51,107 nt of DNA from Candidatus Gastranaerophilales bacterium (GTDB taxonomy: Bacteria; Cyanobacteriota; Vampirovibrionia; Gastranaerophilales; Gastranaerophilaceae). Shown here one piece after another: positions 1 to 51,107 of this stretch (its first letter is position 1; every line of letters begins with the position of its first letter). A program made the position numbers and the translations under genes. The notes beneath the pieces were generated by a model, which saw nothing but the letters and a program-made list of their open reading frames with translations, was not told the origin of the DNA and ran no database searches. The stretch spans positions 1 to 51,107 of the forward strand of contig CALVAR010000016.1 in the NCBI GenBank assembly GCA_944325575.1. The letters run 5' to 3'.

Positions 1-33
1 GGTTCGCTTTGTCAAACAATTCCAGAATGACAG
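1..33 (-). repeat. Dispersed short repeat, partner of 50943-50975
   Basis: The first 33 bases match the reverse complement of 50943-50975 at about 30 of 33 positions, beginning GGTTCGCTTTGTCAAACAA. The other strand reads CTGTCATTCTGGAATTG, the type of short dispersed intergenic repeat seen in many bacterial genomes. No gene is visible in 1-289 apart from the terminator at 163-182. Confidence 0.6.
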
Positions 34-162
34 CTAACTGATTGTTTAAATACTTGATAATATTCTAAAAGCAAGACAGTGTCTGATTTTTTGAGTTCTT
101 CTATCAACTCTTTTATACAAGATAAAAAGTTCGAACTTTGCCGTTTTACCCCCAAATATTTT

Positions 163-182
163 GAGCCTTCGGGCTCTTTTTT
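163..182 (+). terminator. Rho-independent terminator of a gene left of the window
   Basis: GAGCC TTCG GGCTC forms a 5-bp stem with a stable UUCG-type loop, followed by a run of T. On the + strand this would end transcription coming from upstream of the window. Confidence 0.75.
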
Positions 183-289
183 AATGCCGATATACAAGTT
201 TAACAACTTTAAATATTGTTACAAAAATTCCGTCAATAAATGATTTTTGGGCCGAATGAATGTACTATGATTGAAAAGGGAATTCTGTT

Positions 290-871
290 ATGGCGGGAAT
301 GGAAAAAAGCTTAAAAATATATCCTGAAAATTATGTTGTTCTTGATATTGAAACAACGGGATTTTCTGCTGACAGGGACGAAATTATCGAATTAAGTGCA
401 TTACGGATAGTCAATAATAAGGTTACGGAAGAATTTTCAGAACTTATAAATCCCGGATGTTATGTATCATCTTATATATCAAATTTAACCGGTATAACAC
501 AGCAAATGCTGTATGATGCTCCTTCTGCACCCGAGGTATTAGGCAAATTTATTGAATTTGTATCCGATTCTATGATTATGGGGCATAACGTCACATTTGA
601 CATAGGCTTTATAAACAGAAATATGCAAAAATATTTTAATTCCGGATTTAATAATGATTATATTGATACATTAAAACTGGCCAGAAAATTTCTTCCTCAA
701 CTGAAAAGTCACAAATTGGGTCTGATTGCACAGCATTTTAATTTTAATACGGACGGTATGCACAGAGGTTTGAAAGATTGTATTGTAACAAATATGTGCT
801 ATCAAAAATTTTTGCAGATGAATAAGGAGCAGCAGCTTAAACAGACAAACGCACTTGGTTTGTCTATTTAA
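290..871 (+). CDS. DnaQ-like 3'-5' exonuclease (DEDDh family)
   Basis: This is a 193-aa single-domain exonuclease of the DnaQ/PolC epsilon type, which removes nucleotides from 3' ends in proofreading or repair. The DEDDh residues are all visible: D19 and E21 in DIETTG, D104 in GHNVTFDIGF, and H158 with D163 in HRGLKD. There is no polymerase, helicase or BRCT part, so it could be the proofreading subunit or a stand-alone repair nuclease; the sequence does not decide. The ATG at 290 follows AAAAGGG with a 9-nt gap; a second ATG at 299 is poorly spaced. The stop codon lies 1 nt before a 175-bp repeat copy. Confidence 0.88.
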   Translation: MAGMEKSLKIYPENYVVLDIETTGFSADRDEIIELSALRIVNNKVTEEFSELINPGCYVSSYISNLTGITQQMLYDAPSAPEVLGKFIEFVSDSMIMGHNVTFDIGFINRNMQKYFNSGFNNDYIDTLKLARKFLPQLKSHKLGLIAQHFNFNTDGMHRGLKDCIVTNMCYQKFLQMNKEQQLKQTNALGLSI

Positions 872-872
872 T

Positions 873-1083
873 ATTTCATATTGTCAACTGACTCCGACTA
901 CTTGATGAACCTGTGCAATAAACAAGTCAGTTTTTAAAAACAAGTCCGGCACAGGCAACAAGTGCATGGGGTCTACCTCTCAGAAACAATACTTAATTGT
1001 TTCTTCGGCAGAGTCGCAAAATGCTAGACTTGGCGTCACTCGCACTCCGTGGACCACTTCTACAAGCGAGGCCGCCTCAGACA
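873..1083 (+). repeat. 175-bp dispersed repeat, copy 1 (with hairpin module inserted)
   Basis: It begins ATTTCATATTGTCAACTGAC and ends GAGGCCGCCTCAGACA, as the other copies do (3747, 8883, 12256, 19864, 36748, 42736). Pairable segments are TGTC/GACA at the ends, CCTGTGC/GCACAGG, and GGCG-CTCGC with GCGAG-CGCC. The CACTTC normally near the middle is replaced by a 42-nt hairpin module at 973-1014. It fills the gap between two convergent genes. Confidence 0.93.
973..1014 (+). repeat. Family A variable-stem hairpin module
   Basis: The fixed left end CTACCTCTCA and fixed right end TTCGGCAGAGT enclose an 8-bp stem GAAACAAT/ATTGTTTC. The same ends with different stems occur at 9016-9059 and 50701-50745. 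Related ends in the opposite orientation occur at 4610-4786. Confidence 0.8.
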
Positions 1084-1100
1084 AATTTTACATACATTTG

Positions 1101-2741
1101 TTATACAGTTGCCGTTTGTATGGAGTATGCCGCATTATCTTTCATAAGCTCTTTATACAATTCAATACCGGCTGTGAAGCTGTATACGTTGTTAAATCCT
1201 TTTTGCAGCAGGATTCTTGATGCGACATAGCTTTGAAATCCTGTATTGCAAAATAATACAATCTTTTTGTCTTTAGGAAGCTCTGTGTATTTTGTTCTTA
1301 ATTCCGGTGTGAAAATATGAATTGCACCGTCAATTGTTTCATTTTCAAATTCAGCCTGCGAGCGAACATCTACAAGCAGAGCATCATTAATATCTTCAAA
1401 ATATGCAGGTTTTACAAAACCTTTTAAGATATTATCAGCGTGCATTCCAAGTATATTTACAGGGTCTTTGGCAGAAGAATATGGCGGAGCATAACAAAGC
1501 TCGGAATCTATCAAATCCCACACCTTAAGTCCGTTTCTCATTGATGTCGCAATGACATCCACCCTTTTTTCAACACCTTCTCTGCCGGCTGCCTGAATAC
1601 CCAGTATGTCGCCATCATTGTTGAATAAAAGCTTATACATAGTTCTTGTCGCACCGGGATAGTAATTTGCATGGGAAAATCCATAGGTAAAAGTTTTCCA
1701 ATACGGAATATTCTTTTTTGCAAGCATTTCTTCACTGTTTCCCGCACAGGCAATGGTCATGTCAAATACTTTTACAACTGCAGAGCCTATAGTTTTTTTA
1801 TAGATTGATTTATAACCTGCAATATTGTCGGCAATAATTCTTCCCTGCCTGTTAGCCGGTCCGGCAAGGGGAATAAGTACATTATCGCCTGTTACAAAAT
1901 CTTCAACCTCTACGCTGTCTCCGCCTGCATATATGTCAGGGTCAGATGTTTGCATATTTTCGTTAACTTTTACTCCTCCGGTCTTACCGATTTCAAGCCC
2001 GCAAGATTCGGCAAGTGTTGTTTCCGGCTTTACTCCTATTGCCAGAATTGCTATATCATAGACAATTTTTCTTCCGGAATTTAAAACAATGTCATCCTGT
2101 GTAAGCATTTTTACCCCGTCAGAAAGAATAAGATTTACACCGTGTTTTCTCATTTCATTCTGTGCAAAAGCAGCTGTTTCCTTGTCCACAGGAGGCAGGA
2201 TATGTGAAGACTGTTCTATTAAAGTAGTTTTTATGCCTGAAATTTCCGCTAAATTTTCTGCCATTTCGATACCGATAAAACCGCCGCCTATTACTACTGC
2301 ATTTTTTGCATTAATATTTTTTAGATGAGATTTTATTCTTTCAGCATCCTGAAGCATTCTTACAGTAAAGACTTTGGGATTGTTTATTCCTTCTATTTGA
2401 GGAATAAAAGGACTTGCACCGGGTGCAAGCACAAGTTTGTCATACGGTAGTGTATCTGTGCCGTTTATTGTTACTGTTTTAGCTTTTCTGTCTATATTTG
2501 TAACTTCTGCCCCCATTTTTATATCAACATTTAGCAGATTTTTAAATTTTTGAACACTTGAGACATGCATTTTCTCTTCGCTGTCAATTACATTAGAGCA
2601 GTAATAAGGCAGCCCGCAATTTGCTATAGATATTTCTTGCGTTTTTTCCAGAATCGTTATTTGGGCACTGTCATCTAGCCTTCTCAATCTTGCTGCTGCG
2701 CTTGCTCCGCACGCTCCTCCTCCGATTATTAATACTTTCAT
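1101..2741 (-). CDS. CoA-disulfide reductase/NADH oxidase-like flavoprotein with C-terminal rhodanese domain
   Basis: This 546-aa protein has the architecture of CoADR-RHD enzymes, which reduce CoA disulfides, persulfides or polysulfide with NAD(P)H. It starts with a GGGACG FAD-binding turn. The single redox cysteine C42 lies in NCGLPYY, as in CoADR and NADH oxidases. The second dinucleotide fold carries GGGFIG near residue 152, and a further FAD contact is the GGDS segment. From about residue 460 there is a rhodanese domain whose active cysteine is C498 in FCNTGFQS. This points to sulfur or oxidative-stress metabolism in the cytoplasm. It is divergent from the epimerase gene at 2806. The substrate is not predictable from sequence. 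Confidence 0.88.
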   Translation of the reverse strand: MKVLIIGGGACGASAAARLRRLDDSAQITILEKTQEISIANCGLPYYCSNVIDSEEKMHVSSVQKFKNLLNVDIKMGAEVTNIDRKAKTVTINGTDTLPYDKLVLAPGASPFIPQIEGINNPKVFTVRMLQDAERIKSHLKNINAKNAVVIGGGFIGIEMAENLAEISGIKTTLIEQSSHILPPVDKETAAFAQNEMRKHGVNLILSDGVKMLTQDDIVLNSGRKIVYDIAILAIGVKPETTLAESCGLEIGKTGGVKVNENMQTSDPDIYAGGDSVEVEDFVTGDNVLIPLAGPANRQGRIIADNIAGYKSIYKKTIGSAVVKVFDMTIACAGNSEEMLAKKNIPYWKTFTYGFSHANYYPGATRTMYKLLFNNDGDILGIQAAGREGVEKRVDVIATSMRNGLKVWDLIDSELCYAPPYSSAKDPVNILGMHADNILKGFVKPAYFEDINDALLVDVRSQAEFENETIDGAIHIFTPELRTKYTELPKDKKIVLFCNTGFQSYVASRILLQKGFNNVYSFTAGIELYKELMKDNAAYSIQTATV

Positions 2742-2805
2742 ATAATTTCTCCTGTAGATTTTTCTTATGATAAAATTATGTAAGAAAAGAGATAGGGATT
2801 CAATA

Positions 2806-3735
2806 ATGAAAAGAATTTTAGTTACAGGCGGAGCAGGATTTATCGGGAATCATTTGTGCAGGAGACTGCTTAAAGAAGGAAATCATGTGATTTGTCTTGA
2901 TAATTTTTTTACAGGATTAAAAAGGCATATAGAAGATATGATGACAAATCCTAATTTTGAGCTGATTGAACACGATGTTGTTGATCCGATAGATATTGAA
3001 GTTAATCAGATTTATAACCTTGCTTGTCCGGCAAGTCCTCCTCATTATCAATATGATTCCGTAAAAACTATGAAAACATCTGTTTTGGGCATCATAAACA
3101 TGCTGGAACTGGCAAAAAAATATAATGCAACAATTTTGCAGGCGTCTACATCAGAAGTATACGGAAATCCTCTTGTCCACCCTCAAAAAGAAACATACTG
3201 GGGTAATGTAAATCCTATAGGTATAAGAAGCTGCTATGACGAGGGCAAACGTGCTGCAGAAACACTACTGTCTGATTATCACAGACAGTATGGTGTTGAT
3301 GTAAGAATTATAAGAATTTTTAATACATACGGACCAAATATGGACCCGAAAGACGGCAGAGTAGTTTCCAACTGTATTATGCAGGCATTAAAGGGAGAGG
3401 ATATAACAATTTACGGTGACGGCTCACAAACAAGAAGTTTTTGTTATGTCGATGATCTTGTTGACGGAATTATCCGCATGATGAATAATTCCAGAGGCTT
3501 TATCGGTCCTGTCAATCTTGGAAATCCGTCAGAACGTACAGTCTTGGATCTTGCGCAAAAAGTTTTGGAACTTACCGGTTCAAAATCAAAGCTTAGTTTT
3601 ATGCCTCTACCAAGTGATGACCCCGTAAAACGTAAGCCTGATATCTCTGTTGCAAAAGCAGAACTTGGCTGGGAGCCCAAAGTTGATATAATGGACGGTT
3701 TGAAAAAGACTATAGAATATTTTAAGACGGTTTAA
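2806..3735 (+). CDS. NAD-dependent epimerase/dehydratase, UDP-glucuronate decarboxylase (UDP-xylose synthase) type
   Basis: This 309-aa extended SDR has the Rossmann motif GGAGFIG at the start. The catalytic Ser lies in STSEVYG and the Tyr/Lys pair in YDEGK. Features typical of UDP-xylose synthases are [13 protein letters not shown] and the [15 protein letters not shown] stretch. The family oxidises UDP-glucuronate at C4, decarboxylates it and re-reduces it to UDP-xylose, a donor for surface glycans. The ATG at 2806 is preferred over the upstream ATG at 2767 because AGGGA precedes it by 7 nt and the family motif then begins at residue 4. The gene is monocistronic and is followed 11 nt later by repeat copy 2. 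Confidence 0.87.
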
Positions 3736-3746
3736 TTTTTCACAGT

Positions 3747-3921
3747 ATTTCATATTGTCAACTGACTCCGACTACTTGATGAACCTGTGCAATAAACAAG
3801 TCAGTTTTTAAAAACAAGTCCGGCACAGGCAACAAGTGCATGGGGTCACTTCCGCAAAATGCTAGACTTGGCGTCACTCGCACTCCGTGGAGCACTTCTA
3901 CAAGCGAGGCCGCCTCAGACA
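3747..3921 (+). repeat. 175-bp dispersed repeat, copy 2
   Basis: A full-length basic copy without inserts, starting 11 nt after the epimerase stop. The loop palindrome reads GTGGAGCAC here, as in copy 5, where copies 1, 4 and 7 have GTGGACCAC. From 3922 to 4044 only an AT-rich upstream region of the next gene is seen. Confidence 0.95.
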
Positions 3922-4044
3922 TTCTCTTATGAAATTCTGAAATGTTAAAATTTGTATTTAAAAAATAGCAATAGTAGCAAAATATTTATTTACTTGAGTT
4001 AGAATAAATAACAAATAATGGCTCAAATATTTTAGGGAGAACTC

Positions 4045-4503
4045 ATGAAAGTATCATCTATTGCACCTTACAAATACCAGAAAATGCCTGCTTTTAAAGG
4101 ACTTTGGGGGGATCCAAAAGTTGATTCTGCTATATCTACTGACTCTATATACAACCACAGTCAGGAGTTTTATTATCCATTTAAAGATGAGCAAGATTCA
4201 GATATAAAAAATGCTATAGATTCTCACAGTGATTCATTCGAAGCAGGATGGGATGAAACATTGGGGGATACTATTATGATTTCAGCAACAGTATCACTTA
4301 TGGAAAGATTGCCTTTTACAAAAGAAGAATACCAAAACTATAAAAAAGGCAAATATGATGCTGATAAATTTGCAGAAAAAAGACTGCTAATTGAAAATTC
4401 GCTTGAAACAAATAAATTGTCCAAATATAAAAATCATTTGACTGATGATAAAAATGCCGATAGCGGAGTAGTTGGATTTTTTAAAAGAATTTTTAAAAAA
4501 TAG
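4045..4503 (+). CDS. Hypothetical FKG-motif protein
   Basis: I do not recognise this 152-aa protein. It begins MKVSSIAPYKYQ and has AFKG at residues 17-20, a short N-terminal motif shared with other unknown proteins in the window (6143, 38180, and a variant at 5130). No signal peptide or long membrane segment is visible. It is rich in charged residues, with a Lys/Phe-rich C-terminus (FFKRIFKK). The ATG is well supported by AGGGAG 8 nt upstream. It stands alone between repeat copy 2 and the tRNA region. Confidence 0.75.
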   Translation: MKVSSIAPYKYQKMPAFKGLWGDPKVDSAISTDSIYNHSQEFYYPFKDEQDSDIKNAIDSHSDSFEAGWDETLGDTIMISATVSLMERLPFTKEEYQNYKKGKYDADKFAEKRLLIENSLETNKLSKYKNHLTDDKNADSGVVGFFKRIFKK

Positions 4504-4609
4504 TAAAAGTTATAAATGATTTTTTGTGTTACCTGTTTTTTCATAAATTATTATGCTTGATTTTTGTTTTTTAGCGTTTAATAATGGTGTGTAAGAGAAT
4601 TTTGCTCGG

Positions 4610-4786
4610 GATACTCTGCCGAGAGAGAAATGACAAAATGTCATTTTGAATAAGAAGTAAGTCCGGTCAGGCAATGGCAAGTATCAGGATGACAATTTAA
4701 TATCGCGGGATACTCTGCCGACGAGAAGGTGACTAAATGTCACGTTCGAGGAGAGGTAAGTCTGGAAGACTGCTCCGGCAAGTATC
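4610..4786 (+). repeat. Two tandem foldable units (76 and 78 bp) upstream of the initiator tRNA
   Basis: Unit 1 (4610-4685) and unit 2 (4709-4786) each start GATACTCTGCC and end GGCAAGTATC, so their ends pair. Each holds an inner hairpin of different sequence: ATGACA/TGTCAT (4630-4644) and GTGAC/GTCAC (4729-4743). Their left ends and inner GAGAGGTAAG match the family A module read on the opposite strand. ATATCGCGGGAT, spanning the tRNA 5' end, is repeated exactly 100 bp upstream, in front of unit 2. From 4504 to 4609 nothing else is seen. Confidence 0.75.
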
Positions 4787-4803
4787 TGTAATAAAATAAA
4801 TAT

Positions 4804-4880
<77 letters not shown>

Positions 4881-4889
4881 TTTGATTTA

Positions 4890-4925
4890 ACAGGCTTTTA
4901 GAGATTTTCTAAAAGCCTGTTTTTT
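4890..4925 (+). terminator. Rho-independent terminator of tRNA-fMet
   Basis: ACAGGCTTTTAGA and TCTAAAAGCCTGT form a 13-bp stem with a short loop, followed by a T run. It begins 9 nt after the CCA end. Confidence 0.92.
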
Positions 4926-5055
4926 ACTTTAAAGTTTTCTAAATAACGTTCGAGAAAATTTGTGATAAGGAATGAAATGGCGTGAACTAATTTTTTGAGT
5001 GTCAAGATTATATTTGAACTTGTTCGAATGGTTTTATTATTTTCGGCAAAGACCT

Positions 5056-5084
5056 TTGAATGTTTAGTCGGAATTTATTATACT
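5056..5084 (+). promoter_or_regulatory. Sigma-70 type promoter of the CheR-like gene
   Basis: TTGAAT at 5056-5061 and TATACT at 5079-5084 are separated by 17 bp. A transcript from about 5091 has its first in-frame ATG at 5130, which fixes the start of the following gene. Confidence 0.6.
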
Positions 5085-5129
5085 CAAAATTTATATGCAA
5101 AAATATTTTTGTTGTGCTTTTTTATAAAT

Positions 5130-6101
5130 ATGAAAATTAATCCAATAAAACATACAAATTTTCGTATAAATTTTAAAAGTTATAATATGATTGATAATGA
5201 CACAGGCAATTCTCTCAGCACAAATTTTTATCATGATTCGGAAGTTTTACAAAAGTCTGTGAAGATTATAGAAAAGGAATTTCCTGATGGAACGGATATC
5301 TTGGTGTATGCGGGTTCTAACGGTGAAGAAGCATTATCTCTTAACACACTTTTAAACAATCGTCAAAAATATAAGATTTATTCTATAGATAAAAGCAGTA
5401 AAGCTATAGATTTTGCACATAATGGTATTTATGCAATACATCCTCTTGCAGAAGACGGTTTTTTAGTAAATCATAATAGCGAAAATAATAAACAATTGTT
5501 GCGTCAAATTTTTTATAAAAATTTTATAGAAACAAGTAAACCTGCAAATCCGGTTAATAATATTTATGACCCTATATATACAATAAGATTTGACAATATT
5601 GAACTTTATCCGCAAAGATTTTTCATTCCTAAAAAATCTTGTAAGGAAAATATTAGTTTTATCAAGGGTGATATTAGAGATATAGAACAATTAAATAAAT
5701 ATAATAAAGCGGGTGCCATATTTTTCAGAAATGCAATTTATCAACTGACGGATAACGATTTAAACGGAGTGTTTAAATTTGGAGATAAGCCGAATTTTGA
5801 GACAGATAAAAGAAAAGTAATAAATGAACTTATTGAAAAAATATATAATAAGCTTGAAACTAACGGGATTTTTGTACTGGGAAATCATTTACAAGAACAT
5901 CTTTATATAGCGGACAAAACTATTCCATTAGAAGATACGGTATTAGTTGATAAGATAAGAAATATAAGATTTATGAAAAACCACCCAATTATTGAGGCAT
6001 TAAATAAAAATGGCAAATTTAAACCTTTATTTGAATTTTTGATTCCGGGATTGGGTAACAACACATTACAAATACCTTTGATATGGCAAAAAATAAAATA
6101 G
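5130..6101 (+). CDS. CheR-like SAM-dependent methyltransferase with N-terminal FKG-like motif
   Basis: The 323-aa product has a CheR-type methyltransferase layout. A SAM-binding strand/loop LVYAGSNGEEALSL corresponds to the Gly-x-Gly-Glu-Glu region of CheR. An acidic strand end IYSIDKSS and an FRNAIYQL segment correspond to the RNxxIYF region. No chemotaxis receptor, CheB or flagellar gene is near, and the CheR N-terminal helical domain is missing. In its place is a short lead with NFKS at residues 13-16. A chemotaxis role is therefore unlikely and the substrate is unknown. A GTG-started extension to 4995 is possible but crosses the promoter at 5056-5084. Confidence 0.7.
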   Translation: MKINPIKHTNFRINFKSYNMIDNDTGNSLSTNFYHDSEVLQKSVKIIEKEFPDGTDILVYAGSNGEEALSLNTLLNNRQKYKIYSIDKSSKAIDFAHNGIYAIHPLAEDGFLVNHNSENNKQLLRQIFYKNFIETSKPANPVNNIYDPIYTIRFDNIELYPQRFFIPKKSCKENISFIKGDIRDIEQLNKYNKAGAIFFRNAIYQLTDNDLNGVFKFGDKPNFETDKRKVINELIEKIYNKLETNGIFVLGNHLQEHLYIADKTIPLEDTVLVDKIRNIRFMKNHPIIEALNKNGKFKPLFEFLIPGLGNNTLQIPLIWQKIK

Positions 6102-6142
6102 TAGTTTATTTTTTTTACAATACAAATTGCAGAAAACTCTAA

Positions 6143-6610
6143 TTATCTCATTTCGATATATTCAAGAGATTCTTTGCTTATAGAGCTATTTGCCATATTC
6201 AAATATTTTCTCTGGTTAATACTCAGCTCAGGATTTTTGCTACTTTCTCTTGTAAATCTGGCCAAAAATGTCATTAACGGGAGAATTTTGTCATCACTGA
6301 GAAACAAATCCTTATTGTTTAATTTGAAAAAAGACTGGTTAAGATTTTCTTGAGGAACATCAAATCTTTTTATATGAAGTTCTACTCTATCCGGTTCATT
6401 CTTATTTATATACATTTGCGGTGTTCTACTAAGATAATCACTCAGGTGGTTGCCTCTTTCATCATCCGTTAGTTTTGCAGATATCAGCAGTTCTGTATAG
6501 TCTTTTTTTCCGCATCCTAAGGTATTATCGTTTTTTTGATAAAACCCTATACCGGAATATTCCTTTTTACCGATTTTAATATTGTTAATACCCTTAAAAC
6601 TTATGTTCAT
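6143..6610 (-). CDS. Hypothetical FKG-motif protein
   Basis: This is a 155-aa protein of unknown function. FKG stands at residues 5-7, directly after the start, and it has no signal peptide. The middle is mixed alpha/beta and the last 60 residues look helical. AAAGGAT precedes the ATG by 6 nt. It is convergent with the CheR-like gene (41-bp gap) and divergent from the flavoprotein at 6782, so it sits among other FKG proteins but not in an operon with them. Confidence 0.7.
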   Translation of the reverse strand: MNISFKGINNIKIGKKEYSGIGFYQKNDNTLGCGKKDYTELLISAKLTDDERGNHLSDYLSRTPQMYINKNEPDRVELHIKRFDVPQENLNQSFFKLNNKDLFLSDDKILPLMTFLARFTRESSKNPELSINQRKYLNMANSSISKESLEYIEMR

Positions 6611-6781
6611 ATCTTATCCTTTATTTAGAAGTATATCCGCTTTAAAACACGTAAAAAAAATAATTTGCCAGTTGATAATAATTTTTTATTTTAGATTAAC
6701 AATAGATGACAGGCTCTGTGATTAAATATAAAATAATGCTAAAATTAATGTAAGCGGGTTATCCTAAATAAGGAAGTTTAT

Positions 6782-7408
6782 ATGAATAACAGTGTTTTAA
6801 ATTTGTTGTCATACGGAGTCTATGTTGTAACGACTTTAGACGGAGACCGTTCTGTCGGATGCATTGCAAATTGTGCAATGCAAATAACATATGATACTTT
6901 GTGCGTAAGTATAAATCATGATAATTACACTAACGGATGTATAAAAAAATCCAAAAAGTTTGCGATTTCGATACTTGGCGAGCACGTCAATGATGCTGTT
7001 ATTCCTACTTTTGGTTTCAATTCTTGCAGAGATATTGATAAGTTTGAAAAAACTAAAACTGTCAAAATAGACGGATTAGATATCCTGACAGATTCCGTAG
7101 GGTATGTAATTTGTGAGTTAACGGGAGAGTTTGAAACAGAGACTCATACTGTATTTGTCGGCAAAATGACAGCCGGAGATGTGTTAAAACAAGATATCCC
7201 AATGACCTATGACTATTATCACAAGGTCAAAAAAGGTAAAAGTCCTAAAGCCGCCCCTACGTATCAGGAAGAAACTTCTTCACCTAAAACTGTTGCATAC
7301 AAATGCAAAATATGCGGATACATATACGAAGGTGATATTACAAAAGAACCGGATACTTACGTTTGCCCTATATGCAAAAAAGATAAGAGCTATTTTGAAA
7401 AAATTTAA
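6782..7408 (+). CDS. Flavin reductase-rubredoxin fusion (high-molecular-weight rubredoxin type)
   Basis: This 208-aa protein has an N-terminal flavin reductase-like FMN-binding domain (about 1-155). It starts NSVLNLLSYGVYVVTT and holds CIANCAMQITYD. A C-terminal rubredoxin has iron ligands C175, C178, C195 and C198. Such Hrb proteins pass electrons from NAD(P)H to flavodiiron proteins that reduce oxygen or NO in anaerobes. No flavodiiron partner is in this window. AAGGAAG lies 6 nt before the ATG. The stop shares the four bases TTAA with the stop of the convergent gene. Confidence 0.88.
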   Translation: MNNSVLNLLSYGVYVVTTLDGDRSVGCIANCAMQITYDTLCVSINHDNYTNGCIKKSKKFAISILGEHVNDAVIPTFGFNSCRDIDKFEKTKTVKIDGLDILTDSVGYVICELTGEFETETHTVFVGKMTAGDVLKQDIPMTYDYYHKVKKGKSPKAAPTYQEETSSPKTVAYKCKICGYIYEGDITKEPDTYVCPICKKDKSYFEKI

Positions 7409-8796
7409 AAATCTTTTTGTAAAAATTTGATATCTATCTGTCTGCCGCTTTGTCTGTAGAAGGTATCTATCATTCCAATTGCATCAGAACGGGAAATATT
7501 GCCTTTTTTTACTTCTGCAAATATTTCTTTAAAATAATTTTTTTGATTCTGTATTGGAAATGGCGCAATAAATTCTTTCATATCTCCGTTAGAACGTATA
7601 TTGTTGTCTCTTTCACAGGCAAGAGCATAGTTGTATAATTCATTAGGACCGCCCTTAGATTTTGGGTTCATGTGTTCTATTGTTACAATAGAAGGTCTTA
7701 ACAAATCATATCCGATTGCGTCTGATGCTGCCATTTCATGTTTAGTTATAAATGCATTTACACTTGTAATTGAGTTTGGAAGGCGTTTTACTATTTCATC
7801 TATTTCTTTTCTTAATGCTTCATCCGGCATTCCTTCTAGGACTTCATTCAAGTCATATTTGAATGCTTTGTTACTGAATTTTATTTTTACGGGTTTGTGT
7901 TCTATTGTTTTTATTGCAGTATCACATAGATTTATTATATCTTTTCTGTTTAATATTTCGGCATATTTTTGTATTTGCCCGATTAATATAATCTGTAAAT
8001 CAGCTTTTGTGAGTTTAGATTTATCAACATCTCTTGTCTGCGTAAGAGCAAGGATTTTGTTTATAAATTTTTCCGTTAGCGGAAGATTTGCTTTCTTAAA
8101 CAAAGGATGAGTAAGCGGTTCCGTTAATTTTATGATTTTTTGTGCAAGTATCTTATCTTTTATTGTTTCTTCTATACGTTTTATTTTGTATGAAAATTCT
8201 TTTCCTGAAAATTCATCAGGGATATATTCTTTTTCATAAAGCCTGTATCTGGAGATTGTTATCAATTTTTTGAATTTTGTTTTATAACCTCTTGGCAGTC
8301 GTTCTGAAATAGAGGAAAGCTCTTTTAATATAGGTATTTGCTCTTTTAACAGTTCTTTGTTTGCTTCAGGATACATCTTTTTTATGGCTTCGGACAATCT
8401 TATTTTGGGATAATCAAATGCCATAATTGTTACTTTTTTCAAAAATTCTTTTTCCGTAGGATGCAGATAATCAATATAATAAAACATCTCCTGAGCAAAA
8501 TCTCTTATATTTCCAGAAAATATACCGCTGCATTTTAATTTATCCAAAATTTTGTTGCTTAAAAGAGGCCTGTTGCAATAAATACAGTGTATAGTCTTTT
8601 TTGCTGCCAAATGTCTAAAATCCGAGGCGGTTTTTATTATCCCGAATGACGGATTAGACTTATCCTGTTTAACAAAAACATCATTTTCAGGACCTATATT
8701 GATTATAGGTTTTTCGTAAGAATAATAAGGCTGATTATTCTTCTTAAGCTTTACGGGCTGCAGATTAAAATTTAATAACACAGGCATTATGTTCAT
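7405..8796 (-). CDS. HNH-like protein with degenerate zinc site
   Basis: A 463-aa protein whose C-terminal part resembles an HNH nuclease. EH (374-375) is followed by NPKSKGGPNELYNYALAC, giving H375 and N389. C394 is followed by D397 where the second CxxC would normally be. The only other CxxC is far away at C71/C74 (HCIYC), in a region that could be brought back in the fold. PSFG at 49-52 resembles the FKG motif of neighbouring unknown proteins. The 100-360 region is helical and charged. Nuclease activity is uncertain. No restriction or mobile partner is adjacent. The start ATG is supported by length only. Confidence 0.65.
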   Translation of the reverse strand: MNIMPVLLNFNLQPVKLKKNNQPYYSYEKPIINIGPENDVFVKQDKSNPSFGIIKTASDFRHLAAKKTIHCIYCNRPLLSNKILDKLKCSGIFSGNIRDFAQEMFYYIDYLHPTEKEFLKKVTIMAFDYPKIRLSEAIKKMYPEANKELLKEQIPILKELSSISERLPRGYKTKFKKLITISRYRLYEKEYIPDEFSGKEFSYKIKRIEETIKDKILAQKIIKLTEPLTHPLFKKANLPLTEKFINKILALTQTRDVDKSKLTKADLQIILIGQIQKYAEILNRKDIINLCDTAIKTIEHKPVKIKFSNKAFKYDLNEVLEGMPDEALRKEIDEIVKRLPNSITSVNAFITKHEMAASDAIGYDLLRPSIVTIEHMNPKSKGGPNELYNYALACERDNNIRSNGDMKEFIAPFPIQNQKNYFKEIFAEVKKGNISRSDAIGMIDTFYRQSGRQIDIKFLQKDF

Positions 8797-8882
8797 ATTA
8801 GTACAATAAACTAAAATGAAATTTTTTGTTATTTTTGTAATAAAAAGTTACGAAAGTATTTTGTATTGCTAACTGCTCCGTA

Positions 8883-9147
8883 ATTTCATATTGTCAACTG
8901 ACTCCGACTACTTGATGAACCTGTGCAATAAACAAGTCAGTTTTTAAAAACAAGTCCGGCACAGGCAACAAGTGCATGGGGTCACTTCCTCTATATCTAT
9001 GCATATGCGTCCTCGCTACCTCTCATAAATATGCCACCGGCATATTTATTCGGCAGAGTGTGTACCACTTCTAGCTTGAGATGTAGGCGAGTTTACGAGC
9101 CGTACATATCAGGATGCTCTTGAGTACAAGCGAGGCCGCCTCAGACA
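8883..9147 (+). repeat. 175-bp dispersed repeat, copy 3 (expanded)
   Basis: Both ends match the other copies, but the interior is enlarged to 265 bp. The insert carries a family A hairpin at 9016-9059 and further stretches not found in other copies (9060-9128). CCTCGC (9011-9016) can still pair with GCGAGG (9130-9135), so the main arm of the fold is kept while its loop has grown. It fills the 388-bp gap between two minus-strand genes, where no gene is seen. Confidence 0.92.
9016..9059 (+). repeat. Family A variable-stem hairpin module
   Basis: The fixed ends CTACCTCTCA and TTCGGCAGAGT are identical to those at 973-1014. The stem is a different 10-bp sequence, TAAATATGCC/GGCATATTTA. Confidence 0.82.
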
Positions 9148-9184
9148 TACTATTAATAAATGACAAGCCGCATTAGACAATTTA

Positions 9185-10969
9185 TTATTGAAGCATATTA
9201 GATTTGTATTCATCTTCCGGCAGGAAAGGATACATATTTTCCAATGACGGTGATATCATAGTCCCGTCAGGAAGTTTTTTTGATGAAAGTTTAGGAATAA
9301 AAATATAGTCGGGATTTACCAATACTTCACAAATTACGGGATTTGCAGCATTAAGAGTTTTTTCTATTGCATTATCAATTTCATTAGGATTTTCCAGTTT
9401 AAAAGACTCTATGCCAAAAGCCTGTCCTACTTTTACAAAGTCAGGCAGCGAAACACCGCTTGAGCGTCCCGCACCTGTATTCCTCCCTTCAAAAAAGTTA
9501 TTTTGTGTTTGTTTTATTGAGCTGTAGCCATCGTTGTTAATTATGAAAATTTTAACAGGCAGATTATTGTGTACAATTGTTTGTAATTCTTGAAGATTCA
9601 TCATTATGGAACCGTCTCCGGCTAGGCAAACCGTACTTTTTTTATTATTTGCCAGACAGGCGCCTATTGCAGCCGGCAGGTCGTATCCCATAGATGCATC
9701 ACCGGAGTTTGAAAAATATCTTTGGTTTTCTTTTATCACGGCGGTTTGTACACTGGCGACAATAGCCGTACCGTTTGCTGTTACACAGACATCTTTTTCT
9801 TTTAACAACTCAGTTAATCTGTGTATAAAATGATACACATTTATTTTTTCTCCGTTTTGAATATATTCCGGTGTGTTGTTAAATGAATACTTTGCTTTTA
9901 AATTTTTGCAAAACTCCAGCCATTCTTTTTTTTCAATATTTTTTGCTTCTGTTTCAAGAAGGGGCAAAAAGTCTTCCAAGTCAGCATTTATCGCCATATC
10001 AGGTTTAACAAGCGGTTTTTGCAATTCTGCCTCATCTATATCAACCATTATTTTAAAAGCTTTTTTAGCAAAATTTTCCCAGTTATAGCTTACCTGGCGT
10101 ATGTTGTTTCTTGACCCGAGACAAAGAACCAAATCCGCATTTTGTAATGCAAAATTGGCGGCTCTTTGACCTATGGTACCGATTCTGCCGATGCAGTTAG
10201 GAAAATCGGACGGCAGTAAATCTATTCCGTTAAACGTTGTCACTACCGGAATATTCAGTTTTTTTATGAGCTTTAAAAATGTATCTTTCGTTCCGGAAAG
10301 TCTTATGCCGTGTCCTGCTATTATAAGCGGTCTTTTGGCAGCTTCAATTCGTTTTAATATTTCATCTGTTTTGCATTCTTTTGCTGACGGAGCAGCATTG
10401 CAGGTTATATCAAAATCAATTAAATCTTTTTCGTCAATCAATGCACTTTGTACATTGATAGGAATATCAAGCCATACGGGACCTTTTCTGCCTGTTGTTG
10501 CTTCATGAATTGCTCTGTCCAAATGATATTTTATTTCTTCAGGTTTTGTAACTATTACAGCATATTTGGTTAACGGCTTAACAACACTGATAATATCAAC
10601 TTCCTGATCGCCAAGCTGCCTTAGCGGGATATCTTTGCAGGAATCCATTGTTGTAGAGTATTTAACCTGACCGGAAATGTATAAAACAGGGACAGAGTCA
10701 GTCCATTGTCCGAAGACACCGTTCAGGCAGTTTAGTCCGCCGGGGCCGGTTGTTACATTTACTACCGCAAGTTTTTGGCTTACCCTTGCATAACCTTCAG
10801 CCGCAATTGCACATGCCTGCTCATTATGATTGCATATGTAAGGTATGTATCGTCCCAGACTGTCATTGAGATGCATTGCACCACCGCCTGAGACCATAAA
10901 AAATAGCTGTATGTTATAAATTTCTTTTAATCTTTTTGCAATATAGTCGGAAAGTTTAATCTTTGCCAT
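9185..10969 (-). CDS. Thiamine diphosphate-dependent enzyme, acetolactate synthase-like
   Basis: This 594-aa protein has three domains: a Pyr domain (1-170), a central domain (190-330) and a PP domain (370-560). The catalytic glutamate is E50 in NHNEQA, and the ThDP-Mg motif runs from GDGS to NNDGYSS. Together with the adjacent HpcH-type aldolase it resembles ThDP enzymes in sugar or surface-polysaccharide clusters rather than the branched-chain amino-acid enzyme. No ilvN, ilvC or ilvD is near. It is the last gene of the operon 12223-9185, starting 5 nt after the aldolase stop. The acceptor and donor are unknown. Confidence 0.82.
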   Translation of the reverse strand: MAKIKLSDYIAKRLKEIYNIQLFFMVSGGGAMHLNDSLGRYIPYICNHNEQACAIAAEGYARVSQKLAVVNVTTGPGGLNCLNGVFGQWTDSVPVLYISGQVKYSTTMDSCKDIPLRQLGDQEVDIISVVKPLTKYAVIVTKPEEIKYHLDRAIHEATTGRKGPVWLDIPINVQSALIDEKDLIDFDITCNAAPSAKECKTDEILKRIEAAKRPLIIAGHGIRLSGTKDTFLKLIKKLNIPVVTTFNGIDLLPSDFPNCIGRIGTIGQRAANFALQNADLVLCLGSRNNIRQVSYNWENFAKKAFKIMVDIDEAELQKPLVKPDMAINADLEDFLPLLETEAKNIEKKEWLEFCKNLKAKYSFNNTPEYIQNGEKINVYHFIHRLTELLKEKDVCVTANGTAIVASVQTAVIKENQRYFSNSGDASMGYDLPAAIGACLANNKKSTVCLAGDGSIMMNLQELQTIVHNNLPVKIFIINNDGYSSIKQTQNNFFEGRNTGAGRSSGVSLPDFVKVGQAFGIESFKLENPNEIDNAIEKTLNAANPVICEVLVNPDYIFIPKLSSKKLPDGTMISPSLENMYPFLPEDEYKSNMLQ

Positions 10970-10974
10970 TTTTC

Positions 10975-11793
10975 TTAACCCGAAATTCCTCCGGCCTGTT
11001 CAATAAGTGTTTTGTATCTTTTTTCAAGCATCTCAAGTCTTGTATCATCTTCTCTGAAAATCATTCCGTAGAACTCTCTTTTATTTCTAAGCCACATCAG
11101 CTCAAAACCTACGGCCTTCAAAATACCTTTGTCTGCATCCTGTGACAGCAAAGACTTTTGTGCATCAAAAATTATTTTTCTCGTTTCATATTTTGTAAGG
11201 CTGTTTGGAGGAAGTTTTTTGAAAAACGGCAGAGAATGTGCAGAAACTCCCCCGCCTATTGCAAGTTGTTTATTGTACTCTTTTGTTTTTAAAGCAATAT
11301 TTTTTGCAATATCAAAAATTGTGTCACAGTTTATATCTTCTCTTGAAAGTCTCATTGAGCCGGTCATATCCACTCTGCCTAGAGTAACGCCGTCTATATC
11401 TTTAAATTCGTCGGTTTTTGTAATTTCTTCAAAGTTGTGAAATCCCGTTATTGTCTCTATGTTCACAAAGAAATTTATATCTTTCCACTCTTCTTTTGGG
11501 AATACATATTTTGTCGCATTTACGTATTTTTTGAGAGCATATGCCGTCTCTATCATCGGAGCGACCACAGTGTTTACACCTATTGTTCTTGCTTCAAGCA
11601 GGTCTTTAATTGCCTCACAGCCGCCTATTTTTATTGTTAGTTCAAGCCCTGCTCTTGTTACAATCTCTTTGAGGCGGAGAGCCTCTTCCATTCTTGTGCC
11701 TTCGGCTTCAAATTCCGCTTTAACACCGACTACGTGATGATTTTCTTTTAAATCGGTAAGGGTTGATACCATTTTTTTTTCTAAATTATTCAT
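10975..11793 (-). CDS. HpcH/HpaI aldolase (citrate lyase beta-like) family protein
   Basis: This 272-aa TIM-barrel protein belongs to the HpcH/HpaI group, which makes or breaks C-C bonds at pyruvate or similar 2-oxoacids using a divalent metal. The metal-binding Glu and Asp are likely those in FVNIET and GRVDMTG. TVVAPMIET is the barrel strand usual in the family. It is translated 1 nt after the DtxR-like regulator and 5 nt before the ThDP enzyme, so the three are co-transcribed. A C-C bond-forming pair acting on a sugar or oxoacid is a reasonable inference, but the product is unknown. Confidence 0.8.
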   Translation of the reverse strand: MNNLEKKMVSTLTDLKENHHVVGVKAEFEAEGTRMEEALRLKEIVTRAGLELTIKIGGCEAIKDLLEARTIGVNTVVAPMIETAYALKKYVNATKYVFPKEEWKDINFFVNIETITGFHNFEEITKTDEFKDIDGVTLGRVDMTGSMRLSREDINCDTIFDIAKNIALKTKEYNKQLAIGGGVSAHSLPFFKKLPPNSLTKYETRKIIFDAQKSLLSQDADKGILKAVGFELMWLRNKREFYGMIFREDDTRLEMLEKRYKTLIEQAGGISG

Positions 11794-11794
11794 A

Positions 11795-12223
11795 TTATTT
11801 ATATAGTTCCTTTAACTTCTTATCAAATTCTTTATTTTCAACTGCGTAATCCTGTATAAAGTGTGAAAAAGTATGTATTCTTTCAAACATTTCTTCTGTC
11901 ATAATATGCTCCATCCTGCATGCATTTAAGACTGCTTCTTTTTCATCAAGTTTAAGAATGTTTTTTAAAAAGTTTGTCATCACCTCATGTCTGAGCAGAA
12001 TTTTTTTTGCAGCTTCAATGCCTTCTTTTGTAAGAGTGATAGGTGAATAAGGAGCATAATTTATAAAACCTTTTTCATACAAATTGCTTAAAGCACCGGT
12101 GACAGAAGCCTTTTTTACGTCCAAAAGTTTTGCTATATCAGTAACTTTTGCACAGCCGTTCTTTTGGGATTCTACATATATTGTTTCTAAATAATCTTCC
12201 TGACTCGGTGTAAGTTTATTCAT
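11795..12223 (-). CDS. DtxR/MntR family metal-dependent transcriptional regulator
   Basis: The 142-aa protein has an N-terminal winged helix (TPSQEDYLETIY, then KVTDIAKLLDVKKASVTGAL) and a dimerisation/metal domain. The metal ligands look mixed. D10 and E13 match MntR D8 and E11, but ACRMEH has Cys where MntR has Glu, as in the iron regulators DtxR and IdeR. The metal is therefore uncertain between Mn and Fe. The start at 12223 (or the adjacent ATG at 12226) follows AAAGGGC. A longer frame to 12262 would run into repeat copy 4. It heads an operon with the aldolase and ThDP enzyme, which it may regulate. Confidence 0.83.
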   Translation of the reverse strand: MNKLTPSQEDYLETIYVESQKNGCAKVTDIAKLLDVKKASVTGALSNLYEKGFINYAPYSPITLTKEGIEAAKKILLRHEVMTNFLKNILKLDEKEAVLNACRMEHIMTEEMFERIHTFSHFIQDYAVENKEFDKKLKELYK

Positions 12224-12255
12224 CATTCGCCCTTTTCTTATTAATATTATCATAA

Positions 12256-12430
12256 ATTTCATATTGTCAACTGACTCCGACTACTTGATGAACCTGTGCA
12301 ATAAACAAGTCAGTTTTTAAAAACAAGTCCGGCACAGGCAACAAGTGCATGGGGTCACTTCCGCAAAATGCTAGACTTGGCGTCACTCGCACTCCGTGGA
12401 CCACTTCTACAAGCGAGGCCGCCTCAGACA
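12256..12430 (+). repeat. 175-bp dispersed repeat, copy 4
   Basis: A basic copy without inserts. It lies between the divergent dtxR-like and pgi genes, so the minus-strand operon must be transcribed from within or just before it unless the promoter lies in the 32 bp before 12223. Confidence 0.95.
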
Positions 12431-12502
12431 TTATTTGTAAAAAAATATAAAGATTCTGTTTAAAAACCGTATAATTTTATTTTTACGGGATTTAATACAG
12501 CT

Positions 12503-13918
12503 ATGATAAACAGGACTATTTTAAACACAGCATTGCAAAAATCATATTATGCGAATGAGGCAAATAATAAGCAAATACTCTCTTCGTATTCTGAACAACC
12601 CATTGAATTAAAAAACGAAAGCATTCCTGTTCCGACTCTTGTTGCTTATATGATTAACAAATACTCTCCTGATAATCTGGAGATAAGTTTTTTTAATACG
12701 CTTTCTCCTTCGGATATGATTCAAAAATACGGAATATCCGCAAAGCAATGTGCTCAGAACCTTTCTCAAAGAGCCGGTCAAAAGGGACAGGTTCTTAACT
12801 GGATAAATGTTCTGCCTAATACACAGTTAAAGAGACTGGATGAGATTTATGCCCTTGCTGATTCTTTAAAAACTAACGGAGCAAAGAAACTGCTTGTAAT
12901 CGGTATTGGCGGTTCAAAACATACTGTTGAAAATATGCTTAGACTAAACGGCAAAGGTGACAATGTTGTATTTCTTTCTTCTGCGGATCCGGACAGCATA
13001 AAAGAGTTTTTTGACAAAAAAATAGGCAATGATAAAGACGGACTTTCCGTAATGGTTGCATCAAAGTCAGGGACAACTCTTGAGCCGTCTTATGATTTTG
13101 ATTGTGTGAGAGAAATTCTGGGTAAAGATTTTAAAAATTATGTGTGTATCACAGATGCGGATAAAACAAAAAGCAAGCTAAGGCAAATTGCAGAAGAAAA
13201 CGGCTATAAATGCGGTATAATTCACGATGATTGCGGAGGCCGTTTCGGGGCATTTGATGATCATTCCCTTGTAGCTCTGGCATATTGCGGTATGCCGAAA
13301 GAAAAAATGAAAAAACTGCTGGAAACCTGTATTAAGGCTCAAAAGAAATTTTTAAATCCTGATATTTCTAAAAATCAAGCACTCCAAAGAGCGGCTTTTA
13401 ATACGGATTGTATATTAAATGGCAGACAAAACCAGTACGATTACTATTTTGGCGACAGGTTTGAGGGGACAACATTATGGAATACACAGCTAAAAAAAGA
13501 GTCCCACAAGTCATTGTATAAACCCTCCGGAGATTTAATGGGACCTGCATTTTTGCATAATTCGACCGAGGCTGATCTTGATGAGGGCAATACAACTTCT
13601 TTTTATACTTTTAACGCAATTAAAGACGACGGAAGTGATAAATACAAATTGTATGATGCATTGATAAACGGAAGCCTGAAAGCTTATAGTGACAGGCATC
13701 CTGTTTCTCTTGTTACTCTAAAAGATTTGTCCGTTGACTCAATTGCGGAGTTTATTGAACTAAAACATTTTGAGACAATATATACAGGTATGATGTTAAG
13801 AGCAGTGCTAAATAAAGATTCAGCACTGCCCGAAATTTTGCCTGAGGTTTTACAGCCTCATGTTAATATTTATAAAAATGAAGTGAATAAGATTTTAAAT
13901 ACTACTGCTAAAAGCTAG
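12503..13918 (+). CDS. pgi: Glucose-6-phosphate isomerase
   Basis: A 471-aa phosphoglucose isomerase that interconverts glucose 6-phosphate and fructose 6-phosphate. Visible motifs are the first SIS domain GIGGSKHTVEN, the phosphate-binding loop ASKSGTTLEPSYDF, GGRFGAFDDHS and the KKESHKS segment. The protein is shorter than the E. coli enzyme, in the range of bacterial short forms. No strong ribosome-binding site is seen before the ATG at 12503, but it gives a sensible N-terminus. It overlaps the convergent exported-protein gene by the four bases CTAG, which contain both stop codons. Confidence 0.93.
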   Translation: MINRTILNTALQKSYYANEANNKQILSSYSEQPIELKNESIPVPTLVAYMINKYSPDNLEISFFNTLSPSDMIQKYGISAKQCAQNLSQRAGQKGQVLNWINVLPNTQLKRLDEIYALADSLKTNGAKKLLVIGIGGSKHTVENMLRLNGKGDNVVFLSSADPDSIKEFFDKKIGNDKDGLSVMVASKSGTTLEPSYDFDCVREILGKDFKNYVCITDADKTKSKLRQIAEENGYKCGIIHDDCGGRFGAFDDHSLVALAYCGMPKEKMKKLLETCIKAQKKFLNPDISKNQALQRAAFNTDCILNGRQNQYDYYFGDRFEGTTLWNTQLKKESHKSLYKPSGDLMGPAFLHNSTEADLDEGNTTSFYTFNAIKDDGSDKYKLYDALINGSLKAYSDRHPVSLVTLKDLSVDSIAEFIELKHFETIYTGMMLRAVLNKDSALPEILPEVLQPHVNIYKNEVNKILNTTAKS

Positions 13919-14706
13919 TAGCAGATTTCTAAATCCTGTGTGAGTTTTATATAAATTTCTTTACCAGGTTTTGCATTGTAATTAAGGCCTTTCGAAGCTG
14001 AACCGATGATAAGACCTAAACCGCCGCCTACAGGCATACCTATTGCAAGACATCCCGTGCCTACTGCACTTGCTGCTGCACCGATTGCCGCACCGATACC
14101 TGCACCTACGCCAAAAAGTCCTACTGTCCATAAAGCAGCTTTACCTGTTGCAGCCCAGCCGGAACGTTTAAGCACGCCGGCATCTTCGCTTACTCTTGCT
14201 TCGATTGTACCTGTTGTTCCGTCTGTGAGTGCTATTTCATTCAGTGACAATATAACCTTTGCATTTCTGTTCCAGGCTTTGGTCGGTGTCAGTTCTGTTA
14301 CCGTTGCGATAAATTGTGTGCCGGCAGGGAGAAGTGCTCTGCCTTCAACTGTTTTTAAGTCTTCCTGCAAAACAAAAGTAACTTTATCGCCGACTTTTGC
14401 TGTTTTTGTAGAAAATTCATCCGCAAATGCAATTTTTATAACATTGCCTTTTGATATTACAACTTTATCTTCTTTTATACTTACCGTATTTATAGCTGTT
14501 TTTTTGTAGGTAGGTAAATGTTCTACATTTGATTGAACTTTAATCTGAAATTTTGCATTTTGCTGTGTTGTTGCCGGTGCTGATTGAACAGCAGTGTTAT
14601 CTGCCGGCGCAGTTGTTTCTGCTGCCATAACAGCAGGCACTGCATTAAATGAAATAAAAGAAACTAAAAGCGCTGATGCACAAAGTTTTTTCCAATCTTT
14701 TTTCAT
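13915..14706 (-). CDS. Exported protein with VirB10/TrbI-like C-terminal region and glycine zipper
   Basis: This 263-aa protein has a clear Sec signal peptide (KKDWKK, then a hydrophobic stretch, then VMAAE, cleavage near residue 28). The mature part has a low-complexity Ala/Thr/Gln linker. A beta-rich domain follows, with VGDKVTFVLQEDL and LLPAGTQFIATVTEL, resembling the pore-lining fold of VirB10/TrbI. Next comes a Gly/Ala-rich stretch (about 200-235) able to form a glycine-zipper membrane hairpin. No type IV secretion genes are nearby, so a structural role in the envelope is more likely. Exact function unknown. Confidence 0.7.
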   Translation of the reverse strand: MKKDWKKLCASALLVSFISFNAVPAVMAAETTAPADNTAVQSAPATTQQNAKFQIKVQSNVEHLPTYKKTAINTVSIKEDKVVISKGNVIKIAFADEFSTKTAKVGDKVTFVLQEDLKTVEGRALLPAGTQFIATVTELTPTKAWNRNAKVILSLNEIALTDGTTGTIEARVSEDAGVLKRSGWAATGKAALWTVGLFGVGAGIGAAIGAAASAVGTGCLAIGMPVGGGLGLIIGSASKGLNYNAKPGKEIYIKLTQDLEICY

Positions 14707-14859
14707 AACACAATCCTTCCTTAAAATATCTATTCAAATTATAGCATTTTTTTGAATTTCTCCAAGGTGTCAGCTTGATTTTCTACACTATATAAAGTAT
14801 CTTAGAGTATATCATTTAAATTTTATATAAAATTGATTTCTGACAGACGGGCGGTAGTT

Positions 14860-17800
14860 ATGAATTTTTTAAAGAAGTATAAAGTTTTTATAGCAGTAAT
14901 TGGAGTTTTTTTACTGGTTTTGTATCTGCTTTTTCTTTTTGCTGTGCCAAATTTAATCAACCTGAACAATTATAAAAAAGATATTCAAAAAATTGTTTTA
15001 GATACGGTCAAATTAGACTTTGATTTTCAGGACATGAAAATAGTAACAACCCCGTCTTTAAAAGCCGGTGTTAATATTAAAGGTGCAAGATTGTCATATC
15101 CTGAAGATGGAGAAATAGCTTCTCTTAATGAGGCTGAGGTAAAAATTGCACTTCTGCCGCTAATTCTCAAGACTGTTCAGATTTCTGATATTTATATAGA
15201 TAAACCTGAGGCAAAATTAGTTTTATTAAAAAATTCACAGATTGATGTTGTTGATTATATAAATAAAAATATTCCGATGCAGGAAGAAAATCCTGATACT
15301 GCGGTACAGGAACTGCCTGTAAAAATTTCTTCCAAACTTCCTGTTGTTACGGTAAAAGATTATTCCTTTGTATTGATTGATGAAAAAACAAATCATACAC
15401 TGGCTTTAAAAGGCGACAGCTTTATTTTTGATGACGCTGTTTTAAATAAACATTTCAGAGTTTCTGCAAACGGTAAATTTCTTATTAATAATGAAGAAAA
15501 CATACTGTATAATGCCAGAATAAAAATGTTTTGGCCGGTTATTGCACAAACTGAACAATCAACGCCACAGCAAACTCCACAGATTGATTTTGTAAAGGAA
15601 ATTGTAAAATATAACCCCAAAGCTGATATAAACGCTGATATTACTTTAAAAGAACACAGCGGTCATACAGACATAAACGGTTATTTAAATGCTGATAAAA
15701 TATCTTTGAAATTGGATAATAAAAGACTTCCAGACAGCTTTTTCCACCTAAAATCAACAGGCCACGACACAATTTTTGAATCAGATTTGTACATAAGCCC
15801 GTTAGAAAAAGCGCAGTTAGAGGCGAATCTTGCACACGGACATAAGACAAAAATTGATTTAAAAGTTAAAACAGATAAAATAACCTTCTTGAGTATAAAA
15901 AAATTCGCACAGGCTCTTTTGGCATCTTTGGATATAGCAAACGATTTGGATGCTGTAAATGTTCAAGGGTATATTCAGTCTGATTTTGCTTTAAAAACTG
16001 ATTTGAAAAACTTCGAGTCTTCCGGATATTTTAAAGTTTTAGACGGAATAGTCACACACAGAACAATACCCGTCACAATAAAATCTTTATGTGCGGATAT
16101 AGATTTTGCAAATAATTCATTGAGTATAAAAAAGGCGGGTGCTAATGTTAATGGTGCACAAATTAATGCACGTGGGAAAATAGACTCATCTTCTAATGCA
16201 GATATTGCAGTAAATACGGATGATATTAATATTGCTCCGCTATTTAATGCATTTGCTCCGGCAGATTTAAAAGCTGCTTATTTACTTCAAAAAGGCATTT
16301 TAAATGTTGATTTTTCTGCCAAAGGCAGACTTGACAATATACAATTGTCTATTGCCGCAAAAATTAGAGATTTTCTTTTAAAAACCAGAACACCAATGCC
16401 TGTGATAAGTGTCAGCACAAAAGAAGCTGCGCTCAACATTGATCCGCAAAATATAGAAATCGTGCCTTTTGATATAATATTTAATTCTTCAAAAATTCAT
16501 ATCTCAGGCGGTGTGGAAAATTATTTGAAGAATATGAAGATTAACATTAAGGCACAGGGCGATGTAATCTCTAATGACCTTAAAAACCTTTTACCTAAAG
16601 AGGTAAGATCTCTTGTTGGCGCAAAAGGTAAAATTCCTGTCGATGCCATAGTAAAAGGTAATGACAAAAAGATTACGATAAATGCACAGGCATATACTAA
16701 TGCTGACAACCATTTTTCTCCGCTTACGGTTAAGAAGATGAGCGGCAAGTCAGGACTTGTTAATTTTTCTGCTGTTTATGCGGATGACAAATTGATTATC
16801 GAGGATGCATCATTGTATCAGTCGCCAAAAGCTTCTTTTGGCAGTGATTTTTCTTCAAACAAAAAAGGTGCTGTAAAAATAGCGGGGATTGACGGTGATG
16901 TGACTGATTTAACCTCCAGCCGTCCTTCTTTGAAAATTAGTTTTTCAATTCCGGAACTTCTTGTTCTTTCAAGTTCTGTTATGCCTGACGCACAGATTAA
17001 AATGCGCGGTGATTTGAGTATACTTGGAGATATGAACAATCCTTCGTATAACGGATTTTTCTCTATAAAAGATGTTAATCTTCCTGACTTTTTAATAAAA
17101 GTACAGGCTGCAGACGTTGAATTAAACGATAATCTTATAACGGCAAAAATCGAAAATTTAAACATAAATAACACTCCGATAAATATTGATGCTGTAGCTT
17201 CTTCAAGATTCTCAAGCATATTCCTTATAAAGTCTCTTAAGCTTACAAGTACAAACTTTGATGTTGATAATATATTTAAAGCAATGGACCAAATAAATTC
17301 CGCAATGGCTTCATCTTCAGGCAATTCGGGAGTAAATCCTTCTGCATCTTCAGGACCGGTGCTTCCTGTAAAAATTGCTGACGGCGATTTGAATCTTCAA
17401 AAATTTAAAATGAAACAGGCCGGCGGAAACTTTACAGCTGACAACGTTACAGGTGACTTTACACTTGTGAACGATTTATTTAAATTAAACAATTTAAAAG
17501 CGGTTGTATTTAACGGCAATGTAAGCGGAAATGTCGATTACAATATCAAAACAACAGCAGTGAACGCTAAAATTAAAGGTGCCAAAATTGATGCAAACCC
17601 GGCAGTAACTGTGTTTGTCGGTTTGAAAGATCAGTTAATGGGCAATGTTGATTTTGATGCTGATGTTAAATTAAAAGGTCAAACTTATGAACAACAGATG
17701 AAATCTCTAAACGGCAAGGTCCACTTTGATATGAAAGACGGACAAATGGGCAGTTTGGGAAGATTTGAAACATTTTTGAAGGCGGACAATTTATTGTCGC

Positions 17801-18525
17801 AAAGCTTTGTGTCAACAAAAATCGGCAGTCTCGTTTCTGCTGTTGCTCCTTATAATACGGGTAAATTTTCTTATCTTAACGGAGACATAAATATCAAAAA
17901 CGGCACTGCGTCTTTGGCTCCTGTTAAGATGTCAGGGCCTCATATGTCCTTGATATTAACGGGTAATGTGAATATTCTTTCAATGATTTCGTCATTGCAA
18001 ATTTTAGGTTCGCTTTCTCCGGAAGTCACAAAAGCTCTTGGCCCTGTGGCAGAACTTTCCGTAGAAAAATTTGCATCATTTATACCAAAATTCGGTGCAC
18101 AAATTGCATCTGCATTGAATACATATAATGCAGCGGCAAATAAAGCAGAACTGGAAAAAATACCTTCATTGTCACCGGCAAAAGATAATACAAAGTCTTT
18201 TAAAGTTGTATTGAACGGCAATCTTAATAACCCGGCTTCGGCTATAGATAAGTTCCAGTGGCTGAATACTCCGGAAAAAATTCAGGAAGAACAGGCTGCT
18301 TTAGAAGAAGCTGTTACTCCAAGTCTTCCTGCAACAAAAGAGGAGCTCAAACAGCAAATTAAAGAAGATGTAAAAAAAGGAGTAACAAATGCACTCCAGC
18401 AAAATGAAAAAGTTCAGGAACTGCAGCAGAATAAGGCTGTTAAAACTTTGAGCGATATTTATAATTTCTATAAGAATTCAAAGACAAACAACCAGACTAC
18501 GAACACTACCGAAACAACGGAATAA
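14860..18525 (+). CDS. AsmA-like family protein (large intermembrane lipid-transport type)
   Basis: A protein of about 1221 aa with an N-terminal membrane anchor (residues 8-28). AsmA-type repeats follow, alternating KISGG/ADIAVN-like beta strands. The C-terminal AsmA_2 domain contains SLNGKVHFDMKDGQMGSLGRFE, and the tail is a Gln/Glu-rich coil. AsmA proteins (TamB, YhdP, YicH) bridge inner and outer membrane and are implicated in phospholipid transport. The ATG at 14860 is preferred over an upstream TTG at 14833 because GGCGG precedes it and the membrane anchor then follows at once. The TolC family gene starts 1 nt after its stop, so the two form an operon. Confidence 0.82.
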   Translation: MNFLKKYKVFIAVIGVFLLVLYLLFLFAVPNLINLNNYKKDIQKIVLDTVKLDFDFQDMKIVTTPSLKAGVNIKGARLSYPEDGEIASLNEAEVKIALLPLILKTVQISDIYIDKPEAKLVLLKNSQIDVVDYINKNIPMQEENPDTAVQELPVKISSKLPVVTVKDYSFVLIDEKTNHTLALKGDSFIFDDAVLNKHFRVSANGKFLINNEENILYNARIKMFWPVIAQTEQSTPQQTPQIDFVKEIVKYNPKADINADITLKEHSGHTDINGYLNADKISLKLDNKRLPDSFFHLKSTGHDTIFESDLYISPLEKAQLEANLAHGHKTKIDLKVKTDKITFLSIKKFAQALLASLDIANDLDAVNVQGYIQSDFALKTDLKNFESSGYFKVLDGIVTHRTIPVTIKSLCADIDFANNSLSIKKAGANVNGAQINARGKIDSSSNADIAVNTDDINIAPLFNAFAPADLKAAYLLQKGILNVDFSAKGRLDNIQLSIAAKIRDFLLKTRTPMPVISVSTKEAALNIDPQNIEIVPFDIIFNSSKIHISGGVENYLKNMKINIKAQGDVISNDLKNLLPKEVRSLVGAKGKIPVDAIVKGNDKKITINAQAYTNADNHFSPLTVKKMSGKSGLVNFSAVYADDKLIIEDASLYQSPKASFGSDFSSNKKGAVKIAGIDGDVTDLTSSRPSLKISFSIPELLVLSSSVMPDAQIKMRGDLSILGDMNNPSYNGFFSIKDVNLPDFLIKVQAADVELNDNLITAKIENLNINNTPINIDAVASSRFSSIFLIKSLKLTSTNFDVDNIFKAMDQINSAMASSSGNSGVNPSASSGPVLPVKIADGDLNLQKFKMKQAGGNFTADNVTGDFTLVNDLFKLNNLKAVVFNGNVSGNVDYNIKTTAVNAKIKGAKIDANPAVTVFVGLKDQLMGNVDFDADVKLKGQTYEQQMKSLNGKVHFDMKDGQMGSLGRFETFLKADNLLSQSFVSTKIGSLVSAVAPYNTGKFSYLNGDINIKNGTASLAPVKMSGPHMSLILTGNVNILSMISSLQILGSLSPEVTKALGPVAELSVEKFASFIPKFGAQIASALNTYNAAANKAELEKIPSLSPAKDNTKSFKVVLNGNLNNPASAIDKFQWLNTPEKIQEEQAALEEAVTPSLPATKEELKQQIKEDVKKGVTNALQQNEKVQELQQNKAVKTLSDIYNFYKNSKTNNQTTNTTETTE

Positions 18526-18526
18526 G

Positions 18527-19849
18527 ATGATACAAAAGATAAAAAACTATATTTTTATATTCATAGCAGTGTTTTTGTTTTCAATAAACAGTGCTATGTG
18601 TTTAGAGGTCAAAAAAATTGACCTTGATGATGCGATACAGTTGTCTTTGTCGAATAATCTTGACCTGCAGGCTGCAAGAATAGAAGTTGAACTTGCAAAA
18701 AACGGTGTAGGAATTGCAAACAGGCTTAAAAATCCGGAGTTTAATTTTTTCTATAACTTGGGACGTGCCGGCAGAAGCGAGCCTAATATGCTAGGTGTTT
18801 CACAAACTCTTGAGATAGCCAAAAGAGCACCCCGCAAAAAACTTGCAAAATCTGAATTACTCAAAAAAGAACTGGATGTAAAGACTGCTGAATTTACCCT
18901 TGAAATGGATGTAAGAGAGACTTATGTCGATCTGGTAGGTGCAAAAACAATTTTGCAGGATTTAAAAGAACAAAAAGAACTACTTACAGAATTGCTTTTG
19001 CAAACCAAAAAGAAATATAATGCAAAAAAATGTCAGGAAACAGAAGTTATTCAAGCACAAATTGCATTAAATAAACTGGAAACAGAGATAAACTCCGCTA
19101 ATACACTTGTAAATTTAAGACGCAACGATTTTAATAAAGCTTTAAATATTAAAGAAGACAGCGGTTTTGTTTATGATACAAAAGAAGATTCTCTGCCGGG
19201 GGAGACTGTTTTTATTTCTTTAAAAACCCCAAATTATAATGAAAAGATGCCTGCTTTTGAAACGATTTGTGAAAGAGCTCTGGACAAAAGATATGATGTA
19301 AAAAATGCCAGACAGGCTGTTGATATTGCGCAAAAGAATTTAACCGTGGTAGCCAGACAAAAAATTCCTGATATAGAGGTAACAGGCGGTTATTCTTTTA
19401 TGCCCGCATCGCACACTGATTCAGGAAATTTTGAATCCGGGGCTTATGTCGGAGCAAACCTTGTAAACATACCTCTTTTGTACTCATACAAACCGGAAAT
19501 AAAAAACGCAAAACTCCAGATAGAACAGGCTCAGATAAACTATGAATCGGTACGCAATAAGGCGCAAAAGGATTTGAGCTCTGCTTATGAAAAGTTTTTA
19601 ACCTCCCGTCAAAATTTGATTTTTTATAAACAAAAACTTGTTAAAGATTCCGAAAACTTAATTAAAATTTCAAAGAAAAATTACTGTGAGGGAAAAACTG
19701 ATTTGACATCGGTGATTGTTATGGAACAATCTTACAGAGAGATTTTAACCGGTTATATTACAGCACTGGCCGATTATTATACGGATTGGATAGATTTTTT
19801 AAGAGAAGTTAATTCCGAAGAGTTTGACCTTTTTGATGAAAATTTGTGA
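18527..19849 (+). CDS. TolC family outer-membrane efflux protein
   Basis: This 440-aa protein has a signal peptide (about 1-26, ending SAMC) and two homologous outer membrane efflux halves. The first is marked by DAIQLSLSNNLDLQAA and the second by RALDKRYDVKNARQAV. Long alpha-helical stretches are typical of the periplasmic tunnel. It would be the outer-membrane channel of a tripartite efflux or secretion system. No inner-membrane pump or adaptor is adjacent; it is coupled instead to the AsmA-like gene. A Cys at the end of the signal region might be lipidated, but the lipobox is weak. Confidence 0.85.
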   Translation: MIQKIKNYIFIFIAVFLFSINSAMCLEVKKIDLDDAIQLSLSNNLDLQAARIEVELAKNGVGIANRLKNPEFNFFYNLGRAGRSEPNMLGVSQTLEIAKRAPRKKLAKSELLKKELDVKTAEFTLEMDVRETYVDLVGAKTILQDLKEQKELLTELLLQTKKKYNAKKCQETEVIQAQIALNKLETEINSANTLVNLRRNDFNKALNIKEDSGFVYDTKEDSLPGETVFISLKTPNYNEKMPAFETICERALDKRYDVKNARQAVDIAQKNLTVVARQKIPDIEVTGGYSFMPASHTDSGNFESGAYVGANLVNIPLLYSYKPEIKNAKLQIEQAQINYESVRNKAQKDLSSAYEKFLTSRQNLIFYKQKLVKDSENLIKISKKNYCEGKTDLTSVIVMEQSYREILTGYITALADYYTDWIDFLREVNSEEFDLFDENL

Positions 19850-19863
19850 TATAAAAAGGCAAT

Positions 19864-20038
19864 ATTTCATATTGTCAACTGACTCCGACTACTTGATGAA
19901 CCTGTGCAATAAACAAGTCAGTTTTTAAAAACAAGTCCGGCACAGGCAACAAGTGCATGGGGTCACTTCCGCAAAATGCTAGACTTGGCGTCACTCGCAC
20001 TCCGTGGAGCACTTCTACAAGCGAGGCCGCCTCAGACA
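19864..20038 (+). repeat. 175-bp dispersed repeat, copy 5
   Basis: A basic copy starting 15 nt after the TolC-family stop. Its ends pair best of all copies: ATATTGTC at the left with GACAATAT at the right. The loop palindrome is GTGGAGCAC, as in copy 2. Confidence 0.95.
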
Positions 20039-20137
20039 ATATAAAATTTGTAAAATATAACATTTTTATTGAACAATCCGGTATTGTTTTCGTTATATAA
20101 TATGTGTATTAATGATTAAGAGAAGGAGAAATTTTAT

Positions 20138-20611
20138 ATGAAAAAAATATTTGCTCTGACAGCAGTTTTTGTAATAACCGGGGTAATGCTCGCTGTACAG
20201 GCTGCCACACCGCAGGAAGTTCTTGCATTTTTTAACAAATATGTAGATGCCGCAAACACATACAGCGATACAATAACAACATTTTATGCACCGGATGCAA
20301 AAATCATAAGAGTTGTTATGAAAAAAGACGGAACAACCGCAACTGTCACAGCTGATACAAAACAGTATTTTAACCAGATGAGAATAGGTGCAAATCTTGC
20401 AAAAATAAATAAATATAAAAACTACTATACAGAAAGAAAAATAACAAAACAGGGCAATAATTATAAAATAAGCTGCCAGAGACAGCCTTCTACAAGTGAT
20501 TATAAAATACCTGCATATTTTGTTATAGGACCGGATGCCAAAGGCGATTTAAAGATTAAAGAAGAAATGATGTATACAAAACAGCAATCCTTCTTGAAAT
20601 ATGCTAAATAA
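20138..20611 (+). CDS. Small exported protein, NTF2/SnoaL-like fold
   Basis: The 157-aa protein has a Sec signal peptide ending VQA, cleaved near residue 22. PQEVLAFFNKYVDAANTYSDTITTFYAPDAKI reads like the cone-shaped NTF2-like fold used by DUF4440/SnoaL periplasmic proteins. No catalytic set is evident. The start is well supported by AGAAGGAGAAA, with TATAAT at 20096-20101 just upstream. It is a single gene after repeat copy 5 and convergent with the Opp ATPase (6-bp gap). Confidence 0.72.
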   Translation: MKKIFALTAVFVITGVMLAVQAATPQEVLAFFNKYVDAANTYSDTITTFYAPDAKIIRVVMKKDGTTATVTADTKQYFNQMRIGANLAKINKYKNYYTERKITKQGNNYKISCQRQPSTSDYKIPAYFVIGPDAKGDLKIKEEMMYTKQQSFLKYAK

Positions 20612-20617
20612 GCGATT

Positions 20618-21595
20618 TTAAGAACACAGATGACATTTTACATAATGAGAGTCCGAAATTTTTATAGTTTCGGGCTCTTTCTGTGAGCATATTTCAGTTG
20701 CAAAAGGACATCTTGTATGGAATTTGCACGCAGAAGGCGGATTTTTAGGCGAAGGCAAATCTCCTTGCAAGTCAATTTCTTTTGTCTCTTTTGTATGTAT
20801 AGACGGCACAGCACTAATAAGAGCCTGTGTGTAAGGGTGTTTGGGATTTTTAAAAAGTTCATCTGACTTTGCAATCTCGACAATATCTCCGAGGTACATA
20901 ACGGCAATTCTGTCAGAGAGATATTTCACAACCCCAAGGTCGTGAGAGATAAATAATATTGTTAAATCCAGTTTTTCTTTTAATTCTTTTAAAAGGGTAA
21001 TAATCTGTGCCTGTATGCTGACATCCAATGCCGAGACCGGCTCATCAGCGACAAGGAATTCCGGTTCAAGAATCAATGCTCTTGCAATCGCAATTCTCTG
21101 TCTTTGTCCTCCGGAAAATTCATGCGGATATCGTTTCAAATCTTCTTCAGTTAATCCTGTAAGCTGGATTATTCTGTGAATTTTTTGATTTATTATACTT
21201 TTGTCTCTTGTTCCGTGTACTACTATTGGCTCTCGCAAAAGTTTGTATACAGTCATTCTCGGATCCAGACTGGAGTATGGATTTTGGAAAATCATCTGTG
21301 CTTTTTTGCGAAAATTTTTCAGTTCTGTTGTGTTAAAATCCGGAATATTTTCATTTTCGTAAAAAATCATGCCTTCTGCATTTATCAGCCTTAGGACAGC
21401 TTTACCCAGAGTGGATTTACCGCAGCCAGATTCTCCTACAAGCCCCAATATCTCTCCCTTATAAATATCAAGATTAACGTCGTTAAGCGCCTTTATATAC
21501 TCTTTTTTTGTTATCCAGCCACCAAAGTCCGACTGCAGCGGATAATTCATTTTAAGGTTTTTTATTTCTACAAGTTTTGTTTTTTGCTTTTGCAT
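20618..21595 (-). CDS. ABC transporter ATP-binding protein, oligopeptide/dipeptide (OppF/DppF) type
   Basis: The 325-aa ATPase has a Walker A motif GESGCGKST (54-62), the signature SGGQRQR, and a Walker B motif LVADEP followed by VSALD. A C-terminal oligo_HPY domain has the PSPKNPPSACKFHTRCPFA hallmark with paired cysteines. It would power peptide or nickel uptake. The usual partners (binding protein, two permeases, OppD) are absent from both sides, so it is an orphan ATPase here and must work with subunits encoded elsewhere. Confidence 0.9.
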   Translation of the reverse strand: MQKQKTKLVEIKNLKMNYPLQSDFGGWITKKEYIKALNDVNLDIYKGEILGLVGESGCGKSTLGKAVLRLINAEGMIFYENENIPDFNTTELKNFRKKAQMIFQNPYSSLDPRMTVYKLLREPIVVHGTRDKSIINQKIHRIIQLTGLTEEDLKRYPHEFSGGQRQRIAIARALILEPEFLVADEPVSALDVSIQAQIITLLKELKEKLDLTILFISHDLGVVKYLSDRIAVMYLGDIVEIAKSDELFKNPKHPYTQALISAVPSIHTKETKEIDLQGDLPSPKNPPSACKFHTRCPFATEICSQKEPETIKISDSHYVKCHLCS

Positions 21596-21647
21596 AAGAA
21601 TATTATAGCTTTTATTTTGGTTAAATAATATATTCTACAGGATTTCT

Positions 21648-23681
21648 TCAGTATACATTAAGATATACCCAGTAGCTTCGGTATACTTTTTTTACGTATT
21701 CACGTGTCTCGGGGTAGGGGATGTTTTCTACAAATTCATCAAAATTTTTGTATGTTAAATTGTCTTTCCAGCTTCTTACTGCATTTGGTCCTCCGTTATA
21801 TGAAGCAACAGCAAGCATATCATTTTCATGTAATCTTGTTTTTGCATAATCAAGATATGCACAGCCCAGCTTTATATTCGTTTCCGGAGTAAGAAGGCTT
21901 GCTGGACCGGTATAAATAATACCGCTTTTGTTTGCAATATAAGAAGCTGTTGCTGGCATAAGCTGCATAAGCCCTCTGGCTCCTGCAATGCTCTGTGCTT
22001 TTGGATTAAAATAGCTTTCTTCTCTAATGAGTGCTGTTACAAGATATGGATCCAGAATAAAAGCTTTTGCATTATCGTTAATTACATCCTGATAATGAAG
22101 CTGGTATGCAAGTTTGTATAAACTGTCCGAAAAATCCGGCTTTGTTTCATATTCTTCCAGTGCATTTCTTGCCAGCAATGCAGAAGTGGAGTAGTTGCCT
22201 TCTTTGTAATTTATCCAGCTTTGGACGGCTTTATTGTCTTTGTCTATTTCACCAAGCAGTTTGTAGTCGTTTAGTTTTAATATAGTATTAATAAGTTTTT
22301 CATTATCTTCCGGAATATTTGTATGGTTAAACGGAAAAGCTATTATCTGACGTTTTTCCGGCAGTCTTTGAGAGTATTTTGTATTCCAGTTAGGATTTTG
22401 TGAATTGCTGATATGTTTGCTTGCTCTGTATGCATAGTAGCTGTCAGGATATTTTGTAATGATTTTTTGATAAAGTCCTTTTGCTTCATTTCTGCTTACT
22501 GTTTTTTCAGCAAGTTTCGCTGTCCAAAACATCACAAACGGCGCCGAAATTGTATTCGGATAATTTTTTATATGCAATTGACCGAGGCGCATTGCTTCTT
22601 TATAATTTTTTGCTTGATATGCCTGCCAGAACAGGTTTGACAAAGCATCAGAAGCAAATTGTCCCGAAGGGTATTTTGTATAAATACGCTCATAAAGATT
22701 ATTTTTAACCTGTTGATTTTCAAGTTTGCTGAGCCTGTATAGTATAAAATCTTCGCCTTTTGCTTTTGACGATACGGAAAGTTCAAGAGCGCTGTACCAT
22801 CCTGCTTTTACGCCCTGTGGATGTATTTGCGCATAATTTTCAATAACTGTTTGCAATAAATCATCATCCAAATTCGCAGAATATTTTGGGTAGTTGTTTT
22901 CAAATATCTCTCTTGCTTTTGTATAATCTTTGTTTTTTGTGTAAATAAGGCTTAAATATCCCCAAGAATCTGCCATATAAGAGTTGTTAAAATATTCGTA
23001 AGCTTGTTTTATTAGCCCGTTTTTAAAATAGGCTCTGCCTATAAGGTAGTAATCTTTTTGATTTAAAGGAATTTCAAGTGATTTTATTGCATCCGTACAG
23101 TTTATTGATAGTCTGCCGTTTGGCGCTTGTGCCAGATATTCATCAAAATAGGCTTTTGCTTTTTGCTTTTTTTCCGAAATATTTTTTTCATCTTTTTCTT
23201 CTTTTGCTTTTTCGGAATAAATCACACCGAGGTAATAACCGGAGGCTGTGTTGTATTCACTTTCTTTAAAAATTTTTCTTATATCATTAAATGCCTTTTC
23301 TGCCCTGTTATAGTCTTTTTCTCTAAAGCTGTTTTGCGCAAGTGAATAGTATGCTTTTTGCACAAACATTGATTCCGGGTATTTTTCAATAAACAGCCTG
23401 TATTTTTTTTCTGCTGTTTGCGAATCATTTAACTCATCTGCGCACATTGCCTGACGGAGAAGGGCAATTTCGTATATGGCGGATGTTTTAGAAACATTTG
23501 AAAAATTGAAATATGCATTTTCAAAGTCTTTTTTGTTTAAATATTCCAGCCCTTGACGATAGGTTTTAAAATCTTTTTCGGAGACCTGTGTCATTTTTAC
23601 CACATTTGACAGAACTATTAAAATTAAAACCGCAAATGCAGAAGTTATAAGAATAAATTTTAGTTTTTTCTTCCAGTCCAA
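21648..23681 (-). CDS. slt: Soluble lytic murein transglycosylase (Slt family) with TPR region
   Basis: This 677-aa protein has a membrane anchor (13-31), a long alpha-helical TPR/superhelical region (about 40-500) and a C-terminal SLT catalytic domain. The catalytic glutamate is E555 in REES, and GLMQLMPATA and SYNGGPNAV are family marks. It cleaves peptidoglycan glycan strands, forming anhydro-muropeptides. The only start that fits is TTG at 23679-23681, with AGGAAG 8 nt upstream. It may be co-transcribed with the downstream ATPase gene (52-bp gap). Confidence 0.9.
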   Translation of the reverse strand: MDWKKKLKFILITSAFAVLILIVLSNVVKMTQVSEKDFKTYRQGLEYLNKKDFENAYFNFSNVSKTSAIYEIALLRQAMCADELNDSQTAEKKYRLFIEKYPESMFVQKAYYSLAQNSFREKDYNRAEKAFNDIRKIFKESEYNTASGYYLGVIYSEKAKEEKDEKNISEKKQKAKAYFDEYLAQAPNGRLSINCTDAIKSLEIPLNQKDYYLIGRAYFKNGLIKQAYEYFNNSYMADSWGYLSLIYTKNKDYTKAREIFENNYPKYSANLDDDLLQTVIENYAQIHPQGVKAGWYSALELSVSSKAKGEDFILYRLSKLENQQVKNNLYERIYTKYPSGQFASDALSNLFWQAYQAKNYKEAMRLGQLHIKNYPNTISAPFVMFWTAKLAEKTVSRNEAKGLYQKIITKYPDSYYAYRASKHISNSQNPNWNTKYSQRLPEKRQIIAFPFNHTNIPEDNEKLINTILKLNDYKLLGEIDKDNKAVQSWINYKEGNYSTSALLARNALEEYETKPDFSDSLYKLAYQLHYQDVINDNAKAFILDPYLVTALIREESYFNPKAQSIAGARGLMQLMPATASYIANKSGIIYTGPASLLTPETNIKLGCAYLDYAKTRLHENDMLAVASYNGGPNAVRSWKDNLTYKNFDEFVENIPYPETREYVKKVYRSYWVYLNVY

Positions 23682-23850
23682 TTTATATCTTCCTAATATG
23701 TTTCAATTTAAAAGACCTCTTATAAGTATCCTTAAAACGGGATGAAAGAGCAAGGCTTTTTATCAACAAATATAGCATATATGTAAATACAAAAGCCAAG
23801 GCGTAATGCTAAAAAGTATAAACGGCTATATATTGAGAGAGAGGACGAAT

Positions 23851-24024
23851 ATGCACATTTATTCCGAAGAAGAATATTTAAACAGGCTTAAATTAATAAG
23901 AAAAAGACAAATTATGACACCGATTTTTCCGGACAGAACAAACAATAAAAGCAGTGTCATAAAAAACTATGTTTATTATGACAAAACAGTAAAAATTTGT
24001 GATAAAAAAACAATATATAAATAG
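23851..24024 (+). CDS. Small hypothetical protein (57 aa)
   Basis: A short frame starting at the ATG at 23851, with a strong AGAGAGAGGA 7 nt upstream; a longer form from 23806 lacks such a site. The product is basic and rich in Lys, Tyr and Ile (EEEYLNRLKLIRKRQ), without a signal or membrane segment. I do not recognise it. It sits alone between a divergent and a convergent gene, so its reality rests on the ribosome-binding site. Confidence 0.45.
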   Translation: MHIYSEEEYLNRLKLIRKRQIMTPIFPDRTNNKSSVIKNYVYYDKTVKICDKKTIYK

Positions 24025-24050
24025 GCAAAAAGGCCACTCAACTCCAGTTA

Positions 24051-25490
24051 TCATAGCTGAAGAGACTTATTAACTTTTGATTTTTCAAACGGAAAAATAA
24101 GCGTAAATTTGGCACCGCTGCCCGGTTTTGATTCTACTTCTATAGAGCCGTTGTGTGCTTCCATTATTTTTCTTGATATGAAAAGTCCTAAGCCTGAGCC
24201 GACTTTTTTGAATCTTGATGTAATGCTTTTTGACGAATCAAAAACAGCGGCAATTTTTTCCTTAGTCATCCCGGGGCCATTGTCCTTAATGGAAAGCTCA
24301 AGTTTGGCGTTTTTTTGTTTTATAGATATATATATAGTTGAGTCAGGAGGAGAGTATTCTGACGCATTAGCTATCAAATTTGTAAGTACACGCTTTATCT
24401 CGCATTCATCAAAATCAAAAACATCATCTTTTATGTCTGATGTTATTTTTATTGTTTGATTTTCGTTTTCGAAAAGATATTTCAAGCTTTCGAGACAGCT
24501 TTCCAATGTTTTTTTTATAGAATATGGATGTTTATTTATTTTGCAGGTACCGTTTTCCAGTTTGTATCTTGTCAGTATGTTGTCTGTCATTCTCATCATA
24601 TATTTTGATGAGTTTAACATTTCTTTTATTATGTCTTTCTGGTCGGGAGTCAATTCTCCAAAGCTGCCGTCATACAATAATTCTAGTGCTCTTTTTTCTG
24701 CTCTTACAGGAGTTTTTAAATCATGTGTAAGAGTCTCGATAAAATTGTCTCTTTGTTCTTCTATTTTTATCTCTTCTGTTCTGTCATCCATTACTATCAG
24801 ATAGCCTGATTGTTCGGAATTTGTTTCTATTTTTGAAATATTTGTTTTTGTATATTTTTCATTATTGATTACTACACGGAATGTTGTTTTTTTATCATTT
24901 GATTCCGAAAAATTGAGTAACTCTTCAACAGCCTCTGTCTGATTATTTTCTCTCAAAATGTCTATAAAGTTTTTATTGTTATATTTTTCTTTACTTATTA
25001 TTTTATTATTTTGCGAAACAATGTTAAATTTTAAGTCTGTCAAAATAATTTCATTGCTCGAAAACTCAAATATACTGTCGAGTTTTTTCTTTTCATTGAT
25101 TAGTTCATCCTGCATTTTTTTGAGTTTCAAAACACTTTGTACCTGTGCACGTGTTGTGTTAACATCAAAAGGCTTTTCTATATAAGCAAATGAGCCCATA
25201 TTGTAGCCTCTGATTTTATTTTCTTTTGCAGTATGAGCACTGACAAAAATTACGGGAGTATTTGCATGGCGTTTTAAAAGCTTTTCTACAAAAGCAAATC
25301 CATCAAGCCCAGGCATTACAATATCAATAAGTACTATATCAATCTTGATATCATGAGTTTCTTTAAGCGCTTTTTTAGGATTTTCATACGTCAAAATATC
25401 ATAGCCTAACGGCTCAAGTGTTGCAGCGAGCAATTCAACATTAAGTTTGTCGTCGTCAACAATTAATATTTTACCTTTTGTCTTTTCCAT
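24051..25490 (-). CDS. Response regulator-histidine kinase fusion (REC-PAS-like-HisKA-HATPase)
   Basis: The 479-aa protein has an N-terminal receiver (phospho-acceptor D56 in LIDIVMPG), a short coil, a divergent PAS-like sensor region (about 140-235), a HisKA domain with H256 in THDLKTP, and an HATPase domain (NLIANASEYS, DNGPG, GSGLGL). A receiver in front of a kinase lets another kinase's signal gate this one. There is no membrane segment, so it is cytoplasmic. GTG at 25517 gives a longer frame, but AAGGGAAG favours the ATG at 25490. A palindrome at 25548-25565 lies upstream and recurs at 36228. Confidence 0.87.
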   Translation of the reverse strand: MEKTKGKILIVDDDKLNVELLAATLEPLGYDILTYENPKKALKETHDIKIDIVLIDIVMPGLDGFAFVEKLLKRHANTPVIFVSAHTAKENKIRGYNMGSFAYIEKPFDVNTTRAQVQSVLKLKKMQDELINEKKKLDSIFEFSSNEIILTDLKFNIVSQNNKIISKEKYNNKNFIDILRENNQTEAVEELLNFSESNDKKTTFRVVINNEKYTKTNISKIETNSEQSGYLIVMDDRTEEIKIEEQRDNFIETLTHDLKTPVRAEKRALELLYDGSFGELTPDQKDIIKEMLNSSKYMMRMTDNILTRYKLENGTCKINKHPYSIKKTLESCLESLKYLFENENQTIKITSDIKDDVFDFDECEIKRVLTNLIANASEYSPPDSTIYISIKQKNAKLELSIKDNGPGMTKEKIAAVFDSSKSITSRFKKVGSGLGLFISRKIMEAHNGSIEVESKPGSGAKFTLIFPFEKSKVNKSLQL

Positions 25491-25547
25491 TCTTTTTCTT
25501 CCCTTACACTTGGACACTTATAGTAAACCGATTTTGATGAAATAAGA

Positions 25548-25565
25548 ATTACCCAACTGGGTGAT
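25548..25565. promoter_or_regulatory. Operator-like palindrome upstream of the kinase gene
   Basis: ATTACCCAACTGGGTGAT is a near-perfect inverted repeat. It lies about 25-45 bp upstream of a likely -10 (TACTAT on the minus strand, near 25520). Its twin is at 36228-36245. Confidence 0.55.
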
Positions 25566-25585
25566 AATTTGGTTAATTGAATTAA

Positions 25586-26410
25586 TTATTCTTTCATACT
25601 TCCCTGAAGCAGGTCATTTATAAAATATTTTTTACCGTATATAAAAATAATTATTACCGGCAATGATAAAATTACGGAGCAAGCCGTCAAATCTCCCCAC
25701 ATAATCGTTTCTCGAAAAGAGCTCTTGAATTGTGACAGTGCCACAGGCAGTGTAGTTACCTCCGGAGAATTTGTGACAATTAAAGGCCACATAAAACTGT
25801 TCCAGGCTGTAATAAATGTAAATAATCCAAGAGTTATTACAGCAGGCAGAGACAGCGGGAAAGCAATCTTAAAAAACGTTTCAAAAAAATTGCAGCCGTC
25901 TATTTTTGCGGCATCTTCTATTTCAGAAGAAACGCCTCTGAACCACTGCCTCATAAGAAATATTCCGAATCCGCCGAATATTCCCGGGAATATCAATGCC
26001 TGATATGTATCTATCCAGTTTAGTTCTCTCATGAGAAAAAATAACGGTATAATATTTACCTGAGGAGGAATCATCATTGTTAAAAGAAAGACAAAAAATA
26101 TAAATTCCATGTATTTACTTTTGTTTCTTGCAAATACATAGCCGGCCATTGAGGAAAATAAAACCTGAAAAACCGTTGTTAACAGCGCAATAAATAAGCT
26201 GTTCAGAAAAAATCTTGCCAGAGGCAGTGATTTAAAAATATGGGCATAATTATCAAATATAAAAGGATTGGGTATAGGTTGAAATGTTTGCGAAAAAATT
26301 TGTGATTCCTGCATAAAGGAAACTGATAACATCCATAAAAAAGGCGCAATCATAGAGATTGCTCCGAGTATCAGTACTGTATAAGCAAAATATACAAAAA
26401 ACTTTTTCAT
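25586..26410 (-). CDS. ABC sugar transporter permease, MalG/CUT1 type
   Basis: This 274-aa membrane protein has six predicted transmembrane segments. The EAA loop DAAKIDGCNFFETFFKI is the contact site for the ATPase. The C-terminal pattern fits MalG-type permeases of the carbohydrate uptake family (ITAWNSFMWPLIVT). The MalF-type partner, binding protein and ATPase are not next to it; upstream is a divergent HNH gene. It is either a remnant of a split operon or works with remote subunits. Confidence 0.87.
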   Translation of the reverse strand: MKKFFVYFAYTVLILGAISMIAPFLWMLSVSFMQESQIFSQTFQPIPNPFIFDNYAHIFKSLPLARFFLNSLFIALLTTVFQVLFSSMAGYVFARNKSKYMEFIFFVFLLTMMIPPQVNIIPLFFLMRELNWIDTYQALIFPGIFGGFGIFLMRQWFRGVSSEIEDAAKIDGCNFFETFFKIAFPLSLPAVITLGLFTFITAWNSFMWPLIVTNSPEVTTLPVALSQFKSSFRETIMWGDLTACSVILSLPVIIIFIYGKKYFINDLLQGSMKE

Positions 26411-26584
26411 CTATTTTATTTTAAGTGTTACAGGTTTAAATTACAAATATAATCTTTAAAAATACAGCTTAATATTCATTTACAAATCAATAATATACAC
26501 TTATTTTTTTTATAAAAATATGTTATACTACAAATGTAACAACAAGCTGTTTCACACAACATAATGCCGTTACAGGAGATTTAT

Positions 26585-27100
26585 ATGAGCAGGGTGCTTT
26601 TATTGAATAATGAAAACGAACCGCTTCGAATATGCAGTTGGAAGCGGGCCCTGAAGTTATTGATGAACGGCAAAGCACAATGCGACAAAAGTATAAAAAG
26701 TATTGAGGATTATTTGAGTATTGATAATACACAAATTCCTAAAGTTATAAGACTTAACTATAATGTGGCAGTTCCTTATCGGGAACTGCCTTTTTGTCGG
26801 GAAAATGTTTTTGTCAGGGATGAATACACGTGTCAGTATTGCGGCAGGAAATTTTCTGCACAGGATTTGACACTGGATCATGTATATCCAAAATCACGAT
26901 TGGGCCCTGATATATGGGAAAATATAGTAACCTGCTGCAAGGAGTGTAACCAGTTTAAGGCGGATAAAACTCCTAAAGAAGCAGGCATGAAGCTTCTTAG
27001 ACGCCCTTTCCGGCCTAAAGAGTATTTTGTTTATGAAATGAAAAAATATTCCGCAAAAGAGCAGATGTATTGGCGACGATGGTGTTATAAAACCGCCTAA
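26585..27100 (+). CDS. HNH endonuclease family protein
   Basis: A 171-aa protein with an intact HNH centre. C83 and C86 plus C118 and C121 bind the structural zinc, D98-H99 (TLDHVYPKSRLGP) holds the general base, and N113 follows. The first 75 residues form a small helical/beta lead (SRVLLLNNENEPLRICSW) typical of a widespread HNH family common in cyanobacteria. It probably acts on DNA, but the role is unknown. The start at 26585 follows CAGGAG. An upstream frame beginning at 26564 has no such site. It is monocistronic. Confidence 0.85.
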   Translation: MSRVLLLNNENEPLRICSWKRALKLLMNGKAQCDKSIKSIEDYLSIDNTQIPKVIRLNYNVAVPYRELPFCRENVFVRDEYTCQYCGRKFSAQDLTLDHVYPKSRLGPDIWENIVTCCKECNQFKADKTPKEAGMKLLRRPFRPKEYFVYEMKKYSAKEQMYWRRWCYKTA

Positions 27101-27259
27101 GATGTCATTATTTATATAACGATAATATGTATTATGTAAAAAGAGTTATTTAATAAGAAAAAACATTTCTCTTTTTATTTGTTCATTTTTTCTTTTTGTT
27201 GCTATGCAAAAAGTTCACTATTTACTGTTATATAAAATAATTAGGATTAATATTATTTC

Positions 27260-27480
27260 GTGAAGCCATTTTCTATAGCTCGCAACAGCTCGCTAAGAAA
27301 AGAAGGCAAAACGAACCAAAAAAGAAAAACAAGCTATACCAAAAGAAACAGTAAGTATTTTAACGGCAATTTTTCAGCGACAGGCTGCTGTAAAAATTGC
27401 CTCAAAACACAAACTGTTTCTAGTCAAGGTTACAACAGGGGCGTGCCGCCCCCGTACCCCCTGCATATTACTCTTGACAA
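27260..27480. repeat. Probable non-coding repeat-like stretch with G/C-rich hairpin
   Basis: An open frame exists here, but its composition (poly-Lys/Arg, then GVPPPYP) looks like translated repeat DNA and it has no ribosome-binding site. CAGGGG and CCCCTG (about 27434-27463) can pair around a C-rich core, unlike the AT-rich surroundings. I recall similar text as intergenic dispersed sequence in related genomes, but cannot verify that. No gene is seen in 27101-27851. Confidence 0.4.
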
Positions 27481-27498
27481 AATTACTTCTTTAGTAAA

Positions 27499-27715
27499 GC
27501 AACAACTCAAATATTTAAAATACCTTTTGAGAAATGAATTACAGAATATTATTTGAACAACTACAAACGAGGTAATGTCCGAGGGCTGGGAAATTATAAC
27601 AAATACAAAGATATTTGCATCTTTAGCAATTTTGACAGCCCGAGTTGCCGAGACGAGTTCAAATTATATTCTGTTTGAATGGATCATCAGGTATTTTGAA
27701 TATTTGAGTTATTGC
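27499..27715. repeat. Long inverted repeat (about 60-bp arms, 98-bp loop)
   Basis: The left arm 27499-27558 (GCAACAACTCAAATATT ... TTTGAAC) and right arm 27657-27715 (GTTCAAATTATATTCTG ... TGAGTTATTGC) are complementary at roughly four positions in five. The loop pairs again (GGGCTG at 27583-27588 with CAGCCC at 27636-27641; CAAATA with TATTTG), so the whole 217 nt can fold into one long hairpin. No protein is encoded here. Confidence 0.75.
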
Positions 27716-27851
27716 TTATTTGCTAAAATTTATAACTAATAAATTACATAATACATATTATCAATGCATTTTACTCCTTTCCTCCAATGAAATTTAAAAA
27801 GAAGTTTATTATCTTGTTAGTGTAAATTGCTAAAAATTGGAGAGAACGAAA

Positions 27852-28520
27852 ATGAAAAAGATTTTAATTGTTGCAACCAATACATCCCGTATGGGAGATT
27901 CGAATAATATAGTGGAAACAGGGGTCTGGCTGGAAGAATTTGCAGTACCCTTTTATGCTTTTAAGGCTGCGGGTTTTGATATTACTGTTGCCAGTCCCCT
28001 TGGCGGAGTGTCGCCTATAGACCCCGCAAGCTTGGAGTGTAAAAACCCTACTGAATGGGATTATACAAAAAAAGATCTTGATAATACCTCTAAACTCACT
28101 GATATTGACTACAAAACTTATGATGCAATTTTTATCCCGGGCGGACACGGTCCAATGTTTGATTTGGCTCAGGATATGCTGTTAGGGGAAATAGTTTCAT
28201 ATTTTTATAATAGCCACAAAATAGTTTCTGCTGTGTGCCATGGTCCTGCCGGACTGATTAATGCAAAAACAAAGACTGGTGATTCAATAGTAAAAGGTAT
28301 GCAGGTGACGTGTTTTACTAACGAAGAGGAAAAGCTTGTCCAAAAAGATAAATTTGTTCCGTTCATGCTCGAATCAAAACTAAGACAGCTCGGTGCATAT
28401 TTTAATGAAGCTGCACCATGGACAGAAAATGTCATCGTTGATGCTAACCTTATAACAGGACAAAATCCGGAATCGGCAAAGATGCTTGCTGAAATGGTAA
28501 TAAAAAAGCTACATAATTAA
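27852..28520 (+). CDS. DJ-1/PfpI family protein (Hsp31-like glutamine amidotransferase fold)
   Basis: This 222-aa protein has the Hsp31/HchA-type layout. A flavodoxin-like strand KKILIVATNTS comes first, then GGHGPMFDLAQD and the nucleophile elbow AVCHGPAGL with the reactive cysteine. A long insertion after the first strand (WLEEFAVPFYAFKAAGFDI) is typical of the larger members. They act as glyoxalase III/deglycases or chaperones. ATG at 27852 follows GGAGAG; the TTG at 27837 is less likely. It ends before a bidirectional terminator. Confidence 0.88.
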   Translation: MKKILIVATNTSRMGDSNNIVETGVWLEEFAVPFYAFKAAGFDITVASPLGGVSPIDPASLECKNPTEWDYTKKDLDNTSKLTDIDYKTYDAIFIPGGHGPMFDLAQDMLLGEIVSYFYNSHKIVSAVCHGPAGLINAKTKTGDSIVKGMQVTCFTNEEEKLVQKDKFVPFMLESKLRQLGAYFNEAAPWTENVIVDANLITGQNPESAKMLAEMVIKKLHN

Positions 28521-28553
28521 TTCATTAAAAATGAATAAAAATAAATGTAAAAT

Positions 28554-28594
28554 AAAAAGCAGCCTCACATAAGTCATATAAGTGGCTGCTTTTT
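28554..28594. terminator. Bidirectional rho-independent terminator
   Basis: AAAAAGCAGCC and GGCTGCTTTTT form an 11-bp stem with A and T runs on both sides. It lies between the convergent PfpI-like and pentapeptide-repeat genes and can serve both. Confidence 0.9.
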
Positions 28595-28612
28595 ATATTG
28601 TAGTTATTGAAA

Positions 28613-29143
28613 TTAATAGTCAGATACTGCGTGCTCGTCATCATCTTCCAGAGAAGAAAGATCTCTTGTATATGTTGTATCAAAATCTTCCGGAAGCAAG
28701 TCTGTATCAGGCCATATTGTAGACTCGTCAAACCTTACTGCATCCATATTTTCCGCTGCAGAGAAATCGGAGTTTTGCAGGTCGCTTTCGTTAAAAACTG
28801 CACCGGCCATATCTGCATCTGTAAAATTGCAATAGTTTACAGTTGCATAGCTGTAATCTGTACCGTTTAACAATGCTCCTGTAAAGTTGCATTCCACAAG
28901 ATTGGCCCTTGAAAAATCAGCGGATGTTAAATCAGTATCAGTAAAGTCAACTTCTGTAAAAGTAACATCATTGAAACTTGCACCGGATAAATCTGCACCT
29001 GTGAGGTTAACACCTTCAATTGTCATGTTGGAAAAATCAAGCTCGCTAAGGTCTATTTCACCGTTAGCCTTTCTGTAATCCTCAAATTCGGACGGATTTT
29101 TCAAGATTAAATCAAAAATTTCTTCTTTTGAATAATTTGCCAT
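28613..29143 (-). CDS. Pentapeptide repeat protein
   Basis: The 176-aa protein carries about 18 tandem A(D/N)(L/F)xx units between residues 30 and 135 (LSELDFSNMTIEGVNLTGAD and on). They form a right-handed quadrilateral beta-helix. The N-terminal 30 residues are helical and the C-terminal 35 are acidic (SSLEDDDEH). Such proteins serve in protein binding, and a few protect gyrase; cyanobacterial relatives have many of unknown role. AAGGAG precedes the ATG. It lies 53 bp downstream of a NarL-type regulator gene, so co-transcription is possible. Confidence 0.9.
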   Translation of the reverse strand: MANYSKEEIFDLILKNPSEFEDYRKANGEIDLSELDFSNMTIEGVNLTGADLSGASFNDVTFTEVDFTDTDLTSADFSRANLVECNFTGALLNGTDYSYATVNYCNFTDADMAGAVFNESDLQNSDFSAAENMDAVRFDESTIWPDTDLLPEDFDTTYTRDLSSLEDDDEHAVSDY

Positions 29144-29196
29144 AGGTTTCTCCTTAGCTGACTGACCTTTGTTATAATTCCCTTATTGTTTATACT

Positions 29197-29826
29197 TTAA
29201 TCTTCTATCATTCTCATTTGCATTGCAAGCAATACTGCCTGTGTTCTGTTTTTTACTTTTAGTTTTTTAAATATACTGTTCAGGTGAGTTTTGACAGTTA
29301 CTTCTCTTACAAAGAGTTTTTCTGCAATATCATTATTGCTGGCACCTTGTGATACCATTTTTAGTATTTCTTTTTCTCTTGCTGTCAGAGGTTCTATCTC
29401 ACCTTCCTGAACAAATTTTAAATCAACATTGCTTACTTTTTCTTTTTGCCAGGTTGATCTTCTAAGCAGTGCCTCAATTCTTGCAAGAAGGTTCGGCAAG
29501 ATAAAAGGTTTTACAACGTAATCATCTGCTCCGAATTTTAGACCTGAGATTTCTTTTTGTTCTTCATTTAAAGCTGTAATCATAATAACCGGAATATTTT
29601 CCAGCTTTTTATTTGTACGGATTGTTTTTAATGTCTCCCAGCCGTCCATATTAGGCATCATTACATCTAAAAGCACCAAATCATAATCATTTTTTTCTGA
29701 TGTAAGTTTTTTTATACCCTGTAGTCCGTCTGTTGCAACATCAACTTCATAACCGTAAAGCGGCAGTGCATCAGCAAGGTATTTAGGGCTGTCGTCTATT
29801 ATTAATATTTTTGCGATGGCTACCAT
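29197..29826 (-). CDS. NarL/LuxR-type response regulator
   Basis: A 209-aa regulator with a receiver domain (acidic pocket D11 and D12, phospho-acceptor D54 in LLDVMMPN, switch Thr in MITALN, Lys in VVKPF). The GerE-type helix-turn-helix is LTAREKEILKMVSQGASNNDIAEKL (two pieces: LTAREKEIL and GASNNDIAEKL). It acts in the cytoplasm as a phosphorylation-controlled transcription factor. The receiver is of the OmpR-like MxNMDGW flavour. No kinase is directly adjacent; the fused kinase at 24051 is the nearest. It lies 87 bp downstream of another NarL-type gene. Confidence 0.9.
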   Translation of the reverse strand: MVAIAKILIIDDSPKYLADALPLYGYEVDVATDGLQGIKKLTSEKNDYDLVLLDVMMPNMDGWETLKTIRTNKKLENIPVIMITALNEEQKEISGLKFGADDYVVKPFILPNLLARIEALLRRSTWQKEKVSNVDLKFVQEGEIEPLTAREKEILKMVSQGASNNDIAEKLFVREVTVKTHLNSIFKKLKVKNRTQAVLLAMQMRMIED

Positions 29827-29913
29827 TGTATTTTATCTCTTTCTTATACTTTAGTTGTAATTTTAATTGATATGACAGTAATTATCAATTGAAATTATAA
29901 TAAATTCATCTAT

Positions 29914-30582
29914 TTATATTACATTATTTTTAATTGCTTTTATTGCTGCCTGAGTGCGGTCATTTACTTCAAGTTTTTGCAAAATGCTGCATACATGTGA
30001 TTTTGTTGTATTGATACTTACTTCTAGCTTTTGGGCTATTTCACTGTTAGAGTATCCTTCCGCTATTAAAGAAAGAACCTGCTTTTCTCTTGATGTAAGA
30101 TTAATCTGTTTTGTATCATCAGATGCTTTTTCAGATGATTTGTTTTCAGCAACGCCGTTTGAGGTTGCCGCATTCAACACATAACCGGCGACCTTTGGGT
30201 CAAACCAGGCGGCTCCTTTTGCCGCAGAGGTTACTATATCAAGAAGTTTTTGCGGTTCAACATCTTTTGTACAGTATGCGCAAGCTCCTGCTCTGATTGA
30301 TTTTATCACATCTTCTTCTTTTTCGTGTGAGGACAATATCACAACTTTTATTTCCGGATGTTTGTCTTTTATAATCTTTGTGGCTTCTATACCGTTCATA
30401 TCAGGCAGGCCAAGATCCATAATGACAATGCTGATATCTTCTTTTTCTATAATATTTAAGCCGTCTTTTGCATTTGAAGCTTCAAATATTTTATTGTAGC
30501 CGGCATCTGCTTCAAAAGCCGTCTTTAGACCAAAGCGGGTGAGCGCATGATCTTCGATTATGAGAAGGTTGTATTTTCCCAT
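29914..30582 (-). CDS. NarL/FixJ-type response regulator
   Basis: This 222-aa regulator has a receiver (E10-D11, phospho-acceptor D56 in IMDLGLPD, SS in ILSSHE, K in CTKDVEP). A Ser/Thr/Lys-rich linker (about 140-158) leads to a GerE helix-turn-helix (LTSREKQVLSLIAEGYSN). It is probably the last gene of an operon with the HD-GYP and TPR genes: its start lies 9 nt after the TPR stop. It differs clearly from the regulator at 29197, so the two are not a recent duplication. Confidence 0.9.
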   Translation of the reverse strand: MGKYNLLIIEDHALTRFGLKTAFEADAGYNKIFEASNAKDGLNIIEKEDISIVIMDLGLPDMNGIEATKIIKDKHPEIKVVILSSHEKEEDVIKSIRAGACAYCTKDVEPQKLLDIVTSAAKGAAWFDPKVAGYVLNAATSNGVAENKSSEKASDDTKQINLTSREKQVLSLIAEGYSNSEIAQKLEVSINTTKSHVCSILQKLEVNDRTQAAIKAIKNNVI

Positions 30583-30591
30583 TTGTTTTTC

Positions 30592-32205
30592 CTATAGTTG
30601 TGAGTTTAATTCTTTAGATGCATATTCGTTCGCAGGATTGAGCTCCAGAGATTTTCTAAAGTTTTTTTGTGCTGCTTCTTTTAACCCCTGTTGTTTATTT
30701 ATCAATCCCATATAATAATAATATCTGTCGTTTCTTTTATTTAGATAGTTTACGGGCAGAAGATAATTTTGCGCAAGAGCAGTTCTGTTATTTTTTATTG
30801 CAATATCCGCAAGATCAAGCCATGCATCAACCATCAGCGGATCCAAAGAAACAGACTTTTTCAGATATTGTATATTCTTTATGTCATCAATTTTTGATGC
30901 GGTGTAGTAAATCTTTGCATCCGCCGGACCTTTAGCAAAAACTTTATTGATATATTCAACGGATTTGTCTGTTGCTCCGAGCATTTTGTAGCACAAAGAT
31001 GCATTAATCATAGCCTCTTTGTTATTTTTATCTTTTTTTGTTGCTTTTACATAAAAATCAAGAGCGTTTTTGTAGTCTTTTTTGTACATATACATATTTG
31101 CTATGCCCATAAGATTTTCCGGATCATTTTTCTTGATTTTATATGCCTTTTCATATAAATCCATAGCATCAGAGAGTTTATTCTGCTTAAAATAAATATC
31201 AGCAAGCAGAGTCATTGATTTATAGTCTTTTTTGTCAGCAGATATATTCTGATTCAACTCTTTGATTGCTCTTTGATAATCGCCTGCTTTCATAAAATAA
31301 TGTGCAAGATAGAATCCCGATTTTTCTCTGTCTTTTGTTGCTTTAGCAAGAGTATAATAATAAAGTCCTTCAAGGTCGTTTCTGTAATCAAGTATATTTA
31401 CATCCTGCTCCAGCATAGAATTTAGGATTTTTACTGCGTCTGACAGCTTGTTTGTTTCACAAAAAATTTGAGCTTTGTACTTAAGATAATTTATATTGTC
31501 AGGATTGATTGATAATGCTCTGTTTATCTCATTTATTGCTTTAGAGTATTCTTTTATGTTGTAGTATGCCTGAGACAAAATGTAGTGAGCATAATCGGAG
31601 CGTTTGTATCTGTCAGGAAGTTTTCCCATATCTCTGGCCACTTCAAAAGCCAGATTATTGTAGTAGATTTCCGTGTAATTTTGTGCAAGCTGAATTTCAT
31701 CGTCATAAGACAATACAACCTGCGGGAACAGTTTTGATTTTATAAGCTGTATCTGGTGATTGTATGTTTCTCTGTCCTGAATATTGTTTATAGCTTCCTG
31801 TGCAAGTGAAAAAAGCCCGATATTGGCAAATTTATAAGCAAGCCCGAGACTTACAAAATCATTATCGGCAGATGCAGATACAACATCTTTGTAGTCTTTG
31901 TATGCGGCGGTAATATTCCCCTGTGCAAATTTATCATTTGCTTCCGCATATTTCTTGGAATAATTTATTTTTTCTGCTGTCTGAGATATTTTATTATCAC
32001 CATTTTGTGAAAATGTTATTATTCTTAAAAAATCATTTGTTAATTCATTATTTTTGATAAACTTTAAATTTTCTTTGTTAAATGTCGAAACAGGAGTTTT
32101 TATAATATTTTTGTTTGCATTATTTGTATAAGCATTAGCTGCAGTACTGGTAAAGGTACAGGTAGCTGTAAGAAGTATTGCAGTTGTTATAAATTTTTTT
32201 ATCAT
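30592..32205 (-). CDS. Exported TPR-repeat protein
   Basis: The 537-aa protein has a Sec signal peptide (about 1-25, cleavage after ANA). The mature part is almost entirely tetratricopeptide repeats; at least eight are visible, for example EYSKAINEINRALSINPDN and DYKNALDFYVKATKKDKNN. It should be a periplasmic or outer-membrane-associated scaffold. It sits 24 nt after the HD-GYP gene and 9 nt before a response regulator gene, so an exported TPR protein is tied to a signalling operon. Whether it is a sensor is unknown. Confidence 0.83.
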   Translation of the reverse strand: MIKKFITTAILLTATCTFTSTAANAYTNNANKNIIKTPVSTFNKENLKFIKNNELTNDFLRIITFSQNGDNKISQTAEKINYSKKYAEANDKFAQGNITAAYKDYKDVVSASADNDFVSLGLAYKFANIGLFSLAQEAINNIQDRETYNHQIQLIKSKLFPQVVLSYDDEIQLAQNYTEIYYNNLAFEVARDMGKLPDRYKRSDYAHYILSQAYYNIKEYSKAINEINRALSINPDNINYLKYKAQIFCETNKLSDAVKILNSMLEQDVNILDYRNDLEGLYYYTLAKATKDREKSGFYLAHYFMKAGDYQRAIKELNQNISADKKDYKSMTLLADIYFKQNKLSDAMDLYEKAYKIKKNDPENLMGIANMYMYKKDYKNALDFYVKATKKDKNNKEAMINASLCYKMLGATDKSVEYINKVFAKGPADAKIYYTASKIDDIKNIQYLKKSVSLDPLMVDAWLDLADIAIKNNRTALAQNYLLPVNYLNKRNDRYYYYMGLINKQQGLKEAAQKNFRKSLELNPANEYASKELNSQL

Positions 32206-32229
32206 ATTTTTTCCCTAAGTCTTCTTTTG

Positions 32230-33981
32230 CTATTTTCCGGCTTTGCAGTTGTAGTATCTGTTGAACAGCTCAATAAGGTCATTTTCTTCTTTTGAGAGCA
32301 TATCCGGTTCTTTGCACAAAATGTTGTATAAATCATTCAAATCATATTTGGCTAGCGTTTCTCTGTCTTTTGTGTCATAAAGCACGGAGTCAACTTCACT
32401 TAAGAATACATCAACGAGTCTGTCCAGATGTATTTTGAAAAAAGCCTCTACAATATTACCGTCAAAATGCTGCCAGGCTCCGGACTTTATTATTTCAAGA
32501 GCATTTTTAATAGGCATTTTATCACGATAATGCCTTTTTGATGTAATGGCATCAAACACATCGCTTACTGCAAGTACTCTTCCGCCGAAAGGAATTTCTT
32601 CGCCTTTTAACTTTCTGAAGTATCCCGTGCCGTCATATTTTTCGTGATGGCTTGAGGCAATTTCCGCCACCTCTTTAAATTCATCAGAAATATAAACTCT
32701 GTTTAATATGTCATACGTGATTTTTACGTGTTCCTGTATATGTTTATATTCGTCATCCGTAAGTTTGCCGTTTTTTTGTAAAACAGCATCTCTGATACCT
32801 ATTTTGCCTATATCATGGAGAACTGCTGCGTGTATTATGTTTGCTTTTGTCTTTTCATCCGTATCCATTACGTCACAAATAAGCTCGGAATACATTTTTA
32901 CACGGTTTGAGTGGCCGGCTGTAATTTTGTCTCTTGCATCTATCGAGGCAGCCAGAGTGTCTATGAAACTTTTAAACAACTCTTTTTGCTGATTTATCAT
33001 AAACTGCTGAGATTCAAAAAGTTTTGCATTTTCTATTGCAATACCTGCACTGGAGCCAATTGCAATAAGTACATCTTCATCCTCTTTTGAAAATGTTCCG
33101 TTCTGTTTGTTTAACACCTGAAACACACCTAAGATTTCGTGTTTCATATTCCAGATAGGCATACAAAGAATGGTTTTTGTTTTATATCCGGTTTCTCTGT
33201 CAATATCCTGATTGAAACGGGCATCACTGTAAGCATCTTTTATATTAATAATTTCGCCTGACTGAGCCACATAACCGGCAAGGCCTTTATCAGCAGGGAA
33301 TCTTAATTCTTGTGTACCCATTCCGAGTGCTATTTTTGAGACAAGTTCATTTGAGCTTCTGTCAAGAAGAAACACCGTGCATCTGTCGGCATCGAGGACT
33401 TTTTTTATTTCTTCCGCCACTGTTTTTAACAAAAGTTCAAGGCTTGTTTCTGCCGCCAGTGTTCTTGCAACATTAAGAAGCGCAGTAAGCGGTTTTTCTA
33501 TGTCGTTTTCTATTTTTACTTCTGCTGTGTCTATTCCAAGCGCTTCTATGCGGCTTATTAAATCCATTATTTTTATATTTATGACAGTATTATCAGAAGG
33601 AATATTGCGTGCCTGTTTTAGTACAGACAGAGCCTGAGAGTAATTTTTTTCAGAAAAATATATGTATCCCCAGCAGAAGCTGTTTGTTTTTATTGCATTT
33701 TTATTCTGGGAATTTTCTGCAAGAAATCTTGCATCTTCCAGCATATTAAGAGCTATTTTATAATTTGTTCGGTCAGCTTTATATTTTAAAACTGCAAGTA
33801 GCGAAAGATTTTGGGCGATGAATTCATAAGATTTGTTAACAAGAAATGTATTATGTATCATTTCAGCTTTTGCGCACAGACTGGCAACACTTGCCGTTTC
33901 TAATGTCTTAAACAGAGAAAACATAGTATTTTGCGCATTATTTATATCTTCAACACAGACGGATTTTATAAAATCTTCCAT
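32230..33981 (-). CDS. GAF/HD-GYP domain protein, probable cyclic-di-GMP phosphodiesterase
   Basis: This 583-aa protein begins with a helical, TPR-like region (1-155). A GAF domain follows (about 170-320, DRCTVFLLDRSSNEL) and then HD-GYP (about 345-540). The metal-binding HD pair is in HDIGK, and HHEKYDGTGY matches the HHExxDGxGYP signature apart from the final Pro. HD-GYP enzymes hydrolyse c-di-GMP. The GAF domain would sense a ligand or redox state. No GGDEF partner is encoded here. It heads the operon 33981-29914. Confidence 0.88.
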   Translation of the reverse strand: MEDFIKSVCVEDINNAQNTMFSLFKTLETASVASLCAKAEMIHNTFLVNKSYEFIAQNLSLLAVLKYKADRTNYKIALNMLEDARFLAENSQNKNAIKTNSFCWGYIYFSEKNYSQALSVLKQARNIPSDNTVINIKIMDLISRIEALGIDTAEVKIENDIEKPLTALLNVARTLAAETSLELLLKTVAEEIKKVLDADRCTVFLLDRSSNELVSKIALGMGTQELRFPADKGLAGYVAQSGEIINIKDAYSDARFNQDIDRETGYKTKTILCMPIWNMKHEILGVFQVLNKQNGTFSKEDEDVLIAIGSSAGIAIENAKLFESQQFMINQQKELFKSFIDTLAASIDARDKITAGHSNRVKMYSELICDVMDTDEKTKANIIHAAVLHDIGKIGIRDAVLQKNGKLTDDEYKHIQEHVKITYDILNRVYISDEFKEVAEIASSHHEKYDGTGYFRKLKGEEIPFGGRVLAVSDVFDAITSKRHYRDKMPIKNALEIIKSGAWQHFDGNIVEAFFKIHLDRLVDVFLSEVDSVLYDTKDRETLAKYDLNDLYNILCKEPDMLSKEENDLIELFNRYYNCKAGK

Positions 33982-34065
33982 ATAACACCCTTAACATAAT
34001 CTTTATTTAATTATACAATATTTTTTATAATTTATAAATAAATATACACAATATCGGTGAGAAGG

Positions 34066-34758
34066 ATGAAAAAAGTAAGTATAGTAGTTCCTGTTTATAA
34101 TGAAATAAATACAATAGACGTAATTCTTGAAAAAATTGAGAATGCTCCGTTTTGCAATCTGGAAAAAGAGATTATTCTTGTTGATGATATGTCGACAGAC
34201 GGTACCAGAGAACACTTGAAAGAGCTGGAAGCAAAATATAAGGTATTTTATCACGAGCAGAATCAGGGTAAAGGCGCTGCAATAAGAACCGCATTGCAGC
34301 ATATTACCGGAGATATCATGGTTATTCAGGATGCAGATCTTGAGTATGATCCGGTTGATTATCATGAACTGATACAGCTTATTATTGATGACAGGGCTGA
34401 TGTTGTATACGGCTCCCGACTTACAGGCGCAAAGCCTTCCCGTTCGTTTATGTTCACACACTGGCTCGGGAATAAGGTATTGACACTTACTACAAACATC
34501 CTGTACGGTGCAACGCTTACAGATATGGAAACCTGCTATAAAGCATTTAGAACAAGCTTTTTAGACGGCATAGAAATTAAATCTGACAGGTTCGACTTTG
34601 AGCCCGAGATTACGGCAAAGGTCTTGAAAAAACATGCAAGATTGTATGAACTGCCGATATCTTATTACGGCAGGGAGTATTCTGAGGGTAAAAAAATAAC
34701 CTGGGTGGACGGTATCCATGCAATATGGGCATTATTAAAATTCCGATTCACAGATTAA
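34066..34758 (+). CDS. Family 2 glycosyltransferase, dolichyl-phosphate mannosyltransferase-like
   Basis: A 230-aa GT-A enzyme without membrane segments. It has VVPVYNE, DDMSTDGT, and the metal-binding DADLEYDP. The TDMETCYKAFR stretch is typical of DPM1/GtrB-like and UDP-glucose:undecaprenyl phosphate transferases. It probably loads a sugar onto a lipid phosphate or a glycan. ATG at 34066 is chosen over GTG at 34057, with GGTGAG upstream. The stop shares TTAA with the stop of the convergent anti-sigma gene. Confidence 0.88.
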   Translation: MKKVSIVVPVYNEINTIDVILEKIENAPFCNLEKEIILVDDMSTDGTREHLKELEAKYKVFYHEQNQGKGAAIRTALQHITGDIMVIQDADLEYDPVDYHELIQLIIDDRADVVYGSRLTGAKPSRSFMFTHWLGNKVLTLTTNILYGATLTDMETCYKAFRTSFLDGIEIKSDRFDFEPEITAKVLKKHARLYELPISYYGREYSEGKKITWVDGIHAIWALLKFRFTD

Positions 34759-35450
34759 AATTTTATAAAATCAATATTGCTGTTTTCTGTTTTTGAATCG
34801 CCATAAGACGTTGATTGTTGCGGGTTTTCCTTTAACAGCACCTGTTTTGTTTTTTCTTTTAACGGTGTATCCAGCTGTTTAAATTCATAAGTGCCGAACA
34901 TAATAAGCCCTGCTAGTATGGCAATTTTTGCAGTACGTATTGTAAAAATTTCTTTGATTATTGTACTTTCTAAGGGATGCTGTCTGTTTCGGATAGTTTT
35001 TATAACAGATCTTGATACGGTTGGTGAAAAATTTTTTTTTGCTGCATCAAACGCTTTTTTCATTTCCTTTTGTATAATATATGTGTTTTTTAGTTCTTTT
35101 TGTGCAGACTTTGATTTCATCAGATATTTTCTGAATTCAAAACAGTCCTGTGCATCCAGTTCGTTATCTACATAAGGAGATATTTGCCGCAAAAAATTTT
35201 CGTGCTCCCTTATGCTGAACGTCTTTTGCTTTTGCTTTTTTGCTGCGAGTTCCAGTATCTGTTTATATGAATCTTTTAAATTTTTTATAAGAGATTTTAA
35301 ATAGAGGTATTTTTTATAGCATTCATTACAATTTGTCAGATGCTCTTCAATAAATAAATATTCCTGATAATCCAGTTTGTCATCTATATATAAAGACAGC
35401 ATTGATGAAACTTTTTTGCATATTGCTTTATTCTCTTCTTTATTTTCCAT
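34755..35450 (-). CDS. Membrane-bound zinc-finger anti-sigma factor
   Basis: The 231-aa protein has an N-terminal zinc-binding anti-sigma domain: HLTNCNEC gives the HxxxCxxC core. A second, related segment (YVDNELDAQDCFEFRKYL) has lost most ligands. A membrane segment (AKIAILAGLIMFGTYEF, about 172-190) leads to a short outer part. It lies 21 bp downstream of the ECF sigma factor gene and very likely holds that sigma factor at the membrane. The outer domain is too short to name a signal. Confidence 0.85.
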   Translation of the reverse strand: MENKEENKAICKKVSSMLSLYIDDKLDYQEYLFIEEHLTNCNECYKKYLYLKSLIKNLKDSYKQILELAAKKQKQKTFSIREHENFLRQISPYVDNELDAQDCFEFRKYLMKSKSAQKELKNTYIIQKEMKKAFDAAKKNFSPTVSRSVIKTIRNRQHPLESTIIKEIFTIRTAKIAILAGLIMFGTYEFKQLDTPLKEKTKQVLLKENPQQSTSYGDSKTENSNIDFIKF

Positions 35451-35471
35451 TTTTGATATTTGCCTTTCTAT

Positions 35472-36077
35472 TTATGCAATATATTCTTTTAATTCTTCCT
35501 GCAGTTTGTTTCTGGCCCGTGCGATACGTGATTTTACGGTACCGACATTTGTTTTAGTTATTTCGGCAATTTCTTCATAACTGAGCCCCTGAAATTCTCG
35601 CAGAACAATTGCAAGACGAAAACTCTCGGGAAGCTTGTGAATTGAACGTTCAATTATGCAATGCAATTCCGAGTTGAGGCTGCTTTCTTCCGGTGAGCAT
35701 TTTCCGCATGGTACTTCCGCTACATTAAATCTGTCTTGCTCGTCATCTTCTTTTTTGTCAATGGGAACGGTTTTTAGCTTTCTGTTTTTACTTCTTATGT
35801 AGTCATAGAAAAGCCTTGTAACTATCTGATTTAACCATGGTTTAAACTTTGCGGGTTCCTTGAGTTTTTTTATGTTCCTTGCCATTTTTAAAAGAGCTTC
35901 CTGCGTTAAATCAAGAATGTCTTCACAATTGCTGCTGAGATAATAAAAAGACGCATAAATATTTTCCTGATTTCTTTTTACCAGCTCTTCAACCGCATCA
36001 AGATCGTCTTGCTGCGCCATTACGACCAGTTCTTCCATTGTTTTTTGTCTGTAATGTTTTTTCCCGAATATAATCAA
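35472..36077 (-). CDS. ECF RNA polymerase sigma factor (RpoE-like)
   Basis: A 201-aa group 4 sigma factor. Region 2 (EDILDLTQEALLKM, then FKPWLNQIVTRLFYDYIRSK) and region 4 (LPESFRLAIVLREFQGLSYEEIAE, in two pieces, then TVKSRIARAR) are separated by an acidic linker with CGKC. TTG at 36075-36077 is the likely start because AGGAAAAAT lies just upstream; the next ATG (36038) would trim the N-terminus. It forms an operon with the anti-sigma gene, which is the usual self-regulating arrangement. Confidence 0.9.
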   Translation of the reverse strand: MIIFGKKHYRQKTMEELVVMAQQDDLDAVEELVKRNQENIYASFYYLSSNCEDILDLTQEALLKMARNIKKLKEPAKFKPWLNQIVTRLFYDYIRSKNRKLKTVPIDKKEDDEQDRFNVAEVPCGKCSPEESSLNSELHCIIERSIHKLPESFRLAIVLREFQGLSYEEIAEITKTNVGTVKSRIARARNKLQEELKEYIA

Positions 36078-36227
36078 ATTATTTTTCCTGTATATTTATT
36101 ATCTATATGCTTTATAAAAATTTAGAATAACAGCAGGCATTTTTATATGCTCTTTGATATATAAACAGGTCGATAATTTTTTATGACTAAAAATTTTTGA
36201 GAAAATTAATTGTATTTTTTACACTAA

Positions 36228-36255
36228 ATTACCCAATCGGGTAATGGACTATGAT
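36228..36255. promoter_or_regulatory. Operator-like palindrome and adjoining -10 element
   Basis: ATTACCCAATCGGGTAAT (36228-36245) is a perfect 18-bp inverted repeat, matching the site at 25548 at 15 of 18 positions. A TATGAT box follows at 36250-36255, reading toward the gene at 36440. The rest of 36078-36439 is AT-rich, with nothing else recognised. Confidence 0.55.
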
Positions 36256-36439
36256 TTTATCTGACATAAAATTGGAACAAAGAATAAAAAATACAGATGT
36301 AATATTACTTTAAGAAAACGCCTGTATTATATTTCTCCATTAACTAAACCTTACACACATATTATTTCCGTATACTTCCCCATATGTCTGAAGAGCAGAC
36401 AATATATTTACGCAATTTACCAATTACAGGAGTTTAGCC

Positions 36440-36742
36440 ATGATTGAAAAGAATTTTACCGTTACAACAGTACGGGAACTCGTGCAATATCCGAATCCAT
36501 TTTTTACTGTTATTAACAATATGCAAAAAAGCATGTTTAATATGCTCAGAGAATTATTAGAGTATATTTTACGTTTTGATTTGTGCCTTTATAAGAAAAA
36601 TTTGAATTACTCTTTAAAAAGAAAGTTTGTAAAGGCAGAAGAATCAAATTCTATGAAAAATTTGGCAATATATTCCGTTGTTGATTCTGTTGATACGGAT
36701 GTCAGAAAAGTTTTGGATATAATGAAAATATTTAATGATTAA
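36440..36742 (+). CDS. Hypothetical protein (100 aa)
   Basis: I do not recognise this protein. It has a predicted amphipathic helical middle (FTVINNMQKSMFNMLRELLEYILRF read in two helices) and a basic stretch. There is no signal peptide. ACAGGAG lies 9 nt before the ATG, a good site. A long leader of about 180 nt would separate it from the TATGAT box at 36250. It is followed 6 nt after its stop by repeat copy 6. Confidence 0.6.
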   Translation: MIEKNFTVTTVRELVQYPNPFFTVINNMQKSMFNMLRELLEYILRFDLCLYKKNLNYSLKRKFVKAEESNSMKNLAIYSVVDSVDTDVRKVLDIMKIFND

Positions 36743-36747
36743 TAAAT

Positions 36748-36922
36748 TGTCTGAGGCGGCCTCGCTTGTAGAAGTGGTCCACGGAGTGCGAGTGACGCCA
36801 AGTCTAGCATTTTGCGGAAGTGACCCCATGTACTTGTTGCCTGTGCCGGACTTGTTGGTAAAAATGTACTTGTTTATTGCACAGGTTCATCAAGTAGTCG
36901 GAGTCAGTTGACAATATGAAAT
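36748..36922 (-). repeat. 175-bp dispersed repeat, copy 6 (inverted)
   Basis: The only copy on the minus strand, starting 6 nt after the stop of 36440-36742. The apex of the CCTGTGC/GCACAGG arm has changed: AGTCAGTTTTTAAAAAC of the other copies is AGTACATTTTTACCAAC here, while the stem is unchanged. Nothing else is seen in 36923-37042. Confidence 0.94.
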
Positions 36923-37042
36923 AGTCTGTTTATACGTATTTTGTATATGTGTAGATTTATAAAATTCTTTTCGAAAACACGCAATTTTTTTTATCGTTTT
37001 GTTTTAGAATAAAAAAGATTTTGTAAGTAGTGTTTTGGAAAA

Positions 37043-38077
37043 GTGCGATTGATTTCTTCATTATCAAATAAAAATATATATACAAATCCCGGTTTTCATG
37101 CGCAATTAACGGTTCAAAATCCTCAAGCTCCGAAAGCAAGAGCCGTTTATAATGATTTTGCCAAGACAAAAGCTGATGAGTGCATGAATAACGGTAATTT
37201 TGAAAAGGCTATCCAGTACTATAAACAAGCACTGCAAAACAATCCCCAAAACGCCGATGCTCATCTAAACATTGCAAAATCATACAACTACAGTGCTCTT
37301 TATAAAGAGGCAATACCTCATCTGGAAGCATATTTGCGCCAAAATCCTCAGGATATAGAGAATATTACACTGCTCGGAGAGTGTTATAAAAAATCCGGTA
37401 TGCTGTCAAAATCAATGGAATATTTTAATAAGGCGCTTGAAATAGAGCCCCATTATGATTATGCAAGACGCAATCTGCTGGACGCACAGAATCTTTTACT
37501 TTCCTGTATTGACCCTGCAAGGGCAAGACAGGAAAGATACAATGATGCGGTAAATAACCTGACACAGGCCGTAAAAATAGCTAAAAGCTTTTTCCCTAAA
37601 GGCTATACGGACGATATGAAAGATATTACAGTATCATTTAATAAAACCTCCAAAATGGGCGGCAGGTCCAATATTGCTCAGTATGAGCATAATAAAAGAA
37701 AAATTTCCGTAACCGACGAATATACTTATGCTGACCCTAAACTAACAGGAGCTTATCTTATACATGAATTTGTCCACGGAAAGGATAATGACCCCTATAC
37801 ATCGGTACGGGAAGAACAAGATGCATACAGAGTACAGGCCGAGTATTGGGTTAATAATGTTAAAGATGTGTATGATCCGGAGATGGATTATGTATCTGAT
37901 TTGTACAAACAATCCGCCAGGGCTCTTGATGAAAGGGTTGCGGAAATTTATAAGCTAAGAGACCCCGGAATTGCGGAAACATCATATAATCATCCTCCTT
38001 CAAAGGGAAAAGCTGCGGCTTATGCTCTCGGCAACAATAATGTGCAGCCTTTAAGAGCTTATGAAATAATTGTGTAG
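37043..38077 (+). CDS. TPR protein with C-terminal HExxH metallopeptidase-like domain
   Basis: The 344-aa protein has about three TPR units (residues 35-150, for example GNFEKAIQYYKQALQNNPQN). A C-terminal domain carries HEFVH at 241-245 and EEQDAY at 257-262. This fits a zincin-type peptidase with a downstream Glu/Asp ligand, though I cannot place it in a named family. No signal peptide is visible; the lead NPGFHAQLT resembles the start of FKG-type proteins. GTG at 37043 is the only plausible start and its ribosome-binding site (GGAAAA) is weak. Confidence 0.68.
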   Translation: MRLISSLSNKNIYTNPGFHAQLTVQNPQAPKARAVYNDFAKTKADECMNNGNFEKAIQYYKQALQNNPQNADAHLNIAKSYNYSALYKEAIPHLEAYLRQNPQDIENITLLGECYKKSGMLSKSMEYFNKALEIEPHYDYARRNLLDAQNLLLSCIDPARARQERYNDAVNNLTQAVKIAKSFFPKGYTDDMKDITVSFNKTSKMGGRSNIAQYEHNKRKISVTDEYTYADPKLTGAYLIHEFVHGKDNDPYTSVREEQDAYRVQAEYWVNNVKDVYDPEMDYVSDLYKQSARALDERVAEIYKLRDPGIAETSYNHPPSKGKAAAYALGNNNVQPLRAYEIIV

Positions 38078-38179
38078 GAATGTAAAAAACTGTAAAAATT
38101 TTTCTAATTATTATAGTATTTTTATGCAAAAATAATTCTTGACATTTGTTATATTACCGAAACAAAAAACGAATCAATT

Positions 38180-39940
38180 ATGAAAATAGACCCCTCGACA
38201 TATACAAACTACCTTATAACAAAAACATCACCCTTAAGAAAATTTGTAACAAAGCTGGACAGAAAAGGTGCGGTATTGCCTGTATTATTGTTAGAAGCTA
38301 CAGTTACAGGAGGCAGAACTTATCAGGCATATAAAAGAGACGGATTTGTTGAGGCTCGTGAAAGGCTTACGGAGGAATCGCTCGGTGCTATTTTCTGGCT
38401 TTTCGGTGCGGCAATGGCCGGATATTTGTTTGATAAAATCGGCCAAAAATTCATGAAAATTCCGAAAGACATGCCTGCTGTCGGTGTAGATGAAGTAAGA
38501 ACGCCGTTTAAAAACTATATTAATAAAATGGCATCTAAACTCAGAGTGTCTCCAGAATATCTGGCAAAATTTTCTGTTGGAAAGACAATTGCAAGCTTGA
38601 TTACAGCTTGCTTGTTTATCGGATATGTAGTTCCTAAAGCAAATCAGGCTATTACAAGACATATATACGGCAGGATGAACAAAAAAGATCCTAATCATGA
38701 AAAAGCACCGAATCCGTATACAAACAGACTTACTATAAAAGATGCACGTTCTATATTCTCAGCCAAGGGTGTATCCATAAATGCCGTAGATAATTTCAAA
38801 GCATTAATGGATAAAGATAACCCGCTGAAAGCATCTGCTCTTCCAGTAAATTCTTCAAAACCTTCATTTAAAGGTACTGTTGAAAGATTACTCCGTATTG
38901 TTCAAAACTTTGACGAGAACAGAGTATGGCAGCTTCTCGGTACTGATGTGGGTACAGTGAGCGGCAGAACTATCAATGCGAGAAATAACGATGAGCGTGT
39001 AGAAATTATGTTCAGAGATATTGTTTCCATTCCGTTCTATGTATTTACAATGCCTCTGATTGTTAAATTCATGAGCAAACATGATAAATTCAAAGGTCAA
39101 AATACTGATCTTAATCCGATGAGTGCAATGGAAACGCATAATAAACTTGTTACAAAAATGGGGGCTGCCGGAGTATCAGAAATGACACCTGAAGCATTCA
39201 GAGAGTTTGCACTCGGTAATGATGAAACATACAACAAAGTATTTGACAAAGTGTTTAAAGGAGCTTTCCAAAACAGCGAGAAACCTAAACCCAAAAAACT
39301 ATTTGGTATTATCCCGCTTAAGCAGGAAACACCTATAAAAACAATGACGCTTTCCGAATTTGAAACTCTAGTGGACAAAAACGCATCAGAATTTAAAAAT
39401 CCGGAAAAAATCAAAAATCTTGCACAGAGAATGTCAGGACTCCAGCCTGAAAGATACAATGAAAAATTAAAAGCCTTTGAAAAAGTTCTGACAGAAACAC
39501 AAATCGAAGATGTACTAAAAGGCGGTGCAGCAAGAGAACCTGAATTCTTAAAAGATATTCTTGATAATATTTTTGAGGGTAAACTTATAGATGTAAACAA
39601 TCCAAAATCTCTTGCTAAGAAAACAAGACCGTTATTTGATCCTTACAGATATATTTCTCAGGAATCTATTGAGAAAAACAGACAGAAAATTATTGATTAT
39701 GTGGAAGCAATTATTAAAGATGCCCAAAATAATGCAAGAAATGTTGATTTTGAATCAATGTTAAAAATGAATAAACGCAACTACTCTAAATACGGATTAT
39801 TTATGGGTCTCGGTATGGGAGTTTCCGCATTGTTCCTGTCAACAATTATTCCAAAGGTTCAATATTATATTACTTATCTGCGTACCGGCAAAAACAGTTT
39901 CCCGGGTACGGAAAATATGCAGGAACCTGAAAAAAAATAA
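38180..39940 (+). CDS. Hypothetical membrane protein with internal FKG motif
   Basis: A 586-aa protein of unknown function. Hydrophobic segments are near 65-85 (AIFWLFGAAMAGYLF), 125-145 (IASLITACLFIGYVV), 275-295 (IPFYVFTMPLIV) and 555-575 (GLFMGLGMGVSALFLS). They are separated by long charged cytoplasmic-type regions. PSFKG occurs in the linker near residue 215. The last segments resemble integral scaffold proteins rather than transporters. It lies 102 bp after the TPR-metallopeptidase gene, same strand, and ends at a bidirectional terminator. Confidence 0.72.
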   Translation: MKIDPSTYTNYLITKTSPLRKFVTKLDRKGAVLPVLLLEATVTGGRTYQAYKRDGFVEARERLTEESLGAIFWLFGAAMAGYLFDKIGQKFMKIPKDMPAVGVDEVRTPFKNYINKMASKLRVSPEYLAKFSVGKTIASLITACLFIGYVVPKANQAITRHIYGRMNKKDPNHEKAPNPYTNRLTIKDARSIFSAKGVSINAVDNFKALMDKDNPLKASALPVNSSKPSFKGTVERLLRIVQNFDENRVWQLLGTDVGTVSGRTINARNNDERVEIMFRDIVSIPFYVFTMPLIVKFMSKHDKFKGQNTDLNPMSAMETHNKLVTKMGAAGVSEMTPEAFREFALGNDETYNKVFDKVFKGAFQNSEKPKPKKLFGIIPLKQETPIKTMTLSEFETLVDKNASEFKNPEKIKNLAQRMSGLQPERYNEKLKAFEKVLTETQIEDVLKGGAAREPEFLKDILDNIFEGKLIDVNNPKSLAKKTRPLFDPYRYISQESIEKNRQKIIDYVEAIIKDAQNNARNVDFESMLKMNKRNYSKYGLFMGLGMGVSALFLSTIIPKVQYYITYLRTGKNSFPGTENMQEPEKK

Positions 39941-39955
39941 TATTAAACCAAAAAT

Positions 39956-39988
39956 AAAAAGCCGGTTGAAATTTTCAACCGGCTTTTT
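39956..39988. terminator. Bidirectional rho-independent terminator
   Basis: AAAAAGCCGGTTGAAA pairs with TTTCAACCGGCTTTTT. It serves the convergent genes 38180-39940 (+) and 39990-41696 (-). A very similar terminator is at 43272-43303. Confidence 0.93.
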
Positions 39989-39989
39989 A

Positions 39990-41696
39990 TTAAAACTCAT
40001 AGCCTTTGGCTTTGATACCTGTTTTAACAGCATCTTTGAAGAAATCAATAAGCTTGTTCGAGTTAATAATATATGTGTAGTCACTAGTTTTTGTTGCCCA
40101 TTCGTCGGGATACCTCAGTGCATCGGTTGCAGCATTGTCCAAAAATTCTTCCAATTCCGCATCAGGTATTCCCTTGCCTGACAATTGAGAGCGCATTTTA
40201 TCAATTATCGGTTTAAGAACATCATCTTCTGCTTTTTTTTGAATTTCAGAGAACTGATTACTACCTGTGGGAACAGCTGTAACCGTATCCGGTACACCCG
40301 CATCATCTGCAGCGGAATCTATATCAAAGTCATACAGAGCCTTGTAACCGCTTTTCTTCTGCTCTGCTTCCTGTGCGGCTGCCTGCTGTTCGGCCGCCTT
40401 TTGGGCTTCTGTTTTGTTTCCGCAAAGACTGTCGAAAACTTCAAAAAATTTATCTATTGTGCCCTTAACGCTTACAACAGCGCAAGATTTTCTTGCATTT
40501 ATGCCTTTTCTATCGGTACCAGCCCAGTAATTGCCGTTTTTGATTTTTTGGTCGTCAATAATACCTTCATCTTCTGTAATAATAAATCCGCCAAGAACAG
40601 CATTCATTGCTTGTTGTGCATATGAAGCAACTTCATCAGTCCAGGCATCACCCAGCGTTAATTGCAGAGAATTAACCAAGTTAGTTAAAATGGTGGTCAT
40701 CTCATTAATACCATCATTTTTGCTGGCATCCAAATCTTTTGTATGCCATGAACCGTGCCACATTTCATTATTATTATATCTACCTTCAAGTCCGGCACCT
40801 TCTAAGACTGTACTTTTGTCGTATGGTACATTATCGGTACTTTCAGCGGTAGAAGAATCTCCATTAGTACCATCTGTGCCCTGAGTAGAATCAGTAGGCT
40901 GAGTAAAGGCAGACTCTTGAGTATATTTGACATGAGCGTGTTCTTCAACCCACTCATTAGCCTGATCAAGGTTAGCAAGCATAACTTCCTGCAGCTTATT
41001 CTTATATTCAGCAGAATTTGTGCCATACTGAGCCGCAACTTCATCTAGAGCATCAAGATCAGATTGAGGGCACCACTGAGTAAGATGCTCGGATAAATCA
41101 TTAAAAATCCCTGCTGCAATTTGATATTGAGGGTCATTCGGATTCATTAATAAGGCATTAAGAATATAATGAATATCGAATTCTTGCTGAACATAAGCAA
41201 CATTGCCATAGCCGGAAACCATATAAGAGGTGGTAGAATCCTGCCCGTCATCAAGGTTACCGAATGTATAATCAGTAGCGGTAGCAGACTTGTAGCCCAT
41301 AGAGAGGGTATCAACGGTGTTAGAACCGAAACCGAGTGCGTCTGCTGCTTCATCTGTACCTTCGATTATGCGGTAAGTACCGTTTTCAAAGTCAAATTCA
41401 TAATATGTTTCTTCATCCTGACTTTGATATATGGATTTATTGCCGTTTACTACATGACGGCTGTCGTTTATAGTATTACCGGATACTCCGTCACCGTAAT
41501 ATGAATTACCTGTTTCAAGAAAGTTTTCTAACTGTTGGTTAAAGTAGCCGAGTTTATCTTTTAGTCTTAGGTATGATTCAAAGGATAAATTTCCGCCCGT
41601 ATTTTTATTATAAGCAAGATATTGACTGTAATATGTGTTATATAAATCAAAATCCCTTAGCGAACCTGTAGTTGCGCTTCCTACACCATCAACCAT
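39990..41696 (-). CDS. Hypothetical 568-aa protein with duplicated C-terminal region
   Basis: I cannot assign a family. There is no signal peptide. The N-terminal half is rich in Tyr, Asn, Gly and Asp (SATTGSLRDFDLYNTYYSQY), followed by a Ser/Thr/Asp linker near 270-290. The C-terminal 220 residues (WTDEVASYAQQ to GYEF) include a CAVVSVKG strand and an Ala/Gln-rich coil. They are about 88% identical to the open fragment at 41877-42530 on the other strand. Good ATG at 41696 after AGGAGATAAA. The gene lies between two inverted copies of its own 3' part. Secretion or adhesion is a guess only. Confidence 0.75.
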   Translation of the reverse strand: MVDGVGSATTGSLRDFDLYNTYYSQYLAYNKNTGGNLSFESYLRLKDKLGYFNQQLENFLETGNSYYGDGVSGNTINDSRHVVNGNKSIYQSQDEETYYEFDFENGTYRIIEGTDEAADALGFGSNTVDTLSMGYKSATATDYTFGNLDDGQDSTTSYMVSGYGNVAYVQQEFDIHYILNALLMNPNDPQYQIAAGIFNDLSEHLTQWCPQSDLDALDEVAAQYGTNSAEYKNKLQEVMLANLDQANEWVEEHAHVKYTQESAFTQPTDSTQGTDGTNGDSSTAESTDNVPYDKSTVLEGAGLEGRYNNNEMWHGSWHTKDLDASKNDGINEMTTILTNLVNSLQLTLGDAWTDEVASYAQQAMNAVLGGFIITEDEGIIDDQKIKNGNYWAGTDRKGINARKSCAVVSVKGTIDKFFEVFDSLCGNKTEAQKAAEQQAAAQEAEQKKSGYKALYDFDIDSAADDAGVPDTVTAVPTGSNQFSEIQKKAEDDVLKPIIDKMRSQLSGKGIPDAELEEFLDNAATDALRYPDEWATKTSDYTYIINSNKLIDFFKDAVKTGIKAKGYEF

Positions 41697-41804
41697 TTTA
41701 TCTCCTGTTCTGTCTTTATACTGTATTATTAATATCGGACTTGTAATAACAATACTTTAGTTAATGGCGCATGAATCTTTACAATTTGTAACAAAATTTG
41801 GCAA

Positions 41805-41834
41805 ATCAGGGCGAATATTGGTCCTGATTCGCCC
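41805..41834. other. Hairpin with two mutually exclusive pairings
   Basis: GGGCGAAT (41809-41816) can pair with ATTCGCCC (41827-41834), or ATCAGG (41805-41810) with CCTGAT (41823-41828). It lies in the 180-bp gap between the 568-aa gene and the inverted fragment. It could be a remnant end or a control element. Confidence 0.35.
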
Positions 41835-41876
41835 GAGTTATAAAATATATAGTCTTTCTTTTATCATATCATCCTT

Positions 41877-42530
41877 GGTACAGATGAAGTTGCTGCATAT
41901 GCTCAGCAAGCAGTGAATGCTGTTTTAGGTGGATTTGTTATCAGCGAAGATGAAGGTATTATAAATGACGAGGAAATTAAAAACTCTAATTATTGGGCTG
42001 GTACCGATAGAAAGGGCTGTAATGCAAAAAAATCTTGTGCTGTTGTAAGCGTTAAGGGCACAATTGATAAATTTTTTGAAGTTTTCGACAGCCTTTGCGG
42101 AAACAAAACAGAAGCCCAAAAGGCAGCTGAACAAGAAGCAGCTGCACAGGAAGCAGAGCAGAAGAAAAGCGGTTACAAGGCTCTGTATGACTTTGATATA
42201 GATTCCGCTGCAGATGACGCGGGTATTCCGGATACAGTTACCGTTGTTCCGACAGGAAGTAATCAGTTCTCTGAAATTCAAAAAAAAGCTGAGGACGATG
42301 TTCTTAAGCCCATTATTGATAAAATGCGTTCTCAATTGTCAGGAAAAGGAGTACCTGATGATGAATTGGAAGAACTTTTGGACAACGCTGCAACAGATGC
42401 ACTGGCGAACCCTAACAAATGGGCGACTACATCTAATAATTATACATATACTATTAACTCGAACAAGCTTATTGATTTATTCAAAGACGCTGTTAAAACC
42501 GGTATCAAAGCTAAAGGGTATGAGTTCTGA
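41877..42530 (+). pseudogene. Silent inverted copy of the 3' third of the 568-aa gene
   Basis: The frame is open from 41853 to the stop at 42530 but has no ATG, no ribosome-binding site and no promoter; a stop lies at 41850. The homology begins at about 41883 (DEVAAYAQQAV) and runs to the identical ending KAKGYEF. The centre (about 42040-42220) is almost identical to 40300-40480 at the DNA level, and both flanks are more diverged. It therefore looks maintained by exchange with the active gene. It is either a decaying duplicate or a cassette that becomes expressed on inversion. Confidence 0.78.
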
Positions 42531-42589
42531 TATCGCCGGGCATTGTTGAATCCGTGGATAAGATGATAGTACGGCTCGTATAGAAGATT

Positions 42590-42690
42590 TCAAAGAAGTT
42601 TCTTCAGTCGTTTCACTCCTTCAGAATGACAAAGACCGTCATTCTGAGGCGTCAGCCGAAGAATCTAATACATATAAATTCTTCGGGAAC
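42590..42690. repeat. Pair of facing short dispersed repeats (CATTCTGA type)
   Basis: TTCAGAATGAC near 42624 and GTCATTCTGAGGCGTCAGCC near 42639 face each other. AGAATCT-type ends lie further out, near 42598 and 42660-42684. This is the common short dispersed repeat found between genes in many bacteria. Confidence 0.6.
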
Positions 42691-42735
42691 TGTTCTCATC
42701 AGGATAATGCTGATAGATGCGGCAATAACTGTCAT

Positions 42736-42963
42736 ATTTCATATTGTCAACTGACTCCGACTACTTGATGAACCTGTGCAATAAACAAGTCAGTTTTTAA
42801 AAACAAGTCCGGCACAGGCAACAAGTGCATGGGGTCACTTCCGCAAAATGCTAGACTGGCTGCAACATCGGCTGAACTGAGCCGAAGCCTGATGTTATGC
42901 CCCTACCTGGTGGCGTCACTCGCACTCCGTGGACCACTTCTACAAGCGAGGCCGCCTCAGACA
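42736..42963 (+). repeat. 175-bp dispersed repeat, copy 7 (with family B hairpin inserted)
   Basis: Identical ends and layout to the basic copies, but after GCAAAATGCTAGAC a 54-bp hairpin module (42857-42910) interrupts the sequence. The remainder then continues with TGGCGTCACTCGC. It is a clean filled site compared with the empty copies 2, 4 and 5. Confidence 0.94.
42857..42910 (+). repeat. Family B variable-stem hairpin module
   Basis: The fixed ends TGGCTGCAA and TTATGCCCCTACCTGG enclose a stem starting CATC and ending GATG, with an inner CGGCT/AGCCG. The same ends with a different stem occur inverted at 50999-51053. Confidence 0.82.
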
Positions 42964-43017
42964 TTTTATCATTAGAAATTCATACATTCGTATAGTTATA
43001 AAATAATGTACGGGTGG

Positions 43018-43023
43018 TATAAT
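43018..43023 (+). promoter_or_regulatory. -10 element of the small gene at 43055
   Basis: A consensus TATAAT preceded by TGG. The -35 is poor (TAGTTA at about 42994). It begins 55 bp downstream of repeat copy 7. Confidence 0.45.
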
Positions 43024-43054
43024 ATAAATGTATAGATGACAAAAAGGAATAAAA

Positions 43055-43258
43055 ATGTCAGATGCAATCAGTTCAATAAGCTCTGCTATGTCAGGTCAGA
43101 CGCTAAGCATGCAAATGGCTTGTAAGGGACTTGCATTGCAAAAACAGCAAGGCGCAATTGCATTGCAGCTATTGCAAGGTGCTATGAGTGTTGCACCTCA
43201 AGACCCGTCGACTATAACGGCAGCGCAGTTACAATCCCCCATTGATATCAGAGTTTAA
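43055..43258 (+). CDS. Small YjfB-like protein (67 aa)
   Basis: A 67-aa protein whose spacing of Ser, Met and Gln (SISSAMSGQTLSMQMACKGL, then LQKQQGAIALQLLQGA) resembles the YjfB 'putative motility protein' family of Firmicutes. It ends SPIDIRV; the next small protein ends STIDIKV. AAAAAGGA lies 8 nt before the ATG. No flagellar genes are in the window, so a motility role is not supported here. It has its own promoter-like box and terminator. Confidence 0.7.
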   Translation: MSDAISSISSAMSGQTLSMQMACKGLALQKQQGAIALQLLQGAMSVAPQDPSTITAAQLQSPIDIRV

Positions 43259-43271
43259 ATTTAAATTAAAA

Positions 43272-43303
43272 AAGCCGGTTGAAACTTCAGCCGGCCTTTT
43301 TAT
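43272..43303 (+). terminator. Rho-independent terminator of the 43055 gene
   Basis: AAGCCGGTTGAA pairs with TTCAGCCGGCCTT, with one bulge, and a T run follows. The sequence closely resembles the terminator at 39956-39988, which suggests a common origin. Confidence 0.88.
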
Positions 43304-43391
43304 TTTTTAATGTATTTTAATACATTAGTATGATTTATTTTGGGCACAAAGCGCTAAAATTTATATGTTAATAAAAAAAGGAAGTTTTATT

Positions 43392-43700
43392 ATGATTCTT
43401 AATTATACTTCAACCACAGAACAAACAAGCGGTGCAAATATAATATCTGCTTGGATTGCTATCTTGCAAAAAAATTCTAAAAGCACTGCCCAGCTGCAAT
43501 CAGAAATGATAGAAGGCGTTTCTCAAACTATTAAGGACATACAGGACAAAGCTATTGAAAAAGCTAAAGAATCACTCAAAGAAACTGATGAGGAAGATTC
43601 TAATACAGATACAGAAGAATATGCGGTTCAAAATGATACTGCACAATCAACGGAAACTGTCTCTGATAATACACAATCAACGATTGATATAAAAGTATAG
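43392..43700 (+). CDS. Small acidic protein with IDIKV tail (102 aa)
   Basis: The protein has a helical N-terminal half (IISAWIAILQKNSKSTAQLQ, then GVSQTIKDIQDKAIEKAKES) and an acidic, disordered C-terminal half. It ends TIDIKV, like its neighbour at 43055 (PIDIRV). The start at 43392 follows AAAGGAAG; a longer frame to 43365 is less likely. No signal peptide. Function unknown. It may work with the 67-aa protein, since both share the tail and lie in tandem. Confidence 0.65.
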   Translation: MILNYTSTTEQTSGANIISAWIAILQKNSKSTAQLQSEMIEGVSQTIKDIQDKAIEKAKESLKETDEEDSNTDTEEYAVQNDTAQSTETVSDNTQSTIDIKV

Positions 43701-43705
43701 TAAGC

Positions 43706-44401
43706 TTATCTGCTTATAGCGCCCTGTTGCGCACAAATTTTACAATCCGGATTGAATGAAAGCTTGATTTTTTCAAGCTTCATGTCATCTGCATTGTAAG
43801 TCAGCAATACATTTTCCAAATCGTCTTGTATAACTAAAAGCAAATTTATCGCAGATTGTGACATCAAGGCTCCTATTGCATTTACGGCAAAACCTGCTGC
43901 CTCATCCGCCAGTTTTATATCTCTGCTTGTGTTAGGAAAAAGACAGGCAAGGCACGGTGTTTTGTGGGGAATAATCACTGTTGCGTGGCCGTAATTTTCT
44001 GCAGCTTCTCCATGCACCAGAGGTTTATTATATTTTACGGCATATTCATTTAACAAAAATTTTGATTGATAATTGTCAAAACAGTCTACTAAAATGTTAT
44101 ATTCTCCGATAATTTTTTCACTGTTAGTTTTATCAATTTTCTCATTATAAGTTTTTATATTTATTTCCTTATAGTGCTTTTCTATCCATTTTTGTGCAGA
44201 AACAACTTGTTCTGTATTGCAATCATCCGGATTGTCTATTAGTCCGATTGTCCCGATGCCTGCTGAGGCAAGATTTGCCAAAACTTTTGATCCCAGAGCT
44301 CCGCAGCCTGCAATAAGAACTTTTGAATTTAAAAGTTTAGATTTTTCTTCTTCACCTATTTCTCCAAGCAGAATATTTTTTGTATATTTTTCTTTGATCA
44401 T
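43706..44401 (-). CDS. ThiF/MoeB/HesA family adenylyltransferase-like protein
   Basis: This 231-aa E1-like protein has an ATP-binding loop GCGALGSKVLANLASAGIG. The DCFDNYQSKFLLN stretch carries the catalytic Asp. Two CxxC pairs (CLAC, CKIC at the C-terminus) form the structural zinc site. The Arg normally following the first helix (SNLQRQ) is not conserved: NTEQVV is found. Such enzymes adenylate ubiquitin-like carrier proteins for thiamin, molybdopterin or sulfur transfer. No ThiS/MoaD partner is in the window. Confidence 0.83.
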   Translation of the reverse strand: MIKEKYTKNILLGEIGEEEKSKLLNSKVLIAGCGALGSKVLANLASAGIGTIGLIDNPDDCNTEQVVSAQKWIEKHYKEINIKTYNEKIDKTNSEKIIGEYNILVDCFDNYQSKFLLNEYAVKYNKPLVHGEAAENYGHATVIIPHKTPCLACLFPNTSRDIKLADEAAGFAVNAIGALMSQSAINLLLVIQDDLENVLLTYNADDMKLEKIKLSFNPDCKICAQQGAISR

Positions 44402-44493
44402 TTTTTGTCCGGTGTTTTGTAAAATCAGATTTAAATTTTATTTAAATCACTAAAAAATTATAGTACAATTGTCTGATATAGGAAAGGGTAAGT

Positions 44494-45096
44494 ATGCCTG
44501 AAAATTTTGACAGTCAAAATGTGCGGGAATTGCTTTTAAAAACAGAAGAAAAGTGCCAGAACTGCTATAAATGTCCTCTGGGCAAAACACGGACAAAAGT
44601 CGTATTTTCGGGAGGAGTGCCTAATAATAAACTGATGTTAATAGGCGAAGCTCCGGGCTACTGGGAGGATCAAAAAGGTGAACCATTTGTCGGCAAAGCA
44701 GGACAGCTTCTGGACAAAATATTTGCCTGTGTCGGATTGTCAAGACAAAAAGATGTTTATATATGCAATACACTTAAATGCCGTCCGCCTGGCAACAGAA
44801 ACCCGCTGCCGGAAGAAAAAGCTGCCTGCCGTGAGTATCTTGATATACAGGTTGGAGCATTAAAACCGAAAATTATTTTGTTATGCGGAAATATTGCCGT
44901 GCAATCTTTTCTTGAAGGAGCAAAGGGGATTACAAAAGTTCGCGGGCAGTGGTTTGACGGACCTTACGGTTCTAAAATGATGCCGATATTTCACCCTTCT
45001 TATTTGCTGCGTAATGACTCCAGAGAAAAAGGAAGCCCAAAGTGGCTGATGTGGCAGGATATCAAAGAGATAAAAAGGGTCTACGATACCTTATAA
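44494..45096 (+). CDS. Uracil-DNA glycosylase, family 4 (4Fe-4S)
   Basis: A 200-aa glycosylase with the family-4 hallmarks: CQNCYKCPLG (C24 and C27 as two cluster ligands; C21 is extra), GEAPGYWEDQKGEPFVGKAG (the water-activating motif), CNTLKCRPPGNRNP with a third ligand, AACREYL with the fourth, and HPSYLLRN at the end. It removes uracil from DNA to start base-excision repair. The start follows AGGAAAGGG. Monocistronic; the 196 bp after it hold only a marginal 32-codon frame. Confidence 0.93.
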   Translation: MPENFDSQNVRELLLKTEEKCQNCYKCPLGKTRTKVVFSGGVPNNKLMLIGEAPGYWEDQKGEPFVGKAGQLLDKIFACVGLSRQKDVYICNTLKCRPPGNRNPLPEEKAACREYLDIQVGALKPKIILLCGNIAVQSFLEGAKGITKVRGQWFDGPYGSKMMPIFHPSYLLRNDSREKGSPKWLMWQDIKEIKRVYDTL

Positions 45097-45292
45097 TAGT
45101 TACACATTTGTTATGCCTAATATTTTTAAAAGAAATAAAACAATAAGCAGCTTTGTCATAAAAAATCCTTTTGCTATTTATAATCCCAAAAGAATCCTGT
45201 CTGCACATTAGACTTTGTATGAATATTGACATTTTTTATATAGTATAAGATTACTAAATTTTTTGTATTGTTAAATTATTGAATTCTTTGTT

Positions 45293-46240
45293 TTACAACA
45301 AGCATTCTTTATTAAAATTTATGATGTCATCCAGTATTTTTTCTGCTCTTTTATGATATGTATGTTCTTGTAAAAATCTTTTATATGATGCCTGTCTGAT
45401 TTGCTCTCTTTCTTCTTCGTGTGACAGGTAATATTTTATTAAATTCACAAGTTCATCTTCGTTGTGGTAACAAACAACTTCTTTTCCTATTTTGAAATAA
45501 TTATTCAGTTCATCCATGTATCTTGTTATTACAAAAGTATTACACGCCATTGCTTCAAATAGTCCTACTTTCACATTGTTGTAACCCGCAACAGTTTCTG
45601 CAAATGACAAATATATTTTTCCGCTATTAATAGCTTTTGTATGAGCTTCTCCCTGTACTTTGCCAAGTCCGTTTTCCCAACCATCGCCATATAATCCAAG
45701 ATTAAATTCGGATAATTTTTTAATGACTTCTTTCCTATTTTCTCTTGCATGACCAATGACTACTACGTCATATGTTTTGGGTATTTCAGGCATGTAGTAG
45801 TGATGTTTTGTAGAAGCAGCAAATGGTAAGAGATTTATATTTACTTTGTTTTTATCATATTGATTTTCTAAAGAATAAAGGGAATTTGTGTAAAACAGGT
45901 CGAATTTGTCTGCATATACTGCGCCATTGTATGGATATACATCAAGGTCGGAAAGAGCTGCTCCAACAACGATTATGTTATTGTTTCTGCAATATTGAAA
46001 ACAATCATCTTCTAATGTAAAACCGCCGGAATTAAGTAATATAAAATCAGCATTATATTTTTGTATGTCTTTAATTATTTTTTTTGTATCAAGAAAATTA
46101 ATATATCCATTCGGCGTTTTTATTGATTTTTTTATACGATTATCTTTTTTCTTTGAATATAGTTTTAGGTCTATTTTTTGTAAATTACACAAATCTGATA
46201 AGTCATCAGACATCACATTGATAACATCATTTTTACCCAT
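45293..46240 (-). CDS. CgeB-like glycosyltransferase (GT-B type)
   Basis: The 315-aa protein resembles CgeB-type transferases. It has a Rossmann half with ADFILLNSGG and NIIVVGAALSD, and a sugar-nucleotide half ending GLFEAMACNTFVIT, typical of GT-B enzymes. It is the last gene of a three-gene glycosyltransferase operon. The annotated ATG at 46240 seems late: codons upstream in frame (GIHYGAYW) read like the usual first strand, but there is no ATG before the upstream gene's stop. A non-ATG start or a one-base deletion at about 46263 is possible. Confidence 0.75.
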   Translation of the reverse strand: MGKNDVINVMSDDLSDLCNLQKIDLKLYSKKKDNRIKKSIKTPNGYINFLDTKKIIKDIQKYNADFILLNSGGFTLEDDCFQYCRNNNIIVVGAALSDLDVYPYNGAVYADKFDLFYTNSLYSLENQYDKNKVNINLLPFAASTKHHYYMPEIPKTYDVVVIGHARENRKEVIKKLSEFNLGLYGDGWENGLGKVQGEAHTKAINSGKIYLSFAETVAGYNNVKVGLFEAMACNTFVITRYMDELNNYFKIGKEVVCYHNEDELVNLIKYYLSHEEEREQIRQASYKRFLQEHTYHKRAEKILDDIINFNKECLL

Positions 46241-46273
46241 CCAATATGCGCCGTAATGAATCCCATTAAGATG

Positions 46274-48013
46274 TTAAAATGGTTTTATGTATTTGTTTAT
46301 TTTGTTTTTAGCAGCATTAATGTCTTTTTGAATTATGTCAATAGCCTGTTGTCGGTATTTATGCTGCTTTTCTCTGATTTCTGAAACATTTTGTTTCGCT
46401 TTTTTTATCAAAAAGTCTAATTTATTAACTTCTTCCATCTTTATGCAATATTCTTCAAGATTGCAATCTTTCATTAATGCCCTGATTTTGGGACAAATAT
46501 CAATTCCAATACATGGAATACCTTTTTGTATTGCCGCAATGATTCCGTGGTATCTCCCTGAAATTACAAATCCTGCATTTTTAATTCTTTCTTCTATGTT
46601 GTCTTGATAAACCTGAAAATCATCATATTTAATGTTTTTAAAATTTTGTTCTATTATGCTGACAAATTCTGAATAGTTATCTTTATATTTGCCATATGTT
46701 ATAAAATTATCTCTTTTTTGTTCATAAAAATTTTTTCCATCACGCCAAACAAAGAATAAGTTATTGGTATCGATATCAGTTTCTTCTTCCCATTTTAGAG
46801 GAAATGCAAAAGTTATATCTCTTGAAGGTGCTATAGCATTAATATGCATACAATCCAATGAATATTTGTCACGAACAAAGAAAAATTCCGCATTGTTTTT
46901 AATTGTTTTTGCTGAATCATCGGGATATGGAAATTCTGCACCCAGACCAATTATCCCAAATGGTACTTTTAACTTTTGCTTAAATGTTTTATGTACATCA
47001 TCTATCCACAATCCGCCACCACCACAGATTACAAAAGCTGCTTCATTCAATCTTTTTTCGTCCGTATCAATAAATACAGCATAAGGAAAAAGCCTTTTCA
47101 TGCACTTTTTTATCCATTGATCACCAAGATTTTCTCCCTGCCACCAACCCCATATCGCAAGTTTGTTTTTAAAATAATCTTTGTGATGTGTAACTTTAAT
47201 ACTTAAAATTTTATATTTTGTTTTGTTTTTGAATTCTTGTTTTGAATATATGAAAGAAGAAATCTGTGGTAAAAGTATTTGGTAAAGATAAAAATTTTTA
47301 TTTATTTTCTTATACTTCACAATCAAGAACTTTTTGTATTTTTGCTGTACAGCCAGAGTCTTTTCTTTAATAGTTTGCTGCTTTGTTGCTGTCAGACTTT
47401 GAGGATTGAGTCTGTATTTATACAGATTTTCATTGCTGTATGCTATATTACCGGCAATTGCTACCCTGCACCAGTAATCATAATCTTCCGCACAAAACAT
47501 ATCGGTATTGTATTTACCCACTTTTTGTGCAATTCCTTTTCTGTACATAAAACAGGCACCAACATTACATTGTTTTACCAGCTGCAGCGGGCATCTGTTC
47601 TTTACCAGATTTGTAAAGGTATTGTTATAGCTTCCATCTTCATTAATAAAATCAAAATTGCAGGAAACTAAATCCACATCTGTATTTTTGTCCAAGAAAT
47701 CTGCCATATATTCTATAGCATTTTCTTTATATATGTTGTCGTCACTTGTCCAAGTAAAATATTCTCCCTGTGCTGTTTCAAAACCTATATTTAAAGATGC
47801 TGGAAGTTTTTTGTTTGTATTGTTTGTTATTATTTTTATTCTGCTATCTTTTTGGGCATATCCCCGTATTATTTCCGGTGTGTTATCTGTTGAACAGTCA
47901 TCGACAATGATTAATTCCCAGTTTGTATAAGTCTGTTTAAGTATGCTGTCCAGAGCATCTTTTATATATTTAGAACCATTATATGTGGGTAATACTATTG
48001 AAACTAATTTCAT
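46274..48013 (-). CDS. Fusion of family 2 glycosyltransferase and polysaccharide pyruvyl transferase
   Basis: This 579-aa protein joins two enzymes. Residues 1-240 are a GT-A glycosyltransferase (SIVLPTYNGSKYIKDALDSI, DDCSTDNTPE, TWTSDDN). Residues about 275-560 match polysaccharide pyruvyl transferases (GENLGDQW, ICGGGGLW, ISGRYHGIIAAIQKGIPCI). Both would act on one surface polysaccharide, adding a sugar and then a pyruvate ketal. The gene lies 7 nt after the upstream glycosyltransferase. Fusion in one frame without stop or frameshift is directly visible. Confidence 0.87.
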   Translation of the reverse strand: MKLVSIVLPTYNGSKYIKDALDSILKQTYTNWELIIVDDCSTDNTPEIIRGYAQKDSRIKIITNNTNKKLPASLNIGFETAQGEYFTWTSDDNIYKENAIEYMADFLDKNTDVDLVSCNFDFINEDGSYNNTFTNLVKNRCPLQLVKQCNVGACFMYRKGIAQKVGKYNTDMFCAEDYDYWCRVAIAGNIAYSNENLYKYRLNPQSLTATKQQTIKEKTLAVQQKYKKFLIVKYKKINKNFYLYQILLPQISSFIYSKQEFKNKTKYKILSIKVTHHKDYFKNKLAIWGWWQGENLGDQWIKKCMKRLFPYAVFIDTDEKRLNEAAFVICGGGGLWIDDVHKTFKQKLKVPFGIIGLGAEFPYPDDSAKTIKNNAEFFFVRDKYSLDCMHINAIAPSRDITFAFPLKWEEETDIDTNNLFFVWRDGKNFYEQKRDNFITYGKYKDNYSEFVSIIEQNFKNIKYDDFQVYQDNIEERIKNAGFVISGRYHGIIAAIQKGIPCIGIDICPKIRALMKDCNLEEYCIKMEEVNKLDFLIKKAKQNVSEIREKQHKYRQQAIDIIQKDINAAKNKINKYIKPF

Positions 48014-48020
48014 TTAGATT

Positions 48021-48860
48021 TTAATTTACTCCCATCAGGAAAATTGTTAATGCAAAAATAATAATTATCAAAAATATATTAGATATTAAAGCACAGAAAA
48101 ATAATTTTTTATATTTCTTTAGTTTATTTTTTGTGGTCAAAAATACATTCGCAGCAAATGACTCATCTTCCATATACAGTTTAATATGATTTTTTAATAT
48201 ATTTTTATAAATATTTATCATTTTAGCTTTATCAATTTGGGCAGAGCGGTTTGCTCCGTTATATTTCCTGTAATTAAACAGTATTTTATTTATTCTGTGG
48301 ACTTCAAACCCGTTTTCGATAAAGGACAGCCACAGGTCCCAGTCTTCGTATCCGTCTTTCATATACTCTTTATAGCCGCCAAGAGCTATAAAATCTTTCT
48401 TCCGAAACAGTACACTGACAAATATACAGTTTTCATACAGTATATTTGATTTTGAATAATCGGGAAGTTTCCATTTTTCATTTTTTGAGCCAAATAGCCT
48501 TGCTTTGCTGTACACAATACCGATATCAGGATTATTATCCAAAACTTTTACTGCTTCTTCTATATACTCGGGTTCTATCGTGTCATCAGCATCGAGGGGC
48601 AGGATATATTCTCCTGATGCAGCATTTATTGCGATGTTTCTTGATTCAATTACGCCTTTATTTTCTTTTTCATCAAAAAATACAATTTGTCTGTATTTTT
48701 GTGCAAGTTTTTGTATAACTTCGGAGCTGTTATCTGTTGAGCCGTCATTTATGCAGACTATTTCAATGTTTTGATACGTTTGATGCAGAGCTGATAATAT
48801 TGCTTCTTCCACAAACTGAGCTTGATTATAGCAGGGTATTATTACTGATACTTTTTTCAT
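48021..48860 (-). CDS. Family 2 glycosyltransferase with C-terminal membrane anchor
   Basis: A 279-aa GT-A enzyme (SVIIPCYNQAQFVEEAILS, NDGSTDNSSE, LPLDADD for the metal site, GYEDWDLWLSF for acceptor binding). The last 25 residues (ISNIFLIIIIFALTIFLMG) form a single transmembrane segment that should tether it to the inner membrane. It is the first gene of the glycosyltransferase operon 48860-45293. The promoter must lie in the 149-bp region shared with the XRE regulator gene. Confidence 0.9.
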   Translation of the reverse strand: MKKVSVIIPCYNQAQFVEEAILSALHQTYQNIEIVCINDGSTDNSSEVIQKLAQKYRQIVFFDEKENKGVIESRNIAINAASGEYILPLDADDTIEPEYIEEAVKVLDNNPDIGIVYSKARLFGSKNEKWKLPDYSKSNILYENCIFVSVLFRKKDFIALGGYKEYMKDGYEDWDLWLSFIENGFEVHRINKILFNYRKYNGANRSAQIDKAKMINIYKNILKNHIKLYMEDESFAANVFLTTKNKLKKYKKLFFCALISNIFLIIIIFALTIFLMGVN

Positions 48861-48861
48861 G

Positions 48862-48963
48862 TCAAAGTTTTTGAACTTGATGTGTCATGTTGATATTTTT
48901 GTAAAAATCAACATGAATTATATGTTTAACGCTCTTAAATGTCAACTTTTTGCAAAAACTTGA
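48862..48963. promoter_or_regulatory. Three operator-like palindromes between the GT operon and the XRE gene
   Basis: 48862-48880 is TCAA-GTTTTTGAAC-TTGA-like and imperfect. 48886-48915 has 14-bp arms CATGTTGAT-(A)-TTTTT / AAAAATCAACATG. 48942-48963 is TCAACTTTTTGCAAAAACTTGA (22 bp in total; arms TCAA/TTGA and TTTTT/AAAAA). They share a TCAA-n-TTTTT core, as sites of one regulator would. Confidence 0.5.
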
Positions 48964-49009
48964 TATTTAGCGTTGTTTTTAAGCGCCTTGCAATTGAGAT
49001 AATTGAAAT

Positions 49010-49327
49010 ATGTCTTATGTAAACTTGCTGGGTAAAAGAATAAAGGAAGTCCGAAAAAGCAAAGGACTTACTCAGGATGTTTTGTCCGAAAAAATCGGTA
49101 TAGATTCAAAACATTTAAGCAGAATAGAATGCGGCAAAAACAGACCGTCTATTGAGCTTCTTTATAAAATTTCTGCGGTATTAAACATCGAACCTTACCT
49201 AATTTTTCAAAATAAACATTTACAGGAAAAAGACGAATTAATAAAAGAAATAACCTGCGCATTATCTGATTCTCCGGAAGAAAAAGTCAGGCTTTTTTAT
49301 AAAATACTTTTTGATATTCTCGCTTAA
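49010..49327 (+). CDS. XRE family helix-turn-helix regulator
   Basis: The 105-aa protein has a Cro/CI-type HTH in the first 65 residues (RIKEVRKSKGLTQDVLSEKIG, in two helices, then SKHLSRIECGKNRPSIE) and a short helical C-terminal part that may dimerise. The upstream 149 bp carry three palindromes of one type, suggesting autoregulation and perhaps control of the divergent GT operon. It probably forms a transcript with the MdaB-like gene 51 bp downstream. Confidence 0.88.
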   Translation: MSYVNLLGKRIKEVRKSKGLTQDVLSEKIGIDSKHLSRIECGKNRPSIELLYKISAVLNIEPYLIFQNKHLQEKDELIKEITCALSDSPEEKVRLFYKILFDILA

Positions 49328-49378
49328 GATTACTCTTTTGTTTATTGAAAAATCGCCTTGATTGCCTATTCTGTATTT

Positions 49379-49945
49379 ATGAATATTTTAGTTATAAACG
49401 GCCATAAATACTATCCGTTTTCCGAAGGCAGGCTTAACAGAACTCTGTTTAATGAAATTGTACGCATACTGGAAGAAAACGGACAAAATATCAGGACAAC
49501 TATTATAGAAAACGGATATGACATAGGGGAAGAGGTCGAAAAGTTTAAATGGGCTGATATGATAATTTTTCAATCGCCCGTAAACTGGTTTTCTGTTCCA
49601 TGGCTGCTTAAAAAATATATAGATGAAGTTTATCAGCATGGAATATTTTATACGGGTTCTGAAAAATACGGAGACGGCGGGCTTTTTAAAGAGAAAAAAT
49701 ACATGTTTTCTATGACATGCAATGCGTCCGAAGATGTTTTTTACGACATTTCTTCGCCGTTTTTTGAGGGAAAAAGCCCTGATGATATTATAATTGCATT
49801 GCATAAGCTTCATCAGTATTGCGCAATGAAGCCTGTAAGGTCATTTTTCTGTTTTGATGTTATACATAATCCGGATGTAGGGAAGTATCTAAAAGCACTG
49901 AAAAATCACTTACATACCTATGTATTGAATGACAGACTTGCATAG
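49379..49945 (+). CDS. NAD(P)H-quinone reductase/flavodoxin-like fold protein (MdaB-like)
   Basis: This 188-aa protein has a flavodoxin-like fold: ILVINGHKYYPFSEGRLN for the FMN/FAD phosphate, then FQSPVNWFSVPWLLKKYIDEV, the FAD-contact segment of MdaB/NQO-type enzymes. A Cys/Asn-rich SMTCNASEDVFY is the usual third contact. It would reduce quinones by two electrons. ATG at 49379 is used rather than an upstream TTG; no good ribosome-binding site, so coupling to the XRE gene is likely. Confidence 0.85.
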   Translation: MNILVINGHKYYPFSEGRLNRTLFNEIVRILEENGQNIRTTIIENGYDIGEEVEKFKWADMIIFQSPVNWFSVPWLLKKYIDEVYQHGIFYTGSEKYGDGGLFKEKKYMFSMTCNASEDVFYDISSPFFEGKSPDDIIIALHKLHQYCAMKPVRSFFCFDVIHNPDVGKYLKALKNHLHTYVLNDRLA

Positions 49946-49968
49946 ACTTTGTAAAATTGTGGTATAAT
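49938..49968 (+). promoter_or_regulatory. Promoter upstream of the tmRNA leader
   Basis: TTGCAT (49938-49943) and TATAAT (49963-49968) with 19 bp between them. The -10 is perfect and the spacing slightly long. It overlaps the end of the reductase gene. Confidence 0.5.
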
Positions 49969-49974
49969 ACTTAT

Positions 49975-50225
49975 TACACCGTACATTGAAATATTAATCA
50001 TGGGGACGTTTTAAAAGCGTAAGCCGGAGTGAAGTTGGCGGAAACGTTGAGTTTTCGACAACGTAACTTAATAATAGCGGCAAGGACTCTGTTCGAAAGG
50101 TGCCTGTGGCACGTTACGAATGGAGGTATGCAAAATCAGAAGCACAGCTTCTGTGTGCAGTAGAAAAATTAAATTCAATACAGCCGCCCAAAACAAATAT
50201 GCTTTTAAAATTTTCCTTAAATCGT
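49975..50225 (+). ncRNA. Unassigned structured leader upstream of tmRNA
   Basis: About 250 nt between a clear promoter and the tmRNA 5' end. It contains TGGGGACGTTTT (50001-50012), which is repeated exactly at the tmRNA start (50225-50236), hairpins such as GTGCC/GGCAC (50100-50113) and GAAGCACAGCTTC (50139-50151), and no credible reading frame. It is probably a tmRNA precursor leader or a separate small RNA; I cannot match it to a known class. Confidence 0.4.
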
Positions 50226-50638
50226 GGGGACGTTTTGGATTTGACGGGGTGATCGTTTGTATCAAACTGCGGGTCCGAGCGCTGTTCTCGGTTATCAACG
50301 AGCAACTTAAATTAAACGCTAACAACGTTATCGAAGGCAATTTCGGCAGAAGCGCAGCTAGAATGGCTGCTTAGTAACCGATAGTTCGACAGACTGAACT
50401 ATGCCCACTCTGTACGGCCAGCTTGCCGCTGTGCAGGGTCCACTATGCAAGACGCAGTACGGGGATGAGAATTAACCGTATCAAGATTTTTCTCGAGGAG
50501 CGTATCTCTTGAAACTGCTTTGTTTTAGCTTAGGTTATGGCAGCTTTCCTTGCTAAGACGAGATAAAAGTCTCCTACGCTCGTAGATGTTTGCTGCATTC
50601 CATTTCGGACAGGGGTTCGATTCCCCTCGTCTCCACCA
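50226..50638 (+). ncRNA. ssrA: Transfer-messenger RNA (tmRNA)
   Basis: GGGGACG at the 5' end pairs with CGTCTCC before the encoded ACCA end, forming a 7-bp acceptor stem. The T-arm is GGGGTTCGATTCCCC. The tag frame in the middle (GCTAACAACGTT and on) reads ANNVIEGNFGRSAARMAA followed by TAG. The tag ends MAA where most bacteria have LAA or VAA. This is the one-piece form. It rescues stalled ribosomes with SmpB, which is not encoded in the window. Confidence 0.96.
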
Positions 50639-50654
50639 TTTTGTATATTTCAAA
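50628..50654 (+). repeat. Direct repeat at the tmRNA 3' end, copy 1
   Basis: CGTCTCCACCATTTTG and the following bases to CAAA (27 nt) are repeated exactly at 50885-50911. The repeat covers the last 11 nt of tmRNA and continues past it. Confidence 0.85.
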
Positions 50655-50884
50655 AAATTTATACAGGGAATCGAACCCAATGCTTACGCATCGGGGTTCT
50701 CCCCTCTCAAAAACAAGACTTTTAGTCTTGTTTCCTCGGCAGAGTCTGTCTTGGATTATTGGCGTTTCAAAGTTCTTGCACTCCGTTTTGATTTGCTTCG
50801 CAAATCCCACTTCGTCGAACTTTTACATAGGACGTGCTCGCTCGTACACTTCGTGTACTCGACTCCGCACTTGCCAAAATCCGC
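50655..50884. other. Short hairpin-rich insert between direct repeats downstream of tmRNA
   Basis: About 230 bp bounded by the 27-bp repeats. It contains GGGAATCGAACCC (50666-50678), a perfect inverted copy of the tmRNA T-arm, the family A hairpin at 50701-50745, GATTTGC/GCAAATC, and GTACAC/GTGTAC. GCACTCCG and TTGGCG also occur in the 175-bp repeats. No gene is seen. Confidence 0.55.
50701..50745 (+). repeat. Family A variable-stem hairpin module
   Basis: The ends CCCCTCTCA and TCGGCAGAGT are as at 973 and 9016. The stem is a third sequence, AAACAAGACT/AGTCTTGTTT (10 bp). Confidence 0.8.
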
Positions 50885-50911
50885 CGTCTCCACCATTTTG
50901 TATATTTCAAA
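50885..50911 (+). repeat. Direct repeat at the tmRNA 3' end, copy 2
   Basis: An exact second copy of 50628-50654, followed by GAGGTTCGAGTCTC, which resembles a tRNA T-arm. No complete tRNA is present. Confidence 0.85.
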
Positions 50912-50942
50912 GATTTTAGAGGTTCGAGTCTCTTTCTCTGTT

Positions 50943-50975
50943 CTGTCATGCTGAACTTGTTTGACAAAGCGAACC
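50943..50975 (+). repeat. Dispersed short repeat, partner of 1-33
   Basis: CTGTCATGCTGAACTTG followed by TTTGACAAAGCGAACC; inverted relative to the copy at the window start. Confidence 0.6.
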
Positions 50976-50998
50976 AAAATTTTTAAGACCCTGAAACA

Positions 50999-51053
50999 CC
51001 AGGTAGGGGCATAAAATCACGTTTCGACATTGTCTCAACGGATTTTGCAGCCA
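50999..51053 (-). repeat. Family B variable-stem hairpin module (inverted)
   Basis: CCAGGTAGGGGCATAA and TTGCAGCCA are the reverse complements of the fixed ends at 42857-42910. The outer stem AATC/GATT replaces CATC/GATG, a compensatory change. The remaining bases to 51107 show no gene. Confidence 0.8.
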
Positions 51054-51107
51054 GTTCAGGATGACAAAATATTAAAATGTTATCTCGGCTCTGATACCGG
51101 TGGAAAC

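Follow-up and report, generated by a model that had tools for sequence, protein, structure and literature searches.

A Gastranaerophilales gene with a sigma-28-like promoter, a middle module apparently exchanged between species and an inverted partial copy of its tail

The window analysed here, a stretch of 51,107 nucleotides, is contig C16 of a 2.02-Mb assembly in 38 contigs (labelled G000 in the comparisons), and carries a gene for a 568-aa protein of a family without match (39990-41696, reverse strand). Its product consists of a conserved N-terminal region (residues 1-262), a Ser/Thr/Gly linker modelled with low confidence (approximately residues 265-290), a variable middle module (approximately 265-455, reaching 519 when compared with genome G022) and a conserved C-terminal region. 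The account that we favour, with moderate confidence, is that this gene is diversified by homologous recombination, and that the inverted partial copy of its tail serves as a passive partner, not as part of a dedicated switch. The sigma-28-like promoter would drive a protein with conserved N- and C-terminal regions, and crossovers within these would exchange its middle module from one species to another. The last 217 codons occur again in inverted orientation, promoterless, just upstream of the promoter, and homologous recombination between the arms, probably RecA dependent, could from time to time bring about conversion of the tail or an in-frame inversion of the promoter and N-terminal part. 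That these two arms recombine at present is what we infer. Replacement of the module between species needs no inverted copy, and most relatives are without one.

A repeat search of the window returned two arms of 653 nt each, 87% complementary and separated by 1239 nt. The active arm (39988-40640, reverse strand) covers codons 353-568 of the gene and its stop. The silent arm (41880-42532, forward strand) is an inverted copy of the tail, the only second copy of the gene within the 2.02-Mb genome; its frame is open for 217 codons, from 41877 to a stop at 42530, and the window scan found no sigma-28-like site before it. The alignment of the arms contains 83 mismatches and no gaps, the frame of the gene being preserved in both, and a match of this length and quality (BLAST E=0.0) is not due to chance. 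Between the arms lie the promoter-like site at 41733-41759 and residues 1-351, the inner boundary falling at codon 352. The earlier note, made from the sequence of this region, had described inverted C-terminal copies around the promoter and N-terminal part, and the gap-free repeat, in register throughout, bears this out.

The two tails differ at 26 of 217 residues (12.0%, against the approximately 12% first estimated), and mismatches between the arms become denser toward both ends, as had also been proposed. Inversion was performed in silico at four crossover points and left an open reading frame of 568 codons every time, in agreement with the claim that a flip would fuse the N-terminal part to the other tail without loss of frame. 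The longest exact runs between the arms measure 74, 32 and 32 nt, which is long enough for homologous recombination; the 74-nt run occupies 40303-40376 and pairs with 42144-42217. High identity in a central block was likewise found (9 mismatches in 180 nt, at 42030-42209 of the silent copy). However, the recent exchange that had been read from it was dropped, as permutation of the synonymous differences gave no significant dip (p 0.11-0.35).

The gene is flanked by a 586-aa neighbour (ORF at 38180-39940, forward strand) and a 67-aa neighbour (ORF at 43055-43258, forward strand). A perfect palindrome with 19-bp arms (39953-39991), likely a terminator, separates the convergent ends of the 568-aa and 586-aa genes. 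The small proteins encoded at 43055-43258 and 43365-43700 have a common C-terminal motif (SPIDIRV and STIDIKV, respectively) and no convincing Pfam match. Upstream of the 586-aa gene, a TPR protein (37043-38077) contains an HEFVH (HExxH) motif and is possibly a metallopeptidase; a second protein, with HEALH, is encoded in locus L035 (6331-7104 of that locus). A dispersed intergenic repeat is found at 42730-42975, with further copies near 871-1090, 3746-3923, 8883-8989, 12256-12432, 19862-20038 and 36742-36923 (inverted). Its 123-bp core is 100% identical in several copies, and dozens of copies occur in G022. Most other copies lack 53 bp that the copy at 42730 has at its positions 129-181. An Rfam search of the 36.4-43.4 kb region gave no match.

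The promoter-like site, TAAAG-N17-CGATA (41733-41759, reverse strand), resembles those read by sigma-28 (FliA) and is the sole such site in the window scan. It starts 63 nt ahead of the start codon, within the stretch that an inversion would turn. The pattern TAAAG-N16/17-CGA(T/C)A was present 60-160 nt before the start codon in all 20 complete homologues, and the exact form seen here occurs at 16 sites in the genome versus 2 for a reversed control pattern. One of the 16 precedes a flagellin gene. A FliA-type sigma factor is encoded in the genome, with a match over the cut-off. Because the motif is conserved, the sites outnumber the control and FliA is encoded, sigma-28 control of the 568-aa gene is predicted as likely, and the gene probably belongs to the motility regulon. 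Several of the 16 sites (loci L150-L165) precede short unidentified ORFs (e.g. L155, L161, L162 and L164), which suggests that the predicted regulon includes undescribed proteins.

No significant match to the 568-aa protein was found in Pfam, NCBIfam, PHROGs or the PDB sequences. An AlphaFold model built from 25 sequences reached a mean pLDDT of 75 and a pTM of 0.39, with the linker below 50. Searches with this model gave no Foldseek match better than E 0.6 and a best VIA-align Z of 5.2, which is not convincing; with a pTM of 0.39, a fold may have been missed. A flagellin or other filament protein was considered and rejected, for neither an N- nor a C-terminal flagellin domain was matched when the gene and 24 relatives were scanned against Pfam. 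A type I restriction specificity subunit (HsdS) was rejected likewise, with no Methylase_S target-recognition domain matched in Pfam scans of the 25 members. No homologue was confirmed in viral contigs. The promoter, together with the pattern of variation, leads us to guess that the protein may be exported through the flagellar apparatus.

Homologues were found in 20 of the 22 other congeneric genomes. In a 21st congener (G002), the last 24 codons of the gene stand at a contig end, adjoining the 586-aa neighbour. Beyond the genus, matches were restricted to two other genera of the family. Most of the named relatives are metagenome-assembled genomes that carry the label Candidatus Gastranaerophilales, and module exchange is read from one genome per species.

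Comparison of these homologues region by region points to replacement in the middle of the gene. Between G000 and G012, identity is 52% in the N-terminal region, 81% in the module and 44% in the C-terminal region. The corresponding figures are 94%, 36% and 92% between G011 and G021, and 83%, 35% and 92% between G016 and G018. Four module types have several members; placing them on the N-terminal tree of 16 genomes takes 9 changes, versus a mean of 9.2 for shuffled labels. Judging from these comparisons, the phylogeny of the module is independent of that of its flanks, and distant species have the middle module in common but not its flanks.

The breakpoints of one such event can be placed by comparison with G022, whose G022A module is nearest to the G007 module (64%). 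At the DNA level the two genomes are approximately 99-100% identical over 38200-40090, and identity breaks sharply within the gene at approximately 40140 and 40890. The intervening 40141-40890 (reverse strand) is a clear replaced stretch relative to G022, on the evidence of the alignment: identity is mostly below 50% within it, versus approximately 94-100% on the tail side and 84-100% on the N-terminal side. Over 9 kb of neighbouring sequence the two genomes are approximately 86% identical. On the other side of the tail breakpoint, 36930-40140 matches contig C4 of G022 over 3.4 kb, with a DNA identity of approximately 95% that rises to near 99-100% within the 586-aa gene, and given the 86% of the neighbouring 9 kb, a recent interspecies transfer of this stretch is probable. 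The high-identity stretch starts just after the copy of the dispersed repeat at 36742-36923.

The orientation of the gene was scored relative to the 586-aa and 67-aa genes. It is forward in seven species (G004, G009, G011, G012, G016, G018 and G021) and opposite in G000, G001, G003, G006, G014, G017, G019, G020 and G022; in G008 the locus is rearranged. On the flank tree, the forward species form a single clade. Two orientation changes are required on the flank tree, two on the N-terminal tree and three on the rpoB tree. When orientation labels were shuffled on the N-terminal tree, the mean was 5.6 changes, and two or fewer were obtained in 0.1% of cases (p=0.001). Orientation thus follows phylogeny, so that flipping is slow across species and frequent switching among them is rejected; two changes, versus 5.6 in shuffles, indicate that inversion or re-insertion is rare but real. 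The earlier note had looked to orientation for signs of flipping, and the comparison, made here between species, gives a divided answer: both orientations exist, but they change only twice and along the phylogeny.

By self-comparison, no second tail copy was detected around most relatives' genes, G015 being the exception, and inspection of frame translations for the gaps concerned, in 12 relatives, brought no second-tail remnant to light. In G015 the gene is at a different location, and an inverted remnant lies approximately 0.6-0.8 kb upstream of it. This remnant consists of 102 bp (98% identical to positions 381-482 of the gene) and 107 bp (100% identical to the gene end), fused at a 22-bp microhomology. 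At the site occupied in other species, the 586-aa and 67-aa genes of G015 stand approximately 155 bp apart with no gene between (L118, 1349-1503).

In G022, two contigs end within the gene: they have exactly 99 identical bases in common and then continue into two different tails, one adjoining the 586-aa gene and the other gltX. The tails differ throughout the module, where they are 25% identical, and the G022 assembly yielded no match to the first part of the gene. A shared stretch of exactly 99 bases would be produced by a fork of the assembly graph at word length 100, which suggests one upstream sequence continued in two ways. The pattern fits two tails on either side of a single N-terminal half, or two genes whose N-terminal halves are identical. 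A reciprocal translocation was considered as the origin of the tail at gltX and rejected, since the enolase-gltX junction that it predicts is absent in G000. Together, the G015 remnant and the G022 tails are a hint, drawn from assembled contigs, of recombining copies in some relatives.

Selection on the silent copy bears on whether it has a role at all. Between the two tails, dN/dS is 0.125 at a dS of 0.51, and an unselected tail would approach a much higher value. As estimated from these substitutions, the tails have diverged mostly under selection, and the second tail had a function through most of that time. This function may have been exerted here, by way of inversion or conversion; alternatively, the tail came from another strain and was functional there. 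The data fit both. The second possibility leaves room for a copy that is a recent partial inverted duplication, or a tail captured from a related strain, and that is now without role and heading for loss, an explanation which we regard as unlikely while giving it more weight than the other alternatives. A low dN/dS would also be expected of it, if the tail was functional elsewhere until recently. The copy is promoterless and truncated, G015 exhibits a comparable copy in decay, and the location is not conserved even in the closest relative, in which the 67-aa neighbour adjoins an enolase-like gene. Yet the frame is fully open across 217 codons, and three of the five genomes of the clade possess some second copy, which suggests that such copies form recurrently.

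The earlier note had proposed a phase-variable C-terminus. In its strong form, this would be a working phase- or antigen-variation switch, in which the promoter and N-terminal half invert frequently and cells alternate between two in-frame C-termini. The geometry is appropriate, with arms head to head and the promoter inside the segment, and inversion is possible in frame, with long exact runs available. The silent arm has undergone no relaxation of selection, both gene orientations occur among species at one locus, and in G022 two very different tails are joined to one N-terminal sequence. Nevertheless, we hold such a switch to be improbable. No recombinase or invertase was found among 17 flanking proteins (approximately 34-50 kb) scanned against Pfam. 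A nearby recombinase is needed for site-specific inversion and not for inversion of the RecA type. Furthermore, orientation follows phylogeny with two changes, second copies are missing around most relatives' genes in spite of the hints from G015 and G022, and G022 may hold two full genes at two loci. In addition, little would be gained: the tails share 88% identity and a single module type, so that a flip would alter at most 26 residues and would leave the gene on. The silent arm begins at codon 352, past the first half of the module, and can donate only part of it. The geometry and the in-frame inversion of the earlier proposal stand, and the switch is improbable. What these sequences visibly show is diversification by replacement of the middle module, rather than by alternation of the tail.

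An assembly artefact, in which mis-joined reads of two strains or species created the inverted copy, is very improbable: the assembly is in 38 contigs and related assemblies break inside the gene, but an identity of 87% makes it unlikely that the end of a contig was collapsed or mirrored, and the arms are embedded in a 51-kb contig that has a distinct flank on either side of them and whose outer flanks fit those of relatives.

Ordinary homologous recombination in the conserved parts, with the inverted tail as an incidental partner, is the reading that we prefer to a dedicated switch because no recombinase was found among the flanking proteins scanned, orientation is stable across species and the tails are nearly the same. 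It can be set beside known systems. At the sap locus, cassettes in opposite orientations, with a common conserved N-terminus, enclose an invertible promoter segment. In this S-layer system of Campylobacter fetus, one promoter serves variant genes, and recombination between sap homologues leads to phase variation (PMC3887049). There, whole gene copies in several cassettes are involved, whereas here there are one gene and one partial copy, and the promoter and the N-terminal half lie between the arms. Inverted silent partial copies beside an expressed gene, with mosaic exchange of domains, are a property of hsdS loci. Phase-variable type I restriction hsdS loci, e.g. in Streptococcus pneumoniae, are driven by an invertase (PMC11709252). 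In contrast, Pfam scans of the present family matched no methylase-specificity domain, and none of the flanking proteins scanned was recognised as an invertase.

In flagellin and other filament proteins, a variable middle lies between conserved ends. The 568-aa protein resembles them in its conserved N- and C-terminal regions, in a variable middle that passes from species to species, and in a sigma-28-like promoter common to a flagellin gene of the same genome; it differs in having no flagellin domain, the flagellins of this genome being separate genes. Sigma-28 control is the parallel proposed between the 568-aa protein and exported proteins of Campylobacter jejuni. In that species, non-flagellar proteins are exported through the flagellar apparatus (PMC2764114, PMC5223770). 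For the 568-aa protein, export is putative.

The best-known cases of gene diversification by module exchange and inverted silent copies concern pathogens and the proteins on their surface. A search of a set of open-access papers for Gastranaerophilales together with phase variation returned nothing. We speculate, while holding it to be rather unlikely, that in these gut-dwelling, non-photosynthetic Cyanobacteria the protein is a variable surface or exported ligand under sigma-28, whose module circulates between species and whose inverted silent copies give rise, through homologous inversion and conversion, to within-strain variants, that is, to antigenic variation. Independently of this, a family without match in the curated libraries searched, from uncultured gut bacteria of the cyanobacterial phylum, shows strong module exchange between species. 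If exported, the 568-aa protein would be a candidate for interaction with the host, with phages or with neighbouring bacteria.
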